Of a stretch of DNA of 64,000 nucleotides, positions 1 through 64,000 are shown one piece after another. Position numbers and translations under genes: made by a program. The notes under the pieces were generated by a model. That model was not told where the DNA came from and did no database searches. It was given only the letters and a program-made list of their open reading frames with translations. The stretch's first letter is position 1. Every line of letters starts with the position of its first letter. The DNA comes from Planctomycetota bacterium. Its GTDB lineage: Bacteria; Planctomycetota; J058. The stretch spans positions 1 to 64,000 of the forward strand of contig JAHBXY010000004.1 of NCBI GenBank assembly GCA_019636275.1, written 5' to 3'.

Positions 1-1650
1 ATCCTGGCCTTCCTGGCCACGCTGTTCACCGAGGTCGAGGCCGTGCGGGAGCTGGGCGTCCTGGCCGGGCTCGGGCTCGGGCTGTGCCTCGCGGCCTCGC
101 TGCTCCTCGTGCCGCCGCTCCTGGCCCGCGCCGACCCGCCCGGGCGCCCGCCCCACCACCGGCCGGCCGGCTGGACCCTGGCGCGCGTCGACCACCTCGT
201 CGAGCGGCGGCCGGCCCTGGTCGTCGTCACGGCCGTCGCGCTCGCCGCCGCCGGCGTGGCGCTGGCGCTCACGCCGCAGCCCGACGGGCGACCGCGCCTG
301 CGCTACGAGCCGAACCTGCTGCGGCTCCAGGCGCAGTCGCTCGAGTCGGTGCGCCTGGCCAGCGAGCTCCTCGTCGACGAGGGCGTCACGGGCATGTTCG
401 CCGCCGTCGTCGTCGAGGACCTGCCCAGCCTCGTGCGCGTCGAGGCGGCGGTCAGCCGGCTGCCGACGGTCGCCCGCGCCGAGTCGCTCCTCGACGTCGT
501 GCCGCCCGACCAGGAGGAGAAGCTTGCCGTCGTGCGCCGCCTGGCGGCCACGCTCGCCCGCGTGGCGCCGGCGCTGGCCGAGCCGCCGCCCGGCGACGCG
601 GCCGCGCGCCTGGCCCGGGTCGAGCGCGCCGCCGAGGCGCTCCAGGCCACCCTGGAGGCCGCCGCCCGCGGCGCCCTGGACGCGGGCCGCGGGCCCGACG
701 CCGACCTCGTCCTCGGGCTCCAGGAGCGGCTCGAGGCCCTGTCCCCGCGCGGCGACGGCGCGGCCCGGGCCGGGCGGGCGGCCGCGCTCGCCGCCTGGGA
801 GGAGGCCCTGCGCGCCGACCTCGCCCTGGCGCTCGCGCGGCTCGAGGAGGAGTGCGCCGCGGGCCCGGTCTCCGTCGAGGACCTCCCGGCCGAGGTGCGC
901 GCCCGCTTCGTCGGCCGGACCGGGCGCCTGCTCCTGCGCGTCTACCCGGCCGCCGGCGAGGTGGACATCTGGCAGCGCGCCGGGCGGGAGCGCTTCCTGA
1001 GCGACCTGCGCCGCGTCGTCCCCGACGTGGGCGGGTTCCCGGTGCAGCTCCACGAGTCGGACCGCTTGCTGACCGAGGGCGTGCGCCGCGCCGGCCTCCT
1101 GGCCGTGGCCTTCGCCGCGCTCGTCCTGCTGGCGCACTTCCGCTCGCCCCTCGTCCCGCTCGTCGCCGCCGCGACGCTGGCCGTCGGCGCCGGCCTGTCG
1201 CTCGGGGTCCTGGCCCTGCTCGGGGCCGAGCTGAACCCGGCCAACCTGCTCGCCGCGCCGCTGGCCCTCGGCGTGGGCGTGGGGCAGGTGATCCACCTCG
1301 CCCGCCGCGAGCGCGAGGCGCGCGCGGTCACGTCGGTCGCCGGCCCGCAGCCCGTCCTGGGCACGAGCGTCGGGCGCGGCGTCGTCCTCTCGGGCCTGGC
1401 GGCGCTCGTGGCCTTCGGCGCGCTCGGCCTGGCCGACCACCGCGGGCTGGCCACCCTCGGCCGCAGCGCCTGCCTCGGCGCGGCCGGCTGCATGCTCGCG
1501 GCGCTCGTCGTCACGCCGGCCCTCCTGCGCCTGCGCGCCGGCCCCTGGCAGGCGCCGCCGCGTGAGGGGCTGCGCGGGCCGAAGACCGGGCCGGGCGGGA
1601 CGCCGCGCCGGCCGGCGCCGGACGAGGAGGAGCCGGCGGACGACGACTAG
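1..1650 (+). CDS. MMPL/RND-family transporter, 3' part (5' end outside window)
   Basis: The reading frame is open from the first base, so the N-terminus is missing; 549 residues are visible. A membrane helix lies near residues 15-38, then a large mostly hydrophilic, presumably periplasmic region (about 95-355), then a cluster of four or five helices (about 360-510) and an Arg/Pro/Glu tail. This is the second half of the MMPL/HpnN-type architecture, which exports lipids or other hydrophobic molecules using the proton gradient. The helix that normally carries a G-x-D-x-x-I-H motif reads LGVGVGQVIH near residue 428: the conserved Asp is Gly and the next residue is Gln. Family assignment is good; the substrate is unknown. 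A family A repeat begins at the base after the TAG stop. Confidence 0.75.
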   Translation: MLAFLATLFTEVEAVRELGVLAGLGLGLCLAASLLLVPPLLARADPPGRPPHHRPAGWTLARVDHLVERRPALVVVTAVALAAAGVALALTPQPDGRPRLRYEPNLLRLQAQSLESVRLASELLVDEGVTGMFAAVVVEDLPSLVRVEAAVSRLPTVARAESLLDVVPPDQEEKLAVVRRLAATLARVAPALAEPPPGDAAARLARVERAAEALQATLEAAARGALDAGRGPDADLVLGLQERLEALSPRGDGAARAGRAAALAAWEEALRADLALALARLEEECAAGPVSVEDLPAEVRARFVGRTGRLLLRVYPAAGEVDIWQRAGRERFLSDLRRVVPDVGGFPVQLHESDRLLTEGVRRAGLLAVAFAALVLLAHFRSPLVPLVAAATLAVGAGLSLGVLALLGAELNPANLLAAPLALGVGVGQVIHLARREREARAVTSVAGPQPVLGTSVGRGVVLSGLAALVAFGALGLADHRGLATLGRSACLGAAGCMLAALVVTPALLRLRAGPWQAPPREGLRGPKTGPGGTPRRPAPDEEEPADDD

Positions 1651-1935
1651 TGTGATCGACGGCTGCGGCCGCGGATGCCGGGCGAGGGGGGGCGCGCGCG
1701 GGTCGTCGGTGTGGCCCGCCTTCGCAAGCTCCGTCCCGCGGCTGCGGGCCGCAGCCCAGGCGGCCCCTATCGCTCGCGACCGTCCGCAGCCGCGGGCCTC
1801 TCGCTTGCTCCGGCGGCCCACCGGGGATCAGGGCGTCTGATACGACCGCGCGCGCTCCCCCCTCGCCTCGGCCTCCGCGCCCTCGCCTCGCTCGTGGTTC
1901 CACTCCACCCGGGTTCGAGCGCCTTCGCGCGATTC
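1651..1935 (+). repeat. Family A structured intergenic element, copy A1
   Basis: About 285 bases that match copy A4 (34334-34633) over nearly their whole length. It starts TGTGATCGACGGCTGCGG right after the TAG stop of the transporter gene. Arms at 1682-1706 and 1842-1866 are near-perfect inverted repeats, and an inner pair (CCGCGGCTGCGG / CCGCAGCCGCGG) is nested inside, so the element could fold into one long hairpin. Most of the 484-base gap before the next gene is this element; the remainder holds three short iterons and a putative promoter. Confidence 0.75.
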
Positions 1936-2029
1936 AGGACAGGCCCTGGCCCGGCCAGCGGCCCGGCGGGAGGTGCGCCAGGCGGCTGCCTCGGACGGGC
2001 CGGGCCGGGCCCGGTTCGGCCGCCAATCA

Positions 2030-2070
2030 CCCATCAGTCGAGCCCCATCATTCGAGCCCCATCAGTCGAG
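2030..2070 (+). repeat. Three ~14-bp direct repeats upstream of the amidase gene
   Basis: The unit CCCATCAGTCGAG occurs three times in a row (the middle copy has CATT for CAGT) with 13-14 bases between starts, about 65 bases ahead of the amidase start codon. Spacing and position suit an operator for a DNA-binding regulator, but nothing else supports that. Confidence 0.4.
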
Positions 2071-2109
2071 CGATGACCGTGCGCCTCAAGGCCGGCCGCC
2101 CCCCCACCC

Positions 2110-2115
2110 GATACA
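2110..2115 (+). promoter_or_regulatory. Possible -10 element GATACA for the amidase gene
   Basis: GATACA lies 19 bases before the ATG at 2135, with a good ribosome-binding site (AAGGGGAGG) between. The same hexamer, or GATACT, occurs upstream of three other envelope genes (6020-6025 minus, 7497-7502 minus, 7748-7753 plus). No clear -35 was seen. Confidence 0.35.
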
Positions 2116-2134
2116 CGGCCAAGGGGAGGCTCGC

Positions 2135-3166
2135 ATGCATCGCGCCATCGTCTCGTCGTCGATCGGGCTGGGGGTCGCCACGGCCCTGCTCCTCGGCTGC
2201 CACTCGCCGCCCGAGCGGCTCACCCGCTACGCCGACACCTTCGAGCGGACGGTGCAGGCGCCGCTCGTGCCCGACAAGCCGCCGCCCATGGCGCAGCCGG
2301 CCACCCAGGCCAAGCCGTCGGTCACCGAGTCGGCGAGCAACGAGCTCGCCTTCTACGAGCTCGTGGAGACGTTCGGCCTCGAGGTCTCGATCGACCTCGT
2401 CACCGGCCGCCGCACCTGCACCGACCGCGTGAACCGGGTGATCGTCATGCCGAGCGCCCGCTCGATCACGGTCAACGGGCGCGAGCACCCGCTCGACGCG
2501 CCGATCCGCTGGCGAGACGGCGTGCTCTACGTGCCCGGCCAGACCCGCGCGATCCTGGCCGCCAACCTGAGCTCGGTGCCGATCCAGGACGTGGCCGCCG
2601 ACCCCGAGCTGTTCGACGGCCGCGAGCTGCACCTCGGCCCCTGGCGCCGCGGCGAGGCCCAGCCGGCCTCGGCCTCGCGCGGCCGCGGCGCGGCCACCAG
2701 CCTGCCGACCGCCTGGCAGGTGCGCTCGAAGCGCCAGTGGCAGTTCATCATCATTCACCACAGCGCCACGGCCAACGGCGGCGCGCAGAGCTTCGGCCGC
2801 GAGCACCAGAAGAAGTGGCCCAACGGCCTCGGCTACCACTTCGTGATCGGCAACGGCTCCGACACGGGCGACGGCCAGGTCGAGGTCGGCCCGCGCTGGC
2901 TGCGCCAGGACGAGGGGATCGACGGCGCCCACGCCGGCAACGAGCGCTACAACAAGCTCGGGATCGGGATCTGCCTCGTCGGCGACTACAACACCGGCCG
3001 CCCGACCCCGGCGCAGCTCGTGTCGCTGCGCCGCCTGTGCGGCGCGCTCATGAGCAAGTACGGGATCACCCGCGACCGGATCTACCCGCACTGCGACGTG
3101 CGCCGCGGCCACACCGACTGCCCGGGGAAGAACTTCCCCTTCCAGTCCTTCCTGTCATCCATGTAG
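2135..3166 (+). CDS. Lipoprotein N-acetylmuramoyl-L-alanine amidase (PGRP/Amidase_2)
   Basis: A 343-residue protein. The start at 2135 was chosen because it follows AAGGGGAGG and begins a lipoprotein signal ending LLLGC (Cys22). Residues ~95-160 resemble a copper-amine-oxidase-N-like fold (VNGREHPLDAPIR, LYVPG). From ~200 to the end is a PGRP/amidase_2 zinc amidase: FIIIHHS supplies the first ligand, YPHCDV (~318) the second and TDCPGK (~328) the Cys ligand. Such enzymes cut the bond between MurNAc and the stem peptide, so the likely role is peptidoglycan remodelling from a membrane anchor. A strong hairpin follows the gene, suggesting it is transcribed alone. Confidence 0.85.
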   Translation: MHRAIVSSSIGLGVATALLLGCHSPPERLTRYADTFERTVQAPLVPDKPPPMAQPATQAKPSVTESASNELAFYELVETFGLEVSIDLVTGRRTCTDRVNRVIVMPSARSITVNGREHPLDAPIRWRDGVLYVPGQTRAILAANLSSVPIQDVAADPELFDGRELHLGPWRRGEAQPASASRGRGAATSLPTAWQVRSKRQWQFIIIHHSATANGGAQSFGREHQKKWPNGLGYHFVIGNGSDTGDGQVEVGPRWLRQDEGIDGAHAGNERYNKLGIGICLVGDYNTGRPTPAQLVSLRRLCGALMSKYGITRDRIYPHCDVRRGHTDCPGKNFPFQSFLSSM

Positions 3167-3195
3167 CGTCACGCGCCCGGACGACCGAAGCGGAA

Positions 3196-3222
3196 GCGGC
3201 CCGCGCCCATGGCGCGGGCCGC
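3196..3222 (+). terminator. Hairpin terminator-like structure after the amidase gene
   Basis: A perfect 12-bp stem (GCGGCCCGCGCC / GGCGCGGGCCGC) with a 3-base loop starts 30 bases after the stop codon. Only a weak T-rich stretch (TTCCTT) follows, so intrinsic termination is plausible rather than certain. Confidence 0.6.
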
Positions 3223-3289
3223 GCGCGTTCCTTGCCTTCGCCGGGACCGTCCTGCCTGCTGCTCATGCCGCTTCGATGGAGCCGCCGTG

Positions 3290-3295
3290 TATCAT
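3290..3295 (+). promoter_or_regulatory. -10 element TATCAT of a probably leaderless gene
   Basis: TATCAT lies 8 bases before the ATG at 3304, which would place the transcription start at or next to the start codon. No ribosome-binding site precedes that ATG. The same layout is seen at 12327, 16108, 36241, 48751, and on the minus strand at 13639 and 36158. Confidence 0.45.
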
Positions 3296-3303
3296 CCTGC
3301 CCG

Positions 3304-3696
3304 ATGGAGCAGGCGGTCGAACCGGCCCCTCGGCGATCTTCGTGGCGCCTCATCGGGCCCCTCCTGCTGCTCGGCGCCCTGTGCTGCCTCTGGCCGCTCG
3401 GGCTCGGGTACCGGGTCGAGTGCTGGCTCGTCCACCGGCGCACCGACCAGGTCCGGCTCCACGCCGCCTGCCAGGAGGTCTTGAACGCGTTCGAGGGTCG
3501 TCAGTACACCGTGCTGTTCCGCCAGGCCGTGGGCAGCAGCGGGCTCCCCGCGCCCCTGCGTCCCTGGGAGCCGGAGGTGGTGTACGTGAGCCCAGGTGAG
3601 GCGGTGGTCGTGCAACTCGGCGGCACGATCGGAGGGGCCTACGGGTTCGAGTACCGAGCGGGGAGTGCCCGGCTCGAGTGGTTCTGCCGGGACTGA
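3304..3696 (+). CDS. Small single-pass membrane protein of unknown function
   Basis: A 130-residue protein with a short basic N-terminus, one hydrophobic helix at about residues 15-36 (LIGPLLLLGALCCLWPLGLG), and a ~90-residue soluble domain with a Cys pair and a predicted beta-rich end. The start was chosen because a -10-like TATCAT sits 8 bases upstream and the peptide begins cleanly before the helix; an upstream in-frame ATG lacks any signal. I do not recognise a family. It stands alone between the amidase and a repeat/pseudogene stretch. The soluble part probably faces the periplasm. Confidence 0.55.
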   Translation: MEQAVEPAPRRSSWRLIGPLLLLGALCCLWPLGLGYRVECWLVHRRTDQVRLHAACQEVLNAFEGRQYTVLFRQAVGSSGLPAPLRPWEPEVVYVSPGEAVVVQLGGTIGGAYGFEYRAGSARLEWFCRD

Positions 3697-3780
3697 TGGG
3701 CGCGGACGCGGAGGCCGAGGCGAGGGGTGCGCGCGCGGCCGGGTATCGATCGCCTGATCCTGGCGGCCGGCGCGCGCCTC
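3697..3780 (-). repeat. Family A element, short inverted copy A5
   Basis: Read on the minus strand this segment holds the family A core GGATCAGGCGATCGATAC and the following GGCCTCCGCG-type arm. It is shorter and more diverged than the other copies. It begins right after the TGA of the upstream gene and is the only copy in the opposite orientation. Confidence 0.5.
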
Positions 3781-3808
3781 CCTCGGCCCGTCGTGCATGG
3801 CGGGGAGG

Positions 3809-4076
3809 TCACCGGGAGCCCTCCCGCTCCGGCCCCTCGCCGGTGAGCCGGGCGGCCGCGATCAGCCCGAGCGCGATCGAGGCGGGACGACGTGCGCGCC
3901 TCGAGCATCCAGCTGAAGCGCAGGCTGCTGAGCGGCAGGATCAGGTCAGCCCGGCCGCGAGGAGCCGCAGGTCGCGCGGCGCCTCTGCCCACGAGCGCGC
4001 CAGGAAGGGCAGGAACACGCCCACCGTGAACAGGAGCTGCGGGGCCCCAGCGTGGACAGCCACCGCGAACGCGCGC
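3809..4076 (-). pseudogene. Decayed 3' fragment of a polytopic membrane protein
   Basis: Three overlapping minus-strand frames each encode a short hydrophobic stretch that reads as one continuous C-terminus if single-base shifts are allowed: first LLFTVGVFLPFLARSW...LRLLAAGL, then LILPLSSLRFSWMLEARTS, then SIALGLIAAARLTGEG ending in a TGA at 3809-3811. No start codon or intact frame joins them. The pattern fits a membrane protein (possibly glycosyltransferase-like) losing its reading frame. The rest of the 439-base gap (3697-4135) holds repeat A5 and no intact gene. Confidence 0.5.
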
Positions 4077-4135
4077 GCGCGCCGGCGACGGGCCGGCGCG
4101 CGCGGAGGAGGGGTGAGTGACCGGGGCGGGAGCCC

Positions 4136-5860
4136 TCAGCGCGCGAGGAAGGGGCCCAGGAAGGCGCCGTCGACGAAGTTCTCGTTGATCCGCGACACGG
4201 CCTCGTTGGCCTCGGACGCGGTGAAGCGCGCCGGCATGCCGGCCAGGACCAGGTTCGCCTCGTCGAGGACCTGCTGCACGGTCATGCCCACGGCCGGGCT
4301 GGCCGGGTCGGCCACGACGAGGCTGGTCAGCGCGGCCGGGTCGCGGCTGAAGTCGGGGTCCGCGCGATCGAAGCCGACGCTCAGCGTCAGCGCGACGACC
4401 TGCCCGGCCAGGATCCCGGCCTCGGTGGTCAGCGGGTCCACGTGGCTGCGGGCCAGGGGACCGGCCGTGCCGCCGGCGGGGAGGAAGGCCTCGACCGCGG
4501 CCGAGCTGCTGAAGCTGGCCGTGAAGCCGGCCGGGTGCCCGATCGTGAGGCCGTTGGGGAAGGCGGCCGGGAAGTTCGCGTCGCGGTAGGCGCCCGGGTT
4601 GTTGCCCGTGGCCGAGGTGCCCCAGCCGCCCTGCGTCTGCGTGCGGAACGCGCCGACGTCGATCCCGTTGACCGACACCAGCGAGGACGTGTCGCCCTTG
4701 CCGCCGGTGCCCGAGCCCTTGTTGCCGCCAGGCATCGGGTTCGGGTTCGGCGCCGGGTTCGGGTTCGGCGCCGGATAGGGCGCCGGGTTCGGGTTCGGCG
4801 TCGGATCGGGCGTCGGCCGCGGGTTCGGGTTCGGCGCCGGATCGGGCGTCGGGGTCGGCCGGGGCGCGGGGTCACGGGTCTCGCGCGGCTTCGGCGCCGG
4901 GTCCTGCGTCTCCATGGGCGTCGGCGCCGGGTCGCGCGTCGGCTTCGGCGCCGGGTCGCGCGTCGGCTTGGGTGCCGGGTCCTGCGTCTCCATGGGCGTC
5001 GGGGCCGGGTCGCGCGTCGGCTTGGGCGCCGGGTCCTGCGTCTCCGTGGGCGTGCGCGCCTCGGCGAGGCGCCCGCCGCTGTTCGGCGCCGACCGGGTGA
5101 CCTCGACCTTCGACTCGAGGCCCTCGACCGGCGCGGCGGCCGCGAGGAGCCTGACCTCGGCCCGCTCCTCGCGGGAGGCCTTCATGACCTCGGGGGCGGC
5201 CGCCTGGAGCGTGTAGCTGAAGTAGCGGGCGCGCTCGTCGCGCGGGAACGCGCGGTCGCCGGCCCAGGCGCTGGCGTGCTCCGTGGCCCCGATGCCGTCG
5301 CGCGGCGGCCGCCGCAGGTCCGCGTGCGCGGCGATCGCCAGCGTCTCGCCGGGGCGAAGCGCCTCCACCCCGAGCGCCTCCGTCAGCTCGTCGAGCGCGA
5401 AGGAGAACGTCGCCTCGCGCGTGCCCGCGGCGTGCTCCTGGCGCGCCAGGAACTGGCTGAGCTTGGGCGCGCCGGCGGGCGTCTGCGGGAGCGCCTCGGG
5501 GCCGACCGCGACGGCCAGGTCGCTCCGGGTGAGCTCCCAGCCCTCGCGCGCGGCGAACGTCACGATGAGGCGCGCGGAGTCGTTGGACGCCCGGACGATC
5601 GGACCGTCCGTCGCGGCCGCCCCGCCCGGCGCGGCGCGCGGGCGCTCCTTCGGCTCGCGCAGGGCCACCTCGACCGGCCCCGCGGTCTCCTCGAGCTGCG
5701 CCTCGCCGGGGGTCAGCGCCGTCCGGGTCGAGGCGGTCGTGGCCGGCGCGGGGGCGCCGCGGCCCCGCGACTCGCCGCACCCCGCCGCGCCCAGGGCCAC
5801 ACCGAGGCTCGCGCCCACCGCGAAGGCGTACCTGAGGAACTCGTCGCGCTTGCTCTTCAT
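4136..5860 (-). CDS. Lipoprotein with proline-rich linker and C-terminal surface domain
   Basis: 574 residues; the ATG follows AAAGGAG at good spacing. A lipoprotein signal ends GAAGCG. Residues ~40-265 form an N-terminal domain of unknown family. Residues ~270-375 are a linker built from repeats such as TRDPAP, METQDPAPKP and then PNPNPAP. The C-terminal ~190 residues start SVNGIDVGAFRTQTQGGWG and resemble a domain found at the end of many secreted bacterial proteins of unknown role; I cannot name it with certainty. The linker would let the C-terminal domain reach away from the membrane or through the cell-wall layer. The repeat DNA makes length variation likely. Confidence 0.65.
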   Translation of the reverse strand: MKSKRDEFLRYAFAVGASLGVALGAAGCGESRGRGAPAPATTASTRTALTPGEAQLEETAGPVEVALREPKERPRAAPGGAAATDGPIVRASNDSARLIVTFAAREGWELTRSDLAVAVGPEALPQTPAGAPKLSQFLARQEHAAGTREATFSFALDELTEALGVEALRPGETLAIAAHADLRRPPRDGIGATEHASAWAGDRAFPRDERARYFSYTLQAAAPEVMKASREERAEVRLLAAAAPVEGLESKVEVTRSAPNSGGRLAEARTPTETQDPAPKPTRDPAPTPMETQDPAPKPTRDPAPKPTRDPAPTPMETQDPAPKPRETRDPAPRPTPTPDPAPNPNPRPTPDPTPNPNPAPYPAPNPNPAPNPNPMPGGNKGSGTGGKGDTSSLVSVNGIDVGAFRTQTQGGWGTSATGNNPGAYRDANFPAAFPNGLTIGHPAGFTASFSSSAAVEAFLPAGGTAGPLARSHVDPLTTEAGILAGQVVALTLSVGFDRADPDFSRDPAALTSLVVADPASPAVGMTVQQVLDEANLVLAGMPARFTASEANEAVSRINENFVDGAFLGPFLAR

Positions 5861-6019
5861 GCTCCGCTCCTTTCGTTGCCGCTCTCGACCTGGTTTGCCC
5901 CTCGGGGGACCCGCGCGACGCGCGCGCGGACGACCGCGGGCCCGACGCCCCGCGGCCCGCGAGCCGCCGCGGGGCGACGTCCTCGCGTCCACCAGGTCCA
6001 TGGCGCCAGGGGGCGCGCG

Positions 6020-6025
6020 TGTATC
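6020..6025 (-). promoter_or_regulatory. GATACA motif in the 318-base gap upstream of the Pro-rich lipoprotein gene
   Basis: The gap 5861-6178 separates two minus-strand genes. I saw no gene in it. GATACA on the minus strand, within GGCTGATACACGCG, matches similar motifs at 2110, 7497 and 7748. It would leave a ~160-base leader before the ATG at 5860, so another promoter nearer the gene is possible. Confidence 0.25.
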
Positions 6026-6178
6026 AGCCATTCGTCAGGAGAGCGTCAGCGACGGGCGGGACGCGGCGGAAGCTCGTCGCCCCGGGGCAGCAGCGCAGCG
6101 GGCGTGCGCTGCCCGGGCGAATGGCAGCACGCTCGGGGCGGAGCCCGCCGGGGAGTCGGTTCTTGCGCCGCGCTCGGC

Positions 6179-7450
6179 TCAGCGCGGGCCGACGATCGCC
6201 ATCGGCGCGTCCGCCCCGAGCGTGTCGTCGTGCAAGCGCGCGCCCAGCGCGGCGTGCGCCGCCGGCGTGAGGTGGAAGTCGTGGTCGAAGCGCCAGCGCG
6301 GGTCGTCGGGGAGGAGCTTCGAGTAGTCGAGGACGCGCGCCGCCGTCCCCGCGAGGTGCGCGCTCAGGCGCTCGCCGCGCGTGACGCCGGGCAGGAACGC
6401 GACGTGGAACGTCACCCGCGCCGCGCGGGCGGCGAGGCGCCGGGCGGCCGCGTCCACGATCCCGGCGACGAGCGCGTAGTGGGCGTCGCGCAGCCGCGGG
6501 AGCTCGAGTCCCCGTTGGCGCGCCGCCTGGCTGCGCGAGAGGAGCGCGTAGGCCCAGCTCCGGACCGGCCGCGCCCCGCGCAGCGTGCCCTGGAGGCGGG
6601 GCTCGCCCGCCTCGAGCTCGTAGCAGGGCATGTCGGCGCCCCAGGCGGTCACGATCCCGAGGCTGCCGATGGCCCGGTTCACGTGGGCGTCGATGAACGG
6701 GTAGATCGCCACCACCTCGCGGCCGGCCACGAGGTCGTCGAGGTCGCCCCGCTCGAGGCGGGCCAGGAACTGCTGCGGGCCGTAGCCGCAGAAGCCCAGG
6801 TTCACCACCTCCGCGCGCCTGCCGGCGCGGAGCGCGAGGTGGTGGGCCATGGTCTGGTCGTCGTCGACGCCCTCGCCGAACGTGTTCGAGCAGCCGAGGA
6901 ACAGGACCAGCGGGCCCGCCCCGCCCGGGGCGGCGCTCGCGGGCACGACGCGCCGCCCGTGCGCGTCGATCGTGTAGGTGGCCTCGTAGATCGGCGCGCC
7001 GTCCGCCGTCTTCCAGGCGCGCACCTGCATGGGGTGACGCGGCCGGTAGCCGAGCAGCGGGTCGTGCTCGAACATCTCCTCGGAGGTGCCCTGCTCGATG
7101 CGCGGGCCGCCGGCCGGCGCGGGGAGGACCCTGGCGGCGACCTCGGCGGCCAGCACGGGCGAGAGCGCCAGGGCCGCCCCGGCGAGGAGCGCGAGGCGGC
7201 GCCGCGCCCAACGCACCTGCTGCGCGGCGACCCCCGGCCGCAGGAGGCGCCCCACGCCGAGGAAGAGGAGCCCGCCCAGCCCCAGGGCCACGCCCGTGCG
7301 CCCGAGCACGCCCTCGGTCCAGTGGCCGCCCGTGCGCAGGGCCAGCGCCCCGCCCCAGGCCGCGGCCAGCGCCAGCGCGACGCCGGCCCCCGCCTCGGCC
7401 CGCGTCGTCCAGCGGAGGAGACGTGCGGCGCGGACCTCGTCCTTCGTCAT
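6179..7450 (-). CDS. Membrane-anchored SGNH/GDSL-type hydrolase
   Basis: 423 residues; the ATG at 7450 follows AGGAGAG. Three or four hydrophobic helices fill residues ~20-110. The remainder is an SGNH hydrolase: block I reads FLGCSNTFGEGVDD (~183-196), with Ser following Cys rather than the usual GDS Asp; block II is NLGFCGYGPQQ; block V is FDHDFHLTPAAHAALG (~388), giving the Asp-x-x-His pair. Such proteins remove or transfer acyl groups on sugars or lipids. It is transcribed divergently from a processive GT2 synthase, so editing or acylation of that enzyme's polysaccharide is a reasonable inference. Confidence 0.7.
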   Translation of the reverse strand: MTKDEVRAARLLRWTTRAEAGAGVALALAAAWGGALALRTGGHWTEGVLGRTGVALGLGGLLFLGVGRLLRPGVAAQQVRWARRRLALLAGAALALSPVLAAEVAARVLPAPAGGPRIEQGTSEEMFEHDPLLGYRPRHPMQVRAWKTADGAPIYEATYTIDAHGRRVVPASAAPGGAGPLVLFLGCSNTFGEGVDDDQTMAHHLALRAGRRAEVVNLGFCGYGPQQFLARLERGDLDDLVAGREVVAIYPFIDAHVNRAIGSLGIVTAWGADMPCYELEAGEPRLQGTLRGARPVRSWAYALLSRSQAARQRGLELPRLRDAHYALVAGIVDAAARRLAARAARVTFHVAFLPGVTRGERLSAHLAGTAARVLDYSKLLPDDPRWRFDHDFHLTPAAHAALGARLHDDTLGADAPMAIVGPR

Positions 7451-7799
7451 GGGCGCTCTCTCCTGGCACCCTCTGTATGGCGGGCGGCCCGGCCGGAGTA
7501 TCACCGCACCGCCAGGCCGTTGCTCTCCAAGCACTTGACTGGAGATCCCGCCGCTTCGAGCGCGCCCGCCGCCGGACGGCGCGGGCTCCTCCCCTGGCCG
7601 CACAGCCTCCTTGGCAAGGCCTTCCGACCTGTTTCGGGGCCGCGCTGCCGGCGCGGTGAGGTTGGGCGGGGCGCATGTAAGCGCTTCGTCCGGGATGGCT
7701 GCGATCCGCTCTCGGGCCGCCGAGACGGCCGGCGCGCTGACGTGGGTGATACACGCGGCGCTCCCCCGCGCATGAGAGGGGCGGAGAGGTGGTGCAGCC
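7451..7799. promoter_or_regulatory. Divergent promoter region between SGNH hydrolase and GT2 synthase
   Basis: 349 bases with no gene. GATACT on the minus strand (7497-7502) and GATACA on the plus strand (7748-7753) lie each 46 bases from their start codons, a symmetrical layout suggesting co-regulation of the two genes. A TTGACT at about 7535 has no partner -10 at normal spacing. Confidence 0.4.
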
Positions 7800-9923
7800 G
7801 TGAGCAATGGGAAGCGGGAGCTCTGGATCACGTGGGCGGGCTTCGGGCTGACGCTGGCGGCGACGCTGCTCTTCGCGCGCGAAGGGGTGGCGATCCTCCT
7901 CGAGCGGGCCGCCCGCGGCGACGCCGGCGCCGTGGTCGAGCAGGCGATCTTCCTGGTCCTCAGCTTCGCGATCTTCTGGGGCAGCTTCGTCTACCTCCTC
8001 TGCCGCCGCGGCTACTTCAAGCGGCTCGAGGCGCACCGCCCCGTCAGCGACGAGGAGCTCGAGGCGTTCCTCCTCGACGCGCCGCCCGTGGCCTTCCTGC
8101 TCCCCTCCTACAAGGAGGACGCCGAGGTGGTCCGGCAGGCGATCATGTCGTGCGCCCTGCAGGAGTACCCGCGGCGCCGCGTCACCCTCCTCATCGACGA
8201 CCCGTGCAACCCGACGAACCCCGCCGACGCGGCGGGCCTCGCCGCGGCCCGCGCCCTGCCGGCGCGGATCCAGGCCCAGCTCGATCAGGAGGCCGAGCGC
8301 TACCGGGCCGCCCGGGCGGCCTTCGAGGCGCGCTGCGAGGGCGGCGCCCTGGACCTCGCCCACGAGCGGGCGCTCCTGGCCGGGCTCCACGACGAGGCGG
8401 CGTCCTGGTTCGAGGCGCAGGCGGCGGGCCACGCCGGCCGCGCGCACACCGATCGCCTCTACGTCGAGCAGGTGCTCCTGTCGCGGGCCGCCCGCCACCG
8501 CGCCCAGGCCGCGCGGCTGCGCGCCCCCGAGGCGGCGCAGACGACCGCCGACCTGGCCCGCGGCCACGCGCTGCTGGCCGCCCGCTTCGCGGTGGAGCTC
8601 GGCTCGTTCGAGCGCAAGCGCTACGCGAACCTGTCGCACGAGCCGAACAAGGCCATGAACCTCAACAGCTACCTCGACCTGCTGGGCAAGGACCTGCGCG
8701 AGGCGCGCCGCCGCGACGGCCTGCACCTCGTCCCGACCGAGCCGGAGCGGGCGACCCTGCGCGTGCCGGACGCGACCTACGTGGTGACGCTCGACGCCGA
8801 CAGCATCCTCCTGCCCGACTACGCCTCGCGGCTGGTCCACATCATGGAGCAGCGCGGCAACGAGCGGGTGGCCGTGGTCCAGACGCCCTACAGCGCCGTC
8901 CCGGGCGCGGCGAGCCTCGTCGAGCGCGTGGCCGGCGCCACGACCGACATGCAGTACCTGATCCACCAGGGCTTCACCCACTACGACGCCACCTACTGGG
9001 TGGGGGCGAACGCGGTCCTGCGCCGGGCCGCCCTGCAGGACATCCGCATCGAGGTCGTCGACGACCGCGGCGTGCGCGTGGCCAAGTTCATCCAGGACCG
9101 GACGGTGATCGAGGACACGGAGTCGACGATCGACCTCGTCGAGCGCGGCTGGAGCCTCCTCAACTACCCCGCCCGCCTCTCCTACAGCGCGACGCCCCCG
9201 GACTTCGGCGCGCTCCTGATCCAGCGCCGCCGCTGGGCCAACGGCGGCCTCCTGATCCTGCCCAAGCTGCTCCGCCTCGTCGCCCGCAACCCGCTCCGCC
9301 CCGGCGCCCTCCGCATGGCCTTCTTCCGCGCCCACTACCTGCTCTCGCTCGCCCTCGTGAACGTGGGCTACCTGGCCTTCCTCTTCTGGCCCTTCGAGGA
9401 GTCGATCCGCTCCGCCTGGCTGCCGCTCACGGCCCTCCCCTACTTCTTCCTCTACGGGCGTGACCTCGTGGCCCAGGGCTACCGCTGGCTCGACCTGCCC
9501 CGCGTCTACGCGCTCAACCTCATGCTCGTCGTCGTCCACATGGGCGGGGTGCTCAAGTCGCTCGAGCAGGCGGTCACGGGCAAGCTCCTGCCCTTCCAGC
9601 GCACGCCGAAGGTCGAGGGCCGGACCGCCGCCCCGGCCGGCTACGTGCTCATGCAGGCGGGCCTGCTCGCCTTCTGCCTGTCGGCGATCCCCTTCAACCT
9701 CGCCAGCATGAACGTGGCGCACGCGGCCTTCTCGCTCGTCAACGGCCTCGTGTTCGCTTACGTCCTCTGCCGCTACATGGGCCTCCCGGAGAGCGCCGAG
9801 GACGTGCGGCTCGCCTTCGCCCCGGCGGTCGCGTCCGCCCGCGCCAGGGCGCTCCGGCTGATCCCCCGCTCGGCGCGCCTGCGCCGGCTGGCCGTGGCCT
9901 CGACGATCGGCCCGATCGACTGA
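7800..9923 (+). CDS. Processive family-2 glycosyltransferase (cellulose/hyaluronan-synthase type)
   Basis: 707 residues, GTG start after GGAGAGG. Two N-terminal helices (about 8-28, 45-65) precede a GT-A domain and five or six C-terminal helices (~500-690). The full processive signature is present: LLIDDP (~130), LDADS (~330), IEDTES (~437) and QRRRW (~474). These enzymes polymerise a beta-linked polysaccharide from UDP- or GDP-sugar and push it through their own membrane channel. Unusually, residues ~150-280, between the first two Asp motifs, are a long Ala/Arg/Glu-rich helical insertion, probably a coiled coil. The divergent SGNH hydrolase is the likely partner. Polymer identity cannot be told from sequence. 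Confidence 0.8.
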   Translation: MSNGKRELWITWAGFGLTLAATLLFAREGVAILLERAARGDAGAVVEQAIFLVLSFAIFWGSFVYLLCRRGYFKRLEAHRPVSDEELEAFLLDAPPVAFLLPSYKEDAEVVRQAIMSCALQEYPRRRVTLLIDDPCNPTNPADAAGLAAARALPARIQAQLDQEAERYRAARAAFEARCEGGALDLAHERALLAGLHDEAASWFEAQAAGHAGRAHTDRLYVEQVLLSRAARHRAQAARLRAPEAAQTTADLARGHALLAARFAVELGSFERKRYANLSHEPNKAMNLNSYLDLLGKDLREARRRDGLHLVPTEPERATLRVPDATYVVTLDADSILLPDYASRLVHIMEQRGNERVAVVQTPYSAVPGAASLVERVAGATTDMQYLIHQGFTHYDATYWVGANAVLRRAALQDIRIEVVDDRGVRVAKFIQDRTVIEDTESTIDLVERGWSLLNYPARLSYSATPPDFGALLIQRRRWANGGLLILPKLLRLVARNPLRPGALRMAFFRAHYLLSLALVNVGYLAFLFWPFEESIRSAWLPLTALPYFFLYGRDLVAQGYRWLDLPRVYALNLMLVVVHMGGVLKSLEQAVTGKLLPFQRTPKVEGRTAAPAGYVLMQAGLLAFCLSAIPFNLASMNVAHAAFSLVNGLVFAYVLCRYMGLPESAEDVRLAFAPAVASARARALRLIPRSARLRRLAVASTIGPID

Positions 9924-9957
9924 GCGCGCATCCCCGAGCGTAGGCCGCGAAGCGGCC
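9922..9957 (-). repeat. Family B element, 36-bp core copy B3 (terminator-like)
   Basis: Read on the minus strand this is identical over 36 bases to the middle of copy B2 (62094-62270). It contains the stem GGCCGC-TTC-GCGGCC. It overlaps the TGA of the GT2 gene and sits between two convergent genes, so it probably serves as a bidirectional terminator. Confidence 0.65.
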
Positions 9958-9966
9958 AGCCGGCGA

Positions 9967-10703
<737 letters not shown>

Positions 10704-10707
<4 letters not shown>

Positions 10708-12272
10708 CGCTCACCCCCGGCCAGCTTGCGCTCCATGCGCCGCGCCCACATGCTGAGCGGGTAGGACATGAGCAGGTAGAGCACGGCCGTGGCCGCGGCC
10801 AGGTGCACGAAGTGCGACACGTCGGAGCGGCCGAGCACGTAGAAGCGCTTGGTCAGCTCCTGGATGGCGATCACCGAGACGATCGACGTGTCCTTGAGCA
10901 GGGCCACGAAGTCGTTGGTCACCGGCGGGATCACCATGCGGAAGGCCTGCGGCAGGAGGACGCGCCGGATCGCCTGCCAGCGCGTCATGCCGAGGGCCAG
11001 CGCCGCCTCGAACTGGCCCTTCGGGACCGCCTGCAGGCCGGCGCGGTAGATCTCCGCCTCGTAGGCGGCGTAGTTGAGGCCGAGGCCCAGGACCGCCGCC
11101 GCGAGCGGCGGCAGCTCGAGGCCGAACGGCGGCGGCAGGTGCGGCATGCCGTAGTAGATGACGAAGAGCTGCAGCATGACCGGGGTGCCGCGGAAGACCT
11201 CGACGTAGACCGTCGCCAGGCCGCGCACGACCGGGCCGGCGTAGAGCCGCGCCACGGCCAGCGGCACGCCCAGGCCGATCGCCAGGGCCATGGAGAGGAC
11301 GGAGATCAGGATCGTCATCCTGGCCGCCGACAGGAGCAACGGGCCGTGACGCGCGAGCCAGCTCCGGCTCGGCTCCTGCACGGGCGCGGCGATCGTGGGC
11401 GCGCCCTGCGCGGCGACGCGCGCCGCCTCGAACAGCCCGCCCAGGGCGCCGGCCTCGTCGGGGCGCACGAGGGCCCACTGGCGGTCGTCCCACAGGTCCC
11501 AGCGGCGCAGGATCGAGGCCAGGCGGCCGTCGCGGACCATGCGGCCGAGCGCCTCGTCGAGCGCCTCGAGCAGGCGCTCCTGGCCGGGCGCGACGACGAT
11601 CCCGTACTCGCCGCGGCCGATCGGGTCGCCCACCCAGCGCAGCGCCGGGCGCTGGTCGTGGCGGGCGTAGTACTTGGTGATCGGCACGTCGAGGAGCACG
11701 GCGTCGATCCGGCTCAGCTCGAGGTCCTCGTAGGGCTCGATCTGGCCGTCGTAGGTGCGCACGACCGCGCCGGCGTCGCGCAGCATGCGCTCGGCGAGCG
11801 TGCCGCCGAGCGTGCCCGCCTGGCGGCCGGCGAGGTCCTCGAGGCGCCGGATGCGGTCCTCGGTGACGCGCACGACGAGCTGCTCGGAGAACAGGTAGTA
11901 AGGGCGCGTGAACAGGCCGAGCTTGCGCGACTCGTCGGTGACCTCGAGCCCGTTCATGCCGAAGTCGACCGCGCCGCGGCCGACGTCCTGGTAGATCGAG
12001 GCCCAGTTGAGGGGCACGAACTCGAGCGCGAGGCCCAGCTCCTTGCACAGCTCCTGCGCGATGTCCTGCTCGAAGCCCACGACCCGCTCGGGCTCGTTGG
12101 GGTCGGCGAACACGTAGGGCGCCCCGCCCTCCGCGTCGGCCCCCCAGCGGAGCGTGCCGCGGGCGCGCGCCGCGTCGAGCGCGTCGCGGGGCGCGTCCTG
12201 GCCGCGCGCGATCGACGCCACCACCACGAGGACCGCCAGCAGCGACCAGCCGGCGAGCGCCGCTCTCCTCAT
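10704..12272 (-). CDS. Amino-acid ABC transporter: fused substrate-binding protein and permease
   Basis: 522 residues; ATG chosen at the start of the signal peptide (MRRAALAGWSLLAVLVVV, cleavage near ARGQ). Residues ~32-255 are an SBP_bac_3 domain (TLRWGADAEGGAPYVF, VVGFEQDIAQEL, DFGMNG). Residues ~305-515 are a HisM/GlnP-type permease with an EAA loop (EAALALGMTRWQAIRR) that docks the ATPase. The fusion tethers the binding domain to the channel, as known for Lactococcus GlnP. It is the only transmembrane subunit in the operon, so the transporter is probably a permease homodimer with the downstream ATPase. A possible -10 (TATCTT) lies near 12300 on the minus strand. Confidence 0.88.
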
Positions 12273-12326
12273 GTCCACCCCCCCTGCGAGCGGGAGGAAG
12301 ATACCGCATCCGGCGGGGGACGCTGC

Positions 12327-12332
12327 TACGAT
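12327..12332 (+). promoter_or_regulatory. -10 element TACGAT; decides the Uma2 start
   Basis: TACGAT lies 7 bases before the ATG at 12340 and partly covers the alternative ATG at 12331. If used, the transcript begins at or just before 12340, which favours that codon as a leaderless start. Confidence 0.4.
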
Positions 12333-12339
12333 GATCTTC

Positions 12340-12939
12340 ATGAGCCGCGCCGCCCTGGCGAAGAGCGCCGACGCCGACCAGATCATCACCCTCCACGGGC
12401 TCACCTGGACCGAGTACGAGGTCCTCCTGGCGATCCGCGGCGACCGGCCGGGGCCGCGCATGACCTACCTCCGGGGGGAGCTCGAGCTCATGAGCTCGTC
12501 GCGGACCCACGAGTGGATCAAGAAGACCCTCGCCCGCATGCTCGAGGCCTGGGCCACCGAGCGGCGCCTGCCGCTGGCGGGGTTCGGCTCGTGGACGATC
12601 CGGAGCGCGCCCAGGGAGCGCGGCCTCGAGCCCGACGAGTGCTACGCGCTCTCCGAGCGCCACGACCGGCCCGACCTGGCGATCGAGGTGATCTGGACGA
12701 ACCCGGCGATCGACAAGCTCGAGGTCTACCGCGGGCTCGGGGTCCCCGAGGTCTGGCTGTGGGAGGACGACCGCATCCGCGTGCACGTCCTGCGCGGCGA
12801 GGTCTACGTCGAGGTCGAGCGGAGCGAGGTCCTGCCCGACGCGCCGCTGGACGCGTTCGTGCGCTTCCTGCAGGTCGACGATCAGCCGCGCGCGGTGTTC
12901 GGGTTCGTCGACTGGCTGCGCGGACAGGCGTCTAGCTGA
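12340..12939 (+). CDS. Uma2-family PD-(D/E)XK endonuclease-like protein
   Basis: 199 residues (202 if the ATG at 12331 is used). The family features are the N-terminal TWTEYEVLLAIRGD, the YLRGELELMSSSRTHEW strand-helix, and the nuclease core RPDLAIEVIWTN...DKLEVYRGLGVPEVWLWE, giving the Asp and Glu of the PD-(D/E)XK fold and a following Lys. Uma2 (DUF820) proteins are very abundant in cyanobacteria and planctomycetes; their biological role is not settled. It stands between the ABC importer and the convergent HAD gene, with which its 3' end overlaps by 8 bases. Confidence 0.8.
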   Translation: MSRAALAKSADADQIITLHGLTWTEYEVLLAIRGDRPGPRMTYLRGELELMSSSRTHEWIKKTLARMLEAWATERRLPLAGFGSWTIRSAPRERGLEPDECYALSERHDRPDLAIEVIWTNPAIDKLEVYRGLGVPEVWLWEDDRIRVHVLRGEVYVEVERSEVLPDAPLDAFVRFLQVDDQPRAVFGFVDWLRGQASS

Positions 12940-13630
12940 CGAGCGGCAGCAGGTCCGCCAGCGCGGCGATCCGCGGGCAGGGGCGCGGCGTCTCGTAGGC
13001 CCCGATGCGGTCGATCAGGACGCCGGTGAGCCCGGCGTGGCGGGCGGCCTCGACGTCGATCGAGTAGATGTCGCCCACGTAGAGCGTCCGCGCCGGGTCG
13101 GCCTCGAGGCGGGTCACGGCGCGGCGGAAGAGCTCCGGGTCGGGCTTGGCCACGCCCTCGAGGTGCGAGTCGAGGATCTGGTCGAACAGGTGGCCGATCC
13201 CCTCGTGGTTCAGCTTCCAGGCGATGTGCCCGTCCGAGTTCGACACGACGCCCAGGCGCAGGCCGCGCGCGCGCAGGGCCTCGAGCGTCGGCCGCGCGTC
13301 GTCGGGGACGACCGTCCAGAGCTTCAGCGCCCGGTCGAGGGCCATGAGCGCGTCGGCGGCCTCGAGCCGGCGGCGGGGCTCGATCCCCAGGTGGTCGAGG
13401 AGCAGGTCGGCCAGGCGGAAGCCGCGGCCGTCGGCGTAGGCCTGCTGGGGCGGGTAGCGGCGCGCGTCGAGGTGCGGGAGGAAGAAGGCGTCGAGGTCGC
13501 GGCGCACGGCCACGAGCGCGCGCGAGACGGCCGCCTCGTCGACGCCGTCGCCGCACGCGCCGACGATCGCCGGGAGGTCCAGGTTGAGGAGGGTCTCCCC
13601 GGCGTCGAAGACGATCGTCGTGACGTCCAC
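12932..13630 (-). CDS. HAD-superfamily hydrolase
   Basis: 232 residues. Motif I is VFDAGETLL: the nucleophile Asp is present but the usual second Asp (D-x-D) is Gly, a variant common in COG1011-like members. Motif II is VVSNSDG (~115), motif III Lys is in GVAKPDPELF, and motif IV is YVGDIYSIDVEAARHAG. The substrate is probably a phosphorylated metabolite, but it cannot be told from sequence. The GTG start has TAGGGT 8 bases upstream and no ribosome-binding site, suggesting a leaderless mRNA. Confidence 0.8.
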   Translation of the reverse strand: MDVTTIVFDAGETLLNLDLPAIVGACGDGVDEAAVSRALVAVRRDLDAFFLPHLDARRYPPQQAYADGRGFRLADLLLDHLGIEPRRRLEAADALMALDRALKLWTVVPDDARPTLEALRARGLRLGVVSNSDGHIAWKLNHEGIGHLFDQILDSHLEGVAKPDPELFRRAVTRLEADPARTLYVGDIYSIDVEAARHAGLTGVLIDRIGAYETPRPCPRIAALADLLPLVS

Positions 13631-13638
13631 GGGGCGCG

Positions 13639-13644
13639 ACCCTA
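13639..13644 (-). promoter_or_regulatory. -10 element TAGGGT of the HAD hydrolase gene
   Basis: TAGGGT on the minus strand ends 8 bases before the GTG start. It matches the TANNNT pattern with 6-9 base spacing seen at several other genes here. Confidence 0.4.
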
Positions 13645-13669
13645 TCAGGTGGGTCCGCCGGGGCGAAAG

Positions 13670-14710
13670 CTACACCGTTACGACCCACCCGCGCGGGTCG
13701 GGAAGCGTGCCGCGCTGGATCCCCGTGAGCCGGGCGTAGAGCTCGCGCGTGACCGGGCCCGGCGCGGCGCCGTCGCCGACCTGCACGTCGTTCGCGCCGT
13801 CGTGGACGACGGACACCGGCGTGATCACGGCGGCCGTGCCCGTGCAGCCCATCTCGAGGAAGTCGGCCACCTCGTCGATCGCCACGCGCCGGCGCTCGAC
13901 CTCGAGCCCGAGGTCCTCGGCCGCGAGCGTGAGCACCGAGGCCATGGTCACCGAGGGCAGGATCGAATCGGACGCCGGCGTGACCAGCCGCGCCTTGCCG
14001 CCGCGCGCGCGCGGGGGCAGGACGCCGAAGACGTTGGCCGACCCGGCCTCCTCCAGCCAGCGGTGCTCGATCGGGTCGAGGTACAGCGCCTCGTCGTAGC
14101 CGGCCGCCTTGGCCTCGGCCGTGGCCAGGAGGCCTCCGGCGTAGTTGCCGCCGACCTTGAAGGCGCCGGTGCCCTGCGGGGCCACGCGGTCGTGGCGCGA
14201 CACGCGCAGGCGGATCGCCTTCATGCCACCCTTGAAGTAGGGGCCCACGGGCGAGCAGAAGACGCGGAGGAGGTAGCGCGGCGCCGGCCGGAGGCCCAGG
14301 TTGTCGCCGACGCCGATCAGGAGCGGGCGCACGTAGAGCGCGGCGCCCAGCCCGTGCGGCGGCATGTAGGCCTCGTTGGCCCGCACGCACTCGCGCACGG
14401 CGTGGAGGAACAGCTCCTCGGGCGGCGGCGGCATGAGCAGGCGCCGCGCCGAGTCGGCCATGCGCCGGGCGTTCTCGAGCGGCCGGAAGAGGACCGAGCG
14501 GTCCTCGGGCGTGGTGAACGCCTTGAGCCCCTCGAAGCACTGCTGCGCGTAGTGCAGCGCGCAGGCGCCCTCCTCGACGGTGATCGTCGCGTCGGCGACG
14601 AGCCCGCCCTCGCTCCAGGCGCCGTCCCGGTGCTCGGCCTGGAAGCGCCAGGGCGTGCGCAGGTAGCTGAAGCCCAGGTTGCCCCAGTCCAGGTCGACGC
14701 GCTGCCTCAC
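13670..14710 (-). CDS. ilvE: Branched-chain amino-acid aminotransferase
   Basis: 346 residues; GTG start preceded by GGAGGAGGG. It is a class IV PLP aminotransferase of the type catalysing the last step of Leu, Ile and Val synthesis and the first of their breakdown (2-oxoglutarate/Glu as partner). Diagnostic segments are [52 protein letters not shown] with the PLP Lys near residue 184, [13 protein letters not shown] and [14 protein letters not shown]. Length is normal for the long bacterial (type II) form. It is a lone gene: a family A repeat separates it from the protease gene upstream. Confidence 0.9.
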
Positions 14711-14772
14711 TGGCCGCCCTCCTCCGCCAGAGGGATCGTCCCACCGCGACGGCGACCGCGCGAGGGCGATGG

Positions 14773-14900
14773 GTGGTGTGCTCGACGGCTGCGGCCGCGG
14801 ATGCCGGCCTCCGCGCCCTCGCCTCGCTTGTGGTTCCATTCCACGCGGGCTCGAGCGTGTGGGTGACGAGCTTGCGGGCTGGAAGTCAGGCCCGGGCTGA
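14773..14900 (+). repeat. Family A element, internally deleted copy A2
   Basis: It carries the left edge (CTCGACGGCTGCGGCCGCGG) joined directly to the right part (CTCCGCGCCCTCGCCTCGC, then TGTGGTTCCATTCCAC) of the family. The whole central hairpin present in A1, A3 and A4 is missing, as expected from deletion between the two arms. Confidence 0.65.
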
Positions 14901-14901
14901 C

Positions 14902-15999
14902 TCAGTCCCCGTCGTCCTGCCGGGCGGCGGACGCGGCGGCCGGCCGGGCCGCGCCGGGCGGCGGCGGGGCGGCGGCCTCGGGGGGGCCGTGCACCACCCG
15001 CTCGGGGTCGGCGCCGAGCGCCCGCAGGAGGCGCACCCGGACCCAGTCGATCGGCACGGCGAAGCCGATGTTGTCGGCGTCGGCGACCTTCGACGTGTTG
15101 ATCCCGATCACCCGCCCGTTCAGGTCGAGGAGCGGTCCGCCGGAGTTGCCCGGGTTGATCGCGGCGTCGGTCTGCACGAGCCCCAGCGGCGCCGCCACGC
15201 CGAGCGGGCGGTCGGTCTCCGACACGTCGAGCGAGCTGACGAGCCCGAGGCTCGCGGTCGGGTTGCGCGGCCGCTGGTCGAGCTCCTCGCCGCGGCCCGG
15301 GTAACCCATGGCCAGGCAGAAGGTGCCGAGCTGCTCGGCGAGCACGCTCCCCAGCGGCAGCGGGCGCGGCGGGGTCGCGCCGGGCGGGAGGGTCCAGCGG
15401 ACGAGCGCCGCGTCGAGGGTGTGGTCGATCCACACCAGCTCGGCCTCGTGGTCCCACAGGCCCGTGAGCAGCGAGTCGATCCCCTCGCTCGTGGTCGTGG
15501 CCTCGCCGGCGCGCAGGAGCACCCGCTCGGGGTGCTCGCCGATCACGTGCGCGTTGGTGAGCGCGTAGACCTGCCGCCCGTTCACCCCGACGACGAAGGC
15601 CGAGCCGTGGTGCATGGCCACGAGCTCACCGATCCAGCCGAAGAGCAGGTAGAAGGGCGGCGCGAGCGTCGTCCAGATGTTCGGGAAGTTGGCCACGGCC
15701 GTGAGGGTCGTGCCGCCGAGGCCCGCGAGGTAGCCGAGGAAGCGGGGGCGCTGGTCGGCCTGCACCTGCGCCACGCTGGCGCGGCCGGTGACGACGAGCG
15801 ACGTGACCACGGCCACGTCGAGCGGGTGGCTGCGGTCGGGCTCGGGCGCCGGGCCGTAGGTCGCCTGCGGCGCGAACAGCTCGATCAGGAACTGCCGCTC
15901 GTCCGCCGTGAGGTCCACGGGCTGCATGGACGCGCCGCAGCCGGACAGGAAGAGGAGCGCGGCGGCCAGGAGCAGCTTCGCGGCGACGCCCGACGGCAT
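14902..15999 (-). CDS. Lipoprotein trypsin-like serine protease (DegP/HtrA-like protease domain, no PDZ)
   Basis: 365 residues; ATG after GGAGGGAAC. The lipoprotein signal ends FLSGC (Cys21). The triad is complete: His in LTNAHVIG (~150), Asp in [11 protein letters not shown] (~195) and Ser in NPGNSGGPL (~286). The substrate-pocket strand [12 protein letters not shown] also matches HtrA enzymes. There is no PDZ domain; the tail is a short Ala/Pro-rich stretch. A hydrophobic segment near residue 110 ([13 protein letters not shown]) may be a second membrane contact. It is probably an envelope quality-control or processing protease. It is divergent from the ABC exporter gene. Confidence 0.8.
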
Positions 16000-16107
16000 G
16001 TTCCCTCCGCCCGGCGGCTCCGCCGGGCCGACGCCCTGTCCGTACTCTACCCGCCGCCTGCACGGACGCGGGGTCGCGACCGCGCACGGCGGCGCGCGGC
16101 GGCGGGT

Positions 16108-16113
16108 TACGCT
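16108..16113 (+). promoter_or_regulatory. -10 element TACGCT of the ABC exporter gene
   Basis: TACGCT ends 9 bases before the ATG at 16123, and there is no ribosome-binding site, so the mRNA may be leaderless. Confidence 0.4.
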
Positions 16114-16122
16114 CGGCCCGAC

Positions 16123-17916
16123 ATGACCAGCCCCCCCGCCCCGCGGCCCGCGCCGCTCCTGCGGCTCCTGCGCTACGCGCGCGGGCGCCGCGGGACCGTC
16201 GCCTGGGCCGCCGCCTGCTCCGTGATCAACAAGGTCCTCGACCTCGCCCCGCCCGTGATCATCGGCGTGGCGGTCGACGTGGTCGTCCAGCGGGAGGACT
16301 CGCTCCTGGCCGGCCTGGGCCTCGTCAGCGCGAAGAGCCAGCTCGTCGCGCTCACGGTCGCGACCGTGGTGATCTTCGTCCTCGAGTCGCTCTTCGAGTA
16401 CCTCTACGCGCTCGCCTGGCGCAACCTCGGCCAGTCGCTGCAGCACGACCTGCGCCTCGACGCCTACGCCCACGTGCAGCGCCTGGAGCTGTCCTTCTTC
16501 GAGGACAAGAGCACGGGCGGGCTCATGAGCGTCCTCAACGACGACGTGAACCAGCTCGAGCGCTTCCTCGACGGCGGGGCCAACGACCTCCTGCAGGTGG
16601 CCACGACGGTGCTCGTCGTCGGCGGCATGTTCGTGTGGCTGGCGCCGACGGTCGCCTGGGCGGCGCTCCTGCCCATGCCGGTGATCCTGTGGGCGTCGTT
16701 CTGGTTCCAGCGCACGATCGCGCCCAGGTACGCGGCGGTCCGCGAGCAGGCGGGGCTCCTCAACGGGCAGCTGGCGAACAACCTGCAGGGGATCGCCACG
16801 ATCAAGAGCTTCACGGCCGAGGCGCACGAGGTCGACCGCGTGCGGGAGGGCAGCGAGGCCTACCGCCAGGCGAACCGCCGGGCGATCGCGCTCTCGGCCG
16901 CCTTCTCGCCCCTGATCCGCATGGTGATCGTGGTCGCCGTGTGCGTCACGCTCCTGCCCGGCGGCCTCCTCGTCCTCGACGGGCGGCTCTCGGCGGGCGA
17001 GTACAGCGTGCTCGTGTTCCTCATCCAGCGGCTCCTCTGGCCGCTGACGCGCCTCGGGGCCACGTTCGACCTCTACCAGCGCGCCATGGCCTCGACGGCG
17101 CGGATCCTCGACGTGCTCGACCAGCCGGTGCGGATCGTCGGCGGCGGCGCGGCCCTGCCGCGGGCCGAGGTGAAGGGCGAGCTGGCGCTCGACGGCGTGA
17201 CGTTCGAGTACGTCCCCGGCCACCCCGTCCTGCGCGACCTCACCCTGCGCATCCCGGCCGGCGAGACGACGGCGGTCGTGGGCGCCACCGGCGGCGGCAA
17301 GAGCACGATCGTCAAGCTGCTCCTGCGCCTCTACGAGCCGACGCGCGGGCGGGTGCTCCTCGACGGGCGCGACGTGCGCGACCTCGACCTCGCCGCCCTG
17401 CGCGGGGCGATCGGCCTGGTCAGCCAGGACACGTTCCTGTTCCACGGCACCGTGCGCGAGAACATCGCCTACGGGACGTTCGACGCGACCGAGGAGCAGG
17501 TGGTCGCGGCGGCGAAGGCGGCCGAGGCGCACGAGTTCATCGTCCGCCTGCCGCGGGGCTACGACACGATCGTCGGCGAGCGCGGCCAGAAGCTCTCGGG
17601 CGGGCAGCGCCAGCGCATCTCGATCGCGCGGGCCGTGCTCAAGGACCCGCCGGTGCTGGTCCTCGACGAGGCGACGTCGTCGGTCGACAACGAGACCGAG
17701 GCCGCGATCCAGCGCTCGCTCGAGCGGCTGGCCCGCGGGCGCACGACGCTCGTGATCGCGCACCGGCTGTCGACGGTCCGCAACGCCCACCGCATCCACG
17801 TGCTCGAGGACGGGCAGGTGCGCGAGGCGGGGCGCCACGAGGAGCTCCTCGACCGCGACGACGGCCTCTACGCGGCGCTGTGGCGCGTGCAGACGGGCGT
17901 GGCCGCGGGCGCGTAG
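16123..17916 (+). CDS. ABC exporter, fused membrane and ATPase domains (MsbA-like)
   Basis: 597 residues. Six membrane helices occupy residues ~15-320; the ATPase follows with Walker [10 protein letters not shown] (~386), signature LSGGQRQR (~491), Walker [13 protein letters not shown] (~512) and switch His IAHRLS (~545), all intact. The x-loop [12 protein letters not shown] is typical of exporters of lipids, peptides or drugs. It works as a homodimer in the inner membrane. Segments such as [26 protein letters not shown] match MsbA/LmrA-type coupling regions. The peroxiredoxin gene follows 51 bases downstream with its own ribosome-binding site. The cargo is not predictable. Confidence 0.88.
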
Positions 17917-17967
17917 TGGCGCGGCGGCGCGTCGAGTAGGCTGCGCGGCCCCCCAGAGGAGGTCGCC

Positions 17968-18603
17968 ATGATCGACGTCGGCTCCCCGGCTCCGGACTTC
18001 GCGCTCACCGACCAGCACGGCAACACCGCGCGGCTGGCCGACCTGCTGGCTCGCGGCGCGGGGGCCGTGGTGTTCTTCTACCCCAAGGCCATGACGCCCG
18101 GCTGCACGCAGGAGTCGTGCGACTTCGAGGCGCGCGCGGCCGCCTTCGCCGGCGAGGGCGTGGCCGTGGTCGGGATCAGCCCCGACAGCCCCGAGCGGCA
18201 GGCGAAGTTCGCCGACAAGGAGGGCCTCGGCTCACTCCTCCTCCTCTCCGACCCCGACCACCGCACGGCCGAGGCCTACGGCGCGTGGGGCAAGAAGTCG
18301 CTCTACGGGCGCGAGTTCGAGGGCGTCCTGCGCTCGACCTTCCTGATCGGCAAGGACGGGAAGGTCCAGGGCGCCTGGCGGAGCGTGAAGGTGAACGGCC
18401 ACGCCGACGCGGTGCTGGCGGCCGCCGGCGGCGCGGCCGCGCCGGCGAAGAAGAAGGCGCCGGCGGCGAAGAAGAAGGCGCCGGCGGCGAAGAAGAAGGC
18501 GCCGGCGGCGAAGAAGAAGGCGCCGGCGGCGAAGAAGAAGGCGCCGGCGGCGAAGAAGAAGGCGCCGGCGGCGAAGAAGGCGAAGGCCGGCGCGCAGCGG
18601 TAG
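17968..18603 (+). CDS. Peroxiredoxin (BCP type) with lysine/alanine-rich histone-H1-like tail
   Basis: 211 residues; ATG after AGAGGAGG. Residues 1-150 are a complete AhpC/TSA-family thiol peroxidase of the bacterioferritin comigratory (PrxQ) class: FFYPKAMTPGCTQESCDF holds the peroxidatic Cys and, five residues later, the resolving Cys. It reduces H2O2 and organic peroxides using thioredoxin. The last ~55 residues are repeats of APAAKKK encoded by a 21-bp tandem repeat, like histone H1 or HU tails. Such tails bind nucleic acid, so the enzyme may be held at the nucleoid; that is inference. Spacing suggests co-transcription with the next gene or a separate short promoter. Confidence 0.9.
   Translation: MIDVGSPAPDFALTDQHGNTARLADLLARGAGAVVFFYPKAMTPGCTQESCDFEARAAAFAGEGVAVVGISPDSPERQAKFADKEGLGSLLLLSDPDHRTAEAYGAWGKKSLYGREFEGVLRSTFLIGKDGKVQGAWRSVKVNGHADAVLAAAGGAAAPAKKKAPAAKKKAPAAKKKAPAAKKKAPAAKKKAPAAKKKAPAAKKAKAGAQR
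18442..18583 (+). repeat. 21-bp in-frame tandem repeat in the peroxiredoxin gene
   Basis: The unit GCGCCGGCGGCGAAGAAGAAG, coding APAAKKK, is repeated about six times with almost no divergence. Near-identity at the DNA level suggests recent expansion and likely copy-number variation. Confidence 0.85.
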
Positions 18604-18623
18604 GCTGCGGGACGAGGTGTGCC

Positions 18624-19400
18624 ATGCGCGCCGTCCTGACGCTCGCCTTCGCGGTCAGCCTGCTGCTCGCCGCGCCCGCCCCCGCTCGCGCCACGACGTG
18701 GGGGCCGGCGCAGGTCGCGTGCCCCCTCTGCGGGCACGAGAACGCCTTCGAGCGGCCCCGGAGCTACGGCAGCTACATCTACCGCTGGCCGTCGCGCTTC
18801 CAGCTCGTGTTCTGGCCCGCCACCGAGGGCCGCTCGCTCTACTCGTGCGCGACGTGTCGGCTCACCTGCTTCATGTGGGACTGGCCGAAGCGGATCACGC
18901 CCGAGCACCACGCGCGCCTGCGCGAGGTCCTGGCCGAGGTGACCCTCCCGGCGGCCGAGAGCTACCGCAAGGTCCCGATCCTCGACCGGCTCGCCGTCGC
19001 CGAGAGGGTCTACGAGGTGGTCGGCCTCGACGCGGTGACCCGTTGCCGCTTCTACCGCACGGTCGGCTACCACGCGGCGAAGAAGGGCCAGCCCGAGCGC
19101 GCCCGCGCGGCGCGGCAGCAGGCCCTCGACCTCGCCCGCGCCCTGGCCGACGACCCGGCGCAGGCGGCCGAGGCCAAGGAGCATCGGGTCGTCGTGGCCT
19201 GCCTGCTCCGGCTGCTGGGCGACCCGGACGGCGCCCGCGCCGCGCTCGACGCCGCGGCCGGGTCGAAGATCGAGGGCGACGACGCCGAGCGCGCGCAGGG
19301 GCGGACGGAGTACCTGGACGAGCTGATCGCCGCCCTGCGCGAGAAGCTCGACGCGGGCGACCTGAGCGACGACGCGCCGGAGCGGGACGACGACCACTGA
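18624..19400 (+). CDS. Secreted DUF2225-like zinc-ribbon protein
   Basis: 258 residues. A Sec signal peptide ends PARA near residue 23. Two CxxC pairs (CPLC at ~33, CATC at ~73) likely hold a metal ion, and the pattern VACPLCGHENAFE resembles DUF2225 proteins, whose role is unknown. Residues ~130-250 are helical and TPR-like (AAKKGQPERARAARQQALDLARAL), and the last 20 residues are acidic. It lies 20 bases after the peroxiredoxin stop; TAGGCT at 18602 could be a promoter. Assignment to DUF2225 is moderate. Confidence 0.6.
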   Translation: MRAVLTLAFAVSLLLAAPAPARATTWGPAQVACPLCGHENAFERPRSYGSYIYRWPSRFQLVFWPATEGRSLYSCATCRLTCFMWDWPKRITPEHHARLREVLAEVTLPAAESYRKVPILDRLAVAERVYEVVGLDAVTRCRFYRTVGYHAAKKGQPERARAARQQALDLARALADDPAQAAEAKEHRVVVACLLRLLGDPDGARAALDAAAGSKIEGDDAERAQGRTEYLDELIAALREKLDAGDLSDDAPERDDDH

Positions 19401-19409
19401 CGGGCCGGC

Positions 19410-19682
19410 TCACGGTCCGCGGCCAGCCGGCGTGATCACGTAGTCCAGGCTCAGGGCGGGCAGCCCGAGCACCCACACGTCATGGCGCGCGACGACCGTG
19501 GCCCCGGCGGGCGCGGGCACGGCGGCGTCCGGGTCGCCCTCGGGCCACACGCGGATCGTCTCGTTCACCGGCAGGCGCAGCGGGAGCCAGGGCGTGACGA
19601 GGTAGACGCCCTGGTCGCCGGGCGGGTCGCTCGCCAGGGTCGTGAGCAGGAGGCCGTGCCCGAGCGCCTCGAGGCGCAGCAC
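19410..19682 (-). CDS. Short hypothetical protein, possibly a 3' gene remnant
   Basis: 90 residues from a GTG at 19682. The protein reads as an ordinary folded beta-rich segment (GVYLVTPWLPLRLPVNETIRVW, VVARHDVWVLGLPALSLDYV), unlike random high-GC frames. The frame continues upstream but turns into Arg/Pro-rich noise, and no ribosome-binding site precedes the GTG. It is either a small gene or the surviving end of a larger one. It is convergent with the DUF2225-like gene. Confidence 0.35.
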   Translation of the reverse strand: MLRLEALGHGLLLTTLASDPPGDQGVYLVTPWLPLRLPVNETIRVWPEGDPDAAVPAPAGATVVARHDVWVLGLPALSLDYVITPAGRGP

Positions 19683-19776
19683 GCTCGTCAGGTGAGGACG
19701 AGGCGGGCCACGAGCGCAAGGCGCGTCACACGTCGATCGTGCGCGGGCTGGCTCCGGTCGCCAAGAGGACGCCCGG

Positions 19777-20778
19777 TCAGGAGCGCCTGCGGGCGCCGGT
19801 CCGCCGGCGCCCGCCGACGCTCGTCTGGCGCGGGGCCGGCGCGTCGAGGGTCGCCAGCTCGGCCTCGACCTCCGCGCGCGTGGTGGTCCGGGCCAGACGG
19901 GCGTGGAGCGCCGCGAGGGCGTCCGCCTCGAGGGGGGCCAGCTCGCCAGCGAGACCGCGAGGAGTCCGGCCGCGACGAGCCCGGACGAGCGTCGTGATCG
20001 CCTCACGGATCGCCTCGGCGCGAACCTCGGCGCGAACCTCGGCGCGAACCTCGGCGCGAGCCTCGGCGCGAGCCTCGGCGCGAGCCATCGCGCGCAGCTG
20101 TTGATAGACGCTGGACGTCATCAACTCCTCCAGGGGTATCTTCGCAAACCAGTCGTGGCCCGGGAATGCCCGGCCGGCGAGCAGAGCCAGGGACGCGCGC
20201 AGGTCCGCCGCAGCGCGCAGGCGATCGAGCCGCTCGAGCGCTCGTCCGACGTCCTCGGGTCGCGCGCGCGCCATCAGCGGGACGAACGGGAGCAGGCCGA
20301 CCTCGCCCGACGCGGCCTGCGCGGGCGCGTCGAGCTCCCACAGGTTCAGGGTCGCGAAGCGGCCCTCGACCCACTGTCCGCCGCCGAGGTCGAAGCGAGC
20401 CGTGTCTCGCGCGCGGGAGCGGCGTCGCCCGCGCCGCAGGTAGACGATCAGCACGAGCGCGTCGCGCGGCCTGCGCCGGGCCCGCCGCGCGGCGCGCCGC
20501 TCCTGGTCCTGCGCGCGCGCCCAGCCGAACAGCGCCCGGTCGACGCTGTCGTGCCGGGGCTCGTGCTCGAACTCGACCACGAGCAGGAACGACGCCCCCC
20601 GCCGGGGGACGACCTCGAGGAGGCCGTCCGTGGTCCGGGGGGTCGGCGCGAGCTCCTTGTCGACCGGGGCGACGCGGCGCAAGGGCCCCAGGCCCAGGCC
20701 GCGCCGCAGCAAGTCGGCGGGGAGCTCCCGCAGGACGGCCTTGGCCGCCAGGTCGTAGTCACCACCTCTCCGCCTCAC
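19777..20778 (-). CDS. Rpn/YhgA-like recombination-promoting nuclease family protein
   Basis: 333 residues from a GTG. The N-terminal ~150 residues match the Rpn/PD-(D/E)XK pattern: DYDLAAKAVLRELPADLLRR, then APVDKELAP with RTTDGLLEV, then FLLVVEFEHEPRHDSVDRALFG and a strand ALVLIVYL. Rpn proteins (RpnA-E of E. coli) are DNA endonucleases that promote RecA-independent recombination. Residues ~225-255 are a helix of repeated AEARAEVR units encoded by a 12-bp DNA repeat, a known habit of this family. It follows a lipoprotein gene by 50 bases on the same strand, but no functional link is evident. Some upstream start choice is uncertain. Confidence 0.7.
   Translation of the reverse strand: MRRRGGDYDLAAKAVLRELPADLLRRGLGLGPLRRVAPVDKELAPTPRTTDGLLEVVPRRGASFLLVVEFEHEPRHDSVDRALFGWARAQDQERRAARRARRRPRDALVLIVYLRRGRRRSRARDTARFDLGGGQWVEGRFATLNLWELDAPAQAASGEVGLLPFVPLMARARPEDVGRALERLDRLRAAADLRASLALLAGRAFPGHDWFAKIPLEELMTSSVYQQLRAMARAEARAEARAEVRAEVRAEVRAEAIREAITTLVRARRGRTPRGLAGELAPLEADALAALHARLARTTTRAEVEAELATLDAPAPRQTSVGGRRRTGARRRS
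20026..20095 (-). repeat. 12-bp in-frame repeat within the Rpn-like gene
   Basis: Six units of GGCGCGAACCTC or GGCGCGAGCCTC (plus-strand reading) code the ARAE(V/A) helix of the Rpn-like protein. Confidence 0.8.
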
Positions 20779-20827
20779 GTCACCCCGAGGCGAACAGGAG
20801 ACTAACTCACGGGTCCGACATCCCCGG

Positions 20828-21724
20828 TCACGGCCTCCGCACCCGCGCCAGCGCCCGGGAGGCGCGCTCGGCCGGCGGCAGCGCCGGGTCCTCGTCGGCG
20901 AGCGCCGCTCGCGCCAGCGCCGCGCCCGCCACGTGGACCGCGAACGTCCGGCGCAGGTCGGGGTCGGGCTCGTCGGCGATCCGCTCGATCTCGGCGAGGC
21001 CGTGGCGCGCGTCGCCCTCGGCGGCCGCGAGCAGGAGCACCGACGCGAAGTAGCGCGCCGCGTCGCCGCCGGCGAGCAGGTCGTCCTCGAGGCGCAGGGC
21101 CGCCACCTCGCGCAGCTCGGCCTGGGCCGCCAGCGCGTCCGGGTCGAGGTGCGCCGCCGTCCCTCGCCCCGCCCGGCGCGCGACGGCCAGGCGGTCGACG
21201 TAGACCGTCAGCCCCTGGCGCCGCGCCAGCGGCAGCGGCCAGGGGCGCCCGGCGCGCAGGGCGGCGTGCGTGGCCACGTCGGGCAGGAGGAGGCCCTCGT
21301 GCTCGACCCGGCGCCAGCGCACGGTCCGCCCGAGGAGCTCGCGCGCCAGGCCGGCGCGCCGCGCGGTGACGCGCGCCACGGCCAGGTCCGGCTCCACGCC
21401 CGACGGCACGGCCGGCGGCAGGAAGACGACGTCGTGCCCGAGCAGGACGTCGCGCGCCGCCTCGACGGCGCGCGCGTCGACGCCCGTGCCCACCGGCGCC
21501 ACGCTCAGGTCGGCCAGCCGCGCGCGCAGGTCGTCCCACGCGGCGCGCAGCTCGTCGGGCGCGGGGGCCGCGCCCGTGTGCAGGTCGTGGTGCAGGCGGA
21601 GCGCCCGCACGAGCGCCAGCGTCAGGCGCTCGGCCTGGTCGGGCGTCGCGTCGACGCGCGGCCCGAGGCAGCCGACGAGGGCCACGACGAGGGCCACGAC
21701 GCCGGCGAGGGCGAGGCCGCGCAC
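20828..21724 (-). CDS. Lipoprotein of unknown function downstream of the MCE operon
   Basis: 298 residues from a GTG at 21724, chosen because it opens a clean lipoprotein signal (RGLALAGVVALVVALVGC). The rest is Arg/Ala/Leu-rich, mainly helical, with no motif I recognise. In many MCE/Mla-type systems a lipoprotein works with the MlaD ring, so this could be an accessory; that is inference from position only. The family B element B1 ends just before the start codon and separates this gene from mlaD, so expression may be reduced relative to the operon. An upstream ATG at 21802 would place the start inside the repeat. Confidence 0.55.
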   Translation of the reverse strand: MRGLALAGVVALVVALVGCLGPRVDATPDQAERLTLALVRALRLHHDLHTGAAPAPDELRAAWDDLRARLADLSVAPVGTGVDARAVEAARDVLLGHDVVFLPPAVPSGVEPDLAVARVTARRAGLARELLGRTVRWRRVEHEGLLLPDVATHAALRAGRPWPLPLARRQGLTVYVDRLAVARRAGRGTAAHLDPDALAAQAELREVAALRLEDDLLAGGDAARYFASVLLLAAAEGDARHGLAEIERIADEPDPDLRRTFAVHVAGAALARAALADEDPALPPAERASRALARVRRP

Positions 21725-21727
21725 GGG

Positions 21728-21903
21728 CTCACAGCGGCCGTCGCTTGTTCTGATGTCCACGTCCACGCGCGCGGCTCGATGCTCCGATCCGCAGTGAGGC
21801 ACCTGTCGCCCTCGCTCCGGCCGCTACGCGGCCTCCGCTCGGGGACGCGCGCCACCGCTCGATCTGCTCGCTTCGCTCGCAGATCAAGCGGTGAGCGCGG
21901 TCA
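21728..21903 (+). repeat. Family B structured intergenic element, copy B1
   Basis: About 176 bases that match copy B2 (62094-62270) at roughly nine in ten positions. It fills the whole gap between the mlaD stop and the lipoprotein start. It contains the stem GGCCGC-TAC-GCGGCC and a second 14-bp stem (21854-21867 with 21879-21892) around an 11-base loop. Compared with B2, the fifth stem pair is C-G here and G-C there, a compensating change. Confidence 0.75.
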
Positions 21904-23040
21904 GAACGCCGCGAACACGACGCCGAGGAAGCTGTTGATCGGCGCCTGCTCGCGCAGGTCCTCGACGCTCTCGCGCAGCTCCTTCAGCAGGCTCCGCGTC
22001 TCGCGGTAGACGGCGTCGTCGTTGAGGAACGCGGCGATCGTCCCCTGCCCCTGGTTCACGCGGTGGAGCGTGTCGGCCAGCTCGCCAGAGACCCGCTCGG
22101 CGTTCTTCAAGAGGCCCTGCAGGTCGCCGACCGAGGTGTTGGCCGTGTCGAGGAGCGCCGTCACCTTGGCCAGGCTCTCCTGCGTCTTGAGGTTCAGCTC
22201 GTCGAGGCGCGCCAGCGCCCCGCGCGCGTCGCGCAGGAGGCCGGTCGCCTCGTCGGCCAGCGCCTCGTCGCGCAGGAGCCGCCCGAGGGTCCCCTCGCCC
22301 TGCTCGGCGCGCCGCACGATCGCCGCCGTCCCCTCGGCCGCCGCGCGCACGTCGTCGGCCAGCTTCGGGTCGCGCAGGGCCATGCCCACGAGCCCCTGCC
22401 CCTCGTCGAGCTCGCCGGCCACGCGCGACAGGCGCGCGACGGCGGCGGCCGCGTCCTCGGCGAGCTGCCCGTCGGTCAGGAGCCGCCCGGCGAGGCCCTC
22501 GCCCCGGTCGACGCGCGCGACCACCCGGTCGACCGTCTCGAGCGTCGTCGTGGCCTGCGTCACGAAGCGCTCCACCCGCTCGACCACGCCGTCGACGCGC
22601 CCCTGGAGCTCGCTCAGCTGCGTCGTGATCGAGCCCTGCGCCCCGGCCGCGACCTGCTGCTTGTCGGCCAGCCGCGCCTCGCTCTTGCCCGGCGCCAGCT
22701 CGACCTTCGTCGACCCGAGCAGCGGCGGCTCGACGATCGTGGCCACGGCGTCCTGGCGCACGCTGCGCGCGAACCGCGGCGCCACCTGGCAGGTGACGAG
22801 CACCTCGTTGTCGGCGGTGAGCTGGATGTCCGACACCTCGCCCACCTGGATCCCCTGCATGAGCACGGGCGCGCCCGCCTGCAGGCCGGCGCCGTTCTTC
22901 GCCGCGAAGCGGAACGACGCGCCGCCGATCAGGCCGCGCTCGCGCGTCTTCATGTAGCCGCCCACGAGGACCAGCCCCACGGCGGCGCAGAGGAAGGCCC
23001 CCACGGCCAGCTCCTGGCGGACGACGGTCGAGCGCATCAT
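21901..23040 (-). CDS. MCE/MlaD-family lipid-transport protein
   Basis: 379 residues; ATG after GGAGGAGGAGG and overlapping the upstream stop (ATGA). One N-terminal helix (~10-30) anchors a single MCE domain (~38-120: GAPVLMQGIQVGEVSDIQL, LLGSTKVELAPG). The remaining ~250 residues are helical with repeating segments such as LLTDGQLAEDA, ALRDPKLADD and LLRDEALADEA, as in MCE proteins whose helices form a tube. MCE proteins form hexameric rings that carry phospholipids or other lipids between the two membranes. It is the last gene of the MlaE-MlaF-MlaD set. Confidence 0.85.
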   Translation of the reverse strand: MMRSTVVRQELAVGAFLCAAVGLVLVGGYMKTRERGLIGGASFRFAAKNGAGLQAGAPVLMQGIQVGEVSDIQLTADNEVLVTCQVAPRFARSVRQDAVATIVEPPLLGSTKVELAPGKSEARLADKQQVAAGAQGSITTQLSELQGRVDGVVERVERFVTQATTTLETVDRVVARVDRGEGLAGRLLTDGQLAEDAAAAVARLSRVAGELDEGQGLVGMALRDPKLADDVRAAAEGTAAIVRRAEQGEGTLGRLLRDEALADEATGLLRDARGALARLDELNLKTQESLAKVTALLDTANTSVGDLQGLLKNAERVSGELADTLHRVNQGQGTIAAFLNDDAVYRETRSLLKELRESVEDLREQAPINSFLGVVFAAF

Positions 23041-24320
23041 GGGGCCTCCTCCTCCTCGTCGGGGTCGTCGAGCCGCGGCATCTTGCCGTCTTCGAGCGTG
23101 TCGCTGCCTCCGCGAGCTTCGCGGACGCCTCGCGTGGTGGTCGGCGAGGCCCCCCGCTCGTCGCGATCCACGCGAGGCGCCCGCTCCGCTCGCTCCGGCG
23201 CGACCGCGAACATGATCGTCTCCTCGCCCGCGAGCGGCCCGGCGGGCAGCTCGAGCGAGGTCCTGGCGAGGTCCGGCCGCCGCGCCGGTCGCGGCGGCGG
23301 GGGCGCCGCCGGGACGACGCCGTCGATGACGATCGTCGACTCCGCGTCGAGCAGCGGCGCGGGGAAGTCCAGCGACGTGCGGTCGAGGCCCGGGGCCGGC
23401 CGCGCCGGGGCCGGCGTGACGCCGTCGAGGACCAGCGTGGCCTCGGCGTCGAGCGGCCCCGGCTCGGACCCCGCCGCCAGGGCCAGGAGCGCCGCGTCGG
23501 ACTCCAGGGCCACGATCCCCGCGCCCTCGCCCGCCTGCGCCCCCACCCGCCCGCTCTGCCGCGCGCCGCGCGCCTCGCCGACGCACGCCTCGAACGCGGC
23601 CTTGACCCGCGGGTCCTGGTAGAGGCGCCGCCGGTGACCGTAGTCGAGGACGCGCCCGGCCTCGAGGACGGCGACGCGCTCGGCCACCTGGAAGATCGCC
23701 GGGTCCGTCTCCGAGACGAGCAGCCAGGTGACGCCCTCGCTCGTGTTCAGCTCGAGGACCAGCTCGAACAGCCGCTTCCAGTCGGGCATCTCGAGCCCCT
23801 CGAAGAAGCGGTCGACGATCACCAGCTCCGGGTCGAGGGCCAGCGCCCGCGCGAACGCCGCCAGGCGCCGCCCGCGCACGCTCACCTGCCAGGGGAAGCG
23901 GCCGGCGTCCTCGGTGAACCCCGCCTGCTCGAGCAGCCGCGCCACGTGCACCTCGAGCTCGCGGCCGGTGAGCCCGCGGTGGTAGCGCAGCGGCAGGGCG
24001 ACGTTGTCGCGCACGCTCATGTTGACGAGCAGCGCCCCGCCCTCGAGCACGACCGCGCACCGGCTCCGGAAGCGCAGGTCGTCGCCGTAGCCCATGGCGT
24101 AGACGTCCTGCCCGTCGAAGCGCACGCGCCCGCCGGCCGGCGGCAGCAGGCCGGCGGCGACCCGCACGAGGGTCGACTTCCCGCCCGACGCGTCGAGCGA
24201 CACGACGGCCGCCACCTCGCCGCGCTGCACGTCGAGCGTCACGCCGCGCAGGAGCGGGGCTCCCGGCGCGTAGCCGCAGGTGACCTCCTCGAGCGTCAGG
24301 AGCCCCGCCGCGCCGCTCAC
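23037..24320 (-). CDS. MlaF-like ABC ATPase homologue with degenerate catalytic motifs and Thr-motif tail
   Basis: 427 residues; GTG start overlaps the MlaE stop (GTGA). Residues 1-225 align with MlaF ATPases, but every catalytic motif is changed. Walker A reads SLDASGGKST, lacking two glycines. The signature is VSVRGRRLAAF instead of LSGGQ. Walker B is LVIVDRFFEG, so the catalytic Glu is Arg. The switch His is Glu in LLVSETDP. Position and order (MlaE-MlaF-MlaD) show it is the operon's ATPase subunit. The ~200-residue tail carries three acidic-Thr-hydrophobic motifs (DAEATLVLDGV, DAESTIVIDGV, GEETIMFAV) in Pro-rich surroundings, then an acidic end. Whether it hydrolyses ATP is doubtful. Confidence 0.75.
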   Translation of the reverse strand: MSGAAGLLTLEEVTCGYAPGAPLLRGVTLDVQRGEVAAVVSLDASGGKSTLVRVAAGLLPPAGGRVRFDGQDVYAMGYGDDLRFRSRCAVVLEGGALLVNMSVRDNVALPLRYHRGLTGRELEVHVARLLEQAGFTEDAGRFPWQVSVRGRRLAAFARALALDPELVIVDRFFEGLEMPDWKRLFELVLELNTSEGVTWLLVSETDPAIFQVAERVAVLEAGRVLDYGHRRRLYQDPRVKAAFEACVGEARGARQSGRVGAQAGEGAGIVALESDAALLALAAGSEPGPLDAEATLVLDGVTPAPARPAPGLDRTSLDFPAPLLDAESTIVIDGVVPAAPPPPRPARRPDLARTSLELPAGPLAGEETIMFAVAPERAERAPRVDRDERGASPTTTRGVREARGGSDTLEDGKMPRLDDPDEEEEAP

Positions 24321-25099
24321 GTCAGCACCGACAGCGCGCTGTTGAGGACCAGGCACAGCCCCATGGCCCGGACGACGGCGCGGGTCGTCGCCTGCGGCAC
24401 CTCGCGCGGCGACGCCTGCACCGAGTAGCCCTCGCGCACGGCGACGAGGACGATCGCCGCCCCGAACACGAGCCCCTTCACCAGCGCGACCGACAGGTCG
24501 CGCGCGCTCACCGCGTCGAGGACCGCGGCCAGCGTGAAGGGCAGCGGGACGAGCGCCTTGCTCACGCCGTAGCCCAGGCCGGCGCCGACGGCCACGCCGA
24601 AGACGTTCAGCGCCAGCGTCGAGACGATCCCGCCCACGAGGCGCGGCAGGACCAGCACGTGCTCCAGCGGCATGCCCATGGCGAGGAGCGCGTCGAGCTG
24701 CCCGGTGAGCTTCATCGTCGCCAGCTCGACGCAGATCGCCGTGCCGGAGCGGCCGATCACGATCACGGCGACGGTCAGGGGGACCACGTCCTTGACCAGG
24801 ATGTGCGCGGCCGTGGACGCGGCGTACTCCGCCGGGAGGTAGGTGTTCGCCTCGATGATGATGAGCGTGCCGAGGGCCAGGGCGGCCAGCGTCACCAGGG
24901 GCAGGGCCTGCACGCCCGTGAAGCGCACCTGCTTGGCGAACTGCTCGACGAGGATCCCGGCGCCGCGCGCGCGCGTGAACAGCGGCACGACGACGAGCGC
25001 CCCGTAGAGGAGCGACAGGATGTCGACGGCGGCGCGCAGGAAGCCGAGCGCCTGCGCGCCCAGCCAGCGGACCGGCCGCAGCGGCGGGGGGAGGGTCAC
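24317..25099 (-). CDS. MlaE-family permease of an MCE lipid transporter
   Basis: 260 residues from a GTG overlapping the upstream stop (GTGA). Five or six hydrophobic helices and the family hallmark GRSGTAICVELATMKLTGQLDALLAMG (shortened here: GRSGTAICVELATMK at ~140) identify MlaE/DUF140. MlaE forms the inner-membrane dimer on which the MlaD ring sits and to which MlaF binds. The permease shows no sign of decay, in contrast to its ATPase partner. All four genes from 27603 down to 21901 are joined by 4-base overlaps, so one transcript and coupled translation are expected. Confidence 0.88.
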   Translation of the reverse strand: MTLPPPLRPVRWLGAQALGFLRAAVDILSLLYGALVVVPLFTRARGAGILVEQFAKQVRFTGVQALPLVTLAALALGTLIIIEANTYLPAEYAASTAAHILVKDVVPLTVAVIVIGRSGTAICVELATMKLTGQLDALLAMGMPLEHVLVLPRLVGGIVSTLALNVFGVAVGAGLGYGVSKALVPLPFTLAAVLDAVSARDLSVALVKGLVFGAAIVLVAVREGYSVQASPREVPQATTRAVVRAMGLCLVLNSALSVLT

Positions 25100-27603
25100 C
25101 ACTCGATCGCCCACAGGAGCCGCGTCCGCGTCGTCCCGTCCGGGCGGGTCGTCCGGCCGAAGAGGCCGCCGAGCACGTCCCAGCGCGTGCCCTCGGGCCC
25201 CTCGCGCAGGCTGAACGCGCCCAGCAGCAGGTCGAGCCAGGACCTCCCCTGGCCGTCCTCGCCCCAGCGGAACACGCGCCACAGCGGCTCGAGGATCGTG
25301 TTGAAGTTCAGCAGCGGGTCCTCGAACCACAGCGGCGCCGGGAAGCGCACCTCGAAGCCGCCCTGGTGCGTGCTCGTCCAGCGCAGGAGCGGCCACACCG
25401 ACGTGCGCAGGTCCTCGCCGCGGCCGTCGGCGTAGCGCCGCTGCATGCGCCAGAAGAGTGGCAGCGCCCACACGCGCCGGTCGACGTAGTCGTCGGTCTC
25501 CTGCACCTCGTGGCGCGCGAGCGGCCAGAGGAGGAAGTGGCGCGTGAAGCCGCCGCGCTGCCGGTAGCCGAAGAACGGCCACAGGTCGAGCCGCTCGTGC
25601 TCGGGCCCGCTGCCGCGGACGAAGAACGGGAACGGCAGCCGCCACTCGCGGTAACCCGTCTTCTTGTCGTGCCACCAGCGGAAGAACGGCCACAGCACGA
25701 CGTCGTCGTCGCGCCACCCGCTGCGCGTGCGGCCGAAGAAGGGGAACACGACCACCGAGTCGAAGCGGTTGCGCGAGTTCGTGCCGTCGTGCGCCCAGGA
25801 GATCAGCGGCCACAGGACCGACGTGCGGTCGTAGACGAGGTTGCCCTCGTCGTCGCGCTTCTGCTGGTGGCCGTAGAAGGGCAGCACCCGGAAGCCGCTC
25901 GCCCCGCCGCCCGACGTCCAGGAGATCAGCGGCCACAGCACGTGGTGCGTCTCCATGTCGCGGTCGCGGGTCCAGCCGTAGAGGGGGAACAGGACGCCCG
26001 CCGCCTCGTCCTTGCCCAGGAGGCCCTTGAGCGTGCCGCCGAAGGGGAACACGTAGAGGTACGAGCCCTCGACCGGGTGCGTGCCCGTGAACAGGAGCGG
26101 GAAGACGATCGTGTCGTCGTCCGGGAAGCCGTCGGGATCGGTGCGCTGGACCCGCTGGTAGAGCGGGTAGAGGCGCACGGTGCGCGAGGTCGGCGTGCGC
26201 TCGTAGAGGCCGAGGGGGAAGAGCGCGTGGCCCTCGACGCGCTCGCCGCCGCCCGCGCTGCGCGCCTGGAACAGCGGGCGCAGGCCGACGTCGAAGTCCC
26301 ACTCGACGCGCCGCTCGCCGGCGCGCATGGGGGCCGGGTCGAGGTCCTGCTCGTAGAAGGGCGGCAGGGCGAAGCTGTGGCAGCCGGCGAGGAGGAGCGT
26401 GAGCAGCCCGGCCAGGAGCACGGCGCAGCCGCCCCCGCGGCGCGGGGCCCAGTCGTCGAGCGCCATGGCCCGGTTCAGCAGCAGCGCCTCGCCCGGCGTG
26501 ATCCCGCGGCGGGCCGCCTCGGCGCGGGCCGCGTCGGCCTGCTCGGCGGGGAGGCGCCGGCCGGCGACGAGGGCCTTGAGCTTCGTCTGGTGGCGCTGCG
26601 GGTCGGGCGGGTCGACGTCGCGCACGAAGAGGCAGGGGACGACGCCCAGCTCCAGGCGGGCCTCGGCGGGCAGCGCGCGCGGCCTGTGCGGGGCCAGGCG
26701 CTCGCCGTCGACGAACGTGCCGTTCTTGCTGCCGAGGTCCTCGATCGCGGGGACGCCCTCGCGCCAGGCGATCCGCGCGTGCTCGGCGGAGACGCTGCGG
26801 TCGACGACGACGACGTCGCAGCGCGGGTCGCGGCCGATCAGGGTCACGAGGCGCCCGAGCGGGTGGAGCGAGACCTCGCCCGGACGCGCCGCGCCGTCGC
26901 CGCCCTCGGACGCGGCCCCCGTGCCGCCCGTCTCGCGCAGCCCGCAGGCGATCAGGCGCGCGCGCGCGGCGCGCGGCGCGACCGCGTCGGACTTGCTCGC
27001 GTCGTCGTCCGACCCGGCCAGGAGCTGGGCCTGCAGGACCTGGCTGGCGTCGACGCTCGACCCGAGCGACACCGGCGTCGCGGGCCCCAGGCGCGAGAAG
27101 CGCAGGCGGTCCTCCCAGGCCTCGCGCAGCCAGGTGGCCAGCGGGAGCGCGCCCAGGGTCGCGTCGGTGAGCTCGACCCGCGGCAGGCGCAGGTCGGCGC
27201 GCGACGGGAACGGCTGCAGGAGCTCCGGCGGGGTCGTCGCCGGGTCGAAGCCGGAGAAGAACCACAGGCCCAGGCGCTCGCGGTCGAACAGCTCCAGGCC
27301 GACGTGGAAGCGGCGCCCGAGCGGCTCGGCGCTGACGACGCACAGCCAGTAGGGCCGCGCCGGATCGTCGCCCTGCGCGCGGAAGCACAGCCAGCGGGCG
27401 CGGCGCGCGGGCCCGTCGAGGCCCGCGACCTCCGAGACGACCGCGCGGAACGCCGCGGCCGGGTAGGCGATCAGCCGGCGCACGACCTCCACGCGCGGCT
27501 CGAGCGCCGGGTCCTGCCCGGGACCCGGGTCGAACGCCTGGTAGGGCACGTGGCGCCACGCCCCTTCGGGCGTGCGGCCCAGGAGCCACGTCCACGGGTC
27601 CAC
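25096..27603 (-). CDS. FHA-domain protein joined to lipobox and WPL-repeat beta-rich domain
   Basis: 835 residues; GTG chosen because GGGGGGAGAA precedes it and TATAGT lies 27 bases upstream. Residues ~1-240 are an N-terminal region of unknown family. An FHA domain spans ~245-325 (VTLIGRDPRCDVVVVDRSVSAEHARI, IEDLGSKNGTFVDGERL, here cited in part): GR, S-x-x-H and NG residues for phosphothreonine binding are intact. After a helical stretch comes a hydrophobic run ending LLLAGCHSF (~400), like a lipoprotein signal. The last ~420 residues repeat motifs such as VLWPLISW and FPLLF, a beta-rich pattern. The whole is one open frame; an internal ATG at 26466 could make the lipoprotein part separately. 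It heads the MCE operon. Confidence 0.65.
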   Translation of the reverse strand: MDPWTWLLGRTPEGAWRHVPYQAFDPGPGQDPALEPRVEVVRRLIAYPAAAFRAVVSEVAGLDGPARRARWLCFRAQGDDPARPYWLCVVSAEPLGRRFHVGLELFDRERLGLWFFSGFDPATTPPELLQPFPSRADLRLPRVELTDATLGALPLATWLREAWEDRLRFSRLGPATPVSLGSSVDASQVLQAQLLAGSDDDASKSDAVAPRAARARLIACGLRETGGTGAASEGGDGAARPGEVSLHPLGRLVTLIGRDPRCDVVVVDRSVSAEHARIAWREGVPAIEDLGSKNGTFVDGERLAPHRPRALPAEARLELGVVPCLFVRDVDPPDPQRHQTKLKALVAGRRLPAEQADAARAEAARRGITPGEALLLNRAMALDDWAPRRGGGCAVLLAGLLTLLLAGCHSFALPPFYEQDLDPAPMRAGERRVEWDFDVGLRPLFQARSAGGGERVEGHALFPLGLYERTPTSRTVRLYPLYQRVQRTDPDGFPDDDTIVFPLLFTGTHPVEGSYLYVFPFGGTLKGLLGKDEAAGVLFPLYGWTRDRDMETHHVLWPLISWTSGGGASGFRVLPFYGHQQKRDDEGNLVYDRTSVLWPLISWAHDGTNSRNRFDSVVVFPFFGRTRSGWRDDDVVLWPFFRWWHDKKTGYREWRLPFPFFVRGSGPEHERLDLWPFFGYRQRGGFTRHFLLWPLARHEVQETDDYVDRRVWALPLFWRMQRRYADGRGEDLRTSVWPLLRWTSTHQGGFEVRFPAPLWFEDPLLNFNTILEPLWRVFRWGEDGQGRSWLDLLLGAFSLREGPEGTRWDVLGGLFGRTTRPDGTTRTRLLWAIEW

Positions 27604-27630
27604 CGGTTCTCCCCCCCCGATCGGGGCGTG

Positions 27631-27636
27631 ACTATA
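27631..27636 (-). promoter_or_regulatory. -10 element TATAGT of the MCE operon
   Basis: TATAGT on the minus strand, 27 bases before the GTG at 27603, with GGGGGGAG between as ribosome-binding site. It is one of the best -10 matches in the window. The family A copy A3 lies just upstream of it. Confidence 0.5.
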
Positions 27637-27645
27637 CCCTGGTAC

Positions 27646-27835
27646 ATCGACGGCTGCGGCCGCGGATGCCGGGCGAGGCGGCTTTGTACTTCGACGGCTG
27701 CGGCCGCGGATGCCGGGCGAGGCGGCGCGCGCGCGGCTCGTAGGATCCGGCGATCGATACGAGCCGCGCGCGCGCCGCCTCGCCTCGTCCTCCGCGGCCT
27801 CGCCTCGCTTGCGGCTGCGTTCCGCCCGGGGAGGT
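27646..27835 (+). repeat. Family A element, copy A3 with perfect 26-bp hairpin arms and duplicated left edge
   Basis: The left edge CGACGGCTGCGGCCGCGG appears twice, at about 27648 and 27691, as a 43-bp partial duplication. The arms 27717-27742 and 27758-27783 are perfect inverted repeats around the core GGATCCGGCGATCGA. Compared with A1 and A4 the arms carry several changes that occur in both arms together, keeping every pair. Confidence 0.75.
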
Positions 27836-28095
27836 GTGAACGGTGGGGGACGGGCTGCCGGCGGGAGCGAGCCTCGGGCCTGCACGAAGGCGGGCGAGTG
27901 CCGGGGGGAGAGGGCCCTCGCCTACACGAAGGCGGTGGGGTGCCGGGGGGAGCGAGCCCTCGGCCTCTCGCGGCAGGGTTCCACCCGGGGAGGTGTGAAC
28001 GGTGGGAGGACGGCTGCCGGGGGGGGCGAGCCCTCGGCCTGAGCGGTGGGGACCGGCTTGCGGGGAGGAGCGAGCCCTTCGCGCCGGCGTTCCAG
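27816..28095 (+). repeat. Degenerate nested tandem repeats next to A3
   Basis: CCGGGGAGGTGTGAACGGTGGG recurs near 27828 and 27990 (~165 bases apart), each followed by a GGCTGCCGG-GAGCGAGCC-TCGG segment. Between them ACGAAGGCGG-G-GTGCCGGGGGGAG recurs at ~46-base spacing. The 505-base gap 27604-28108 consists of this, A3 and the MCE promoter; I see no gene in it. Confidence 0.6.
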
Positions 28096-28108
28096 AGCGG
28101 CGAGGTGG

Positions 28109-28978
28109 CTACGAGGCGAGCGAGGGGGCGCCCTGCTCGCCTGGGTCGCCCTCGTCGCCCTCGTCGCGGGCGGCCTGGGCGCGGTGCAAGGCGTCGGCCC
28201 GCGCGACGCGCGGGTCGTTGGCCAGGTCCTCGAGCGCCTTGGCGGTCAACCGGTAGGAGCCGCGCCGGGCGCCGCGCTCGAGCAGACCGTGGCGCTTGCA
28301 CAGGACCTGGGACATGAGCCCGCCGAGCGAGCCGGGCGCCTCGACGCCGCGCGCGCGGCGGAAGGCGGCCCGGAGCAGGTCCTGGTCGAGCTCGGCCACG
28401 CCGCAGTGCTCGCGCAGGAAGTAGGCCACGAGGAGCACGCGCCGCCACTTGCGCACGGCGGGCACCTCGCGCAGGAAGCGCGACAGCCCCGAGGTCCTGG
28501 GGGCGGGCGGCTGGGCGGCGGCCGTCCGGGCGGGGCGGCGCGCCAGGTCGCGCAGGCTCTCCACGCGCGCGATCGCCTTGCGGGTCAGCCCGTAGGCGCC
28601 GCGGCGCGCGCGCTCGAGCCAGCCGCGGCGCGACAGGTGCGGGAGGGCCGGGAGGTCGTCGGGCCGGCCGGCCGCCGCCAGGACCCGGGCGAGGTCGGTG
28701 CGGGTGAACGCCTCGAGCCCGCGGAGGCGGGTGAGGTAGTAGCCGGCGGCCAGCGCGGCCGTGCCGTCGGCCGAGAGGTCGCGGCTGCCGCGCGGGGCGC
28801 CGCCGGGGAACACGCCGGCCCAGAAGGTCGTGACCTGCGCGGGGTCGTCGTCGCCCGGGTCCTCGCCGCCCGAGAGCAGGCGGCGGATCTCGTCGGCGTG
28901 GGCGAAGAACGCGTCGGCGTCGCAGCGCAACGTGACCGTGCCGTCGTCGTTGAGGCTCAGGGCCAAACGGGGCTGCAT
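28109..28978 (-). CDS. Protein with two winged-helix-like repeats, unknown function
   Basis: 289 residues from the ATG at 28978. Two internally similar segments are evident: ~95-160 (YYLTRLRGLEAFTR...RRGAYGLTRKAIARV) and ~195-265 (YFLREHCGVAELDQ...RRGSYRLTAKALEDL). Each has the helix-helix-helix-wing layout with a final L-x-x-(R/K)-G-x-Y-x-L-T wing. The N-terminal ~60 residues contain an acidic linker. Such tandem wings usually bind nucleic acid or mediate protein contacts. The gene is divergent from a small ORF and a NYN-domain ribonuclease gene, so a link to RNA metabolism is possible but unproven. Confidence 0.55.
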   Translation of the reverse strand: MQPRLALSLNDDGTVTLRCDADAFFAHADEIRRLLSGGEDPGDDDPAQVTTFWAGVFPGGAPRGSRDLSADGTAALAAGYYLTRLRGLEAFTRTDLARVLAAAGRPDDLPALPHLSRRGWLERARRGAYGLTRKAIARVESLRDLARRPARTAAAQPPAPRTSGLSRFLREVPAVRKWRRVLLVAYFLREHCGVAELDQDLLRAAFRRARGVEAPGSLGGLMSQVLCKRHGLLERGARRGSYRLTAKALEDLANDPRVARADALHRAQAARDEGDEGDPGEQGAPSLAS

Positions 28979-29174
28979 GACGCGCTCTCGGGCCTCGGAG
29001 GCCGGCTCCGCGGCCCCCTGGTCACTGTTGCCCGGCGGGGCGGGTTCGTCAAACCCGGGCGCGACGACGTAAGTCCTTGTCGGGCAGAAAAAGGCTCGGG
29101 TCGGCCCCTTGCTTTGGCCGCCTTCCGGGGGCAATCTAGCTGGCGCTGGCCGGTGTCGGCCGGTGGAGGGCCCG

Positions 29175-29471
29175 ATGACGCAGCCTGAGCTCGAGCTCGC
29201 GCTGATGAAGCTCCTCTCGATGAAGCACTTCCCCCTCAAGCCGCCGCGGCCGAAGCTCAACGTGGGCAAGCTGGCCGAGGCGCTCAAGCGGCTCGGGACG
29301 GAGACGGCGGTGCCGCCCCTGTTCGAGGCGCTGTGCACGCTCAAGGGGCGCGGGCTCGCCAACACGGAACCCAAGATCATCCTCAAGGAAGAGATGACCA
29401 CCGCCATGTTCGAGGCCTGGCTCACCCCGCTGGGGAGCACGGAGCTGGAGAAGCGCCTGGCGGGCACCTAG
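29175..29471 (+). CDS. Small helical protein upstream of the NYN ribonuclease
   Basis: 98 residues, ATG after GGTGGAGGG. It is mostly helical and rich in Leu and Lys (ELELALMKLLSMKHFPLK, KLAEALKRLGTETAV), with a possible short beta hairpin (ANTEPKIILKEEM) that would fit a small winged-helix fold. No family is recognised. It lies 45 bases ahead of the NYN gene on the same strand and is probably co-transcribed with it. Confidence 0.6.
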   Translation: MTQPELELALMKLLSMKHFPLKPPRPKLNVGKLAEALKRLGTETAVPPLFEALCTLKGRGLANTEPKIILKEEMTTAMFEAWLTPLGSTELEKRLAGT

Positions 29472-29516
29472 CGGCCGGACGGGGCGCCCCCGCCGGCCAC
29501 GGACCACGGAGATAGA

Positions 29517-30404
29517 TTGAGCCTTCCCGACGACGCGATCCGCCGGATCGCGCTCCTGATGGACTTCGAGAACATCGTCCTCGGCCTGCCGTCCTCGGCC
29601 AAGTTCCGGCCGAAGGCGATCCTCAGCCGCGTGCTCGACCTGGGCAAGGTCGTGATCAAGCGCGCCTACGCCGACTGGTCGCGCTACGACAACCACAAGG
29701 TCAAGCTGCACGAGCTGGGCTTCGACCTGCTGGAGATCCCCAAGCGCGCGATGACCGGCAAGAACGCCGCCGACATCCGCATGGTCGTCGACGCCATGGA
29801 CGTCGTGATCTCGAAGGAGCACGTGGACACGTTCGCCCTCGTCACGGGCGACAGCGACTTCACCCCGCTGGCGGCCAAGCTGCGCGAGCTCGACAAGCGG
29901 GTGATCGGCATCGGCGTCAAGGACTCGACCAGCAAGCTGCTGATCGACGCCTGCGACGAGTTCATCTTCTACGACGAGCTCGACGACGTCTCCGTGGCCG
30001 AGGTCACCGAGAAGCTGACCCTGCCCGTGAAGGCCCGCGCCAGCAAGGGCGGCGGCGGCGGGGCGGGCGGCAAGCCCGACGACCGCCGGCGGGCGGAGGG
30101 GCTCTACCTGCTCCTCGAGACCACGCGCAGCCTCCTGCGCGAGTACGACACGCTGTGGGCGTCGATGGTCAAGCAGACGATCATGCGCAAGCAGCCGGCG
30201 TTCAGCGAGTCGTACCACGGCTACCCGACGTTCACGGCCATGATCGAGGACGCCGTGAAGCTGGGGATCCTCAAGGCCGCGCGCGACGAGAAGAGCGGCA
30301 ACTGGAAGATCACCGGGATCGGCGACCAGGCCCTGGCGCTGCTCTCGAGCTCCCGGCGCGCGCCCTCCACGGAGAAGGAGAAGGAGAAGGCCGCCTCCTC
30401 CTGA
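29517..30404 (+). CDS. NYN-domain (LabA/DUF88) ribonuclease with OST-HTH/LOTUS C-terminus
   Basis: 295 residues from a TTG preceded by ACGGAGAT; no ATG in a sensible place exists. Residues ~8-165 are a PIN-like NYN nuclease: LLMDFENIV, then GKNAADIRMVVDAMDVV and TGDSDFTPL supply the acidic metal ligands. Residues ~190-275 (GLYLLLETTRSLLREYDTLWASMVKQ, shortened here to WASMVKQTIMR, and YPTFTAMIEDAVKLGIL) fit an OST-HTH/LOTUS domain that binds RNA. The tail is Lys/Glu-rich. Family members are probable single-strand RNA endonucleases. A perfect hairpin follows the stop codon by 24 bases. Confidence 0.85.
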   Translation: MSLPDDAIRRIALLMDFENIVLGLPSSAKFRPKAILSRVLDLGKVVIKRAYADWSRYDNHKVKLHELGFDLLEIPKRAMTGKNAADIRMVVDAMDVVISKEHVDTFALVTGDSDFTPLAAKLRELDKRVIGIGVKDSTSKLLIDACDEFIFYDELDDVSVAEVTEKLTLPVKARASKGGGGGAGGKPDDRRRAEGLYLLLETTRSLLREYDTLWASMVKQTIMRKQPAFSESYHGYPTFTAMIEDAVKLGILKAARDEKSGNWKITGIGDQALALLSSSRRAPSTEKEKEKAASS

Positions 30405-30427
30405 TCGATCGCCTTCCGCACGCGAGG

Positions 30428-30447
30428 GTGGCGCCGATCGGCGCCAC
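30428..30447 (+). terminator. Palindromic hairpin after the NYN gene
   Basis: GTGGCGCC-GATC-GGCGCCAC is a perfect 8-bp stem with a 4-base loop. No T-tract follows. The remaining ~190 bases to the next gene contain a smaller hairpin (CGTTAG...CTAACG near 30565) and the leader of the lamin-tail lipoprotein gene. Confidence 0.5.
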
Positions 30448-30643
30448 GCGGCGTCCGTTCAAGACGACGTAAATCGACTGAGTTCGGCAGGTTGCCCTTT
30501 GCCGGATTCGGGAATCGGTCGCGCCCAGGGTGCGCGTGCGCCCGTCGTGCACGCCTCATCCAGCCGTTAGTCCAAGGGCTAACGCGACGCGTCGAACGGC
30601 ATGGCGGGTGCTTCTCCCGGAGGTCTCACCTCCAGGAGGCTTC

Positions 30644-31936
30644 ATGCGCACGCGGCTCCTCGTCGCCACCCTGCTCGTGGCCGGCCTCGCCGGCTGCAAC
30701 GACGGCAACAAGCAGGGCACCCGCAAGCAGGCCGCCGCCGCGGCGGTCACCTCGGGCACCACGGGCACGGGCGGCACGGGTGCGGGCTCGGGCCAGGGCG
30801 CCCCGGGTGTCGACGCGCCGCAGGTGACGGGCCTCGCTCCGGCATCAGGGCCGCTCGACGGCGGCACGCCCGTCGTGATCAGCGGCTCGAACTTCGCGAA
30901 GTCGAACGCCGGGCAGACGCTCGTCCTCTTCGGCAACACGGCCGTCGCCGTCACGCCGGCGAGCGACACCGAGCTCCACGTCACGGCCCCTGCGCACACC
31001 CAGCCGGGCGCGGTCGACGTGCGCGTCGTCAACGACCTCGGCGTGGCGACGCGCGCGGGCGCGTTCACCTACGCGCCCCGCGGCCCGTCGCTCACCTTCG
31101 TGCCGGGGGTCGGCTCGAGCGACCTCGCCACGCAGCGCGGCACGCGGATCCGCCTGAGCGTCAAGGGCCTCCCGCCGCTGACGGCGGCGGTGACCGTGGC
31201 CTTCGGCGGCACGGCCGCGACCGAGCTGACCGTCGTCGACGCCGAGACGGTCGTGGCCGAGGTCCCCTACGGGCTCCCCCCGGGCGCCACCGCGATCACG
31301 GTGACCGAGGGCGGCGTCGCGGCGACCGCGCAGGGCTTCCGCGTCCAGGGGACGCTGGCCTACGGCGACCTGACGATCAACGAGGTCCTCTTCGATCCGG
31401 GCTCGACCGACCCCAACAACGACGGCGTGCCCAGCGCGGGCAACAACCAGAGCGACGAGTTCATCGAGCTCGTCAACACGACCGCGAACCCGGTCGACCT
31501 GACCTTCGTGGTCCTCTGCGACCAGTCGGGCCAGAACCAGTCGAACCCGATCCACATGTTCCCGAACCCGACGACGCTGCCGCCCGGCGGCGCGATCGTG
31601 GTCTTCGCCGGCGGCACGCCGCTCGAGTTCGCCGCGCGCCACGCGTCGGGCCACGCGCAGGCCTCGACCCACGGCGCGCTGAACCTGTCGAACAGCAACA
31701 CGACGACGGAGATCCTCTCGCTCGAGGACCGCTCGGTCTTCCCCGTCGTGCTCGTGTTCCGCGCCGAGCTCTCGACGCCCGGCGCCGGGATCTCGCTCGT
31801 GAATCGCAACGACGGCCAGCGGATCACCTCCAACCCGGCCCGGGCGGCCGACTACGAGGCGCACCCGGCCCGCCCGCACGGGCAGGGCACGGTGCGTCAC
31901 AGCGCCGGCGTGAAGAAGGACGGCGCCCCCTTCTGA
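30644..31936 (+). CDS. Lipoprotein with IPT/TIG and lamin-tail domains
   Basis: 430 residues; ATG after CCAGGAGG. The signal ends GLAGC (Cys18), followed by a Gly/Thr-rich linker. Residues ~55-145 are an IPT/TIG immunoglobulin-like domain (VTGLAPASGPLDGGTPVVISG) and ~145-235 resemble a second one. Residues ~240-400 match a lamin-tail domain (LTINEVLFDPG, DEFIELVNTTANPVDLT, LPPGGAIVVFAG). Lamin-tail domains in bacteria are surface adhesion or anchoring modules. The next gene encodes a second lamin-tail lipoprotein. The exact role is unknown. Confidence 0.75.
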   Translation: MRTRLLVATLLVAGLAGCNDGNKQGTRKQAAAAAVTSGTTGTGGTGAGSGQGAPGVDAPQVTGLAPASGPLDGGTPVVISGSNFAKSNAGQTLVLFGNTAVAVTPASDTELHVTAPAHTQPGAVDVRVVNDLGVATRAGAFTYAPRGPSLTFVPGVGSSDLATQRGTRIRLSVKGLPPLTAAVTVAFGGTAATELTVVDAETVVAEVPYGLPPGATAITVTEGGVAATAQGFRVQGTLAYGDLTINEVLFDPGSTDPNNDGVPSAGNNQSDEFIELVNTTANPVDLTFVVLCDQSGQNQSNPIHMFPNPTTLPPGGAIVVFAGGTPLEFAARHASGHAQASTHGALNLSNSNTTTEILSLEDRSVFPVVLVFRAELSTPGAGISLVNRNDGQRITSNPARAADYEAHPARPHGQGTVRHSAGVKKDGAPF

Positions 31937-31951
31937 TCGTGGCGCCTTGAC

Positions 31952-31994
31952 GCGCCCCTCACCCGGGTGTGGCAGCATTCCCTGGGAGGGGCGC
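31952..31994 (+). terminator. Inverted repeat between the two lamin-tail genes
   Basis: GCGCCCCT (31952-31959) pairs with AGGGGCGC (31987-31994), with CACCCGGGTG nested inside. It is followed by TATAAC near 32007, a possible promoter for the second gene, so this may be a terminator between the two. Confidence 0.45.
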
Positions 31995-32050
31995 GGGCCG
32001 GCGGCTGCTATAACTGCCTCGGCGCATCACGCCTCGTGCGGGGGGTCCTC

Positions 32051-33475
32051 ATGGCCGTCTCACGCCTGTCCGCCGCCGCGCTCGCGGCCGCGCTGCTCGT
32101 CGTGGTCGGGTGCAACACCGGGTCGCGCTCGAGCGGCCGGACGACGTTCGGACCGCAGCCGCCGCCGCCGCCGCCCGCGACGATCAACGTGAGCCGCGTG
32201 GCCAACCCGAACACGGCGCTCCTGGGCACCGTGATCAACGCGCTCGTCCTGCGCATCGAGAACACGAGCACGACGCAGGTCGCCTCGCTCGGCTCGCTCA
32301 CCGTGGTCGCCTCGGGCACCGTCGACGAGTCCGTCGTCCTGACCGCCGCCACGCTGCGTCACGACCTGAACCTCAACGGGCTGGTCGACCAGAACGACCC
32401 GCAGCTGGCGACCGTCGCGGCGCCGGCCTTCGCGGCGAACAACGGGGCGGTGACCTTCACGCTCAACCCGCCGCTGCAGATCCCCACGCTCGACGCGGTG
32501 CAGGTGATCGTGACCGTGGAGACGGTGGCGAGCACCGGCGCGCCCGCGCAGACGGCGTTCGTCGGGCAGACCGTGGAGCTGGGCGTCGTGTCGTCGGCGG
32601 CGATCGGCCTGGCCTTCGGGACGGTCCCGGCGCCCGTGGGTGGGGCGTTCCCGCTGACCGGCACCGCCGTGACGCTCGGGATCGGCACGCACCTCCTGAT
32701 CAGCGAGGTGAACTACATCACCGTCGGCGAGTTCATCGAGCTCTTCAACCCGACGCCCCAGGCGATCGCGCTCGACGACTACTACCTGTCCGACTACACG
32801 CAGGACGTCGCCGCCGGCGTCACGCCGACCCAGTGGTACTACCTCGTGCCGACCGGTCAGAACTTCGGACCGGTCGGCACCGACTTCATCGTGCGCTTCC
32901 CGGCGGGAGCGACGATCGCGCCCGGCGAGTTCCAGATCGTCGCCATCGAGCAGGACCCAAACAACGGGTTCGGAAACTTCTTCCCCAACGTCACCCCCAC
33001 CTACGCGCTCCGCAACGCCGTGGCCCCGACGCAGCAGATGCGGATCTTCCAGGCGGGCAACTGGGTCGCCGGGAACGTCGCGGGCACGGGCGAGCTGTTG
33101 ACGAACGCGGGCGAGGTGCTCTTCCTGTTCACCTGGAACGCGCAGGCCCAGCCGGCCACGAGCCTGGTCACGGACGTCGACATCGTGGGCTGGGGCGAGA
33201 CGACGGCGGCCGGGAACAACTACCTGGTCGACAAGTCGGGTGTGACGGTGAACGGCCAGACCTACGCCCAGGAGACGCCCCAGGCCACGCAGAACGGCCG
33301 CCGCCTGCGCCCGGCCGTCGGCGGGGCGTCGGGTCTCTCCATGCAGCGCCAGAACTACCTCGAGGCCGGCGAGGTCCAGAACGGCAACGGCAACGGCATG
33401 GGCGGCCACGACGAGACGTCGGAGAACTGGGGCGCCAACTTCAACCACGCCACGCCGACGCCGCTCGGGCCGTGA
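32051..33475 (+). CDS. Second lamin-tail-domain lipoprotein with dockerin-like calcium loop
   Basis: 474 residues. The signal ends LVVVGC (Cys21), then a Pro-rich stretch. Residues ~45-200 are beta-rich and include DLNLNGLVDQNDPQL (~118), which fits an EF-hand/dockerin-type calcium loop. From ~215 the lamin-tail domain starts (LLISEVNYITVGEFIELFNPTPQAIAL, shortened: EFIELFNPTPQAIAL) and runs to ~430 with several Trp/Gly-rich strands. Fewer Arg and more Asn/Thr/Gln than neighbours suggests a surface-exposed protein. It and the preceding gene probably arose by duplication of the lamin-tail unit. Confidence 0.72.
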   Translation: MAVSRLSAAALAAALLVVVGCNTGSRSSGRTTFGPQPPPPPPATINVSRVANPNTALLGTVINALVLRIENTSTTQVASLGSLTVVASGTVDESVVLTAATLRHDLNLNGLVDQNDPQLATVAAPAFAANNGAVTFTLNPPLQIPTLDAVQVIVTVETVASTGAPAQTAFVGQTVELGVVSSAAIGLAFGTVPAPVGGAFPLTGTAVTLGIGTHLLISEVNYITVGEFIELFNPTPQAIALDDYYLSDYTQDVAAGVTPTQWYYLVPTGQNFGPVGTDFIVRFPAGATIAPGEFQIVAIEQDPNNGFGNFFPNVTPTYALRNAVAPTQQMRIFQAGNWVAGNVAGTGELLTNAGEVLFLFTWNAQAQPATSLVTDVDIVGWGETTAAGNNYLVDKSGVTVNGQTYAQETPQATQNGRRLRPAVGGASGLSMQRQNYLEAGEVQNGNGNGMGGHDETSENWGANFNHATPTPLGP

Positions 33476-33529
33476 CGGTCCCCTGATCACCCTCGACCAT
33501 CCCGCCCCGGCCGGCTAGAACCACCCGGC

Positions 33530-34333
33530 GTGAGGGGACGCCTCGACCAGGAGATCGCCGCCGCGGAGCGCGAGGCCCGGGCGGGCCGGGGCGACCCGGC
33601 CCTGCTGGCGCGCCTGGCGCAGCTCTACGTGCGCGTCGGGCGCCTCGAGCCGGCGCGGCAGGTCCTGCTCGAGGCGCGCGCGCGCCTGAGCCCCCTGGTC
33701 GAGGGCCAGGACGGCGCGGTCGACCTGGCCGCGCTCTGGGACGAGGTCGACGACCTCCTGCAGCAGGTCGAGCGCGACCTGGCGGCCAGCGGCCGCGACG
33801 CGCGGCGCCTCGAGCTCGTGGCCCGGCTCGAGCAGGGCGGGCTGCCGCCCGAGGAGCACGAGGAGCTGCTCCGCCTCGAGCTCGAGGCTGGCGTGGAGCT
33901 CCACCCGGAGCCGCCACGCTGCCCCGCCTGCCGGGGGGGGCTGGCCGACGACGGCGACGGGGGGCCCGTGCGCTGCGCGCGCTCGGGGCGCGACGGCGAC
34001 CTGTGCCGCCACGTCGACGCGCGCGACCTCTACCGCTGCGGGCGCTGCGGCCTCGTGGCCAGGGCCTGGAGCCCCGAGACGCAGGGCCGCCTCAAGGTCG
34101 GCCCGCACGAGCCGCCGCTCGGGCGGCTCACGCGCCCGCGCTGCCCGCTGTGCAACGGCGCCGTCGCCGACTGGTCGCAGCACGCCCTGCGCTGCCCCAA
34201 GGGCGACGTGGGCCAGCTCCCGCGCTGCCCCGTGTGCCGCCAGCGCGGCGTGCACACGCGGACGCTCTCCTGCCCGCGCTGCCAGGGCGAGGTCGCGACC
34301 GTGCCCTGCCGCGAAGGCGCCCGCCGCCGCTAG
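33530..34333 (+). CDS. Multi-zinc-ribbon protein with helical N-terminus
   Basis: 267 residues from a GTG. The N-terminal ~120 residues are helical, TPR-like (RLAQLYVRVGRLEPARQVLLEA). The C-terminal half carries at least five CxxC pairs (CPAC, CGRC, CPLC, CPVC, CPRC) arranged as two or three zinc ribbons. Such arrays are typical of protein- or nucleic-acid-binding scaffolds; no catalytic motif is seen. Its TAG stop abuts the family A copy A4. Function unknown. Confidence 0.6.
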   Translation: MRGRLDQEIAAAEREARAGRGDPALLARLAQLYVRVGRLEPARQVLLEARARLSPLVEGQDGAVDLAALWDEVDDLLQQVERDLAASGRDARRLELVARLEQGGLPPEEHEELLRLELEAGVELHPEPPRCPACRGGLADDGDGGPVRCARSGRDGDLCRHVDARDLYRCGRCGLVARAWSPETQGRLKVGPHEPPLGRLTRPRCPLCNGAVADWSQHALRCPKGDVGQLPRCPVCRQRGVHTRTLSCPRCQGEVATVPCREGARRR

Positions 34334-34633
34334 TGTGATCGACGGCTGCGGCCGCGGATGCCGGGCGAGGGGGGGCGCGCGCGGGTCGTCGGTGTGGCCC
34401 GCCTCCGCGAGCTCCGTCCCGCGGCTGCGGTGCTGCAGCCCATGCGGACCCTACCGCTCGTGGCCCTCCGCAGCCGCGGGCCTCCCGCTCGCTCCGGCGG
34501 CCCACCGGGGATCCGGCGATCGATACGACCCGCGCGCGCTCCCCCCTCGCCTCGGCCTCCGCGCCCTCGCCTCGCTTGTGGTTCCATTCCACTCGGGTTC
34601 GAGCGTGTCGATCACGGGTTTGCGTCTCGAGCC
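34334..34633 (+). repeat. Family A structured intergenic element, copy A4
   Basis: A near full-length partner of A1. It starts TGTGATCGACGGCTGCGG immediately after a TAG stop, as A1 does. Its arms are 34365-34389 and 34525-34550, and an inner pair of CCGCGGCTGCGG / CCGCAGCCGCGG type is nested. It fills the 305 bases between two convergent genes, with no other feature. Confidence 0.75.
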
Positions 34634-34638
34634 AGGCC

Positions 34639-36150
34639 CTAGCTTCCCCGGGCCGCGGCGGCCTCGAGCCGCTCGAGGCGGCGCGTGAGCTCGAGGAGCG
34701 AGTCGCCGGTCACGCCGGCCGCGCGGGCGGCGCGCACGGCCCGTCGCTGCACGTCGAGCGCCTCGCGCGGGCGGCCGAGCTGGCCGAGGGCCTCGGCCAG
34801 CGTGTCGAGCGCCGCCGCCAGCGTGGTGTCGTCGCGGTACAGAGCGCGCAGCGGCGACTCGAGCGCAGCGACGGCCTGGCGCGCGAGCGCCTCGGCCCGG
34901 GCAGGGTCGCGCAGGGCGGGGTCGTGGCGGGCGACCAGGATCCAGGCCAGCGCGTTGAGGACGAGCGGGTCGCCGTCGGGGGCGACCGGCTCGAGCGCGG
35001 CGAGCGCCGCCTCCTCGGCCGACCGGGCGGCGCGGACGTCGCCCGCCAGGCCGTGCAGCTCCGCGGCGACGAGCCACCGGTGCGCGCCGTCGAGCGCGTC
35101 CACGCCCCCCTGCCGGGCGGCGCGCTCGGCCATGCTCCCGAGGGTGCGGAGGACGTCGGGCGGGGCGTCGCCGTGCAGCCGGTAGCTGGCGGCGAGCCGC
35201 CCCAGGGCGAGGTCGTCGTCGGGGACGACGGCGACGCGGCGCAGGAGGAGGGCGCGGGCGTCGTCGTGGTGGCCGGCCGCCGAGAGGCGCCCGGCGAGCT
35301 GCGCGGTGCGCGGGCCGACGTCGGGGCGCTCGGGCGCCTCCTGCATCAGCCGGACGTGAGACCGCACCAGGAGCTCCAGCGGCTCCTCCGACCTGCCGCC
35401 GAGCGCCATCCAGGCGAACGCTCCCAGGCACAGGGCGCCCGTCCCCCAGGCCAGGAGGCGCGCCGGGCGGCCTGGCGGGGCCTCGGGCTCGCGCAGGAAG
35501 AGGCTCGCGGCGAGGCCCACGAGCACCCCGCCGAGGTGGCCGTAGTTGTCGATGAGCGGCGACCAGAGCACCTGGAGCGACACGCCCAGGACGAAGGTCA
35601 GCGCCACGGCGAAGAGCAGCCGCTGGCCGAGCACCAGGCGCAGGCGCGAGCGGAACGGCTCGCGCGCGACCCGCGTGGCGCCCAGGAGCAGCCCGGCCAG
35701 GCCCAGGATCGCGCCCGACGCGCCGACCGACGGCAGCGGCTGGAGCAGGGCCGAGAGGAGCGTCCCGCCCAGCGCGCTCAGCAGGTAGACCGCGAGCATG
35801 CGGTGCGTGCCCCAGAGCATCTCGACGAGCGGCGCGAGCTGGATCAGCGCCAGGCCGTTGAGCGTCAGGTGCAGCAGGTTGCCGTGCAGGAAGGCGGCGC
35901 AGAAGAGCCGGTAGTACTCGCCCTCGTCGAGCACGAGGTCGTGGCGCACGGCGCCGAGGCGCCAGATCGAGTACTCGTCGGGGCCGCCGAGGACCACCAT
36001 CAGCAGGTAGAAGACGAGCACGAGGACGACGAGCGCCGCCGACCCCGGGAACATGACGTGCAGCGGCGGCCGCGGGAGCGGCGGCCGCGCGGGGCCGGGC
36101 TCGGGGGGGCTGGCGAACGCGGTCGGGGGCTGGCCGGCGGGGTCGGGCAC
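34639..36150 (-). CDS. Rhomboid-family intramembrane serine protease with TPR-like C-terminus
   Basis: 503 residues from the GTG at 36150; the start is set by TATGAT 7 bases upstream, though the ATG at 36162 overlapping that motif is an alternative. Six helices lie at about 40-265. The rhomboid dyad is present: Ser in VGASGAILGLAG (~150) and His in NYGHLGGVLVG (~210), with HGNLLHLTLN (~95) forming the oxyanion region. Rhomboids cut substrates inside the membrane. Residues ~290-500 are helical, TPR-like (ARALLLRRVAVVPDDDLALGRL), presumably cytoplasmic and used for substrate or partner binding. Confidence 0.82.
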   Translation of the reverse strand: MPDPAGQPPTAFASPPEPGPARPPLPRPPLHVMFPGSAALVVLVLVFYLLMVVLGGPDEYSIWRLGAVRHDLVLDEGEYYRLFCAAFLHGNLLHLTLNGLALIQLAPLVEMLWGTHRMLAVYLLSALGGTLLSALLQPLPSVGASGAILGLAGLLLGATRVAREPFRSRLRLVLGQRLLFAVALTFVLGVSLQVLWSPLIDNYGHLGGVLVGLAASLFLREPEAPPGRPARLLAWGTGALCLGAFAWMALGGRSEEPLELLVRSHVRLMQEAPERPDVGPRTAQLAGRLSAAGHHDDARALLLRRVAVVPDDDLALGRLAASYRLHGDAPPDVLRTLGSMAERAARQGGVDALDGAHRWLVAAELHGLAGDVRAARSAEEAALAALEPVAPDGDPLVLNALAWILVARHDPALRDPARAEALARQAVAALESPLRALYRDDTTLAAALDTLAEALGQLGRPREALDVQRRAVRAARAAGVTGDSLLELTRRLERLEAAAARGS

Positions 36151-36157
36151 CGCGGCC

Positions 36158-36163
36158 ATCATA
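36158..36163 (-). promoter_or_regulatory. -10 element TATGAT of the rhomboid gene
   Basis: TATGAT on the minus strand, 7 bases before an in-frame GTG (36150). The motif overlaps the two ATG codons that would otherwise be chosen, so the GTG fits a leaderless start better. Confidence 0.35.
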
Positions 36164-36240
36164 GCCCCGCGCGTCGCGCCCCGGCGCACGACGCCGGGCC
36201 ACGGCAGGCGCCCCGGCGCGCGCCCCGCGGGGGCCCGCGC

Positions 36241-36246
36241 TACACT
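36241..36246 (+). promoter_or_regulatory. -10 element TACACT of the zinc-ribbon/DUF4190 gene
   Basis: TACACT is 6 bases before the GTG at 36253; no ribosome-binding site is present. Confidence 0.4.
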
Positions 36247-36252
36247 CGGCGT

Positions 36253-36813
36253 GTGCCGGCCGGGATCGAGTTCGCGTGCCCCCACTGCCTCCGGGTCACC
36301 CGCGTCCCCGTGACGCTGGCCGGGAAGCAGGGCCGCTGCAGCGGCTGCCGCAAGGTGATCCAGGTCCCCTCGGGTGTGCCCGCCTCGGGCCGCACGCCCG
36401 ACCCCGAGGAGGGCCTCCTCGAGGTGCTCGACGCGCGGCGGGCGTCCGAGCGCGTCCCGCAGGGGCGCGCGTCGGAGCGCCACGAGATGCGGCGGCCGTC
36501 GGAGAAGGTCCCGCAGGTCGAGCCGCCGGCCGAAGAGGACGAGGGCTCGACCGCGCGCATCGACCTGCGCGTCAGCCCGCCCGGGCCCGAGCCCTTCCGC
36601 ATCTGGTCCCGGCGGGTCCCGCCGCGGGTGTGGGTGGGCCTCGTGGCGGCCGTGATCGTCCCCGCGCTGGGGATCGTCCTGTGCGTCCTCGGCCTGCGGC
36701 AGGCGCGCCAGCGGGGCGCCGGCGTGCGCCTGGCGTGGACCGGGATCGGGATCGGCAGCGCGATCATGGCCTACAACCTCGCCCTCTTCGCCTGGATCGT
36801 GCTGCGGCGGTGA
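36253..36813 (+). CDS. MJ0042-like zinc ribbon plus DUF4190-type membrane domain
   Basis: 186 residues from a GTG. Residues ~6-40 form a zinc ribbon (FACPHC then GRCSGCRKVIQVPSG), the kind very common at the N-terminus of planctomycete membrane proteins. A charged linker (~45-125) follows. Two helices at ~128-185 (LVAAVIVPALGIVLCVLGL, GIGIGSAIMAYNLALFAWIV) surround a short Arg-rich loop as in DUF4190. The likely topology places the ribbon in the cytoplasm. The role of the family is unknown. Confidence 0.75.
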   Translation: MPAGIEFACPHCLRVTRVPVTLAGKQGRCSGCRKVIQVPSGVPASGRTPDPEEGLLEVLDARRASERVPQGRASERHEMRRPSEKVPQVEPPAEEDEGSTARIDLRVSPPGPEPFRIWSRRVPPRVWVGLVAAVIVPALGIVLCVLGLRQARQRGAGVRLAWTGIGIGSAIMAYNLALFAWIVLRR

Positions 36814-36879
36814 GCGGCGGGCGCACGCGCGTCCGATTCTCGTCGCCGTCGTGACGCTCTCCCGGGTTATCTTCGTGGT

Positions 36880-36948
36880 GTCCTCGGCACTTGCCGCGCT
36901 GCGCCGTCATGGCCTCGCGTTTGTTATGACCGCCCCGGTGCCGAGGAC
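36880..36948 (+). promoter_or_regulatory. Long-range 11-bp inverted repeat in the psd leader
   Basis: GTCCTCGGCAC (36880-36890) and GTGCCGAGGAC (36938-36948) are perfect inverted repeats separated by 47 bases. The right arm lies immediately before the GGGGGAAC ribosome-binding site of psd. TTATCT (36867) and TTATGA (36924) are possible -10 elements, one on each side of the left arm. It could be a leader hairpin or a split operator. Confidence 0.4.
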
Positions 36949-36960
36949 CGGGGGAACGCA

Positions 36961-37683
36961 ATGCTGGTGAGCAGGTACGCCGGGGCGACGTGCGCCCTGC
37001 AGGTCGGCGCGCTGTGGGCGCTGGGCGCGGCGACGGCCGGGACCGCCGTGGCCCTGGGGCATCCGGCCCTGGCCTGGTGCGGCCTCGTGCCGCTGGGCCT
37101 CGGGCTGTTCGTGCTCAGCTTCTACCGCGACCCCGAGCGGCAGGGGCCGGCCGACCCGGCCGCCTGGGTGTCGCCGGCCGACGGCGTGGTCACGGACATC
37201 GCCACCGTCGACGAGCCGCACTTCATCAAGGGCAAGGCCCTGCGCGTGGGGATCTTCCTCTCGCCGCTCAACGTCCACGTCAACCGGAGCCCCGCGGCCG
37301 CGGTCGTCGAGGCGGTGGTGCCGCGGCCGGGGCTGTGCCTGCCGGCGACCGGTCCGGCGTGCATCGACCAGAACGAGTCGACGCTCCTCGGCCTGCGCAC
37401 CGACGCGGGCCTGCGCATCGGCGTGCGGCAGGTCACGGGCGCCCTGGCGCGCACGATCGTGTGCGCCGCCACGCCCGGCCAGCGCCTGGCCCGCGGCGAG
37501 CGCTACGGCATGATCAAGCTGGGCTCGCGCACCGAGCTCCTCGTGCCCGCCGAGGCCGGCTTCACGCCGGCCGTCGCGCTGGGCCAGGTGGTGCGCGGCG
37601 GCGAGACGGTGATCGGGCTCGCGCCGGCGCAGGCCCCCGCGGTGGGCGGCGGCGCCGGCGACGACCAGGGGAGGGCGGGATGA
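36961..37683 (+). CDS. psd: Phosphatidylserine decarboxylase
   Basis: 240 residues. It makes phosphatidylethanolamine from phosphatidylserine. Short (type II) Psd layout: an N-terminal hydrophobic segment (~18-58), then FYRDPERQ, SPADGVVTDI, FLSPLNVHVNRSP with the catalytic His, and GMIKLGSRTEL, where cleavage between Gly and Ser would create the pyruvoyl cofactor. The last ~15 residues are a Gly-rich tail. The stop codon overlaps the pssA start (ATGA), matching the consecutive biosynthetic steps. Confidence 0.93.
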   Translation: MLVSRYAGATCALQVGALWALGAATAGTAVALGHPALAWCGLVPLGLGLFVLSFYRDPERQGPADPAAWVSPADGVVTDIATVDEPHFIKGKALRVGIFLSPLNVHVNRSPAAAVVEAVVPRPGLCLPATGPACIDQNESTLLGLRTDAGLRIGVRQVTGALARTIVCAATPGQRLARGERYGMIKLGSRTELLVPAEAGFTPAVALGQVVRGGETVIGLAPAQAPAVGGGAGDDQGRAG

Positions 37684-38615
37684 CCAGCGGTCGCAACCGG
37701 CGGCGTCGTCGCATCCGCGAGCGGGCGCGGGAGGGGCTGGCGATCCTGCCCAGCCTGCTGACGCTCGGCAACATGCTCTGCGGCTTCTACGCGATCGTCC
37801 ACGTGGCCAGCGTGCAGTGGACGGACGGCGCGCCGCGGCCCGAGCGCGCCTTCTTCCACGCGTCGGTCGCGATCCTCCTGGCCATGGTCTTCGACATGCT
37901 CGACGGCCGCGTGGCCCGCATGACGCGCACGACGAGCGACTTCGGCGGCCAGCTCGACTCGCTCGCCGACGCGATCAGCTTCGGCGTGGCGCCGGCGGTC
38001 ATGGTCGCCATGCTCAACTCGTGGGCGCGGTTCGGCTGGGCCGAGACCGAGCAGTTCTGGGCCAAGATGGCCTGGGTGTTCGGCGCCGCCTACGCCTCGG
38101 GCGCCGTGATCCGCCTGGCCCGCTTCAACGCCGAGACGCAGTCGCACAGCGAGGAGGCGCACCGCTACTTCAAGGGGCTGCCCTCGCCGGCCGCCGCCGG
38201 GGTGATCGCCTCGCTCGTGCTCCTGCAGTACTACCTGCAGAGCCCCCGCTCGCGGCTGTCGTGGGTGAACCCGGAGATCGTGAACATCACCGCCGCGCTC
38301 CCCTTCGTGGCCTTGCTCATCGGCTACCTGATGGTCTCGCAGTTCCGCTACGTGCACGCCGCCAACGTGTTCCTGCGCGGGCGCAAGCCCTTCGAGTACC
38401 TGACCGGCGTCGTCTTCGGCGGCGTGCTCTTCGCCCTGTTCCCCGAGCCGGCGCTGGCCCTGCTCTTCTGCGGGTTCGCCGCCTCGGGGCCCGTCCTGGC
38501 GTTCTACCGCTGGATGCACCCGCAGCCCACGCCGCTGCCGCTGGGGGCCCCCGCGCCCGGGCTGCCGGCCGACCACGACGCGCCGCCACAGCAGTCGGCG
38601 GCGCCGCAGGCCTGA
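37680..38615 (+). CDS. pssA: CDP-diacylglycerol-serine O-phosphatidyltransferase
   Basis: 311 residues. It joins serine to CDP-diacylglycerol, giving the substrate of Psd. The CDP-alcohol phosphotransferase signature is complete: DMLDGRVARMTR followed by FGGQLDSLADAISFG (D-G-x2-A-R-x8-G-x3-D-x3-D). Eight or so hydrophobic helices follow a basic N-terminus (RNRRRRRIRERAREG). The C-terminal 30 residues are Pro-rich. It is translationally coupled to psd and is followed by folK after two bases. Confidence 0.93.
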   Translation: MTSGRNRRRRRIRERAREGLAILPSLLTLGNMLCGFYAIVHVASVQWTDGAPRPERAFFHASVAILLAMVFDMLDGRVARMTRTTSDFGGQLDSLADAISFGVAPAVMVAMLNSWARFGWAETEQFWAKMAWVFGAAYASGAVIRLARFNAETQSHSEEAHRYFKGLPSPAAAGVIASLVLLQYYLQSPRSRLSWVNPEIVNITAALPFVALLIGYLMVSQFRYVHAANVFLRGRKPFEYLTGVVFGGVLFALFPEPALALLFCGFAASGPVLAFYRWMHPQPTPLPLGAPAPGLPADHDAPPQQSAAPQA

Positions 38616-38617
38616 GG

Positions 38618-39112
38618 GTGGCCAGGGCGCTCGTCGCGTTGGGCAGCAATCAGGGCGACCGGGCGGCGCACCTCGCGCGCGCCCTGGCGGCGCTGGCCGC
38701 CCTCAAGGGGACGGCGGTCGTGGCCGCGGCGACGCCCGTGGAGACGGCGCCGGAGCGGCCCGACGACGGCGGGCCGTTCCTCAACTCGGCCGCGCTGCTC
38801 GAGACCTCGCTCCCGCCGCGCGCGCTGCTCGAGCACCTGCACGAGGTCGAGCGGCGGCTCGGGCGCGAGCGGGCGACGCCCGGGCGCGGCGCGCGGACGA
38901 TCGACCTCGACCTGATCCTCTACGACCGGGTCGTGGTGCGGGGCGGGGCGGGGTTCGAGCTGCCGCATCCGCGCTTCCGCTCGCGCCGCTTCGTCCTCGA
39001 GCCGGCGGCCGAGATCGCGCCGCAGATGATCGACCCGGTCACTCGCCGGACGGTGGCCGACCTGCTGCGTCTGGCGCCGCGCGCGCCCGCCGCGCCGACC
39101 GGATCGCCCTGA
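38618..39112 (+). CDS. folK: 2-amino-4-hydroxy-6-hydroxymethyldihydropteridine pyrophosphokinase
   Basis: 164 residues from a GTG two bases after the pssA stop. It transfers pyrophosphate from ATP to the pterin in folate synthesis. The N-terminus ALVALGSNQGDR and the HPPK signature GRGARTIDLDLILYD are intact, as is LPHPRFRSRRFVLEPAAEI. Length is typical. It is the last gene of the psd-pssA-folK unit; its final 74 bases overlap the 3' end of the convergent kinase-related frame. Confidence 0.9.
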   Translation: MARALVALGSNQGDRAAHLARALAALAALKGTAVVAAATPVETAPERPDDGGPFLNSAALLETSLPPRALLEHLHEVERRLGRERATPGRGARTIDLDLILYDRVVVRGGAGFELPHPRFRSRRFVLEPAAEIAPQMIDPVTRRTVADLLRLAPRAPAAPTGSP

Positions 39113-41091
39113 CCACGTCGGAGGCGGCGCGCTGGCCCTCGAGGAGCGCCAGCGCGGAGTCCTCCTCGCCGCGCGCCGCCCAGGCCAGGGCCACGAGGAG
39201 GCGCTCGCCGGGGGTGGCGCCCGCGTCGGGCGGTGGCGCGTTCACCTGCGCCCGGGGGATCCCTTCGCCGGCGAGCGCCCGGGCGACCCGCGCCGCGTGG
39301 ACCACCCGGAGCGCGCCGGCGGGGCCGTCGCCACGGGCGAGGGCGCAGGCGGTGAGGGCGTGCTCCAGGCGCGCGGCCCAGGGGAGGTCGACCTGGCCGC
39401 CCACCCCCGCGAGGCGCATGCGCAGGCGCGCCTCGACCCGCGCGCGCCAGGCCGCGTCCTCGGGGGCCGGCGAGCCGGTGGCGAGGAGCGCCTCGAGGGC
39501 GTCGCGGGTGGCGGCGGGGAAGGTCTCCTCCTGGGGCGCGCTCAGGCTGAAGGTAGAGACGAGGCTGGCGGCCAGCAGGGGGTCGTGCGGGAGGGCGCGC
39601 CGGCAGCCCGCCTCCAGCTCCGCGGGGGTCGTAGCCTCGTGCAGGTACAGGAGCGCTGCCGCGAGGTCGGGCGACGAGTCGTGGGGGCGCAGCCGGCCCT
39701 CCTCCTGCAGCGCGGCGCCGAGCAGCCGCCAGGCCGTGCCGCTCAGGACCTCCACGCGCACCGTCTCGCGCAGGGCGCGACGCAGCGGCGCGAGGACCTG
39801 CGTCGTGGCGACCGGCTCGCCGGCGGGCCAGCGCGCGAGGGCGTCCCCCAGCGCGCGCGCGTGGTCGCGCATGACCCCCACGTTCAGGACCTCGCGGCGC
39901 TCGATCGTCCCGGCCAGGGTCTCGGCGGCCGCGCAGGCCGCGCGGGCGTCGATCGCCGGCGGGCTCGTGGCCCGCGCCAGGGCCTCGGCGACGTCGGCCC
40001 GGCGCAGATGTCCGCCGCGCACGGCCGCCGCGAGGAGGCGGCGCTCCAGCTCGTCGTCGGGGTGTGACGCGTGGCGCTCGACGAGCCGCTCGAGGTCCTC
40101 CTCGTCGGGCGCCGCGCTGACCGGTGGGGGCTGGAGGGCGTCCGGCGCGCGGGCGGGCCCGGGCGGGGCGGGCGCCGGGGGGCGGGGCCAGGCGAGCGCG
40201 AGGGAGGCCGGGCCGCCACGGCGACGACCAGGAGGGCCGCCGGCCAGAGCCTGCGCCGCCCGCGGCGCCGGGGCGCAGCGCGGCCTCGAGGGCGTCGGCC
40301 AGCGCCGCCGCGCGGCCGAGGCGCCGCGCCGGGTCGGCCGTCAGGGTGCCGTCGAGCGCGCGGTCGAGGCCCGGCGGCGCGTCGTCGCGGGGCCGCGGGG
40401 CACGCGCGCCGCTCGAGATCGCCGCGAGCAGGGCCAGGGGGCTCGAGGCGGCGAAGGGGCGCGCGCCCGCGAGCAGCTCGTGCAGCACGACGCCCAGCGC
40501 CCACACGTCGGCCCGCCCGTCGACCCGCCGGCCGTCGAGCTGCTCCGGCGCCATGTAGGGCGGCGTGCCCAGCGCCTCGCCGGTCGCCGTGAGCGCGGCG
40601 GCGGTCAGGTCGCGCGCGCAGCCCAGGTCGGCCAGGCGCGCGCGCCCCTGCGCGTCGAAGAGGACGTTCTCGGGCTTGACGTCGCGGTGCACGAGCCCGA
40701 GCGCGTGGCAGCGGTCGAGCGTCCGGGCCAGCCCCGCCACGAGCGCGGCCGCCTCGCGCCAGGGCCAGGGCCGGTCCATGCGCCTGCGCAGGGTGCCGCC
40801 CTCCATGAGGTCCATGGCCAGGACCAGGGTCCCGGCCTCGCACCACACGTCGTGGACCCCGACGACGCCCTGCCCGCCCAGGCGAGCCAGCGCCTCGGCC
40901 TCGCGCCGGAAGCGGGCGACCTCCTCGGGGCCCGCCAGCCCCTGGAGCAGCTTGAGCGCGTGGACGGCGCCCGTATCGCGGTGCCGGGCGCGCACGACGC
41001 GCCCGAAGCCCCCACGCCCCAGCTCCGCCTCGACCTCATAGCGACCCAGCGGCCCCATGCCCGCATTCAACTTCTTGCGCGCCAGCGGCAC
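39039..41091 (-). pseudogene. Ser/Thr protein kinase split by two frameshifts (pseudogene or sequence error)
   Basis: The first ~275 codons from the ATG at 41091 encode a full Hanks-type kinase: GRGGFGRVV, ALKLLQ, HRDVKPENVLF, ADLGCA (DFG position reads DLG) and GTPPYMAPEQL. After AALRPG the frame degenerates to Arg/Pro noise. A membrane helix (RRLWPAALLVVAVAA) is found one frame over near 40250, and a sensible ~400-residue Ala/Leu-rich C-terminal domain (from SLALAWPRPP, ~40190, to a TGA at 39039) in the third frame. Two successive one-base losses explain the pattern. The intact ancestor would be kinase, membrane helix and periplasmic helical domain. The runs of G and C at the breaks make assembly error possible. 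Confidence 0.65.
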
Positions 41092-41172
41092 CAGCGAGGG
41101 GCCGGGCGATCGTCGGGCGCTCGTGGCCTGCGGTGGCTAGGATGGTCTGCGCGGGGGGAGAGACGAGCGGCG

Positions 41173-42666
41173 ATGACCCCGCCCCCCGAGCCCGAGTCCA
41201 CGGACGTCGTCGTCGTCGGCGGCGGGATCGCCGGCCTGACGGCCGCCCTGGCCCTGCGCGAGGCAGGGCTCGAGGTCACGCTCGTCGAGCGCGGCGAGCA
41301 CCTCGGCGGGCGCGCGGCGAGCTGGACCTGCCCGACGACCGGCGACCCGGTGGCGATCGGGCCGCACGTGTTCCTCTCCTACTACCCCAACCTGATGCAG
41401 CTCCTCGACCGGCTGAAGACGCGCGACCGGATCGTGTGGCACAAGCGCGAGTTCATCACCCTCGTCGAGGGCCGCCGCCGCTACGTGCTGCGCATGGCGC
41501 CGCTGCCGGCGCCGCTGCACTTCATGCCCAGCTTCAACGCGGACCCGGCGATCGGCGCGCGCGACGTGCTGTCGAACCTGTCGGTCTCGCTCCTGGCCCT
41601 GCAGCTGACCGAGGACGACGTCCTGCGGCTCGACGCGCTCAACGCGTCGGCGTTCCTGCGCGGCATGGGGGTGTCCGAGGCGACGATCGCGCGCTTCTGG
41701 GCCTTCGCCGCCCTGTCGATCCTCAACCTGCCGCTCGAGCTGTGCTCGGCCGGCGCCCTCATGCGCTTCTACCGGCACCTGATCGGCACGAGCGGCTACT
41801 GCTTCGGCTTCCCCGACGGCGGCCTCGGCGACGTCTTCGCCCCGGCGGCCCGCGAGCGGCTCGAGGCGCTCGGCGGCCGCGTGCTCCTGCGCACGGCCGT
41901 GAACGGCTTCACGGGCGGCGCGCGGCGCGTCACCGGCGTGACGCTCGAGGGGGGCCGGCGCCTCGAGGCGCGCCATGGCGTAGTCGCGGCCCTGCCGCCG
42001 GCCGCCCTGCGGCACCTGGCGCGGCGCGAGTGGCTCGACGAGCACCGCTGCTTCCAGGACCTGGTGCACTTCCAGCCCTGCCCCTACGTGAGCACGCAGC
42101 TCTGGTTCGACGAGAAGCTGACCACGCTCCCCTTCTGGGCGCGGGTCCACGCGCCCAACGACCTCAACTGCGACTACTACGACCTGTCGAACATCAACCG
42201 CGGCTGGTCGGACCGGCCCTCGGTGATCGCCACGAACTGCATCTACAGCCACCGCGCCGAGCACATGAGCGACGACGAGGTCGTGCGCGAGACCGTCCGC
42301 GAGCTGGCCGAGTTCCTCCCGCGCGCGGCGCAGGCGAAGGTCGTCAACGCCTGCGTGAATCGCGTGCCCATGGCGATCCACTGCCCCTTCCCGGGCATGG
42401 AGCGCCGCCGCCCGCCCCAGCGCTCGCCGGTGCACGGGCTCCTGCTCGCGGGTGACTGGACGCGCACCGAGATGCCCTCGTGCATGGAGAGCGCCGCGCG
42501 CTCGGGCTGGCTGGCCGCGGAGGAGGTCCTGCGTGACGCCGGCGTCGAGCGCCGCCTGGCCGTCGACCCGCCCGCGATCGACGGCCTGGCCGGGCTCCTG
42601 CACCGCGCTCGGCGCCTCCTGCCGTTCGACGCCCTGCCGCGGCACGTGCGTCGTTTGGCGGGGTAG
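41173..42666 (+). CDS. FAD-dependent amine-oxidase/phytoene-desaturase-like enzyme (HpnE/CrtI type)
   Basis: 497 residues. The N-terminal dinucleotide fold is intact (VVVVGGGIAGLTAALALREAG, here GGGIAGLTAALALREAG; then LVERGEHLGGRAASW), and the C-terminal FAD motif is GLLLAGDWTRTEMPSCMESA. The size and the segment IGPHVFLSYYPNLMQLLDRL fit carotenoid/squalene desaturases and HpnE-type dehydroxylases, so a role in isoprenoid or hopanoid oxidation is likely. No other hopanoid or carotenoid gene is near, except ispE 8 kb away. An UUCG-capped hairpin lies 10 bases after the stop. Confidence 0.8.
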   Translation: MTPPPEPESTDVVVVGGGIAGLTAALALREAGLEVTLVERGEHLGGRAASWTCPTTGDPVAIGPHVFLSYYPNLMQLLDRLKTRDRIVWHKREFITLVEGRRRYVLRMAPLPAPLHFMPSFNADPAIGARDVLSNLSVSLLALQLTEDDVLRLDALNASAFLRGMGVSEATIARFWAFAALSILNLPLELCSAGALMRFYRHLIGTSGYCFGFPDGGLGDVFAPAARERLEALGGRVLLRTAVNGFTGGARRVTGVTLEGGRRLEARHGVVAALPPAALRHLARREWLDEHRCFQDLVHFQPCPYVSTQLWFDEKLTTLPFWARVHAPNDLNCDYYDLSNINRGWSDRPSVIATNCIYSHRAEHMSDDEVVRETVRELAEFLPRAAQAKVVNACVNRVPMAIHCPFPGMERRRPPQRSPVHGLLLAGDWTRTEMPSCMESAARSGWLAAEEVLRDAGVERRLAVDPPAIDGLAGLLHRARRLLPFDALPRHVRRLAG

Positions 42667-42676
42667 CGCCGGGGTG

Positions 42677-42696
42677 TGACACCGTTCGCGGTGTCA
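42677..42696 (+). terminator. UUCG-tetraloop hairpin after the FAD enzyme gene
   Basis: TGACACCG-TTCG-CGGTGTCA is a perfect 8-bp stem with a stable UUCG loop. It separates the gene from the repeat array that starts about 8 bases later. Confidence 0.65.
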
Positions 42697-42703
42697 ACTG
42701 AAC

Positions 42704-44003
42704 GCCGGCTCGCGGTTCGTCAACGAGGTGGTCGAGCGGCTGGCGCCTGCGAGCGCGGCCCCCGCGGGGTGCGCGGTCGTCGACGAGTGGCTGGCGCCGG
42801 TGAGCAAGGTCGCGGTGGTGGCGTCGGCCCGAGGTTCGTCGACGAGGGCGGTCGCGTGGCTGGCGCCGGTGAGCACGGTCCGGGGGCTGCCCGCGGTCCG
42901 ACGACGAGGGCGGTCGAGAGGCTGGCGCCCGTGAGCACGGTCCCGGGGCTGGACGTCGGGCCGGGGTCCGACGACGAGGGCGGTCGAGTGGCTGACGCCC
43001 GTGAGCACGGTGCCGGCGCGGGACGCCGGCCCGCGGTTCGTCGACGAGGGTGATCGAGTGGCTGGCGCGCGTGAGCACGGTCTCGGGGGCTGGACGTAGG
43101 CCCGGGGGTCGTCGACGAGGGCGGTCGAGTGGCTGACGCCCGTGAGCACGGTGCCGGCGCGGGACGCCGTCCGCGGTTCGTCGACGAGGGTGATCGAGTG
43201 GCTGGCGCGCGTGAGCACGGTGCCGGCGCGGGACGCCGCCCGCGGTTCGTCGACGAGGGTGATCGAGTGGCTGACGCCCGTGAGCACGGTGCCGGCGCGG
43301 GACGCCGGCCCGCGGTTCGTCGACGAGGGTGATCGAGAGGCTGACGCGCGTGAGCACGGCCTCGGGGCTGGACGTAGGCCCGGGGGTCGTCGACGAGGGC
43401 GGTCGAGTGGCTGGCGCCCGTGAGCACGGCCTCGGGGCTGGACGTCGGCCGGCAGTCCGTCGACGAGGGCGGTCGAGAGGCTGGCGCCCGTGAGCACGGG
43501 TCGCGGTGCTGGACGTCGGCCCGCGGTCCGTCGACGAGGGCGGTCGAGTGGCTGGCGCCCGTGAGCGCGGGTGCCGGGGCTGGCTGTCGGCCCGCGGTCC
43601 GACGACGAGGGCGGTCGAGAGGCTGGCGCCCGTGAGCGCGGGTGCCGGGGCTGGCTGTCGGCTCGGGGTTCGTCGACGAGGGCGGTCGAGAGGCTGGCGC
43701 CCGTGAGCGCGGGTGCCGGGGCTGGCTGTCGGCTCGGGGTTCGTCGACGAGGGAGGTCGAGAGGCTGGCGCCCGTGAGCGCGGGTGCCGGGGCTGGCTGT
43801 CGGCCCGCGGTCCGACGACGAGGGCGGTCGAGAGGCTGGCGCCCGTGAGCGCGGGTGCCGGTGCTGGCCGTCGGCTCGGAGTTCGTCGACGAGGGCGTCG
43901 AGAGGCTGGCGCCCGTGAGCGCGGCCGCGGGGCTGGACGTCGGCCCGCGGCCGGCCGACGACGGCTGACGGCAGGTTGTCACCAGTGAGCGCTGTCCGAC
44001 GGT
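42704..44003 (+). repeat. Left array of ~70-bp tandem repeats (about 19 units)
   Basis: An anchor GTGAGC, mostly within GCCCGTGAGCACGG or GCCCGTGAGCGCGG, recurs at 42747 (degenerate), 42800, 42869, 42931 and then every 69-71 bases to 43985. Each unit continues with a GC-rich variable part, then GTTCGTCGACGAGGGCGGTCGAG (shortened: TCGTCGACGAGGGCGGTCGA) and GGCTGGCGC. The variable part falls into a few types (CCGGCGCGGGACGCCGG, TCGGGGCTGGACGTAGG, GCCGGGGCTGGCTGTCGG). No gene is credible in it: unit lengths not divisible by three make all frames drift. Orientation is opposite to the right array. Confidence 0.9.
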
Positions 44004-44146
44004 TGGGCGCCGCCGCCGATCGCCCTTCAGCGCGGCTCGGTGCGGATTCGGCCACGGTTCACCTCTGCGCGCCCCTGACTCGATTCGCACCAGCGCGAGC
44101 CGCAAAATGCACACATTTGAAACCCGCAATCAGGCGCTGGTCTCGG

Positions 44147-44152
44147 TATTAT
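44147..44152 (+). promoter_or_regulatory. Possible -10 (TATTAT) of the HNH endonuclease gene
   Basis: The 230 bases between the left array and the HNH gene include the most A+T-rich patch of this part of the window (GCAAAATGCACACATTTGAAA region). TATTAT is the best -10; TTGAAA at 44117 is too far for a standard -35. GAAGGAGGG precedes the ATG. Confidence 0.4.
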
Positions 44153-44236
44153 CTCCTGCTGGCGTGGCGCATTGGCCGAACGGCCAGCGCAGGATCGCCA
44201 CCACCACCACCAACCACACCGCACGAAGGAGGGTCC

Positions 44237-45556
44237 ATGAAGACGACCTCGCGCCGAGGCTCCGCCTCGTCCCAGCCGCTCCCCAAGGCCGAGCTCGAGG
44301 CGACCCTCGACGAGGCGCGGCGGATCGACGCCCGGATCGCCGACGTGGTCCGCCGCGAGCGGCAGGCCACCGCCGAGCTGGCCTACCTCCTCCTGCACGC
44401 CGAGCGGTGCGACGTGCACCGGGCCTTCGGTCACACGCGGATCGGGAAGTACGCGGTCGCTCGCGGCTTCGTCAACTCGGACCGCAAGGCACGCGAGCTG
44501 ATCGCGCTCGCTCGGGAGCTCGAGCGCCTGCCGCGCATGCGGGTCGACTTCCGCGCCGGCCAGGTCGACTGGACCAAGGCGCGGACGGTCGCGCCCGTGG
44601 CCACGCCCGAGACCGAGGAGCGCTGGCTGGACCTGGCCAAGACCTGCACGAACCGCCAGCTCGAGGTCCTGGTCGCGGAGGCCAAGGGCGAGGAGGCGCC
44701 CGTGCGGCGCACGATCAAGCAGACGAAGGAGCAAGCCGGCTGGCTCGACGAGGCCCTGCGCCTGGCGCGGCTGAACAGCGACCGGCCCCTCACCGACGAG
44801 CAGGCGCTCGAGATCGTCTGCCGCGGCTACGCCGAGGGCGTGGCCAGCCGGGCCGGGGCGGGGCCGGCCTACCGGATCGTGATCCACAAGTGCGAGTGCG
44901 GCGCGCCGGCGACCCTCCAAGGCCGCGACGGGCCGGTCGAGCTCTCGCCCGCCAGCGAGGCGGCGGCGAAGCGCGACGCCGAGGTGCACGACCTGCGCAC
45001 GGGCACGGGCAAGGTGACGAAGACGATCCCGGATCGGATCCGGCGCCTGGTCATGGATCGTGACGGCGGCGTCTGCAAGGTCCCGGGCTGCGGCGCGCGG
45101 GGCCGGCTCCACATCCACCACGAGCCCGGGCGCGAGGCCACCGGGCACGATCCGGATCGCATGCTGCTCGCATGCGATCGCCACCACCCTGACCGCCATC
45201 AGGGCTACATCGAGATCAAGGGCGACGCGCGGGTGGGCTTCCGCTTCTTCCTCGCCGACGGGACGGAGCTCACGGGCGCGCCGGCGCCGGTCGCGCCCGT
45301 GAGCACGCCGGCCGCGTCGGTCGAGGCGGCGTCGACGGGCGTGCGGCGGGGGGCGGCGCAGGAGGAGGACGAGCCGGCGCGGATCGCCGTGCTGGCGCTC
45401 GTGGGCCTGAAGTGCACGAAGACCGAGGCCCGCGAGCTCGTGCGGCGGGCCGGCGAGCGGCTCGCCGAGCGAGGCGAGGGGCGCTCGGTCGAGGCGCTGA
45501 CGGCGGAGGCGCTGCGGATCGTGGGCGACGGCCTGATGGGGCGCGGGGTCGAGTAA
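44237..45556 (+). CDS. DUF222/13E12-type HNH endonuclease with RuvA-C-like end
   Basis: 439 residues; ATG after AAGGAGGG. The N-terminal ~250 residues are the helical DUF222-like region (ARGFVNSDRKARELIALARELERLP, shortened: VNSDRKARELIALAREL). The HNH nuclease is at ~279-320: CKVPGCGARG, LHIHHEPG, DPDRMLLACDRHH, with the Cys pairs and His residues of a zinc-stapled HNH. Residues ~375-430 (ARIAVLALVGLKCTKTEARELV) resemble the RuvA C-terminal helical domain that contacts RuvB. DUF222/HNH proteins include the M. tuberculosis REP13E12 family, a repeated sequence that serves as a phage integration site. Here the gene is centred between two inverted repeat arrays. Confidence 0.85.
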   Translation: MKTTSRRGSASSQPLPKAELEATLDEARRIDARIADVVRRERQATAELAYLLLHAERCDVHRAFGHTRIGKYAVARGFVNSDRKARELIALARELERLPRMRVDFRAGQVDWTKARTVAPVATPETEERWLDLAKTCTNRQLEVLVAEAKGEEAPVRRTIKQTKEQAGWLDEALRLARLNSDRPLTDEQALEIVCRGYAEGVASRAGAGPAYRIVIHKCECGAPATLQGRDGPVELSPASEAAAKRDAEVHDLRTGTGKVTKTIPDRIRRLVMDRDGGVCKVPGCGARGRLHIHHEPGREATGHDPDRMLLACDRHHPDRHQGYIEIKGDARVGFRFFLADGTELTGAPAPVAPVSTPAASVEAASTGVRRGAAQEEDEPARIAVLALVGLKCTKTEARELVRRAGERLAERGEGRSVEALTAEALRIVGDGLMGRGVE

Positions 45557-45637
45557 GTCGACCCGGGCGCTCGGTCGGCTTAGGGAAGGTTGCCGGCCGC
45601 GGTCGGATCCAGAACGTGAATCGGCGTCGTCAACGCG

Positions 45638-47590
45638 CTGCCCAGCCCGTCGACGGCCTCACTCGTCGACGACGATCACCCGCCGCGACGCGCGAGCCGA
45701 CGCTCACAGGAGCCGGCCCGTCGTCGATGACGATCACGCCCGGCGCGCGCGGACCGGTGCTCACCCGACCCAGCCGTCGGCGGCCTCGTCGTCGACGACG
45801 ATCGCGCCCGGCGACGCGCGGACTGGTGCTCACACGACCCGCCCCGTCGACGGCCTCGTCGCCGACGACGATCGCGCCCGGCGACGCGCGGGCCGGTGCT
45901 CACCCGACCCAGCCCGTCGACGGCCTCGTCGTCGACGACGATCCCGCCCGACGACACGCGGACCGGTGCTCACCCGACCCAGCCCGTCGAGGGCCTCGTC
46001 GTCGTCGTCGATCCCGCCCGGCGACGCGCGGGCCGGTGCTCACCCGACCCAGCCCGTCGGTGGCCTCGTCGTCGACGACGATCTCGCCCGGCGACGCGCG
46101 GACCGGTGCTCACACGACCCACCCCGTCGACGGCCTCGTCGCCGACGACGATCCCGCCCGGCGACCCGCGGGCCGACGCTCACCCGACCCAGCCCGTCGC
46201 CGACCTCGTCGTCGACGACGATCCCGCCCGGCGACGCGCGGACCGGTGCTCACACGACCCATCCCGTCGACGCCTCGTCGTCGACGACGATCGCGCCCGG
46301 CGACGCGCGGACCGGTGCTCACCCGACCCAGCCCGTCGGCGGCCTCGTCGTCGACGACGATCGCGCCCGGCGACGCGCGGGCCGGTGCTCACACGACCCA
46401 GCCCGTCGAGGGCCTCGTCGTCGTCGTCGATCCCGCCCGGCGACGCGCGGGCCGGTGCTCACCCGACCCAGCCCGTCGGCGGCCTCGTCGTCGACGACGA
46501 TCGCGCCCGGCGACGCGCGGACCGGTGCTCACACGACCCACCTCGTCGACGGCCTCGTCGCCCACGACGATCCCGCCCGGCGACCCGCGGGCCGACGCTC
46601 ACCCGACCCAGCCCGTCGCCGACCTCGTCGTCGACGACGATCGCGCCCGGCGACGCGCGGGCCGGTGCTCACCCGGCCCAGCCCGTCGACGGCCTCGTCG
46701 ACGACGACGAATCGCCCCCGGCGACGCGCGGGCCGGTGCTCACCCGACCCAGCCCGTCGACGGCCTCGTCGTCGACGACGATCGCGCCCGGCGACGCGCC
46801 GGCCGACGCTCACACGATCGAGCCCAGTCGTCGGCTCGTCGACGACGATCGCGCCCGGCGACGCGCGGACCGGTGCTCACCCGTCCCAGCCCGTCGACGG
46901 CCTCGTCGTCGATGACGATCCCGCCCGGCGCGCGCGGACCGGTGCTCACACGATCGAGCCCGTCGACGGCCTCGTCGTCGACGACGATCCCGCCCGGCGA
47001 CGCGCGGGCCGACGCTCACCCGTCCCAGCCCGTCGACGGCCTCGTCGTCGACGACGATCGCGCCCGGCGACGCGCGGGCCGACGCTCACCCGTCCCAGCC
47101 CGTCGACGGCCTCGTCGTCGACGACGATCGCGCCCGGCGACGCGCGGGCCGACGCTCACCCGACCCAGCCCGTCGATGACGTCGTCGTCGACGACGATCG
47201 CGCGCAGGCGACGCGCGGGCCGACGCTCACCCGACCCAGCCCGTCGCCGGCCTCGTCGTCGACGACGATCCCGCCCGGCGACGCGCCCGCCGACGCTCAC
47301 ACGATCGAGCCCAGTCGTCGGCTCGTCGACGACGATCCCGCCCGGCGACGCGCCGGCCGGTGCTCACCCGACCCACCCCGTCGACCGGCCTCGTCGTCGA
47401 CGACGATCCCGCCCGGCGACGCGCGGGCCGACGCTCACGACCCAGCCCGTCGACGGCCTGGTCGTCGACGACGATCCCGCCCGGCGACGCGCGGGCCGAC
47501 GCTCACACGACCCAGCCCGTCGACGGCTCGTCGTCGACGACGATCCCGCCCGGCGACGCGCGGGCCGACGCTCACACGACCCAGCCCGTC
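45638..47590 (-). repeat. Right array of ~70-bp tandem repeats (about 28 units), inverted relative to the left array
   Basis: The anchor GCTCAC (GTGAGC on the minus strand) recurs 28 times from 45702 to 47570, mostly every 69-71 bases. The unit (plus reading) is GCTCACCCGACCCAGCCCGT, CGACGGCCTCG, the perfect palindrome GTCGTCGACGAC, GATC(G/C)CGCCCGG, CGACGCGCGGGCCG(GT/AC). Larger blocks are duplicated: about 45968-46387 repeats at 46387-46806 (six units), and the odd unit CACACGATCGAGCCCAGTCG recurs at 46808 and 47295. On the minus strand the unit aligns with that of the left array. No gene is credible in this 2-kb stretch. Confidence 0.9.
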
Positions 47591-47607
47591 GTCCAGCGAG
47601 GCCCGGG

Positions 47608-48666
47608 TCAGGCGGTGAGGGCCGTCCCGCCGCGCGGGAAGGCCAGGGCCAGCCGCTCGCCCGGCGCGCCGAAGCGGGCCAGCGAGTAGTCGACGGCGGC
47701 CTGGTAGTCCTCGCGGCAGCCGGTGATCGACGAGACGAAGGCCCGCCCGAACTCGGTCACGCGGGGGGCGTGGGCGCGGACGTCGAACCCGGCCGGCAGG
47801 CGCTGGCTGCGGAACACGAGGCGCCGCCGCCCGAGGAGGCCGCGCTCGACGCGCGGCGCGCGCACGGCGCGCACGTTGCCGACGAGGCCGTCGAGCCAGG
47901 TCGGGTGCGGGCGCGGCGCGCCCTGGCGCGGGGCGCCGAGGTGGTGCGTGAACACGGCCTGCTCGCGGCGGAAGTGCTCGAGCGTGAGCGCGGCGAGCGC
48001 CTCGAAGCGCCGCGCGCCGTCCTCGACCCCCAGGGCGTCGGTGAGCCGCCGCGCCAGGGCGCGGCACTCCTCGTCCATGAGCGGCGGCAAGGGGCCGTCG
48101 AGCAGCGCGGCGGCGAGGTCGCCGCGCCCCTCGCGGCGGAGCGCGTGGCAGCGCAGGGCGAGGAGCGTGAGCGGCACCGAGTCGGCGAAGATCGCGCGGT
48201 TCGTGCGCCGCAGGGCGTCGTCGATCCGCTCGCTGGCGCGCTCGACGTGCGGCAGGCCCAGGAGCGCCGTCGCCCGGCCGAGCAGGCCGTAGACGCGCAT
48301 GCGCGACATGCCGTCGAGGACCGTGCAGATCCCCAGCACGGCGACGACCGGCCAGGGGTACTCGAAGCCGACGCGCCGCCCGAGGTCGAGGTAGCCCGCG
48401 ACGCGCGCGTGCAGGCAGTGGTTGTGACGGCGCAGGAGGGCGTGCGCCTCGCGGAGGAGCGTCCGCTGCTCGGCCTCGAAGGCGGGCCGCAGGGCGTCGG
48501 GGACCGCGCGCGACAGGTGCTCGTCGTAGGCGGCCCCCGCCATGCGCAGGTCCGGCCCCGAGAGGAGGGCCAGGTCCTCGCCCATGAGCTGGAAGCTGCT
48601 CGCGCTCGCGTCGGCCAGGTGCGCGCGCAGCCGCGCGACCAGGCCCGTCCCCTGCTCCATGATCAT
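47608..48666 (-). CDS. Conserved-looking cytoplasmic protein of unknown function
   Basis: 352 residues from the ATG at 48666 (an ATG two codons later is possible). It is helical, with no signal peptide; one hydrophobic patch (WPVVAVLGICTVLDGMSRM, ~105) is too polar for a firm membrane call. His/Cys residues cluster near LRRHNHCLHARV (~80) and LEHFRREQAVFTHHLG (~225), which might bind a metal; that is a guess. I do not recognise a family. The right repeat array begins about 18 bases beyond its stop codon. It is divergent from the CitE-like gene. Confidence 0.55.
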   Translation of the reverse strand: MIMEQGTGLVARLRAHLADASASSFQLMGEDLALLSGPDLRMAGAAYDEHLSRAVPDALRPAFEAEQRTLLREAHALLRRHNHCLHARVAGYLDLGRRVGFEYPWPVVAVLGICTVLDGMSRMRVYGLLGRATALLGLPHVERASERIDDALRRTNRAIFADSVPLTLLALRCHALRREGRGDLAAALLDGPLPPLMDEECRALARRLTDALGVEDGARRFEALAALTLEHFRREQAVFTHHLGAPRQGAPRPHPTWLDGLVGNVRAVRAPRVERGLLGRRRLVFRSQRLPAGFDVRAHAPRVTEFGRAFVSSITGCREDYQAAVDYSLARFGAPGERLALAFPRGGTALTA

Positions 48667-48750
48667 CAGGAATGCCACCACCCCCGCCCCAACCCGGTTG
48701 TGGCACCGACCATCGACGGCGGGAAGGGGCGTGGCTCGGCGGTCACGGGG

Positions 48751-48756
48751 TATGCT
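48751..48756 (+). promoter_or_regulatory. -10 element TATGCT of the CitE-like gene
   Basis: TATGCT ends 6 bases before the ATG at 48763. The wording GGGTATGCTC also occurs on the minus strand upstream of panC (~51705). Confidence 0.45.
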
Positions 48757-48762
48757 CCGGTG

Positions 48763-49956
48763 ATGGACGAGGGAGACCGGGAGCGCATCCTCGACAGCTT
48801 CGAGCGCGACCGGGCGGCCCTGCTCGCGGCGGCGCGCGCGCGGGAGGCGGGCCTGCCGGCGCGCTGGCTGCACCAGCCGTCGCACTTCACCGTCCCGGCG
48901 AGCGACTCCGATCGCATCCGCAAGGCCGCCGGCGGGCTGGCGCCCTGCCGCCGGCTCCTCGAGCGCCTGGGGCTCGCGCCGGCCGAGGTCGCCGCGGCGC
49001 TCGAGGTCGAGCAGGCCCTGCTCGACGAGGCGCTCGCCGGCGGCGCGCCGCCGCCCGTGGTGATCGTCGACGGCGAGGACGCCACGGCCCTCGACCCGGC
49101 CGTCCAGGCGCGCGCGCGCGCGGCGGCCGTCGAGGCCCTGTGCGAGGTCGACTGGGGGCGCACGCTGGCCCTCTACATGCCGAGCGGGCTCGAGCTCGAC
49201 GCGTGCGCGCGCGACCTGGTCGACGTCGTCGGCGCGACCCTCTGCCGGGGCGGCCGGCTCGACGGGGTCGTGTGGCCGAAGGCGCGCCACGAGGACGAGC
49301 TGCGCCTGCTCGACCGCACGCTGGCGGCCCTCGAGTCCGCGCCCGGGCAGGTGCGCGTGGTGTTGATGGTCGAGTCGGCCGCGGCGCTCGCGCGGCTCCC
49401 GGCGCTCACCGAGGCGCTGCGCCCGCGGCTCGGGGCGCTCGTCCTGGGGCTCGTCGACCTCGCCTCGGACCTGGGCCTGCCGGAGGCGCGCCAGGACCAC
49501 CCGGCGCTCGACGCCGCGCGCGTGCAGCTCGTGCAGGCGGCGGCGGCGGTCGGGGTGCCGGCGATCGACGCCATGACCTTCGACTACCCGGTGCGCGACC
49601 CGGCCCTCGACGACGCGGCGAACCGGGCCCGAGCGCTCGCGGCGCTGGCGACCTGCGCGCGCGACGCGCGGCGCGGCGCGGCGCTCGGGATGGCCGGCAA
49701 GTGGGTCGGCCACCCGCTCCAGCTCCTCGTCAACGAGGTCGTGCGCCGCGCCGCCCTGGGCGGGCCGGCGCGGGTCGAGCGCGACCTGGCCGAGGCCCGC
49801 GCCTACGCCGATGCCGTCCGCGCCGGCCGCGGCGCCGTGGCCTGGCAGGGGCGCATGCTCGACCGGGCGACCGACCGCCACGTGCGCGTGCGCCTGCGCG
49901 CGGCGCTGGCGTATGGCCTCGTCGCGCCCGACGTCGCCGCCGCCCTGGAGCTGTGA
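48763..49956 (+). CDS. HpcH/HpaI (CitE-like) aldolase/lyase
   Basis: 397 residues. TIM-barrel landmarks of the citrate-lyase-beta/malyl-CoA lyase family are seen: VIVDGEDATALDP (~95), VVWPKARHEDEL (~170), VRVVLMVESAAAL with the Glu metal ligand (~200), LVDLASDLGL with Asp (~227) and AMTFDYPVRDP (~268), then GMAGKWVGHPLQLLVNEV. Family members cleave or form C-C bonds of acyl-CoA or dicarboxylic acids; the substrate here is unknown. The N-terminal ~70 residues are an unusual helical extension (HQPSHFTVPASDSDRIRKA). It is likely leaderless. Confidence 0.78.
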   Translation: MDEGDRERILDSFERDRAALLAAARAREAGLPARWLHQPSHFTVPASDSDRIRKAAGGLAPCRRLLERLGLAPAEVAAALEVEQALLDEALAGGAPPPVVIVDGEDATALDPAVQARARAAAVEALCEVDWGRTLALYMPSGLELDACARDLVDVVGATLCRGGRLDGVVWPKARHEDELRLLDRTLAALESAPGQVRVVLMVESAAALARLPALTEALRPRLGALVLGLVDLASDLGLPEARQDHPALDAARVQLVQAAAAVGVPAIDAMTFDYPVRDPALDDAANRARALAALATCARDARRGAALGMAGKWVGHPLQLLVNEVVRRAALGGPARVERDLAEARAYADAVRAGRGAVAWQGRMLDRATDRHVRVRLRAALAYGLVAPDVAAALEL

Positions 49957-49959
49957 CGC

Positions 49960-50829
49960 TCAGGCCGTGCGCGCCACCACGGTCCTGAGCCCCGGGCCGC
50001 GCAGCTCGCGGGCCAGGCGCTCGGCGTCGTCGCGCGCTTCGACCAGCGCCCAGAGCGTGCTCCCGCTGCCGGAGAGGCGCGCCGTGAGCACGCCGGGCGC
50101 GCGGGCCAGCCGCTCGCGCAGCGCGCGCAAGGCCGGGAAGCAGCTCTCGGCGGCCAGCTCGAGGCGGTTCCAGGCGCGCTCGGCCACGCCGGCCGCGTCG
50201 CCGCGCGCGAGCGCCTCGACGAGCGGTCCGGCGTCGCGGACCGGCGGGCCGCCGGCGCCCGGCAGGAACGGGCGCAGCGCGCCGTAGACCTGGCCCGTGG
50301 GGCAGCCGAAGTCGGGCAGGACGAGCACGAGGTCCAGCGGGCGCGCCGGCGCGGGCAGCGGGGCCAGGCGCTCGCCGCGGCCCGTGCCGCGCTGGAGCCC
50401 GCCGTGGAGGAAGAAGGGCACGTCCGAGCCGAGCCCGGCCGCCAGCGCGTGCAGCCGCTCGTCGCCCAGGGCCGTCCCCCACAGGCGGTCGAGGCCGCGC
50501 AGCGCCGCCGCGGCGTCGGACGACCCCCCGCCCAGCCCGCCGCCCGCCGGCACGCGCTTCTCGACGCGCAGCCGCGCCCCGAGGTCCAGCCGGCCCGCCG
50601 CCACGCGCAGGGCCTCGGCCGCGCGCCACACGAGGTTCGTGGCGTCCGCCGGCACCGTCGGGTCGCCCTCGACCAGGAGCTCGAGGCGGCCGCCCGGCAG
50701 CGGCTCGAGCTCGAGCGCGTCCTCGAGGTCCAGCGTCACGAACACGGTGTCGAGCTCGTGAAAGCCGTCGGGCCGGCGCGCGACGACCTCCAGGAACAGG
50801 TTCGTCTTGCAGGGCGCGGCGAGCCTCAT
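49960..50829 (-). CDS. ispE: 4-diphosphocytidyl-2-C-methyl-D-erythritol kinase
   Basis: 289 residues. It phosphorylates CDP-methylerythritol in the non-mevalonate isoprenoid pathway. The GHMP-kinase motifs are intact: KTNLFLEVVARRPDGFHEL at the N-terminus, the ATP loop PAGGGLGGGSSDAAAALRGL (~95) and the C-terminal LSGSGSTLWALV (~260). The start codon overlaps the panC stop (ATGA), an unusual pairing of isoprenoid and pantothenate synthesis that is probably just operon packing. Confidence 0.93.
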   Translation of the reverse strand: MRLAAPCKTNLFLEVVARRPDGFHELDTVFVTLDLEDALELEPLPGGRLELLVEGDPTVPADATNLVWRAAEALRVAAGRLDLGARLRVEKRVPAGGGLGGGSSDAAAALRGLDRLWGTALGDERLHALAAGLGSDVPFFLHGGLQRGTGRGERLAPLPAPARPLDLVLVLPDFGCPTGQVYGALRPFLPGAGGPPVRDAGPLVEALARGDAAGVAERAWNRLELAAESCFPALRALRERLARAPGVLTARLSGSGSTLWALVEARDDAERLARELRGPGLRTVVARTA

Positions 50830-51683
50830 GCGCCGGGGAACGCGTCGCCGAGGCGATGGTTGTCGATCAGGCGCGTCGCGCCGACGACCGCCGCGACCGC
50901 GACGAGCGTGTCGTCGCCGGCCTCGGCGACCGGCTTCAGGGTCGCCAGGTCGACGACCTCCACGTAGTCGACGCGCGCCTGCGCCGCCTCGAGCTCCGCG
51001 CGGACGACCCGCTCGAGCGCGGCCGCCTGGCGCTCGCCGCCCTCGTAGGCCGCCCGCGCCAGCCGCAGCCCGCGCGAGAGGGCGGTCGCCCGCGTCCGGT
51101 CGGCGGGGGACAGGTAGAGGTTGCGGCTCGACAGCGCCAGCCCGTCGGGCTCGCGCACCGTCGGGCAGCCGTGGACGCGCACGGGCAGGTCGAGGTCGCG
51201 CGTCATGCGCCGGAGCACCTGGAGCTGCTGGCGGTCCTTCTCGCCGAAGAAGGCGTCGTCGGGCTGCACGAGGTTGAACAGCTTGGCCACGATCGTCGTC
51301 ACGCCGCGGAAGTGGCCCGGGCGCGCGCGCCCGCACAGCCCGTCGGTGAGCCCCTCGACCGTGACCCAGGTGGCGAACCCCTCGGGGTACATTTCGTCTG
51401 GCGTCGTCGTGAACAGCGCGTGGCAGCCGGCCTGCTCCAGCTTGAGCATGTCGCCCGGCAGGTCGCGCGGGTACTTCGACAGGTCCTCGTTGGGCCCGAA
51501 CTGGGCGGGGTTGACGAACACGCTGGCGATCACGCGGTGGCAGGCGCGGCGCGCCGCCTCGACGAGCGACGTGTGGCCCGCGTGCAGGGCGCCCATGGTG
51601 GGCACGAAGCCGACCGTGTGCCCCTCGCGCCGCCACGCGCGCACGCGCTCGCGCACGGCCGAGATCGAGGTCAGGTGCTCCAT
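50826..51683 (-). CDS. panC: Pantothenate synthetase
   Basis: 285 residues. It condenses pantoate and beta-alanine with ATP. Signature parts: VGFVPTMGALHAGHTSLV (with the HIGH-like HAGH), VFVNPAQFGPNEDLSKYPRD, FGEKDRQQLQVLRRM and the KMSKS-like SSRNLYLSP. Length is normal. It precedes ispE on the same strand; TATGCT on the minus strand near 51705 is a possible promoter. A decayed Clp-N gene lies upstream. Confidence 0.95.
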   Translation of the reverse strand: MEHLTSISAVRERVRAWRREGHTVGFVPTMGALHAGHTSLVEAARRACHRVIASVFVNPAQFGPNEDLSKYPRDLPGDMLKLEQAGCHALFTTTPDEMYPEGFATWVTVEGLTDGLCGRARPGHFRGVTTIVAKLFNLVQPDDAFFGEKDRQQLQVLRRMTRDLDLPVRVHGCPTVREPDGLALSSRNLYLSPADRTRATALSRGLRLARAAYEGGERQAAALERVVRAELEAAQARVDYVEVVDLATLKPVAEAGDDTLVAVAAVVGATRLIDNHRLGDAFPGA

Positions 51684-51746
51684 CGCGCGCTCCGCGGCCG
51701 AGCATACCCGCGCTCGCCGGGCCCGTGGCGCGACCCCGGGTCCACG

Positions 51747-52399
51747 TCACCCGGGACGGTCGCCGATCAGCGCGCGCGCAGGGCGAGCTCACGCAGGATC
51801 TGTCCGCCCAGCCCATCCGGCTCGGCCAGGATCCCCTGGAGCAGGTGCTCGACGCCGACCTCCGCAGCGCCGGAGGCCACGGCGGAGTCCCTGGCCAGCT
51901 CGAAGGCCCGGAGCGCGTCCGGGGTGAACGGGAGGGCCCCCGGCGGGTGGAGCGCCTTGCGCCCGGGTCTGGCGATCTCGACCGCGGCCGTGACCCGCGC
52001 GCGCAGCGCGTCCGGCCCGAACTCGGGTGGGGGCAGCCCTTCGACCTCGAGCAGGCCGAGCGCCAGATGCTCGGTGCCGATCCGTGCGTCCCGGAGCGCT
52101 AGCCCGGATCACGCACGAGTGGAGGTCGTCACGTTCACGTGAAGTCGAGCCAGGAGAGTGCAGGATCCGGGCGGTGCCCGAGCGAGGGGCTCGGCGAAAG
52201 CCGGGCCGGTCTCTCCACACGGTGTCGTCGAGGAGCGCCGAGCCCCGAGCGAGGTGGCCGACGACCTGGCGAGGATCGTTCAGGGTTCCGTGCAGGTGCG
52301 GTGCGGCAGTCGTCACGCGGTCATGAATGATCCGAGCCAGGCGCCCACGCGGGCCCGGCTGCACGCCAGGCGGAGCTCGTGGCTCAGGCGATCGAACAT
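51747..52399 (-). pseudogene. Decayed Clp N-terminal-domain gene
   Basis: On the minus strand, the ATG at 52399 opens MFDRLSHELRLACSRARVG, like the start of ClpA/ClpC N domains, but hits a TGA after 28 codons. From about 52111 to a TGA at 51747 a second piece reads LALRDARIGTEHLALGLLEVEG then ALPFTPDALRAFELARDSAV and GVEHLLQGILAE: the two-repeat Clp-N fold. The ~200 bases between are out of frame and not clearly Clp-like. Start and end of a small Clp-N adaptor-like protein are thus recognisable, but the frame is broken. The 784-base gap 51684-52467 holds nothing else I can support. Confidence 0.65.
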
Positions 52400-52467
52400 G
52401 TCCCCAGCCTAGATTCTCGAAGCCGCCGGGTCCACCGGCCGACGCCGGCCCGTGGTAAGCAGTACCC

Positions 52468-53835
52468 ATGGACCTGTTCGGGCACGACGACGACGACGAG
52501 CGGCCGGCCGCGCCGCCCCCGCCGCCGGGCGCGCCCGACCGGAGCCGGCCGCCGCTGGCCGAGCGCATGCGGCCGACGTCGCTCGAGGAGTACGCCGGCC
52601 AGCCGCAGCTCACGGGCCCCAACGGCCTGTTCGCGCTCGTCGGCCAGAAGAAGGTCCTCCCCTCGACGGTGCTCTGGGGGCCGCCGGGTTGCGGCAAGAC
52701 GACGCTGGCGCGCCTCCTGGCGCGGGCGGTCGGCCTGCCGTTCGTGTCCTTCTCGGCGGTGACCGGCGGCGTGAAGGAGGTGCGCGAGCTCGTGGCCGAG
52801 GCGCGCACGCGCCGGCGGCTCGAGGGCGTGCCCACGGTGCTGTTCGTCGACGAGATCCACCGCTTCAACAAGGCGCAGCAGGACGCTTTCCTGCCTCACG
52901 TCGAGGACGGGACCGTGATCCTCCTCGGCGCCACGACGGAGAACCCCTCGTTCGAGCTGAACGCGGCCCTCCTCTCGCGCGCGCAGGTCGAGGTGCTCGA
53001 GCCGCTGGCGCCCGAGGCGGTCGTGGGCCTCCTGCGCCGCGCGCTGAGCGACCGCGGCCGCGGCCTGGGCCACCTCGAGCTCGCGGCCGACGAGGACGCC
53101 CTGACGCGGATCGCCGACCTGGCCCGCGGCGACGCGCGCACCGCCTACAACCTGCTCGAGACGACGGCGGCCCTCGTCGGCGAGCGCGGGCGGCTGACGC
53201 GCGACGTCGTCGACGAGGCGATCCGCGCGAGCACCTTGCGCTACGACAAGACCGGCGAGCAGCACTTCGACACCGTCAGCGCGTTCATCAAGAGCCTGCG
53301 CGGCTCGGACCCCGACGCCGGCCTCTACTATCTGGCGCGCATGCTCGAGGGCGGCGAGGACCCGCGGTTCATCGCCCGGCGCATGGTGGTCTTCGCCTCC
53401 GAGGACGTCGGCAACGCCGACCCGGGCGCGCTCGGCGTCGCCGTCGACGTCGCCCAGGCCGTCGAGCTCGTGGGCCTGCCGGAGGCCCGGATCAACATGG
53501 CGCAGGCGGTCACCTACCTGGCGCTGGCCCCCAAGAGCAACGCCAGCTACATGGGCGTCAACGCCGCCCTCGAGGCCGTGCGGCGCACGGGGCCGCTGCC
53601 GATCCCGCTCCACGTGCGCAACGCCCCGACCGGCCTCATGAAGCGGCTGGGCTACGGGGCGGGGTACGAGTACGCTCACGACCAGGCGGGCGGCGTCACG
53701 GGGCAGCGTCACCTGCCGGACGCGCTCGCGGGGGCGCGCTTCTACGAGCCGACCGACCGGGGCCTGGAGGCCGAGCTCGGGCGGCGGCTCGAGCGGCTGC
53801 GGGCCCTGCGCGGCGGCAGGCGGGAGCGGACGTGA
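52468..53835 (+). CDS. rarA: Replication-associated recombination protein A (RarA/MgsA/WRNIP1 family)
   Basis: 455 residues. An AAA+ ATPase acting at stalled replication forks with RecA and SSB. Walker A GPPGCGKTT (~71), Walker B LFVDEIHRFNKAQQDAFLPHVEDG (shortened: LFVDEIHRFNKAQQD, ~129), sensor-1 GATTENPSFELN and the C-terminal MgsA domain with SEDVGNADPGAL, YLALAPKSNASYMG and HLRNAP-like HVRNAPTGLMK are intact. The N-terminal ~25 residues are Asp/Pro-rich. The next gene starts within its stop codon (GTGA). Confidence 0.93.
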   Translation: MDLFGHDDDDERPAAPPPPPGAPDRSRPPLAERMRPTSLEEYAGQPQLTGPNGLFALVGQKKVLPSTVLWGPPGCGKTTLARLLARAVGLPFVSFSAVTGGVKEVRELVAEARTRRRLEGVPTVLFVDEIHRFNKAQQDAFLPHVEDGTVILLGATTENPSFELNAALLSRAQVEVLEPLAPEAVVGLLRRALSDRGRGLGHLELAADEDALTRIADLARGDARTAYNLLETTAALVGERGRLTRDVVDEAIRASTLRYDKTGEQHFDTVSAFIKSLRGSDPDAGLYYLARMLEGGEDPRFIARRMVVFASEDVGNADPGALGVAVDVAQAVELVGLPEARINMAQAVTYLALAPKSNASYMGVNAALEAVRRTGPLPIPLHVRNAPTGLMKRLGYGAGYEYAHDQAGGVTGQRHLPDALAGARFYEPTDRGLEAELGRRLERLRALRGGRRERT

Positions 53836-54149
53836 GCGGCGCGATCAAGCTGTGGCTCGACGACTGGCGCCCGGCGCCCGCGGGCTGGACGCTGGCGACG
53901 ACGATCGCCGAGGCGCTCGCGCTCCTGCGCACGGGGCGCGTCACGCACGCGTCGCTCGACTACCACCTGACGGGCCGCGAGAAGGGCCACGAGGTGGCGA
54001 ACTTCATCAAGGAGGAGGCCCACGCCGGGCGGCTGCCGCGCCTGGCCTGGGCCACCCACACGTCCGACGGGGCGGGCGCGGCGCACATGCGCGCGATCCT
54101 GGAGGATGCGGACCTGTTCTGGTCCATGCACGAGGAAGGGGCGGGCTGA
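53832..54149 (+). CDS. Cyclic-phosphate-processing receiver-like protein (cREC)
   Basis: 105 residues from a GTG overlapping the rarA stop. The start LWLDDWRPAPAGW, the middle ASLDYHLTGREKGHEVANFI and the end THTSDGAGAAHMRAIL match the short receiver-like family found in many phage and bacterial loci and named for an association with cyclic-phosphate processing enzymes. LDD and SLDYHL supply the acidic residues of a receiver fold. Coupling to rarA suggests a shared role in damage response, but this is inference; I saw no nucleotide cyclase or 2H phosphodiesterase nearby. Confidence 0.7.
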   Translation: MSGAIKLWLDDWRPAPAGWTLATTIAEALALLRTGRVTHASLDYHLTGREKGHEVANFIKEEAHAGRLPRLAWATHTSDGAGAAHMRAILEDADLFWSMHEEGAG

Positions 54150-55387
54150 TGGGTATGGTCCTCCAGCGCACGGCGCCCGCCTGGGCGGGCGAGGGGGCGC
54201 TCGACGGCCTGGCCGAGGCGCTGCTCGACGCGCTCCCCGACCCGGCGTGGCGCGACCTGGTCGACGTCGAGCGCGACGGCGCGACGCTGGCGGTCGCCCT
54301 GCACCCGGCCGAGGAGTCGCTGCGCTGCGAGGTCGAGGGCGACCGCCTTCGCGTGACCGGGCGCACGAACTCCGCCGGGCCGGGCTACCACGCCTTCGTC
54401 CTCGACCTGCTCGACCGCGCCGGCGAGGCGTGCGGCCTCGTGTGGGACCCGCCCGAGGACCTCACGGCGAGCGAGGACGTCCCGTCGCTGCAGGCCGAGG
54501 CGGCCGACTGGCTGCGCGAGGTGGCGCGCCGGATCTCGGCCCTGGCGCGCGAGGGGAGCGGGTCGCTCGGGGTGTCCCTGCCCGAGGGCACCGTCCTCGT
54601 CGACGAGCGCCGGGTCGCCTCGCCGCTCGGGCTGTGGGAGCCGTCGTGGTTCGAGGAGACCGCCGCCCTCGAGGGCGACGCGCTCCTCCGCCGCGCGGCC
54701 GAGTTCTACCCCTGGTTCGGCGAGGGCCTCGACGCGACCGCCTGGGCGCGCGCCGGGCAGGTGATCGCGTGGGTCGACCTCCCCTGGCGCGCGCCGCGCG
54801 ACGACGCGGAGACGCGGCGCTACCAGCAGGCCCGGCTGTGCTTCGCCCGCGCCCGCACGCTCGACCCCGAGGTGGCCCTCCCGCCGGGCGTCGAGGACGA
54901 GGTGCGCCGCCTGCTCGACGCGCGCGGGCGGCCGCTCGAGGCGCCGGCGCCGGACGGCGTCGGCTTCCGCCGCCGGGTCCTGCGCTGGGCGCTGGCCGGC
55001 GGCTGGTCGATCGAGCTGCCCGGCTACTACACGTCGACGCTCGAGCGCGGCGGCGAGACGAAGCTGATCTGGTTCCCGGGCCGCACCGTGCGCGTGAGCA
55101 CCTTCTCCATGCGGGTCCCCGACGGCAGCGCGCCGCCGGCCGAGCATCTCCTGCGCGAGGTGCCGGAGGGCGCCGGCCCGGTGGCCACGTTCGAGCGCGG
55201 CCACCTGCGCGGGCAGGCGGTGTTCCTGGAGGAGGAGGAGGATGGCAAGCGCTTCTTCACCCTGCAGGGCGAGGTGGCGGCGCCGGGGGAGGTGTGCGTG
55301 GTCACGGTGTCGTTCACGGACATGGCCGACCGAGACTGGGCGATCGCCACCTGGTCCAGCGCCTTCCACCCCGGGCCCGAGGCGTGA
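54149..55387 (+). CDS. Hypothetical protein of the rarA operon
   Basis: 412 residues; start overlaps the preceding stop (TGATG). No signal peptide or membrane helix. Three regions can be told: ~1-110 alpha/beta (HAFVLDLLDRAGEACGL), ~110-260 helical with a Trp-rich part (EPSWFEETAALEGDALLRRA), and ~270-412 beta-rich (GWSIELPGYYTSTLERGGE, TKLIWFPGRTVRVSTFSM, VCVVTVSFTDMADRDWAI). No family recognised. Its tight coupling to cREC and to the following SDR makes it part of the operon. Confidence 0.6.
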   Translation: MGMVLQRTAPAWAGEGALDGLAEALLDALPDPAWRDLVDVERDGATLAVALHPAEESLRCEVEGDRLRVTGRTNSAGPGYHAFVLDLLDRAGEACGLVWDPPEDLTASEDVPSLQAEAADWLREVARRISALAREGSGSLGVSLPEGTVLVDERRVASPLGLWEPSWFEETAALEGDALLRRAAEFYPWFGEGLDATAWARAGQVIAWVDLPWRAPRDDAETRRYQQARLCFARARTLDPEVALPPGVEDEVRRLLDARGRPLEAPAPDGVGFRRRVLRWALAGGWSIELPGYYTSTLERGGETKLIWFPGRTVRVSTFSMRVPDGSAPPAEHLLREVPEGAGPVATFERGHLRGQAVFLEEEEDGKRFFTLQGEVAAPGEVCVVTVSFTDMADRDWAIATWSSAFHPGPEA

Positions 55388-56229
55388 GCCTCCGCGACCA
55401 GGTCGCGCTGGTCACCGGCGCGGCGTCGGGGATCGGGCGGGCGCTGGCGGGCGAGCTGGCCCGCGCCGGGGCGGTCGTGGTGCTCCTCGACGTGGACGCC
55501 GACGGGGTCGCCCGGGCGGCGGCCGACCTGACCGCCGCCGGCGGACGCGCTGAGGGGCTGGCGCTCGACGTGACCCGCGCCGACGCCTTCGAGGCGGTCG
55601 TGCGCGACGCGCGCGCGCGGCACGGCCGCGTGGACCTGCTCTTCAACGTCGCGGGCGTCGGCCTCGTCGCCGTGGCGCACGACCTCACGCCGGCCGACTG
55701 GGCGCGCGTCCTCGACGTGAACCTGCGCGGCGTGGTCCACGGCGTCGCCGCGGCCTACCCGCTCATGGTCGCGCAGGGGCGCGGGCAGATCGTCAACGTC
55801 GCCTCGCTCGCCGGGCTGGTCCCCACACCGGGGCTCGTCGCCTACTCGGCGAGCAAGCACGCCGTCGTCGGCCTGTCCGGCTCGCTGCGCGAGGAGGCGC
55901 GCCACCACGGCGTGCGCGTGACCTGCGTCTGCCCGGGCATGGTCGAGACGCCCATGCTCTCGCGGCCGAGCAGCTTCCTGAACCTCGACGGGCCGAAGCT
56001 GCGCGAGCGCCTGCTCTTCGGGGCGATCACGCCGGAGGCCTGCGCGCGCGCGATCCTGCGCGCCGCCCGCCGCGACCGGGCGCTGGTCACGGTCGGCGGC
56101 GGCGCCTGGTTCACCTACCTGCTGTGGCGGATCGCGCCGTGGCTCGTGCGCGCGATCGCCCGGGCGCTCGCGCGGCGGCTGCACGAGGACCGGCGGCGCG
56201 GGGCCCCGGCGCTGGACGTCAAGAGCTGA
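55384..56229 (+). CDS. Short-chain dehydrogenase/reductase
   Basis: 281 residues from a GTG overlapping the previous stop (GTGA). A classical SDR: cofactor loop TGAASGIGRAL (~12), Asp in LLDVDAD suggesting NAD preference, NVAGVG (~90), catalytic Ser in IVNVASLAG (~140) and YSASK (~155), then PGMVETPM. A hydrophobic C-terminal segment (AWFTYLLWRIAPWLVRAIARAL, shortened: FTYLLWRIAPWLVRAIA) may attach it to the membrane. Substrate unknown. Confidence 0.85.
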   Translation: MSLRDQVALVTGAASGIGRALAGELARAGAVVVLLDVDADGVARAAADLTAAGGRAEGLALDVTRADAFEAVVRDARARHGRVDLLFNVAGVGLVAVAHDLTPADWARVLDVNLRGVVHGVAAAYPLMVAQGRGQIVNVASLAGLVPTPGLVAYSASKHAVVGLSGSLREEARHHGVRVTCVCPGMVETPMLSRPSSFLNLDGPKLRERLLFGAITPEACARAILRAARRDRALVTVGGGAWFTYLLWRIAPWLVRAIARALARRLHEDRRRGAPALDVKS

Positions 56230-56245
56230 GGCCTCTCGCCCGTCG

Positions 56246-56276
56246 CTGCCCGGCGTGCTCTGATCCCGCCGGGCAG
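56246..56276 (+). promoter_or_regulatory. 9-bp hairpin abutting the antiporter ribosome-binding site
   Basis: CTGCCCGGC (56246-56254) and GCCGGGCAG (56268-56276) are perfect inverted repeats with a 13-base loop; the GGAGG-type site follows at once and the GTG is at 56287. It may be the terminator of the upstream operon or a leader structure that limits ribosome access. Confidence 0.45.
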
Positions 56277-56286
56277 GAGGCAGGGC

Positions 56287-57912
56287 GTGGACGGCGCGGA
56301 GGGCTTCACCACGGCGGTGGGGGTCGAGGTCGTCGCGGAGCTGCTGGTGATCGCCACGGCCGTGGCGCTCGTCACCCGGCGGATCCGGATCCCCTACACG
56401 GTCGCGCTCGTGCTCGTCGGGCTGGGGGTGGGCTTCTCGCACCTGCTCCACCCGATCGGCCTGTCGACCGACGTGATCCTGCTCGTGTTCCTGCCGCCGC
56501 TCCTGTTCGAGGGCACGGCGGCCATGGACCTGGCGACCCTGCGGGCCAAGTGGCTCGAGGTGCTCGTCCTGGCCCTGCCGGTGACGCTCCTCTGCGCCGG
56601 CGCGGTCGCGGCCACCCTCCACTGGGGCTTCGGCTACCCGTGGCTCGTGGCCCTGCTCGTGGGCGCGATCCTCTCGCCGACCGACCCGGTGAGCGTGCTT
56701 GCGATCCTGCGCGAGACCGGCGTCTCGAAGCGGCTGGCGCACGTCGTCGACGGCGAGTCGTGCTTCAACGACGGCGTGGGCGTCGTCCTGTTCCTGATCC
56801 TCACCCGCGCGCTCGGCGGCGACGAGGTCACGGCCGGCGGCGCGGTGAAGCTCTTCACGGTCGAGGTCGCGGGCGGGCTGGCCGTCGGCGTGGTCCTGGG
56901 CCTCGGGGCCTCGCTCCTGCTCAAGCAGCTCGACGACCACCTGCTCGAGGTCATGATCTCGGTCGCGCTGGCCTACGGCACCTACGTGCTGGCCGAGCGG
57001 CTGCACGTCTCCGGCGTGATCGCCGTCGTCGCCGCCGGGCTGATCGTCGGCAGCTGGGGGCGCGAGGTCGCCATGTCGCCCACGACGCGCCTGGCGCTGT
57101 CGCACTTCTGGGAGGTCGCGGCGTTCATCGCCAACTCGCTCCTGTTCCTGCTCGTCGGGATCGCCGTCGAGAGCGCCCGCCTGGGCGAGTTCGCCCTGAC
57201 GATCGCCGCCGTGTTCGTGGCCCTGACGGGCGCCAGGTTCGTCCTCGTCCACCTGGTCGGCCTCGTCCTCGCGCGGACGGGGCGCGAGCTCCCGCCGGCC
57301 TGGCGCCACGTGATCGCCTGGGCCGGGCTCCGCGGCTCGATCCCGATCGCCCTGGCGCTCGGCGTGGTCCTGCCGGCCGGCGGCGGCGGACCGACGCAGG
57401 CGGAGCTGCTCACGGTCGTCTTCGGCGTCGTGCTCGTGTCGCTCCTCGCGCAGGGCCTGACCGTCAAGCCGCTGATCGTGCGCCTCGGCCTGGCCGCGCA
57501 CGACCCGCGCGAGCGCGAGCTCGAGCGCCTGGCCGGCGAGCGCCTGGCGCTCGTCGCGGCCGGCGAGCGGCTCGACGAGCTGTCGCGCACGGGGCAGCTC
57601 CCGCCGGCCCTCGAGCGGGAGCTACGAACCGAGATCGACGCGCGCGCGGGGGAGCTCCAGGCCGCGATCGAGGCCTACCTCCAGGCCCACCCCGAGCTCT
57701 CGCGCAGCCGGCGCGACGACGCGGTGCGCGCCCTGCTCCTGGCCGAGCGGGCGGCGCTCGAGACCGCCTACGGGCGCGGGCTCCTCTCGCAGGAGACGCT
57801 CGAGGCGTTGCACGCGCAGGTCGACGTCGCGCTCGAGCGCGCCGACGCGGTCGCGTTCTCGCGGCCGGCCCCGGCGCCCGACGCCGGGGGCCTCACGTCG
57901 CCGCCTGGATGA
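56287..57912 (+). CDS. CPA1-family Na+/H+ antiporter (NhaP/NHE type)
   Basis: 541 residues from a GTG after GCAGGAGG. About twelve helices span residues 10-410. Family markers: FLPPLLFEGTAAMDLATL, GAILSPTDPVSVLAIL with the TDP unwound helix, VDGESCFNDGVGVVLFLI with the Asn-Asp ion site (ND), and WAGLRGSIPIALALG. The ~125-residue cytoplasmic tail is helical (ERELERLAGERLALVAAGERL). It exchanges protons for Na+ or K+ in pH and salt control. Its 3' end overlaps the convergent propeller gene by 20 bases. Confidence 0.88.
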   Translation: MDGAEGFTTAVGVEVVAELLVIATAVALVTRRIRIPYTVALVLVGLGVGFSHLLHPIGLSTDVILLVFLPPLLFEGTAAMDLATLRAKWLEVLVLALPVTLLCAGAVAATLHWGFGYPWLVALLVGAILSPTDPVSVLAILRETGVSKRLAHVVDGESCFNDGVGVVLFLILTRALGGDEVTAGGAVKLFTVEVAGGLAVGVVLGLGASLLLKQLDDHLLEVMISVALAYGTYVLAERLHVSGVIAVVAAGLIVGSWGREVAMSPTTRLALSHFWEVAAFIANSLLFLLVGIAVESARLGEFALTIAAVFVALTGARFVLVHLVGLVLARTGRELPPAWRHVIAWAGLRGSIPIALALGVVLPAGGGGPTQAELLTVVFGVVLVSLLAQGLTVKPLIVRLGLAAHDPRERELERLAGERLALVAAGERLDELSRTGQLPPALERELRTEIDARAGELQAAIEAYLQAHPELSRSRRDDAVRALLLAERAALETAYGRGLLSQETLEALHAQVDVALERADAVAFSRPAPAPDAGGLTSPPG

Positions 57913-59128
57913 GCAGGAGGCGCTGCTCGCCCCAGATACCCGTGTCGTCGAAGAGGGCCAGGACGAGCGCGCCGTCGCCGGCGTGCAGGAAGGCCCAGCG
58001 GACCTCCACGTCGTCGACCGCCTCGCCGTCCAGCGAGGCGCGCCAGCGCTCGGCGCCGCTGGCGAGGTCGAGGGTCTGGAGGGCGGGCGTCGAATGGTCG
58101 AGCAGGAGGAGGGCGTCCCCGACCACCCAGGCCTGGACCGCGGCGGGGCGCGGGCCGAGCGGGCGCTCCCACAGGAGGCGCCCGTCGTCGCGCGCGCGTA
58201 CCTCGAGGCGCTCGAGGAGCGCCACGACGTGCCCGGCCGCCAGGCACAGCCGCGCGTCGCCGGCCGGGAGGTCGAGCGTCCAGCGCGCCGCCCCGGTCCG
58301 TAGGTCGCGCTCGGTCAGCCGCCGACCTGCGACGTGCTGCGTGACGACCTCCAAGGTGACGACGCCCGCCTCGTCGGCGCACACGACGTGCTCGTCCGGC
58401 GCCGTCCAGGCCGCGGTCGCCGACGTCACCGGGCAGACCTGGACGCGCGGCCGCGGCCCGGGCGCCTGGCCGACGACGCGCCCGGCGACCACCTCGGCCC
58501 GGTCCTCGGCGCTCCAGCGGTGCCCCTCGAGCGGCAGGTGCGCCAGGACCTCGCCCCAGCGCTCGCCCGCCGCCACGACCGTCCGTGCCCCCTCGCCCGC
58601 GCCCGTCCAGTGCCACACGACCGCGCGGTCGGCCGAGACCCCGACGCGCCGCGTGTAGCCGGGCGGGCGCCCGGGGCGCGCCCCCGCGCGCAACGGCGCG
58701 TCGGCGACGACCTCGCCCGTGCCGCCGTCGAGGAGCACGAGGCGCTCCCGCAGCGGCACGAGCACGTCGGGCCCACAGGCGACGGCCCCCTCGCCGTCGA
58801 GGCCGCAGCGCCAGCGCTCGGCGCCGTCGAGGCCGACGAGCCGCAGCCCCTCGGCCCCGCCGCGGACGAGCAGCTCGCCGCGATGCAGCGCGACCACCAC
58901 CTCGGACGCCGGCAGGTCGCGCACGACGACCGCCGCCCGCGGCGCCCGCGCCGGCGGGGCGAGGGCGCGCCAGTCGTCCGCCGCGTCCGTCACGCGCGCC
59001 AGCGCCGCGCGCGCCCGCCAGGCGCCCCGCGCGTCGCCGGCCCGCTCGCGCCAGGCGGCCAGGGCCCGCAGGGCGTCGGGCTCCTCGGCGCGGACGCGCT
59101 GCTCCAGAGCGCGGAGCGCCTCGTCCAC
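57893..59128 (-). CDS. PQQ-like beta-propeller protein
   Basis: 411 residues from a GTG directly after the upstream TGA. Residues ~1-60 are helical; the rest repeats the propeller blade pattern with W-motifs such as LVGLDGAERWRCGLDG, LTERDLRTGAARWTLDLPAG and LDLASGAERWRASLDG. No signal peptide, so a cytoplasmic scaffold or sensor is likely. It is the last gene of a minus-strand group with the trypsin-like and HtrA genes, which suggests a role linked to protein quality control; that is inference. Confidence 0.65.
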   Translation of the reverse strand: MDEALRALEQRVRAEEPDALRALAAWRERAGDARGAWRARAALARVTDAADDWRALAPPARAPRAAVVVRDLPASEVVVALHRGELLVRGGAEGLRLVGLDGAERWRCGLDGEGAVACGPDVLVPLRERLVLLDGGTGEVVADAPLRAGARPGRPPGYTRRVGVSADRAVVWHWTGAGEGARTVVAAGERWGEVLAHLPLEGHRWSAEDRAEVVAGRVVGQAPGPRPRVQVCPVTSATAAWTAPDEHVVCADEAGVVTLEVVTQHVAGRRLTERDLRTGAARWTLDLPAGDARLCLAAGHVVALLERLEVRARDDGRLLWERPLGPRPAAVQAWVVGDALLLLDHSTPALQTLDLASGAERWRASLDGEAVDDVEVRWAFLHAGDGALVLALFDDTGIWGEQRLLLIQAAT

Positions 59129-59989
59129 TCAGCGGCCCTGCTTGGCCGCCTCCGCCGCGCGCTCCTTGGCCTGCGCCACGACGGCGCGCACCTGCCCGCT
59201 CGGCAGGACGAACGGCCGGAACGCCTGGGCCATGGGGCTCTCGCCGCCCATGGCCTGCATGAGGCCGCCGCCCTGCGGGCGCATGCCCGAGGCCACGACC
59301 GTGAGGACGCCCAGCACCTCGCCCGAGGGCGCGAACACCGGCAGCCCGACGGTGGCGGCCTGCCCGGCGACGACGAAGGCGGGCTGCGGGGTCTTGATCT
59401 CGCCCGCGATCAGCCCGGTCTCGAAGTAGGGGGCGTAGTCGTAGCCCTCGTTGAGGCGCGAGACGACGATGATCGTCTGGCCGACCTTCGGCGCGCCCGC
59501 CTCGGGGAAGTCGACCGCGACGAGCTTCAGCTCGCCGAGCTCCTGCAGCTGCACGAAGGCCAGGTCCAGGCGGTCGTCGGACGCGGCCAGGAAGGCCGGA
59601 TGCTCCGTGTCCTCCTCGCCGACGACGACCTTGATGTCCGAGGGCGTCGTCTTGATCTCGAACCCGCCCGGCTGCCCCTCGTCGTCCATCATGTCGCTCA
59701 GCGCCTCCTGCAGCTGCGCCGCGGAGATCGCCGAGTTGGAGAACATGATCAGGCCGCCGGCGTCGACGACGACGCCCTGGACCTGGATGCGCTCCTCGCG
59801 CTCCTGGGTCTGGCCCATGACGTTGATCTCGGTCTTGAGGACGATCTTCACGGTCACGATCGACGGCGCGCGTCGCTGGAGGACCTGCGCCGCCTGGGCG
59901 CCGAGGTCCTGGGCCTGCGCGGCGCTCGCCGCGAGGGCGAGGCCGAAGAGCGGGAGGAAGCGGGTGCGGGTCATCGGGGTGCGGGTCAT
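59129..59989 (-). CDS. Secreted trypsin-like protein lacking the catalytic triad
   Basis: 286 residues; ATG at 59989 (59974 possible), after AGGAG. A signal peptide ends AQAQ. The fold follows HtrA proteases: VVVDAGGLIMFSNSAISA stands where TNAHVV should be (His is Ser), DLAFVQLQ keeps the Asp, and GQAATVGLPVFAPSGEVLGV replaces GNSGGPL (no Ser). Two of three triad residues are therefore missing. The C-terminal ~40 residues are helical. The neighbour upstream is an active-looking HtrA with four PDZ domains, so a regulatory or scaffold pseudoprotease is likely. Confidence 0.65.
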   Translation of the reverse strand: MTRTPMTRTRFLPLFGLALAASAAQAQDLGAQAAQVLQRRAPSIVTVKIVLKTEINVMGQTQEREERIQVQGVVVDAGGLIMFSNSAISAAQLQEALSDMMDDEGQPGGFEIKTTPSDIKVVVGEEDTEHPAFLAASDDRLDLAFVQLQELGELKLVAVDFPEAGAPKVGQTIIVVSRLNEGYDYAPYFETGLIAGEIKTPQPAFVVAGQAATVGLPVFAPSGEVLGVLTVVASGMRPQGGGLMQAMGGESPMAQAFRPFVLPSGQVRAVVAQAKERAAEAAKQGR

Positions 59990-60021
59990 CGGGGGTCCGT
60001 CTCCTGTGTCGAACGGCCGGC

Positions 60022-62046
60022 TCAGCGCGGCGCGGCGCCCCAGTCGGGCTCCATGAACACGAACGTCGTCCGCGGGCCGCGGCGGACGAAGAAGCGCACC
60101 ACGCGCGGGCGGGCCTCGAGCGCCCGGGCCATCACCTGCTCGAAGGTCGGCGGGTCGGGCGTGGGGTGGTCCTCGACCGAGACGACGAGGTCGCCCGCGC
60201 GCAGGCCGGCCATGGCGGCCCAGCCGCCCGGGGTGGCCTCGGTCACGAGCACGCCCGCGACCTCCTCGGGCCAGCGCTGCTCGACGCGGTCGATGAAGGT
60301 CAGCTCGCGCGCCTTGAGCTCGACCGCGGCGACCTCGACCCCGCGCGCCTCGGTGGCCGTGCCGGGCGTCTCCTGCATGACGACCTGGAGCGCGAGGCGC
60401 TCGGCGCCGCGCACGACCGCCACCTCGACCGGCTTGCCCAGCGGCTGGCGCTCGACCGTGAGCTTGAGCTCCTGCGCGTCGCGCGGCCGGTGGGCCTCGA
60501 GCGCCTGGCCGCCGACGGCCGTGATCACGTCGCCCACCTGCAGGCCGGCGCGCGCCGCCTCGGTCCAGGGGAACACCTCGGTGACGCGGAAGCCGCGCGT
60601 GCCGGCGAGCCCGAGCGCCTGCGCCAGGTCGCTCGTGAGCACCTGCGCCTTGATCCCCAGCCAGGCCCGGCGCAGGGCGCCGCCCTGGGCGGTCGGCCGC
60701 TTGCGGTCGGGCTTCACCAGCGTGAGCAGGCTCTCCTGGCCGCGGCGGTAGTCGAGCAGGAGCTGCTCCTTGCCCGAGAGCTCGGCCCACAGGGCGTGGA
60801 AGCCGGCGAGGTCGACGACCGGGCGGCCGTCGAGCGACACGATCACGTCGCCGGCGCGCACGTCGGGCTTGGCGTCCTCGAAGGGGAAGCCGGGGCGCAG
60901 CCCCGTGATCAGGACGCCGTCGGCGTCGGGCCAGCGGCGGACCATGGCCATGGGGCCGGTCACGTCGCGCAGGGTCATGCCGACCTGCGGCACCTCGGCC
61001 TGCTCGCCGAGCGCGGGCTCCATGCGCCCGAGCGTCACGTCGAGCGGCAGCGTGTCGCCCTTACGCTGCAGCGTGAGGTGCACGACCCGCCCGGGCGCCA
61101 GGGCGGCGAGCCGCTGGTAGAGCTCCGGCACCTGCTCGAAGAAGCGCGCGACGACCGGCTGGTCGTCGAGCGCCAGGAGCAGGTCGCCCGGCCGCACGCC
61201 GGCCCGCGCGGCGGGCGACCCGGCGACGACGTTGGCGACGAGCGCCCCCTGCTCGAGGCCCAGCCGCTGCACGGGCGCGAACGACGCGCCGAGCCAGCCG
61301 CGGCGCACCTCGCCGTGCGTGAGCGCCTCGTTGAGCACGTGCGCGGCCAGGTTCGACGGGATCGCGAAGCCGACGCCGCCGCCGCCCAGCTCGTTGATCC
61401 CGACGACCTCGCCGCGCAGGTTCACCAGCGGGCCGCCCGAGTTGCCGGGGAGGATCAGGGCGTCGTGCTGGATCCAGCGCGTGAACAGCCCCGTGACCTC
61501 GCCCTCGCCCAGGTCGAGTTCCTCGATGTCGGTGCCGGTGAAGTTCGTGAACACGCGGCCCGTGTTGGAGACGACGCCGAGCGTCAGCGACGACGAGAGC
61601 GAGAGCGGGTTGCCCATGGCGAGCACGTGCTCGCCCACCTGCAGGGCGGCCGAGTCGCCGAGCGTGGCGAAGGGCAGCGGCCGCGCCGGCTGCTTGCGCG
61701 CGTGCAGCTTGAGCTTCAGGACGCTCAGGTCGGTGAGCGGGTCGTGCCACACGACGTCGGCGTCGATCGCCTCCCCGTCAGGGAGCGTGCAGGTGATCCG
61801 CGTCGTGTGGCCGGCCACGTGGAAGTTCGTCAGCACGTGCCCGGCCGGGCTGACGATCACCCCGCTGCCGGCCGCCGGCGAGCGCTGCGAGCGCCCGTCG
61901 GAGAACGTGCGCACGACGACCGAGATGTTCACCAGCGCCGGGTAGACCTTGCGCCGGCAGTGGTCGATGTCCTGGCGCAGGTCCTGCGCGCGCGCGGCGC
62001 CGGCGAGGGCCAGGGCCAGGAGCGAGGCGGCGACGAGGCGGTTCAC
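60022..62046 (-). CDS. HtrA-family serine protease with four PDZ domains
   Basis: 674 residues from a GTG after TTGGAGGATC. A signal peptide ends ARAQ (~23). The protease domain has all three residues: His in LTNFHVAGH (~75), Asp in DPLTDLSVLKL (~105) and Ser in LPGNSGGPL (~200). Four PDZ-like units follow: ~255-340 (ARAGVRPGDLLLAL), ~355-450 (DVRAGDVIVSLDG), ~465-555 (ARAGLQVGDVITAVGG) and ~575-660 (AMAGLRAGDLVVSV). DegP has two, so this is extended. The likely role is degradation or refolding of envelope proteins. It is followed by the degenerate relative and the propeller gene. Confidence 0.88.
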   Translation of the reverse strand: MNRLVAASLLALALAGAARAQDLRQDIDHCRRKVYPALVNISVVVRTFSDGRSQRSPAAGSGVIVSPAGHVLTNFHVAGHTTRITCTLPDGEAIDADVVWHDPLTDLSVLKLKLHARKQPARPLPFATLGDSAALQVGEHVLAMGNPLSLSSSLTLGVVSNTGRVFTNFTGTDIEELDLGEGEVTGLFTRWIQHDALILPGNSGGPLVNLRGEVVGINELGGGGVGFAIPSNLAAHVLNEALTHGEVRRGWLGASFAPVQRLGLEQGALVANVVAGSPAARAGVRPGDLLLALDDQPVVARFFEQVPELYQRLAALAPGRVVHLTLQRKGDTLPLDVTLGRMEPALGEQAEVPQVGMTLRDVTGPMAMVRRWPDADGVLITGLRPGFPFEDAKPDVRAGDVIVSLDGRPVVDLAGFHALWAELSGKEQLLLDYRRGQESLLTLVKPDRKRPTAQGGALRRAWLGIKAQVLTSDLAQALGLAGTRGFRVTEVFPWTEAARAGLQVGDVITAVGGQALEAHRPRDAQELKLTVERQPLGKPVEVAVVRGAERLALQVVMQETPGTATEARGVEVAAVELKARELTFIDRVEQRWPEEVAGVLVTEATPGGWAAMAGLRAGDLVVSVEDHPTPDPPTFEQVMARALEARPRVVRFFVRRGPRTTFVFMEPDWGAAPR

Positions 62047-62093
62047 GGGGATCCTCCAAGGGCCGCGGCCACGAACCAACCCGAGGCCGATCT

Positions 62094-62270
62094 CTCACAG
62101 CGGCCGTCGCTTGTCCTGATGCCCACGTCCAGGAGCGCGGCCCGATGCTCCGATCCGCAGTGAGGCACCTGTCGCCCTCGCTTCGGCCGCTTCGCGGCCT
62201 ACGCTCGGGGATGCGCGCTCACCGGTCGATCTGCTCGCTTCGCTCTCAGATCAACCGGTGAGCGCGGTCA
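62094..62270 (+). repeat. Family B structured intergenic element, copy B2
   Basis: The partner of B1 at about 90% identity by eye. It occupies most of the 297-base gap 62047-62343. Stems: GGCCGC-TTC-GCGGCC, and 62221-62233 with 62247-62259 (ACCGGTCGATCTG / CAGATCAACCGGT). As at B1, it lies between the stop of one minus-strand gene and the start of the next. Confidence 0.75.
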
Positions 62271-62343
62271 CATTGGGTCGACGCAGAGGTCGCAGGCTGG
62301 CCGGCAGGCCAGCCTGGACGCCCTGCGTCCTGAGCCCCCAGGG

Positions 62344-63534
62344 CTACCGCGGGTAGTCGAACTGCGGCGTGGCGTCGTCGCCCTGGGCGAGGAGCTTCAT
62401 GCTGACGCCCGACATGCGCGTCTGGAGCATGAGCTGGTTGAGGTGCGGCCGCGGCTCGAGCGCCATGTGCATCTCGTTGCCCGAGGTGTAGACCAGGCGG
62501 CGGGCCTCGAAGCCCCGGCCCTTGGCGTCGAACGAGGTGTGGCCCATCTCCTTCAGCTCGTCCGTCCCCTGGGGCGTGACGGTCTTGAGCAGGACGCCCT
62601 CGGCCTCCGTGCCCTCCTGGCCGACCCAGGTGCTCACGGTCGACCCGCCGGCGTTCATGTCGTAGCGCCGGGCGGCGAAGGTGCCCGCAGGGACGGTGAC
62701 CTCCTCCTCGGTGAAGGACGGCTCCTCGCCTGCCTGGCCCTCCGGCGGCGGCGGCACGTCCTTGGGCTTGCCCTCCTTGCCGCGGTTGCCCACGAAGGCC
62801 TTCTTCGCGACGCCCGTGTCCTTGTCCACGAACACGGCCAGGAGCAGGTCCTTCTGGTTCATCTGATTGTCGAGCTCGATGACCCAGGCGTCCCCGGCGT
62901 CGGCGACGACCGCCGTGCGCGTCACGGACTTGTTGCCCATGGCGTCCATCTCCATCTCGACCCACTGGCCCACGGCCAGGTCGTCGGCGAGGAGGTGCTT
63001 GTAGGTGGGCATGACCGCGACGAACTGCGACATGTCCATGGCCGGCATGGGCGGCGGCGTGTAGACGGCCGCCTCGGCCGGCTCCAGGGCGTAGGTCTGG
63101 TCGTCGGTCGCGCGCGAGGCGATCTCCCCGGACTCGGGGTCGATGTCGAGGACCTCGGCCTTCACGAGGATCGTCGTGCCGTCGACCTTGGCCTCCCAGG
63201 CCGTCTCGAAGGTCTTGCCGGTCATGTCGGCCAGCTCGAAGCGGGCCTTGCCCTGCAGCTTGCCCGCCTTGCGCGCCAGGTCGAACGTGTAGCTGGTGAA
63301 GCCGTGGTCGGCGGCGCCGCGCAGCTCGCCGTGGACGGTGCGGCCGTCGTCGGTGACGTCGAACACGCGCGCGCTCTCGCCCTGCCGCGTCCACGTCCCG
63401 GCGTAGGACGGCCCCGGCTCCTGGTCGTGCGCCTGCTCCTGCTCCTGGCCGGGGACGCTGGGCGGGTTCAGCAGCGCGCAGCCGCTCGTCAGCGCCCCGA
63501 GCAGCGCGACCACCGCGATGGAGATCCTCTTCAT
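62344..63534 (-). CDS. Lipoprotein of unknown function
   Basis: 396 residues; ATG after CCAGGAGGGGC. The signal ends LTSGC (Cys19). A Glu/Gln-rich spacer leads to a beta-rich domain (~45-145: GTWTRQGESARVFDVTDDGR) and a second domain (~165-390) with Met-rich stretches (PPPMPAMDMSQFVAVMP) and VPAGTFAARRYDMNAGGSTVSTW (shortened: VPAGTFAARRYDMN). The latter phrase resembles DUF-type lipoproteins that include a VxAGxFxxxxY strand motif. No enzyme motif is seen. Confidence 0.65.
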   Translation of the reverse strand: MKRISIAVVALLGALTSGCALLNPPSVPGQEQEQAHDQEPGPSYAGTWTRQGESARVFDVTDDGRTVHGELRGAADHGFTSYTFDLARKAGKLQGKARFELADMTGKTFETAWEAKVDGTTILVKAEVLDIDPESGEIASRATDDQTYALEPAEAAVYTPPPMPAMDMSQFVAVMPTYKHLLADDLAVGQWVEMEMDAMGNKSVTRTAVVADAGDAWVIELDNQMNQKDLLLAVFVDKDTGVAKKAFVGNRGKEGKPKDVPPPPEGQAGEEPSFTEEEVTVPAGTFAARRYDMNAGGSTVSTWVGQEGTEAEGVLLKTVTPQGTDELKEMGHTSFDAKGRGFEARRLVYTSGNEMHMALEPRPHLNQLMLQTRMSGVSMKLLAQGDDATPQFDYPR

Positions 63535-63573
63535 GTGCCCCTCCTGGCGAGGCTTCGCTCGCCGCAGGCGCCG

Positions 63574-63579
63574 GGTATA
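63574..63579 (-). promoter_or_regulatory. Extended -10 (TGC-TATACC) upstream of the lipoprotein gene
   Basis: On the minus strand GCATGCTATACCCGG places TATACC 39 bases before the ATG at 63534, with the ribosome-binding site between. Confidence 0.4.
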
Positions 63580-63618
63580 GCATGCGCCGGACCGGAGCGC
63601 TGCCGCGGGTGGGCGGGC

Positions 63619-64000
63619 CTAGTTGAACACGAGCGTGCCGTTCGAGCGCACGCGCCGGCTCTGGCCCTGGGAGGACGTCGAGCGGACGCGGTTGCCGCGG
63701 CGGAGGTTCTGCTGCTGGACCGGGCGCACGCGGTTCGAGCGGCGGTTCTGGGCGTAGGTCGCGGGGCGAACACGGTTCCCGCGGCCGCCGCCCGAGGTGA
63801 AGGCCGTGGGACGGATCCGCGAGTTGCGCGCCGTCCTGAGCGTCGGCGGGATGCCGAAGAGGGCCCCCTGGCCGGCGGCGTTGGCGCGGGCGCGGCGGGC
63901 GGCGTCGGCGGCGGCCGCCCGCTTCTGGTCGAGCGCCTCGGCGGCCGCGTAGATCCGGTCGACGTGCTCGGCCTCGGCGCCGAGCGCGTAGGCGCGGCGC
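63619..64000 (-). CDS. C-terminal part of an Arg/Asn-repeat protein (5' end outside window)
   Basis: The frame is open to the right edge and ends in TAG at 63619-63621; ~126 residues are visible. The first ~50 are helical and Ala-rich (AEHVDRIYAAAEALDQKRA). The rest repeats a motif around N-(R/S)-(V/I)-R-(P/S): RNSRIRPTAF, GNRVRPATY, SNRVRPVQQ, GNRVRSTSS. This basic, Gln/Asn/Ser-rich tail has no recognised family; surface or nucleic-acid binding is possible. Confidence 0.55.
   Translation of the reverse strand, partial: RRAYALGAEAEHVDRIYAAAEALDQKRAAAADAARRARANAAGQGALFGIPPTLRTARNSRIRPTAFTSGGGRGNRVRPATYAQNRRSNRVRPVQQQNLRRGNRVRSTSSQGQSRRVRSNGTLVFN

What the first reader, a model, noticed from the sequence alone, without database searches (positions are those of the whole stretch)
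42704..47590. HNH endonuclease gene framed by two large ~70-bp repeat arrays in inverted orientation
About 19 units on the left and 28 on the right surround one DUF222/HNH gene. When the right array is read on the minus strand its unit aligns with the left one: GTGAGC anchor, a variable GC-rich part, a TCGTCGACGA palindrome, then GGCTGG. Both arrays therefore run toward the gene. Known: DUF222/HNH genes of the REP13E12 type are repeated and serve as phage integration sites. Inferred: the arrays are target or binding sites for the HNH protein, or products of its cutting and repair, and the whole ~5 kb is a mobile or self-expanding element. No transposase, integrase or reverse transcriptase is present to explain it.
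Basis: partly seen in the sequence, partly recalled or inferred. Interest (0 to 1): 0.88.

Follow-up and report, generated by a model that had tools for sequence, protein, structure and literature searches.

The report
Mobile HNH gene between converging arrays
A planctomycete genome carries about two dozen copies of a roughly 5-kb element in which one DNA-cutting-enzyme gene sits between two long arrays of about 70-bp repeats that point at it; copies are missing from the same spots in a sister species, so the element moves, yet it has no known kind of transposase.

Summary
In detail: 18 units on the left and 28 on the right (70-bp median period), in inverted orientation around one HNH gene. 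It is not unique. The window's genome holds 13 complete copies of the gene (79-98% protein identity to it) plus 11 pieces cut by contig ends; every one has arrays on each visible side in the same converging orientation. A congeneric genome has about ten more. Left and right arrays are two related but distinct unit types, and left-unit sequence follows the gene's phylogeny rather than the host genome (Mantel r=0.91). Five sites are filled in one genome and empty in the other, including the window's own. Two are near-exact insertions of 4.9 and 5.2 kb with no visible target duplication. One copy is orthologous in both genomes. The protein is under purifying selection (dN/dS about 0.27). This is a mobile element with foldback-like, satellite-like ends and no recognisable transposase. 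A predicted ParB/Noc-like DNA-binding domain in the HNH protein (suggestive only) fits recognition of the palindrome TCGTCGACGA in each unit. That the HNH protein is the mobilising enzyme is inferred, not shown. I found no described counterpart in the searchable literature.

The parts
42663..47622 (.). Whole insertion relative to the empty site in the congeneric genome G001 (L097)
   Evidence: Flanks up to window 42662 and from 47623 match G001:C85 at 91% and 88%; 241 bp lie between them there, 4960 bp here
42697..43982 (+). Left array: about 18 units of about 70 bp, type A, GTGAGC pointing toward the gene
44103..44236 (+). Conserved leader of the gene: CATAATGCACACATTTGAA block, TGGCGTGGCGC, a GGCCG/CGGCC hairpin and an AGGAGG ribosome-binding site; part of the first block survives in the 62%-identical homologue
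   Evidence: Alignment of 25 copies
44237..45556 (+). HNH endonuclease gene, 439 aa: helical N-terminal domain (aa 17-204, ParB/Noc-like), HNH (aa 265-345), C-terminal three-helix domain (aa 379-435, RuvA domain III-like)
45696..47591 (-). Right array: about 28 units of 70 bp, type B, GTGAGC pointing toward the gene on the minus strand
40480..42666 (+). Left flanking gene (FAD-dependent oxidoreductase-like by its nucleotide-binding motif; start uncertain), not part of the element; its stop lies 30 bp from the array
   Evidence: conserved next to the right flanking gene in G001 without an element
47608..49959 (-). Right flanking gene, convergent with the left one (start uncertain; a shorter ORF is possible), not part of the element; its stop lies 13 bp from the array

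Best explanation
This is one copy of a multi-copy mobile DNA element of a planctomycete genus. The unit that moves is left array (type A units) - leader - HNH gene - right array (type B units, inverted). It inserts between genes, favouring gaps between convergent genes, and leaves no visible target-site duplication. Most likely the HNH protein is the element's own mobility enzyme: its N-terminal ParB/Noc-like domain binds the palindrome in each array unit, the two inverted arrays act as multi-site ends, and the HNH domain nicks or cuts DNA so that the element is copied into a new place with help from host repair. The arrays grow and shrink by unequal exchange, like satellite DNA. Shown here: mobility, unity of gene and arrays, purifying selection on the protein. 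Inferred: binding of the units by the HNH protein, cutting, and the copying route.
For: 13 complete and 11 contig-end copies in the genome, all with converging arrays on each visible side; about ten more in congeneric G001, all with at least one array. Filled versus empty sites: L009/L097, L010/L098 (6 bp against 4.9 kb), L017/L100 (16 bp against 5.2 kb), L020/L101, and the reverse case L059/L109. L021's site keeps only a small array in G001. One copy, L056, is orthologous in both genomes, arrays included, at about 90% identity, so it is not an assembly artefact. The gene tree shows lineage-specific bursts; the left unit tracks the gene (r=0.91, 0 of 5000 permutations), the right one less so (r=0.30, 85 of 5000). 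dN/dS median 0.27 among 12 copies. 12 of 26 sites lie between convergent genes against 16-21% expected (p=3e-4 to 4e-3), and 2 of 26 between divergent genes. Structure model: N-terminal domain matches the Noc DNA-binding domain (Foldseek probability 0.94) and the C-terminal domain RuvA domain III (0.90); profile comparison agrees in register (P=4e-4 and 8e-4; negative controls 0.16-0.39).
Against: No terminal cleavage site or target duplication could be defined. Foldseek E-values for the Noc and RuvA matches are about 1 and above, and hhalign probabilities only 24-35%. HNH enzymes are not known transposases. More distant multi-copy HNH relatives (G007, G067) have no such arrays, so arrays are not needed for the gene to multiply. 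There is no independent evidence that the protein touches the units.
Confidence: 0.58

Rival explanations
1. The element is mobile, but something else moves it in trans (another transposase or host recombination), and the HNH gene is a passenger, for example a homing-type nuclease that spreads by cutting element-free alleles and being copied in by repair.
For: No known transposase domain in the HNH protein. Two IS families are inserted in arrays of the same genome. Insertions without target duplication fit repair-based copying.
Against: Every close copy, including the ancestral shared one, keeps an HNH gene under purifying selection; few gene-less derivatives exist. Insertion sites are unrelated intergenic places, not alleles of one target.
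Confidence: 0.22
2. Ordinary paralogous HNH genes (REP13E12/DUF222-like) beside which satellite-like repeats happen to expand; dispersal by general recombination rather than by an element with ends.
For: Multi-copy HNH families without arrays exist in related genomes. Arrays show satellite-like turnover, with mixed A and B units in some right arrays.
Against: Strict orientation in all copies, an A-left/B-right asymmetry in most, co-inheritance of unit type with the gene across two genomes, and clean insertions containing both arrays.
Confidence: 0.1
3. A chromosome-organising system: a ParB/Noc-like protein spread over dispersed parS-like arrays, in an order that seems to lack canonical ParB.
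For: Noc/ParB-like fold; palindromic multi-copy sites; ParB_N and HTH_ParB models miss nearly all genomes of the order but find class and phylum relatives.
Against: Same-family genomes G002-G005 lack canonical ParB and also lack close copies of this gene. Positions are not conserved between two species of the genus. The nuclease domain is retained.
Confidence: 0.05
4. The arrays are transcribed as guide or structured RNAs for the HNH protein (IscB-, CRISPR- or TIGR-like).
For: HNH domain with a weak IscB similarity (E 0.007, below cut-off); regular repeats.
Against: No Rfam match in the window, unit folding no better than shuffles (z -0.9 to 0.6), no consistent covariation around the anchor, no unique spacers: units within an array are about 85% alike.
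Confidence: 0.03

Closest known systems
Foldback-like transposons (Foldback, Galileo, Tetris of Drosophila)
   Same: Long inverted ends built of internal tandem repeats; in Galileo the ends hold several binding sites for the transposase's DNA-binding domain (PMC3688188); Tetris repeats gave rise to satellite DNA (PMC4079207)
   Different: Eukaryotic; Galileo belongs to the P-element superfamily (PMC3573991). Here bacterial, an HNH protein, no DDE transposase seen, no target duplication seen, left and right ends of different unit types
REP/RAYT units of bacteria
   Same: One nuclease gene flanked by palindromic repeats in inverted orientation; intergenic repeats; repeat and enzyme phylogenies agree (PMC2817692)
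   Different: RAYT is an IS200/IS605-related tyrosine transposase and REPs are short single palindromes; here an HNH protein and arrays of up to about 50 units of about 70 bp, with few solitary arrays
REP13E12 / DUF222-HNH repeat genes of Mycobacterium
   Same: Dispersed multi-copy HNH genes with a helical N-terminal domain
   Different: No flanking ~70-bp arrays described to my knowledge; P0001 itself does not hit DUF222
IscB/HEARO elements
   Same: HNH endonuclease in a mobile context
   Different: No RuvC domain or omega-RNA found here

Membership tests
REP13E12/DUF222-HNH genes | Match to Pfam DUF222 (PF02720) | tested here: inconclusive
   None for P0001; 3 of 28 wider relatives, best E 2.7e-4
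REP13E12/DUF222-HNH genes | HNH nuclease motif | tested here: met
   Nearly invariant C280, C285, H295, C313, H317; PF01844 in 8 of 28 relatives; HNH phrogs
REP/RAYT | Y1/HuH tyrosine transposase | tested here: not met
   No such Pfam, NCBIfam or PHROG hit in the element's protein
REP/RAYT | Gene flanked by palindromic repeats in inverted orientation | tested here: met
Foldback-like transposon | Long inverted ends made of tandem subrepeats | tested here: met
   All complete close copies in the genome; the two 79% copies have short left arrays
Foldback-like transposon | DDE-type transposase | tested here: not met
   No transposase domain found
Foldback-like transposon | Target-site duplication | tested here: not met
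   None at the two precise sites L010 and L017; flank comparison shows only chance-size matches, apart from a local gene duplicate at L016
IscB/HEARO | NCBIfam IscB above cut-off and an omega-RNA | tested here: not met
   15.5 bits against cut-off 175; no Rfam hit in the window
CRISPR-like array | Constant repeats with unique spacers | tested here: not met
   Whole units are about 85% identical within arrays
Homing endonuclease in intron or intein | Host coding sequence interrupted and spliced | tested here: not met
   Insertions lie between genes
ParB/Noc DNA-binding proteins | HTH domain homologous to HTH_ParB | tested here: inconclusive
   Foldseek probability 0.94 but E about 1; hhalign P 4e-4, probability 35%; the Pfam HTH_ParB search did not return the gene
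ParB/Noc DNA-binding proteins | Binds the palindromic sites | not testable with these tools
   Needs protein-DNA binding data

The most novel reading that the evidence does not exclude
A new class of bacterial transposable element in which a stand-alone HNH endonuclease with a ParB/Noc-like DNA-binding domain and a RuvA-like tail is the transposase, and in which satellite-like inverted arrays of its binding sites form the element's ends.
Probability: 0.42. Interest if true: 0.9.

Novelty: new variant of a known kind. Interest (0 to 1): 0.8.

Why it matters
Bacterial mobile elements are classed by a handful of DNA-cutting chemistries. An element family that multiplies to about two dozen copies per genome with only an HNH gene and converging satellite-like arrays fits none of the known classes. 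It would offer a bacterial model of how satellite arrays arise from element ends, and could explain why HNH/DUF222-type genes are so often multi-copy.

Tried and rejected
RNA reading of the arrays: Rfam, unit folding and a covariation test around GTGAGC gave nothing. Origin of the unit from the gene's own linker (GTGAGCACG inside the CDS): not significant against synonymous shuffles. Cargo between tandem arrays in L082 and L087: explained by later IS insertions. Direct repeat of 180 bp around L016: a duplicated neighbouring gene, ambiguous. Palindromes around G007 HNH copies (GGGGTCAGGTCC): they resemble RAYT-type repeats known from elsewhere (my recollection, not tested) and were not pursued. 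No relatives in phage or plasmid records or viral contigs. A single-sequence structure model was poor and was replaced by one with a 28-sequence alignment.

Full report
What is in the window. The arrays and gene are real. TRF reports 71-bp and 70-bp arrays at 42784-43965 and 45714-47591. Anchor counting gives 18 and 28 units. GTGAGC is forward only on the left and reverse only on the right. The unit has a GTGAGC box and a palindrome box (TCGTCGACGA, up to TCGTCGTCGACGACGA in type B), separated by variable GC-rich sequence. When units are picked by the palindrome instead, 174 of 209 still have an exact GTGAGC at a nearly fixed distance. Left arrays are type A; right arrays are mostly type B, with some right arrays partly or wholly A.

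It is a family, not one locus. The 9.33-Mb genome (315 contigs) has 13 complete HNH copies, eleven at 93-100% protein identity and two at 79%, plus 11 pieces that run off contig ends. Every one has arrays on each visible side in the converging orientation. Distant HNH genes in the same genome (43% identity and below) have none. The congeneric genome G001 (JAMLIC01, Planctomycetota bacterium ACE_NR_PLAN1) has about ten copies, each with at least one array of 66-70-bp units, except a 62%-identical copy whose left array has a different unit of about 55/109 bp. More distant multi-copy HNH families in G006, G007 and G067 do not show 70-bp arrays.

It moves. Neighbour genes of G000 elements were located in G001. 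At the window's site the two convergent genes adjoin there with 241 bp between the matched ends, against 4960 bp here. L010 corresponds to a 6-bp gap and L017 to a 16-bp gap, against 4.9 and 5.2 kb; no target duplication is visible. L020 is empty in G001, L021's site keeps only a small array there, and conversely G001's L059 element is absent from G000. The L056 element is present at the same place in both genomes, arrays included, at about 90% identity. On the gene tree L056 falls outside the G000 copies only with weak support, and the two 79% copies of G000 are sister to the G001 group, which points to a separate burst in each genome. Left-array units follow the gene (Mantel r=0.91, 0 of 5000), right arrays less (r=0.30, 85 of 5000); within the young clade alone the correlation is not significant. 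dN/dS among copies is 0.15-0.45, median 0.27.

Where it sits. Array edges often come within 3-50 bp of the neighbouring stop codon. Avoidance of promoters by selection explains this as well as targeting would.

The protein. No Pfam family matches it; NCBIfam shows only a weak IscB-type HNH. PHROGs give an unknown N-terminal family (E 9e-5) and HNH families. A 28-sequence alignment gave a usable model (mean pLDDT 77; N-terminal domain about 97). Foldseek against PDB has no significant E-value, but the N-terminal domain matches the Noc DNA-binding domain (probability 0.94, 0.80, 0.57) and the C-terminal helices match RuvA domain III (0.90, 0.84, 0.84). Which query residues matched was not printed; the assignment to domains rests on match length and on the profile comparison. 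Profile comparison with ParB and RuvA proteins fetched from relatives aligns these parts: ParB HTH P 4e-4, RuvA domain III P 8e-4; mismatched controls 0.16-0.39. I treat both assignments as likely but unproven. A ParB/Noc-like dimer binding a palindrome would fit the palindromic unit.

Mechanism. Shown: the arrays and gene travel together and insert at new intergenic places; the protein is maintained. Inferred: the protein binds the units, the inverted arrays are multi-site ends, the HNH domain cuts, and host repair completes insertion. My estimates: mobile element including arrays 0.88; arrays bound by the HNH protein 0.6; HNH protein is the mobility enzyme 0.55.

Comparison. It works most like a foldback element: Galileo's long ends contain several binding sites for its transposase (PMC3688188), and Tetris ends seeded satellite DNA (PMC4079207). 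Among bacteria the nearest architecture is RAYT with inverted REPs (PMC2817692). Membership fails for both, because neither a DDE nor a Y1 transposase is present and no target duplication is seen. Literature searches for HNH genes with flanking tandem arrays found no description; the library holds open-licence papers only.

Limits. Both genomes are draft assemblies; array lengths may be collapsed, and several copies are broken by contig ends. Only two closely related genomes were available, so junction rules rest on two precise sites.

Noticed in passing
G000-G007, G009 (same order): Canonical ParB (HTH_ParB and ParB_N models) is not found in nearly all genomes of this order (weak hits in G005 and G008 only), though it is found in class and phylum relatives; RuvA_C is also missing or weak in the same family.
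   Followed up: partly
L082 (G000:C76) 6107-8657 and L087 (G000:C103) 1188-2773: IS66-like and another integrase-core IS element inserted inside arrays of the same family, splitting them.
   Followed up: partly
G001:C105:37350-37550 (L102 about 4350-4550): A two-to-three-unit remnant array without an HNH gene at the site orthologous to G000's L021 element.
   Followed up: partly
L095 19-197 and 1812-1988 (G007): HNH gene flanked by 93%-identical palindromic repeats with GGGGTCAGGTCC cores, in an order-level relative.
   Followed up: no
window 18443-18579: Perfect 21-bp tandem repeat, 6.5 copies.
   Followed up: no
window 4735-5060: Run of GGCGCCGGGT-type repeats with periods 6 to 78 bp.
   Followed up: no
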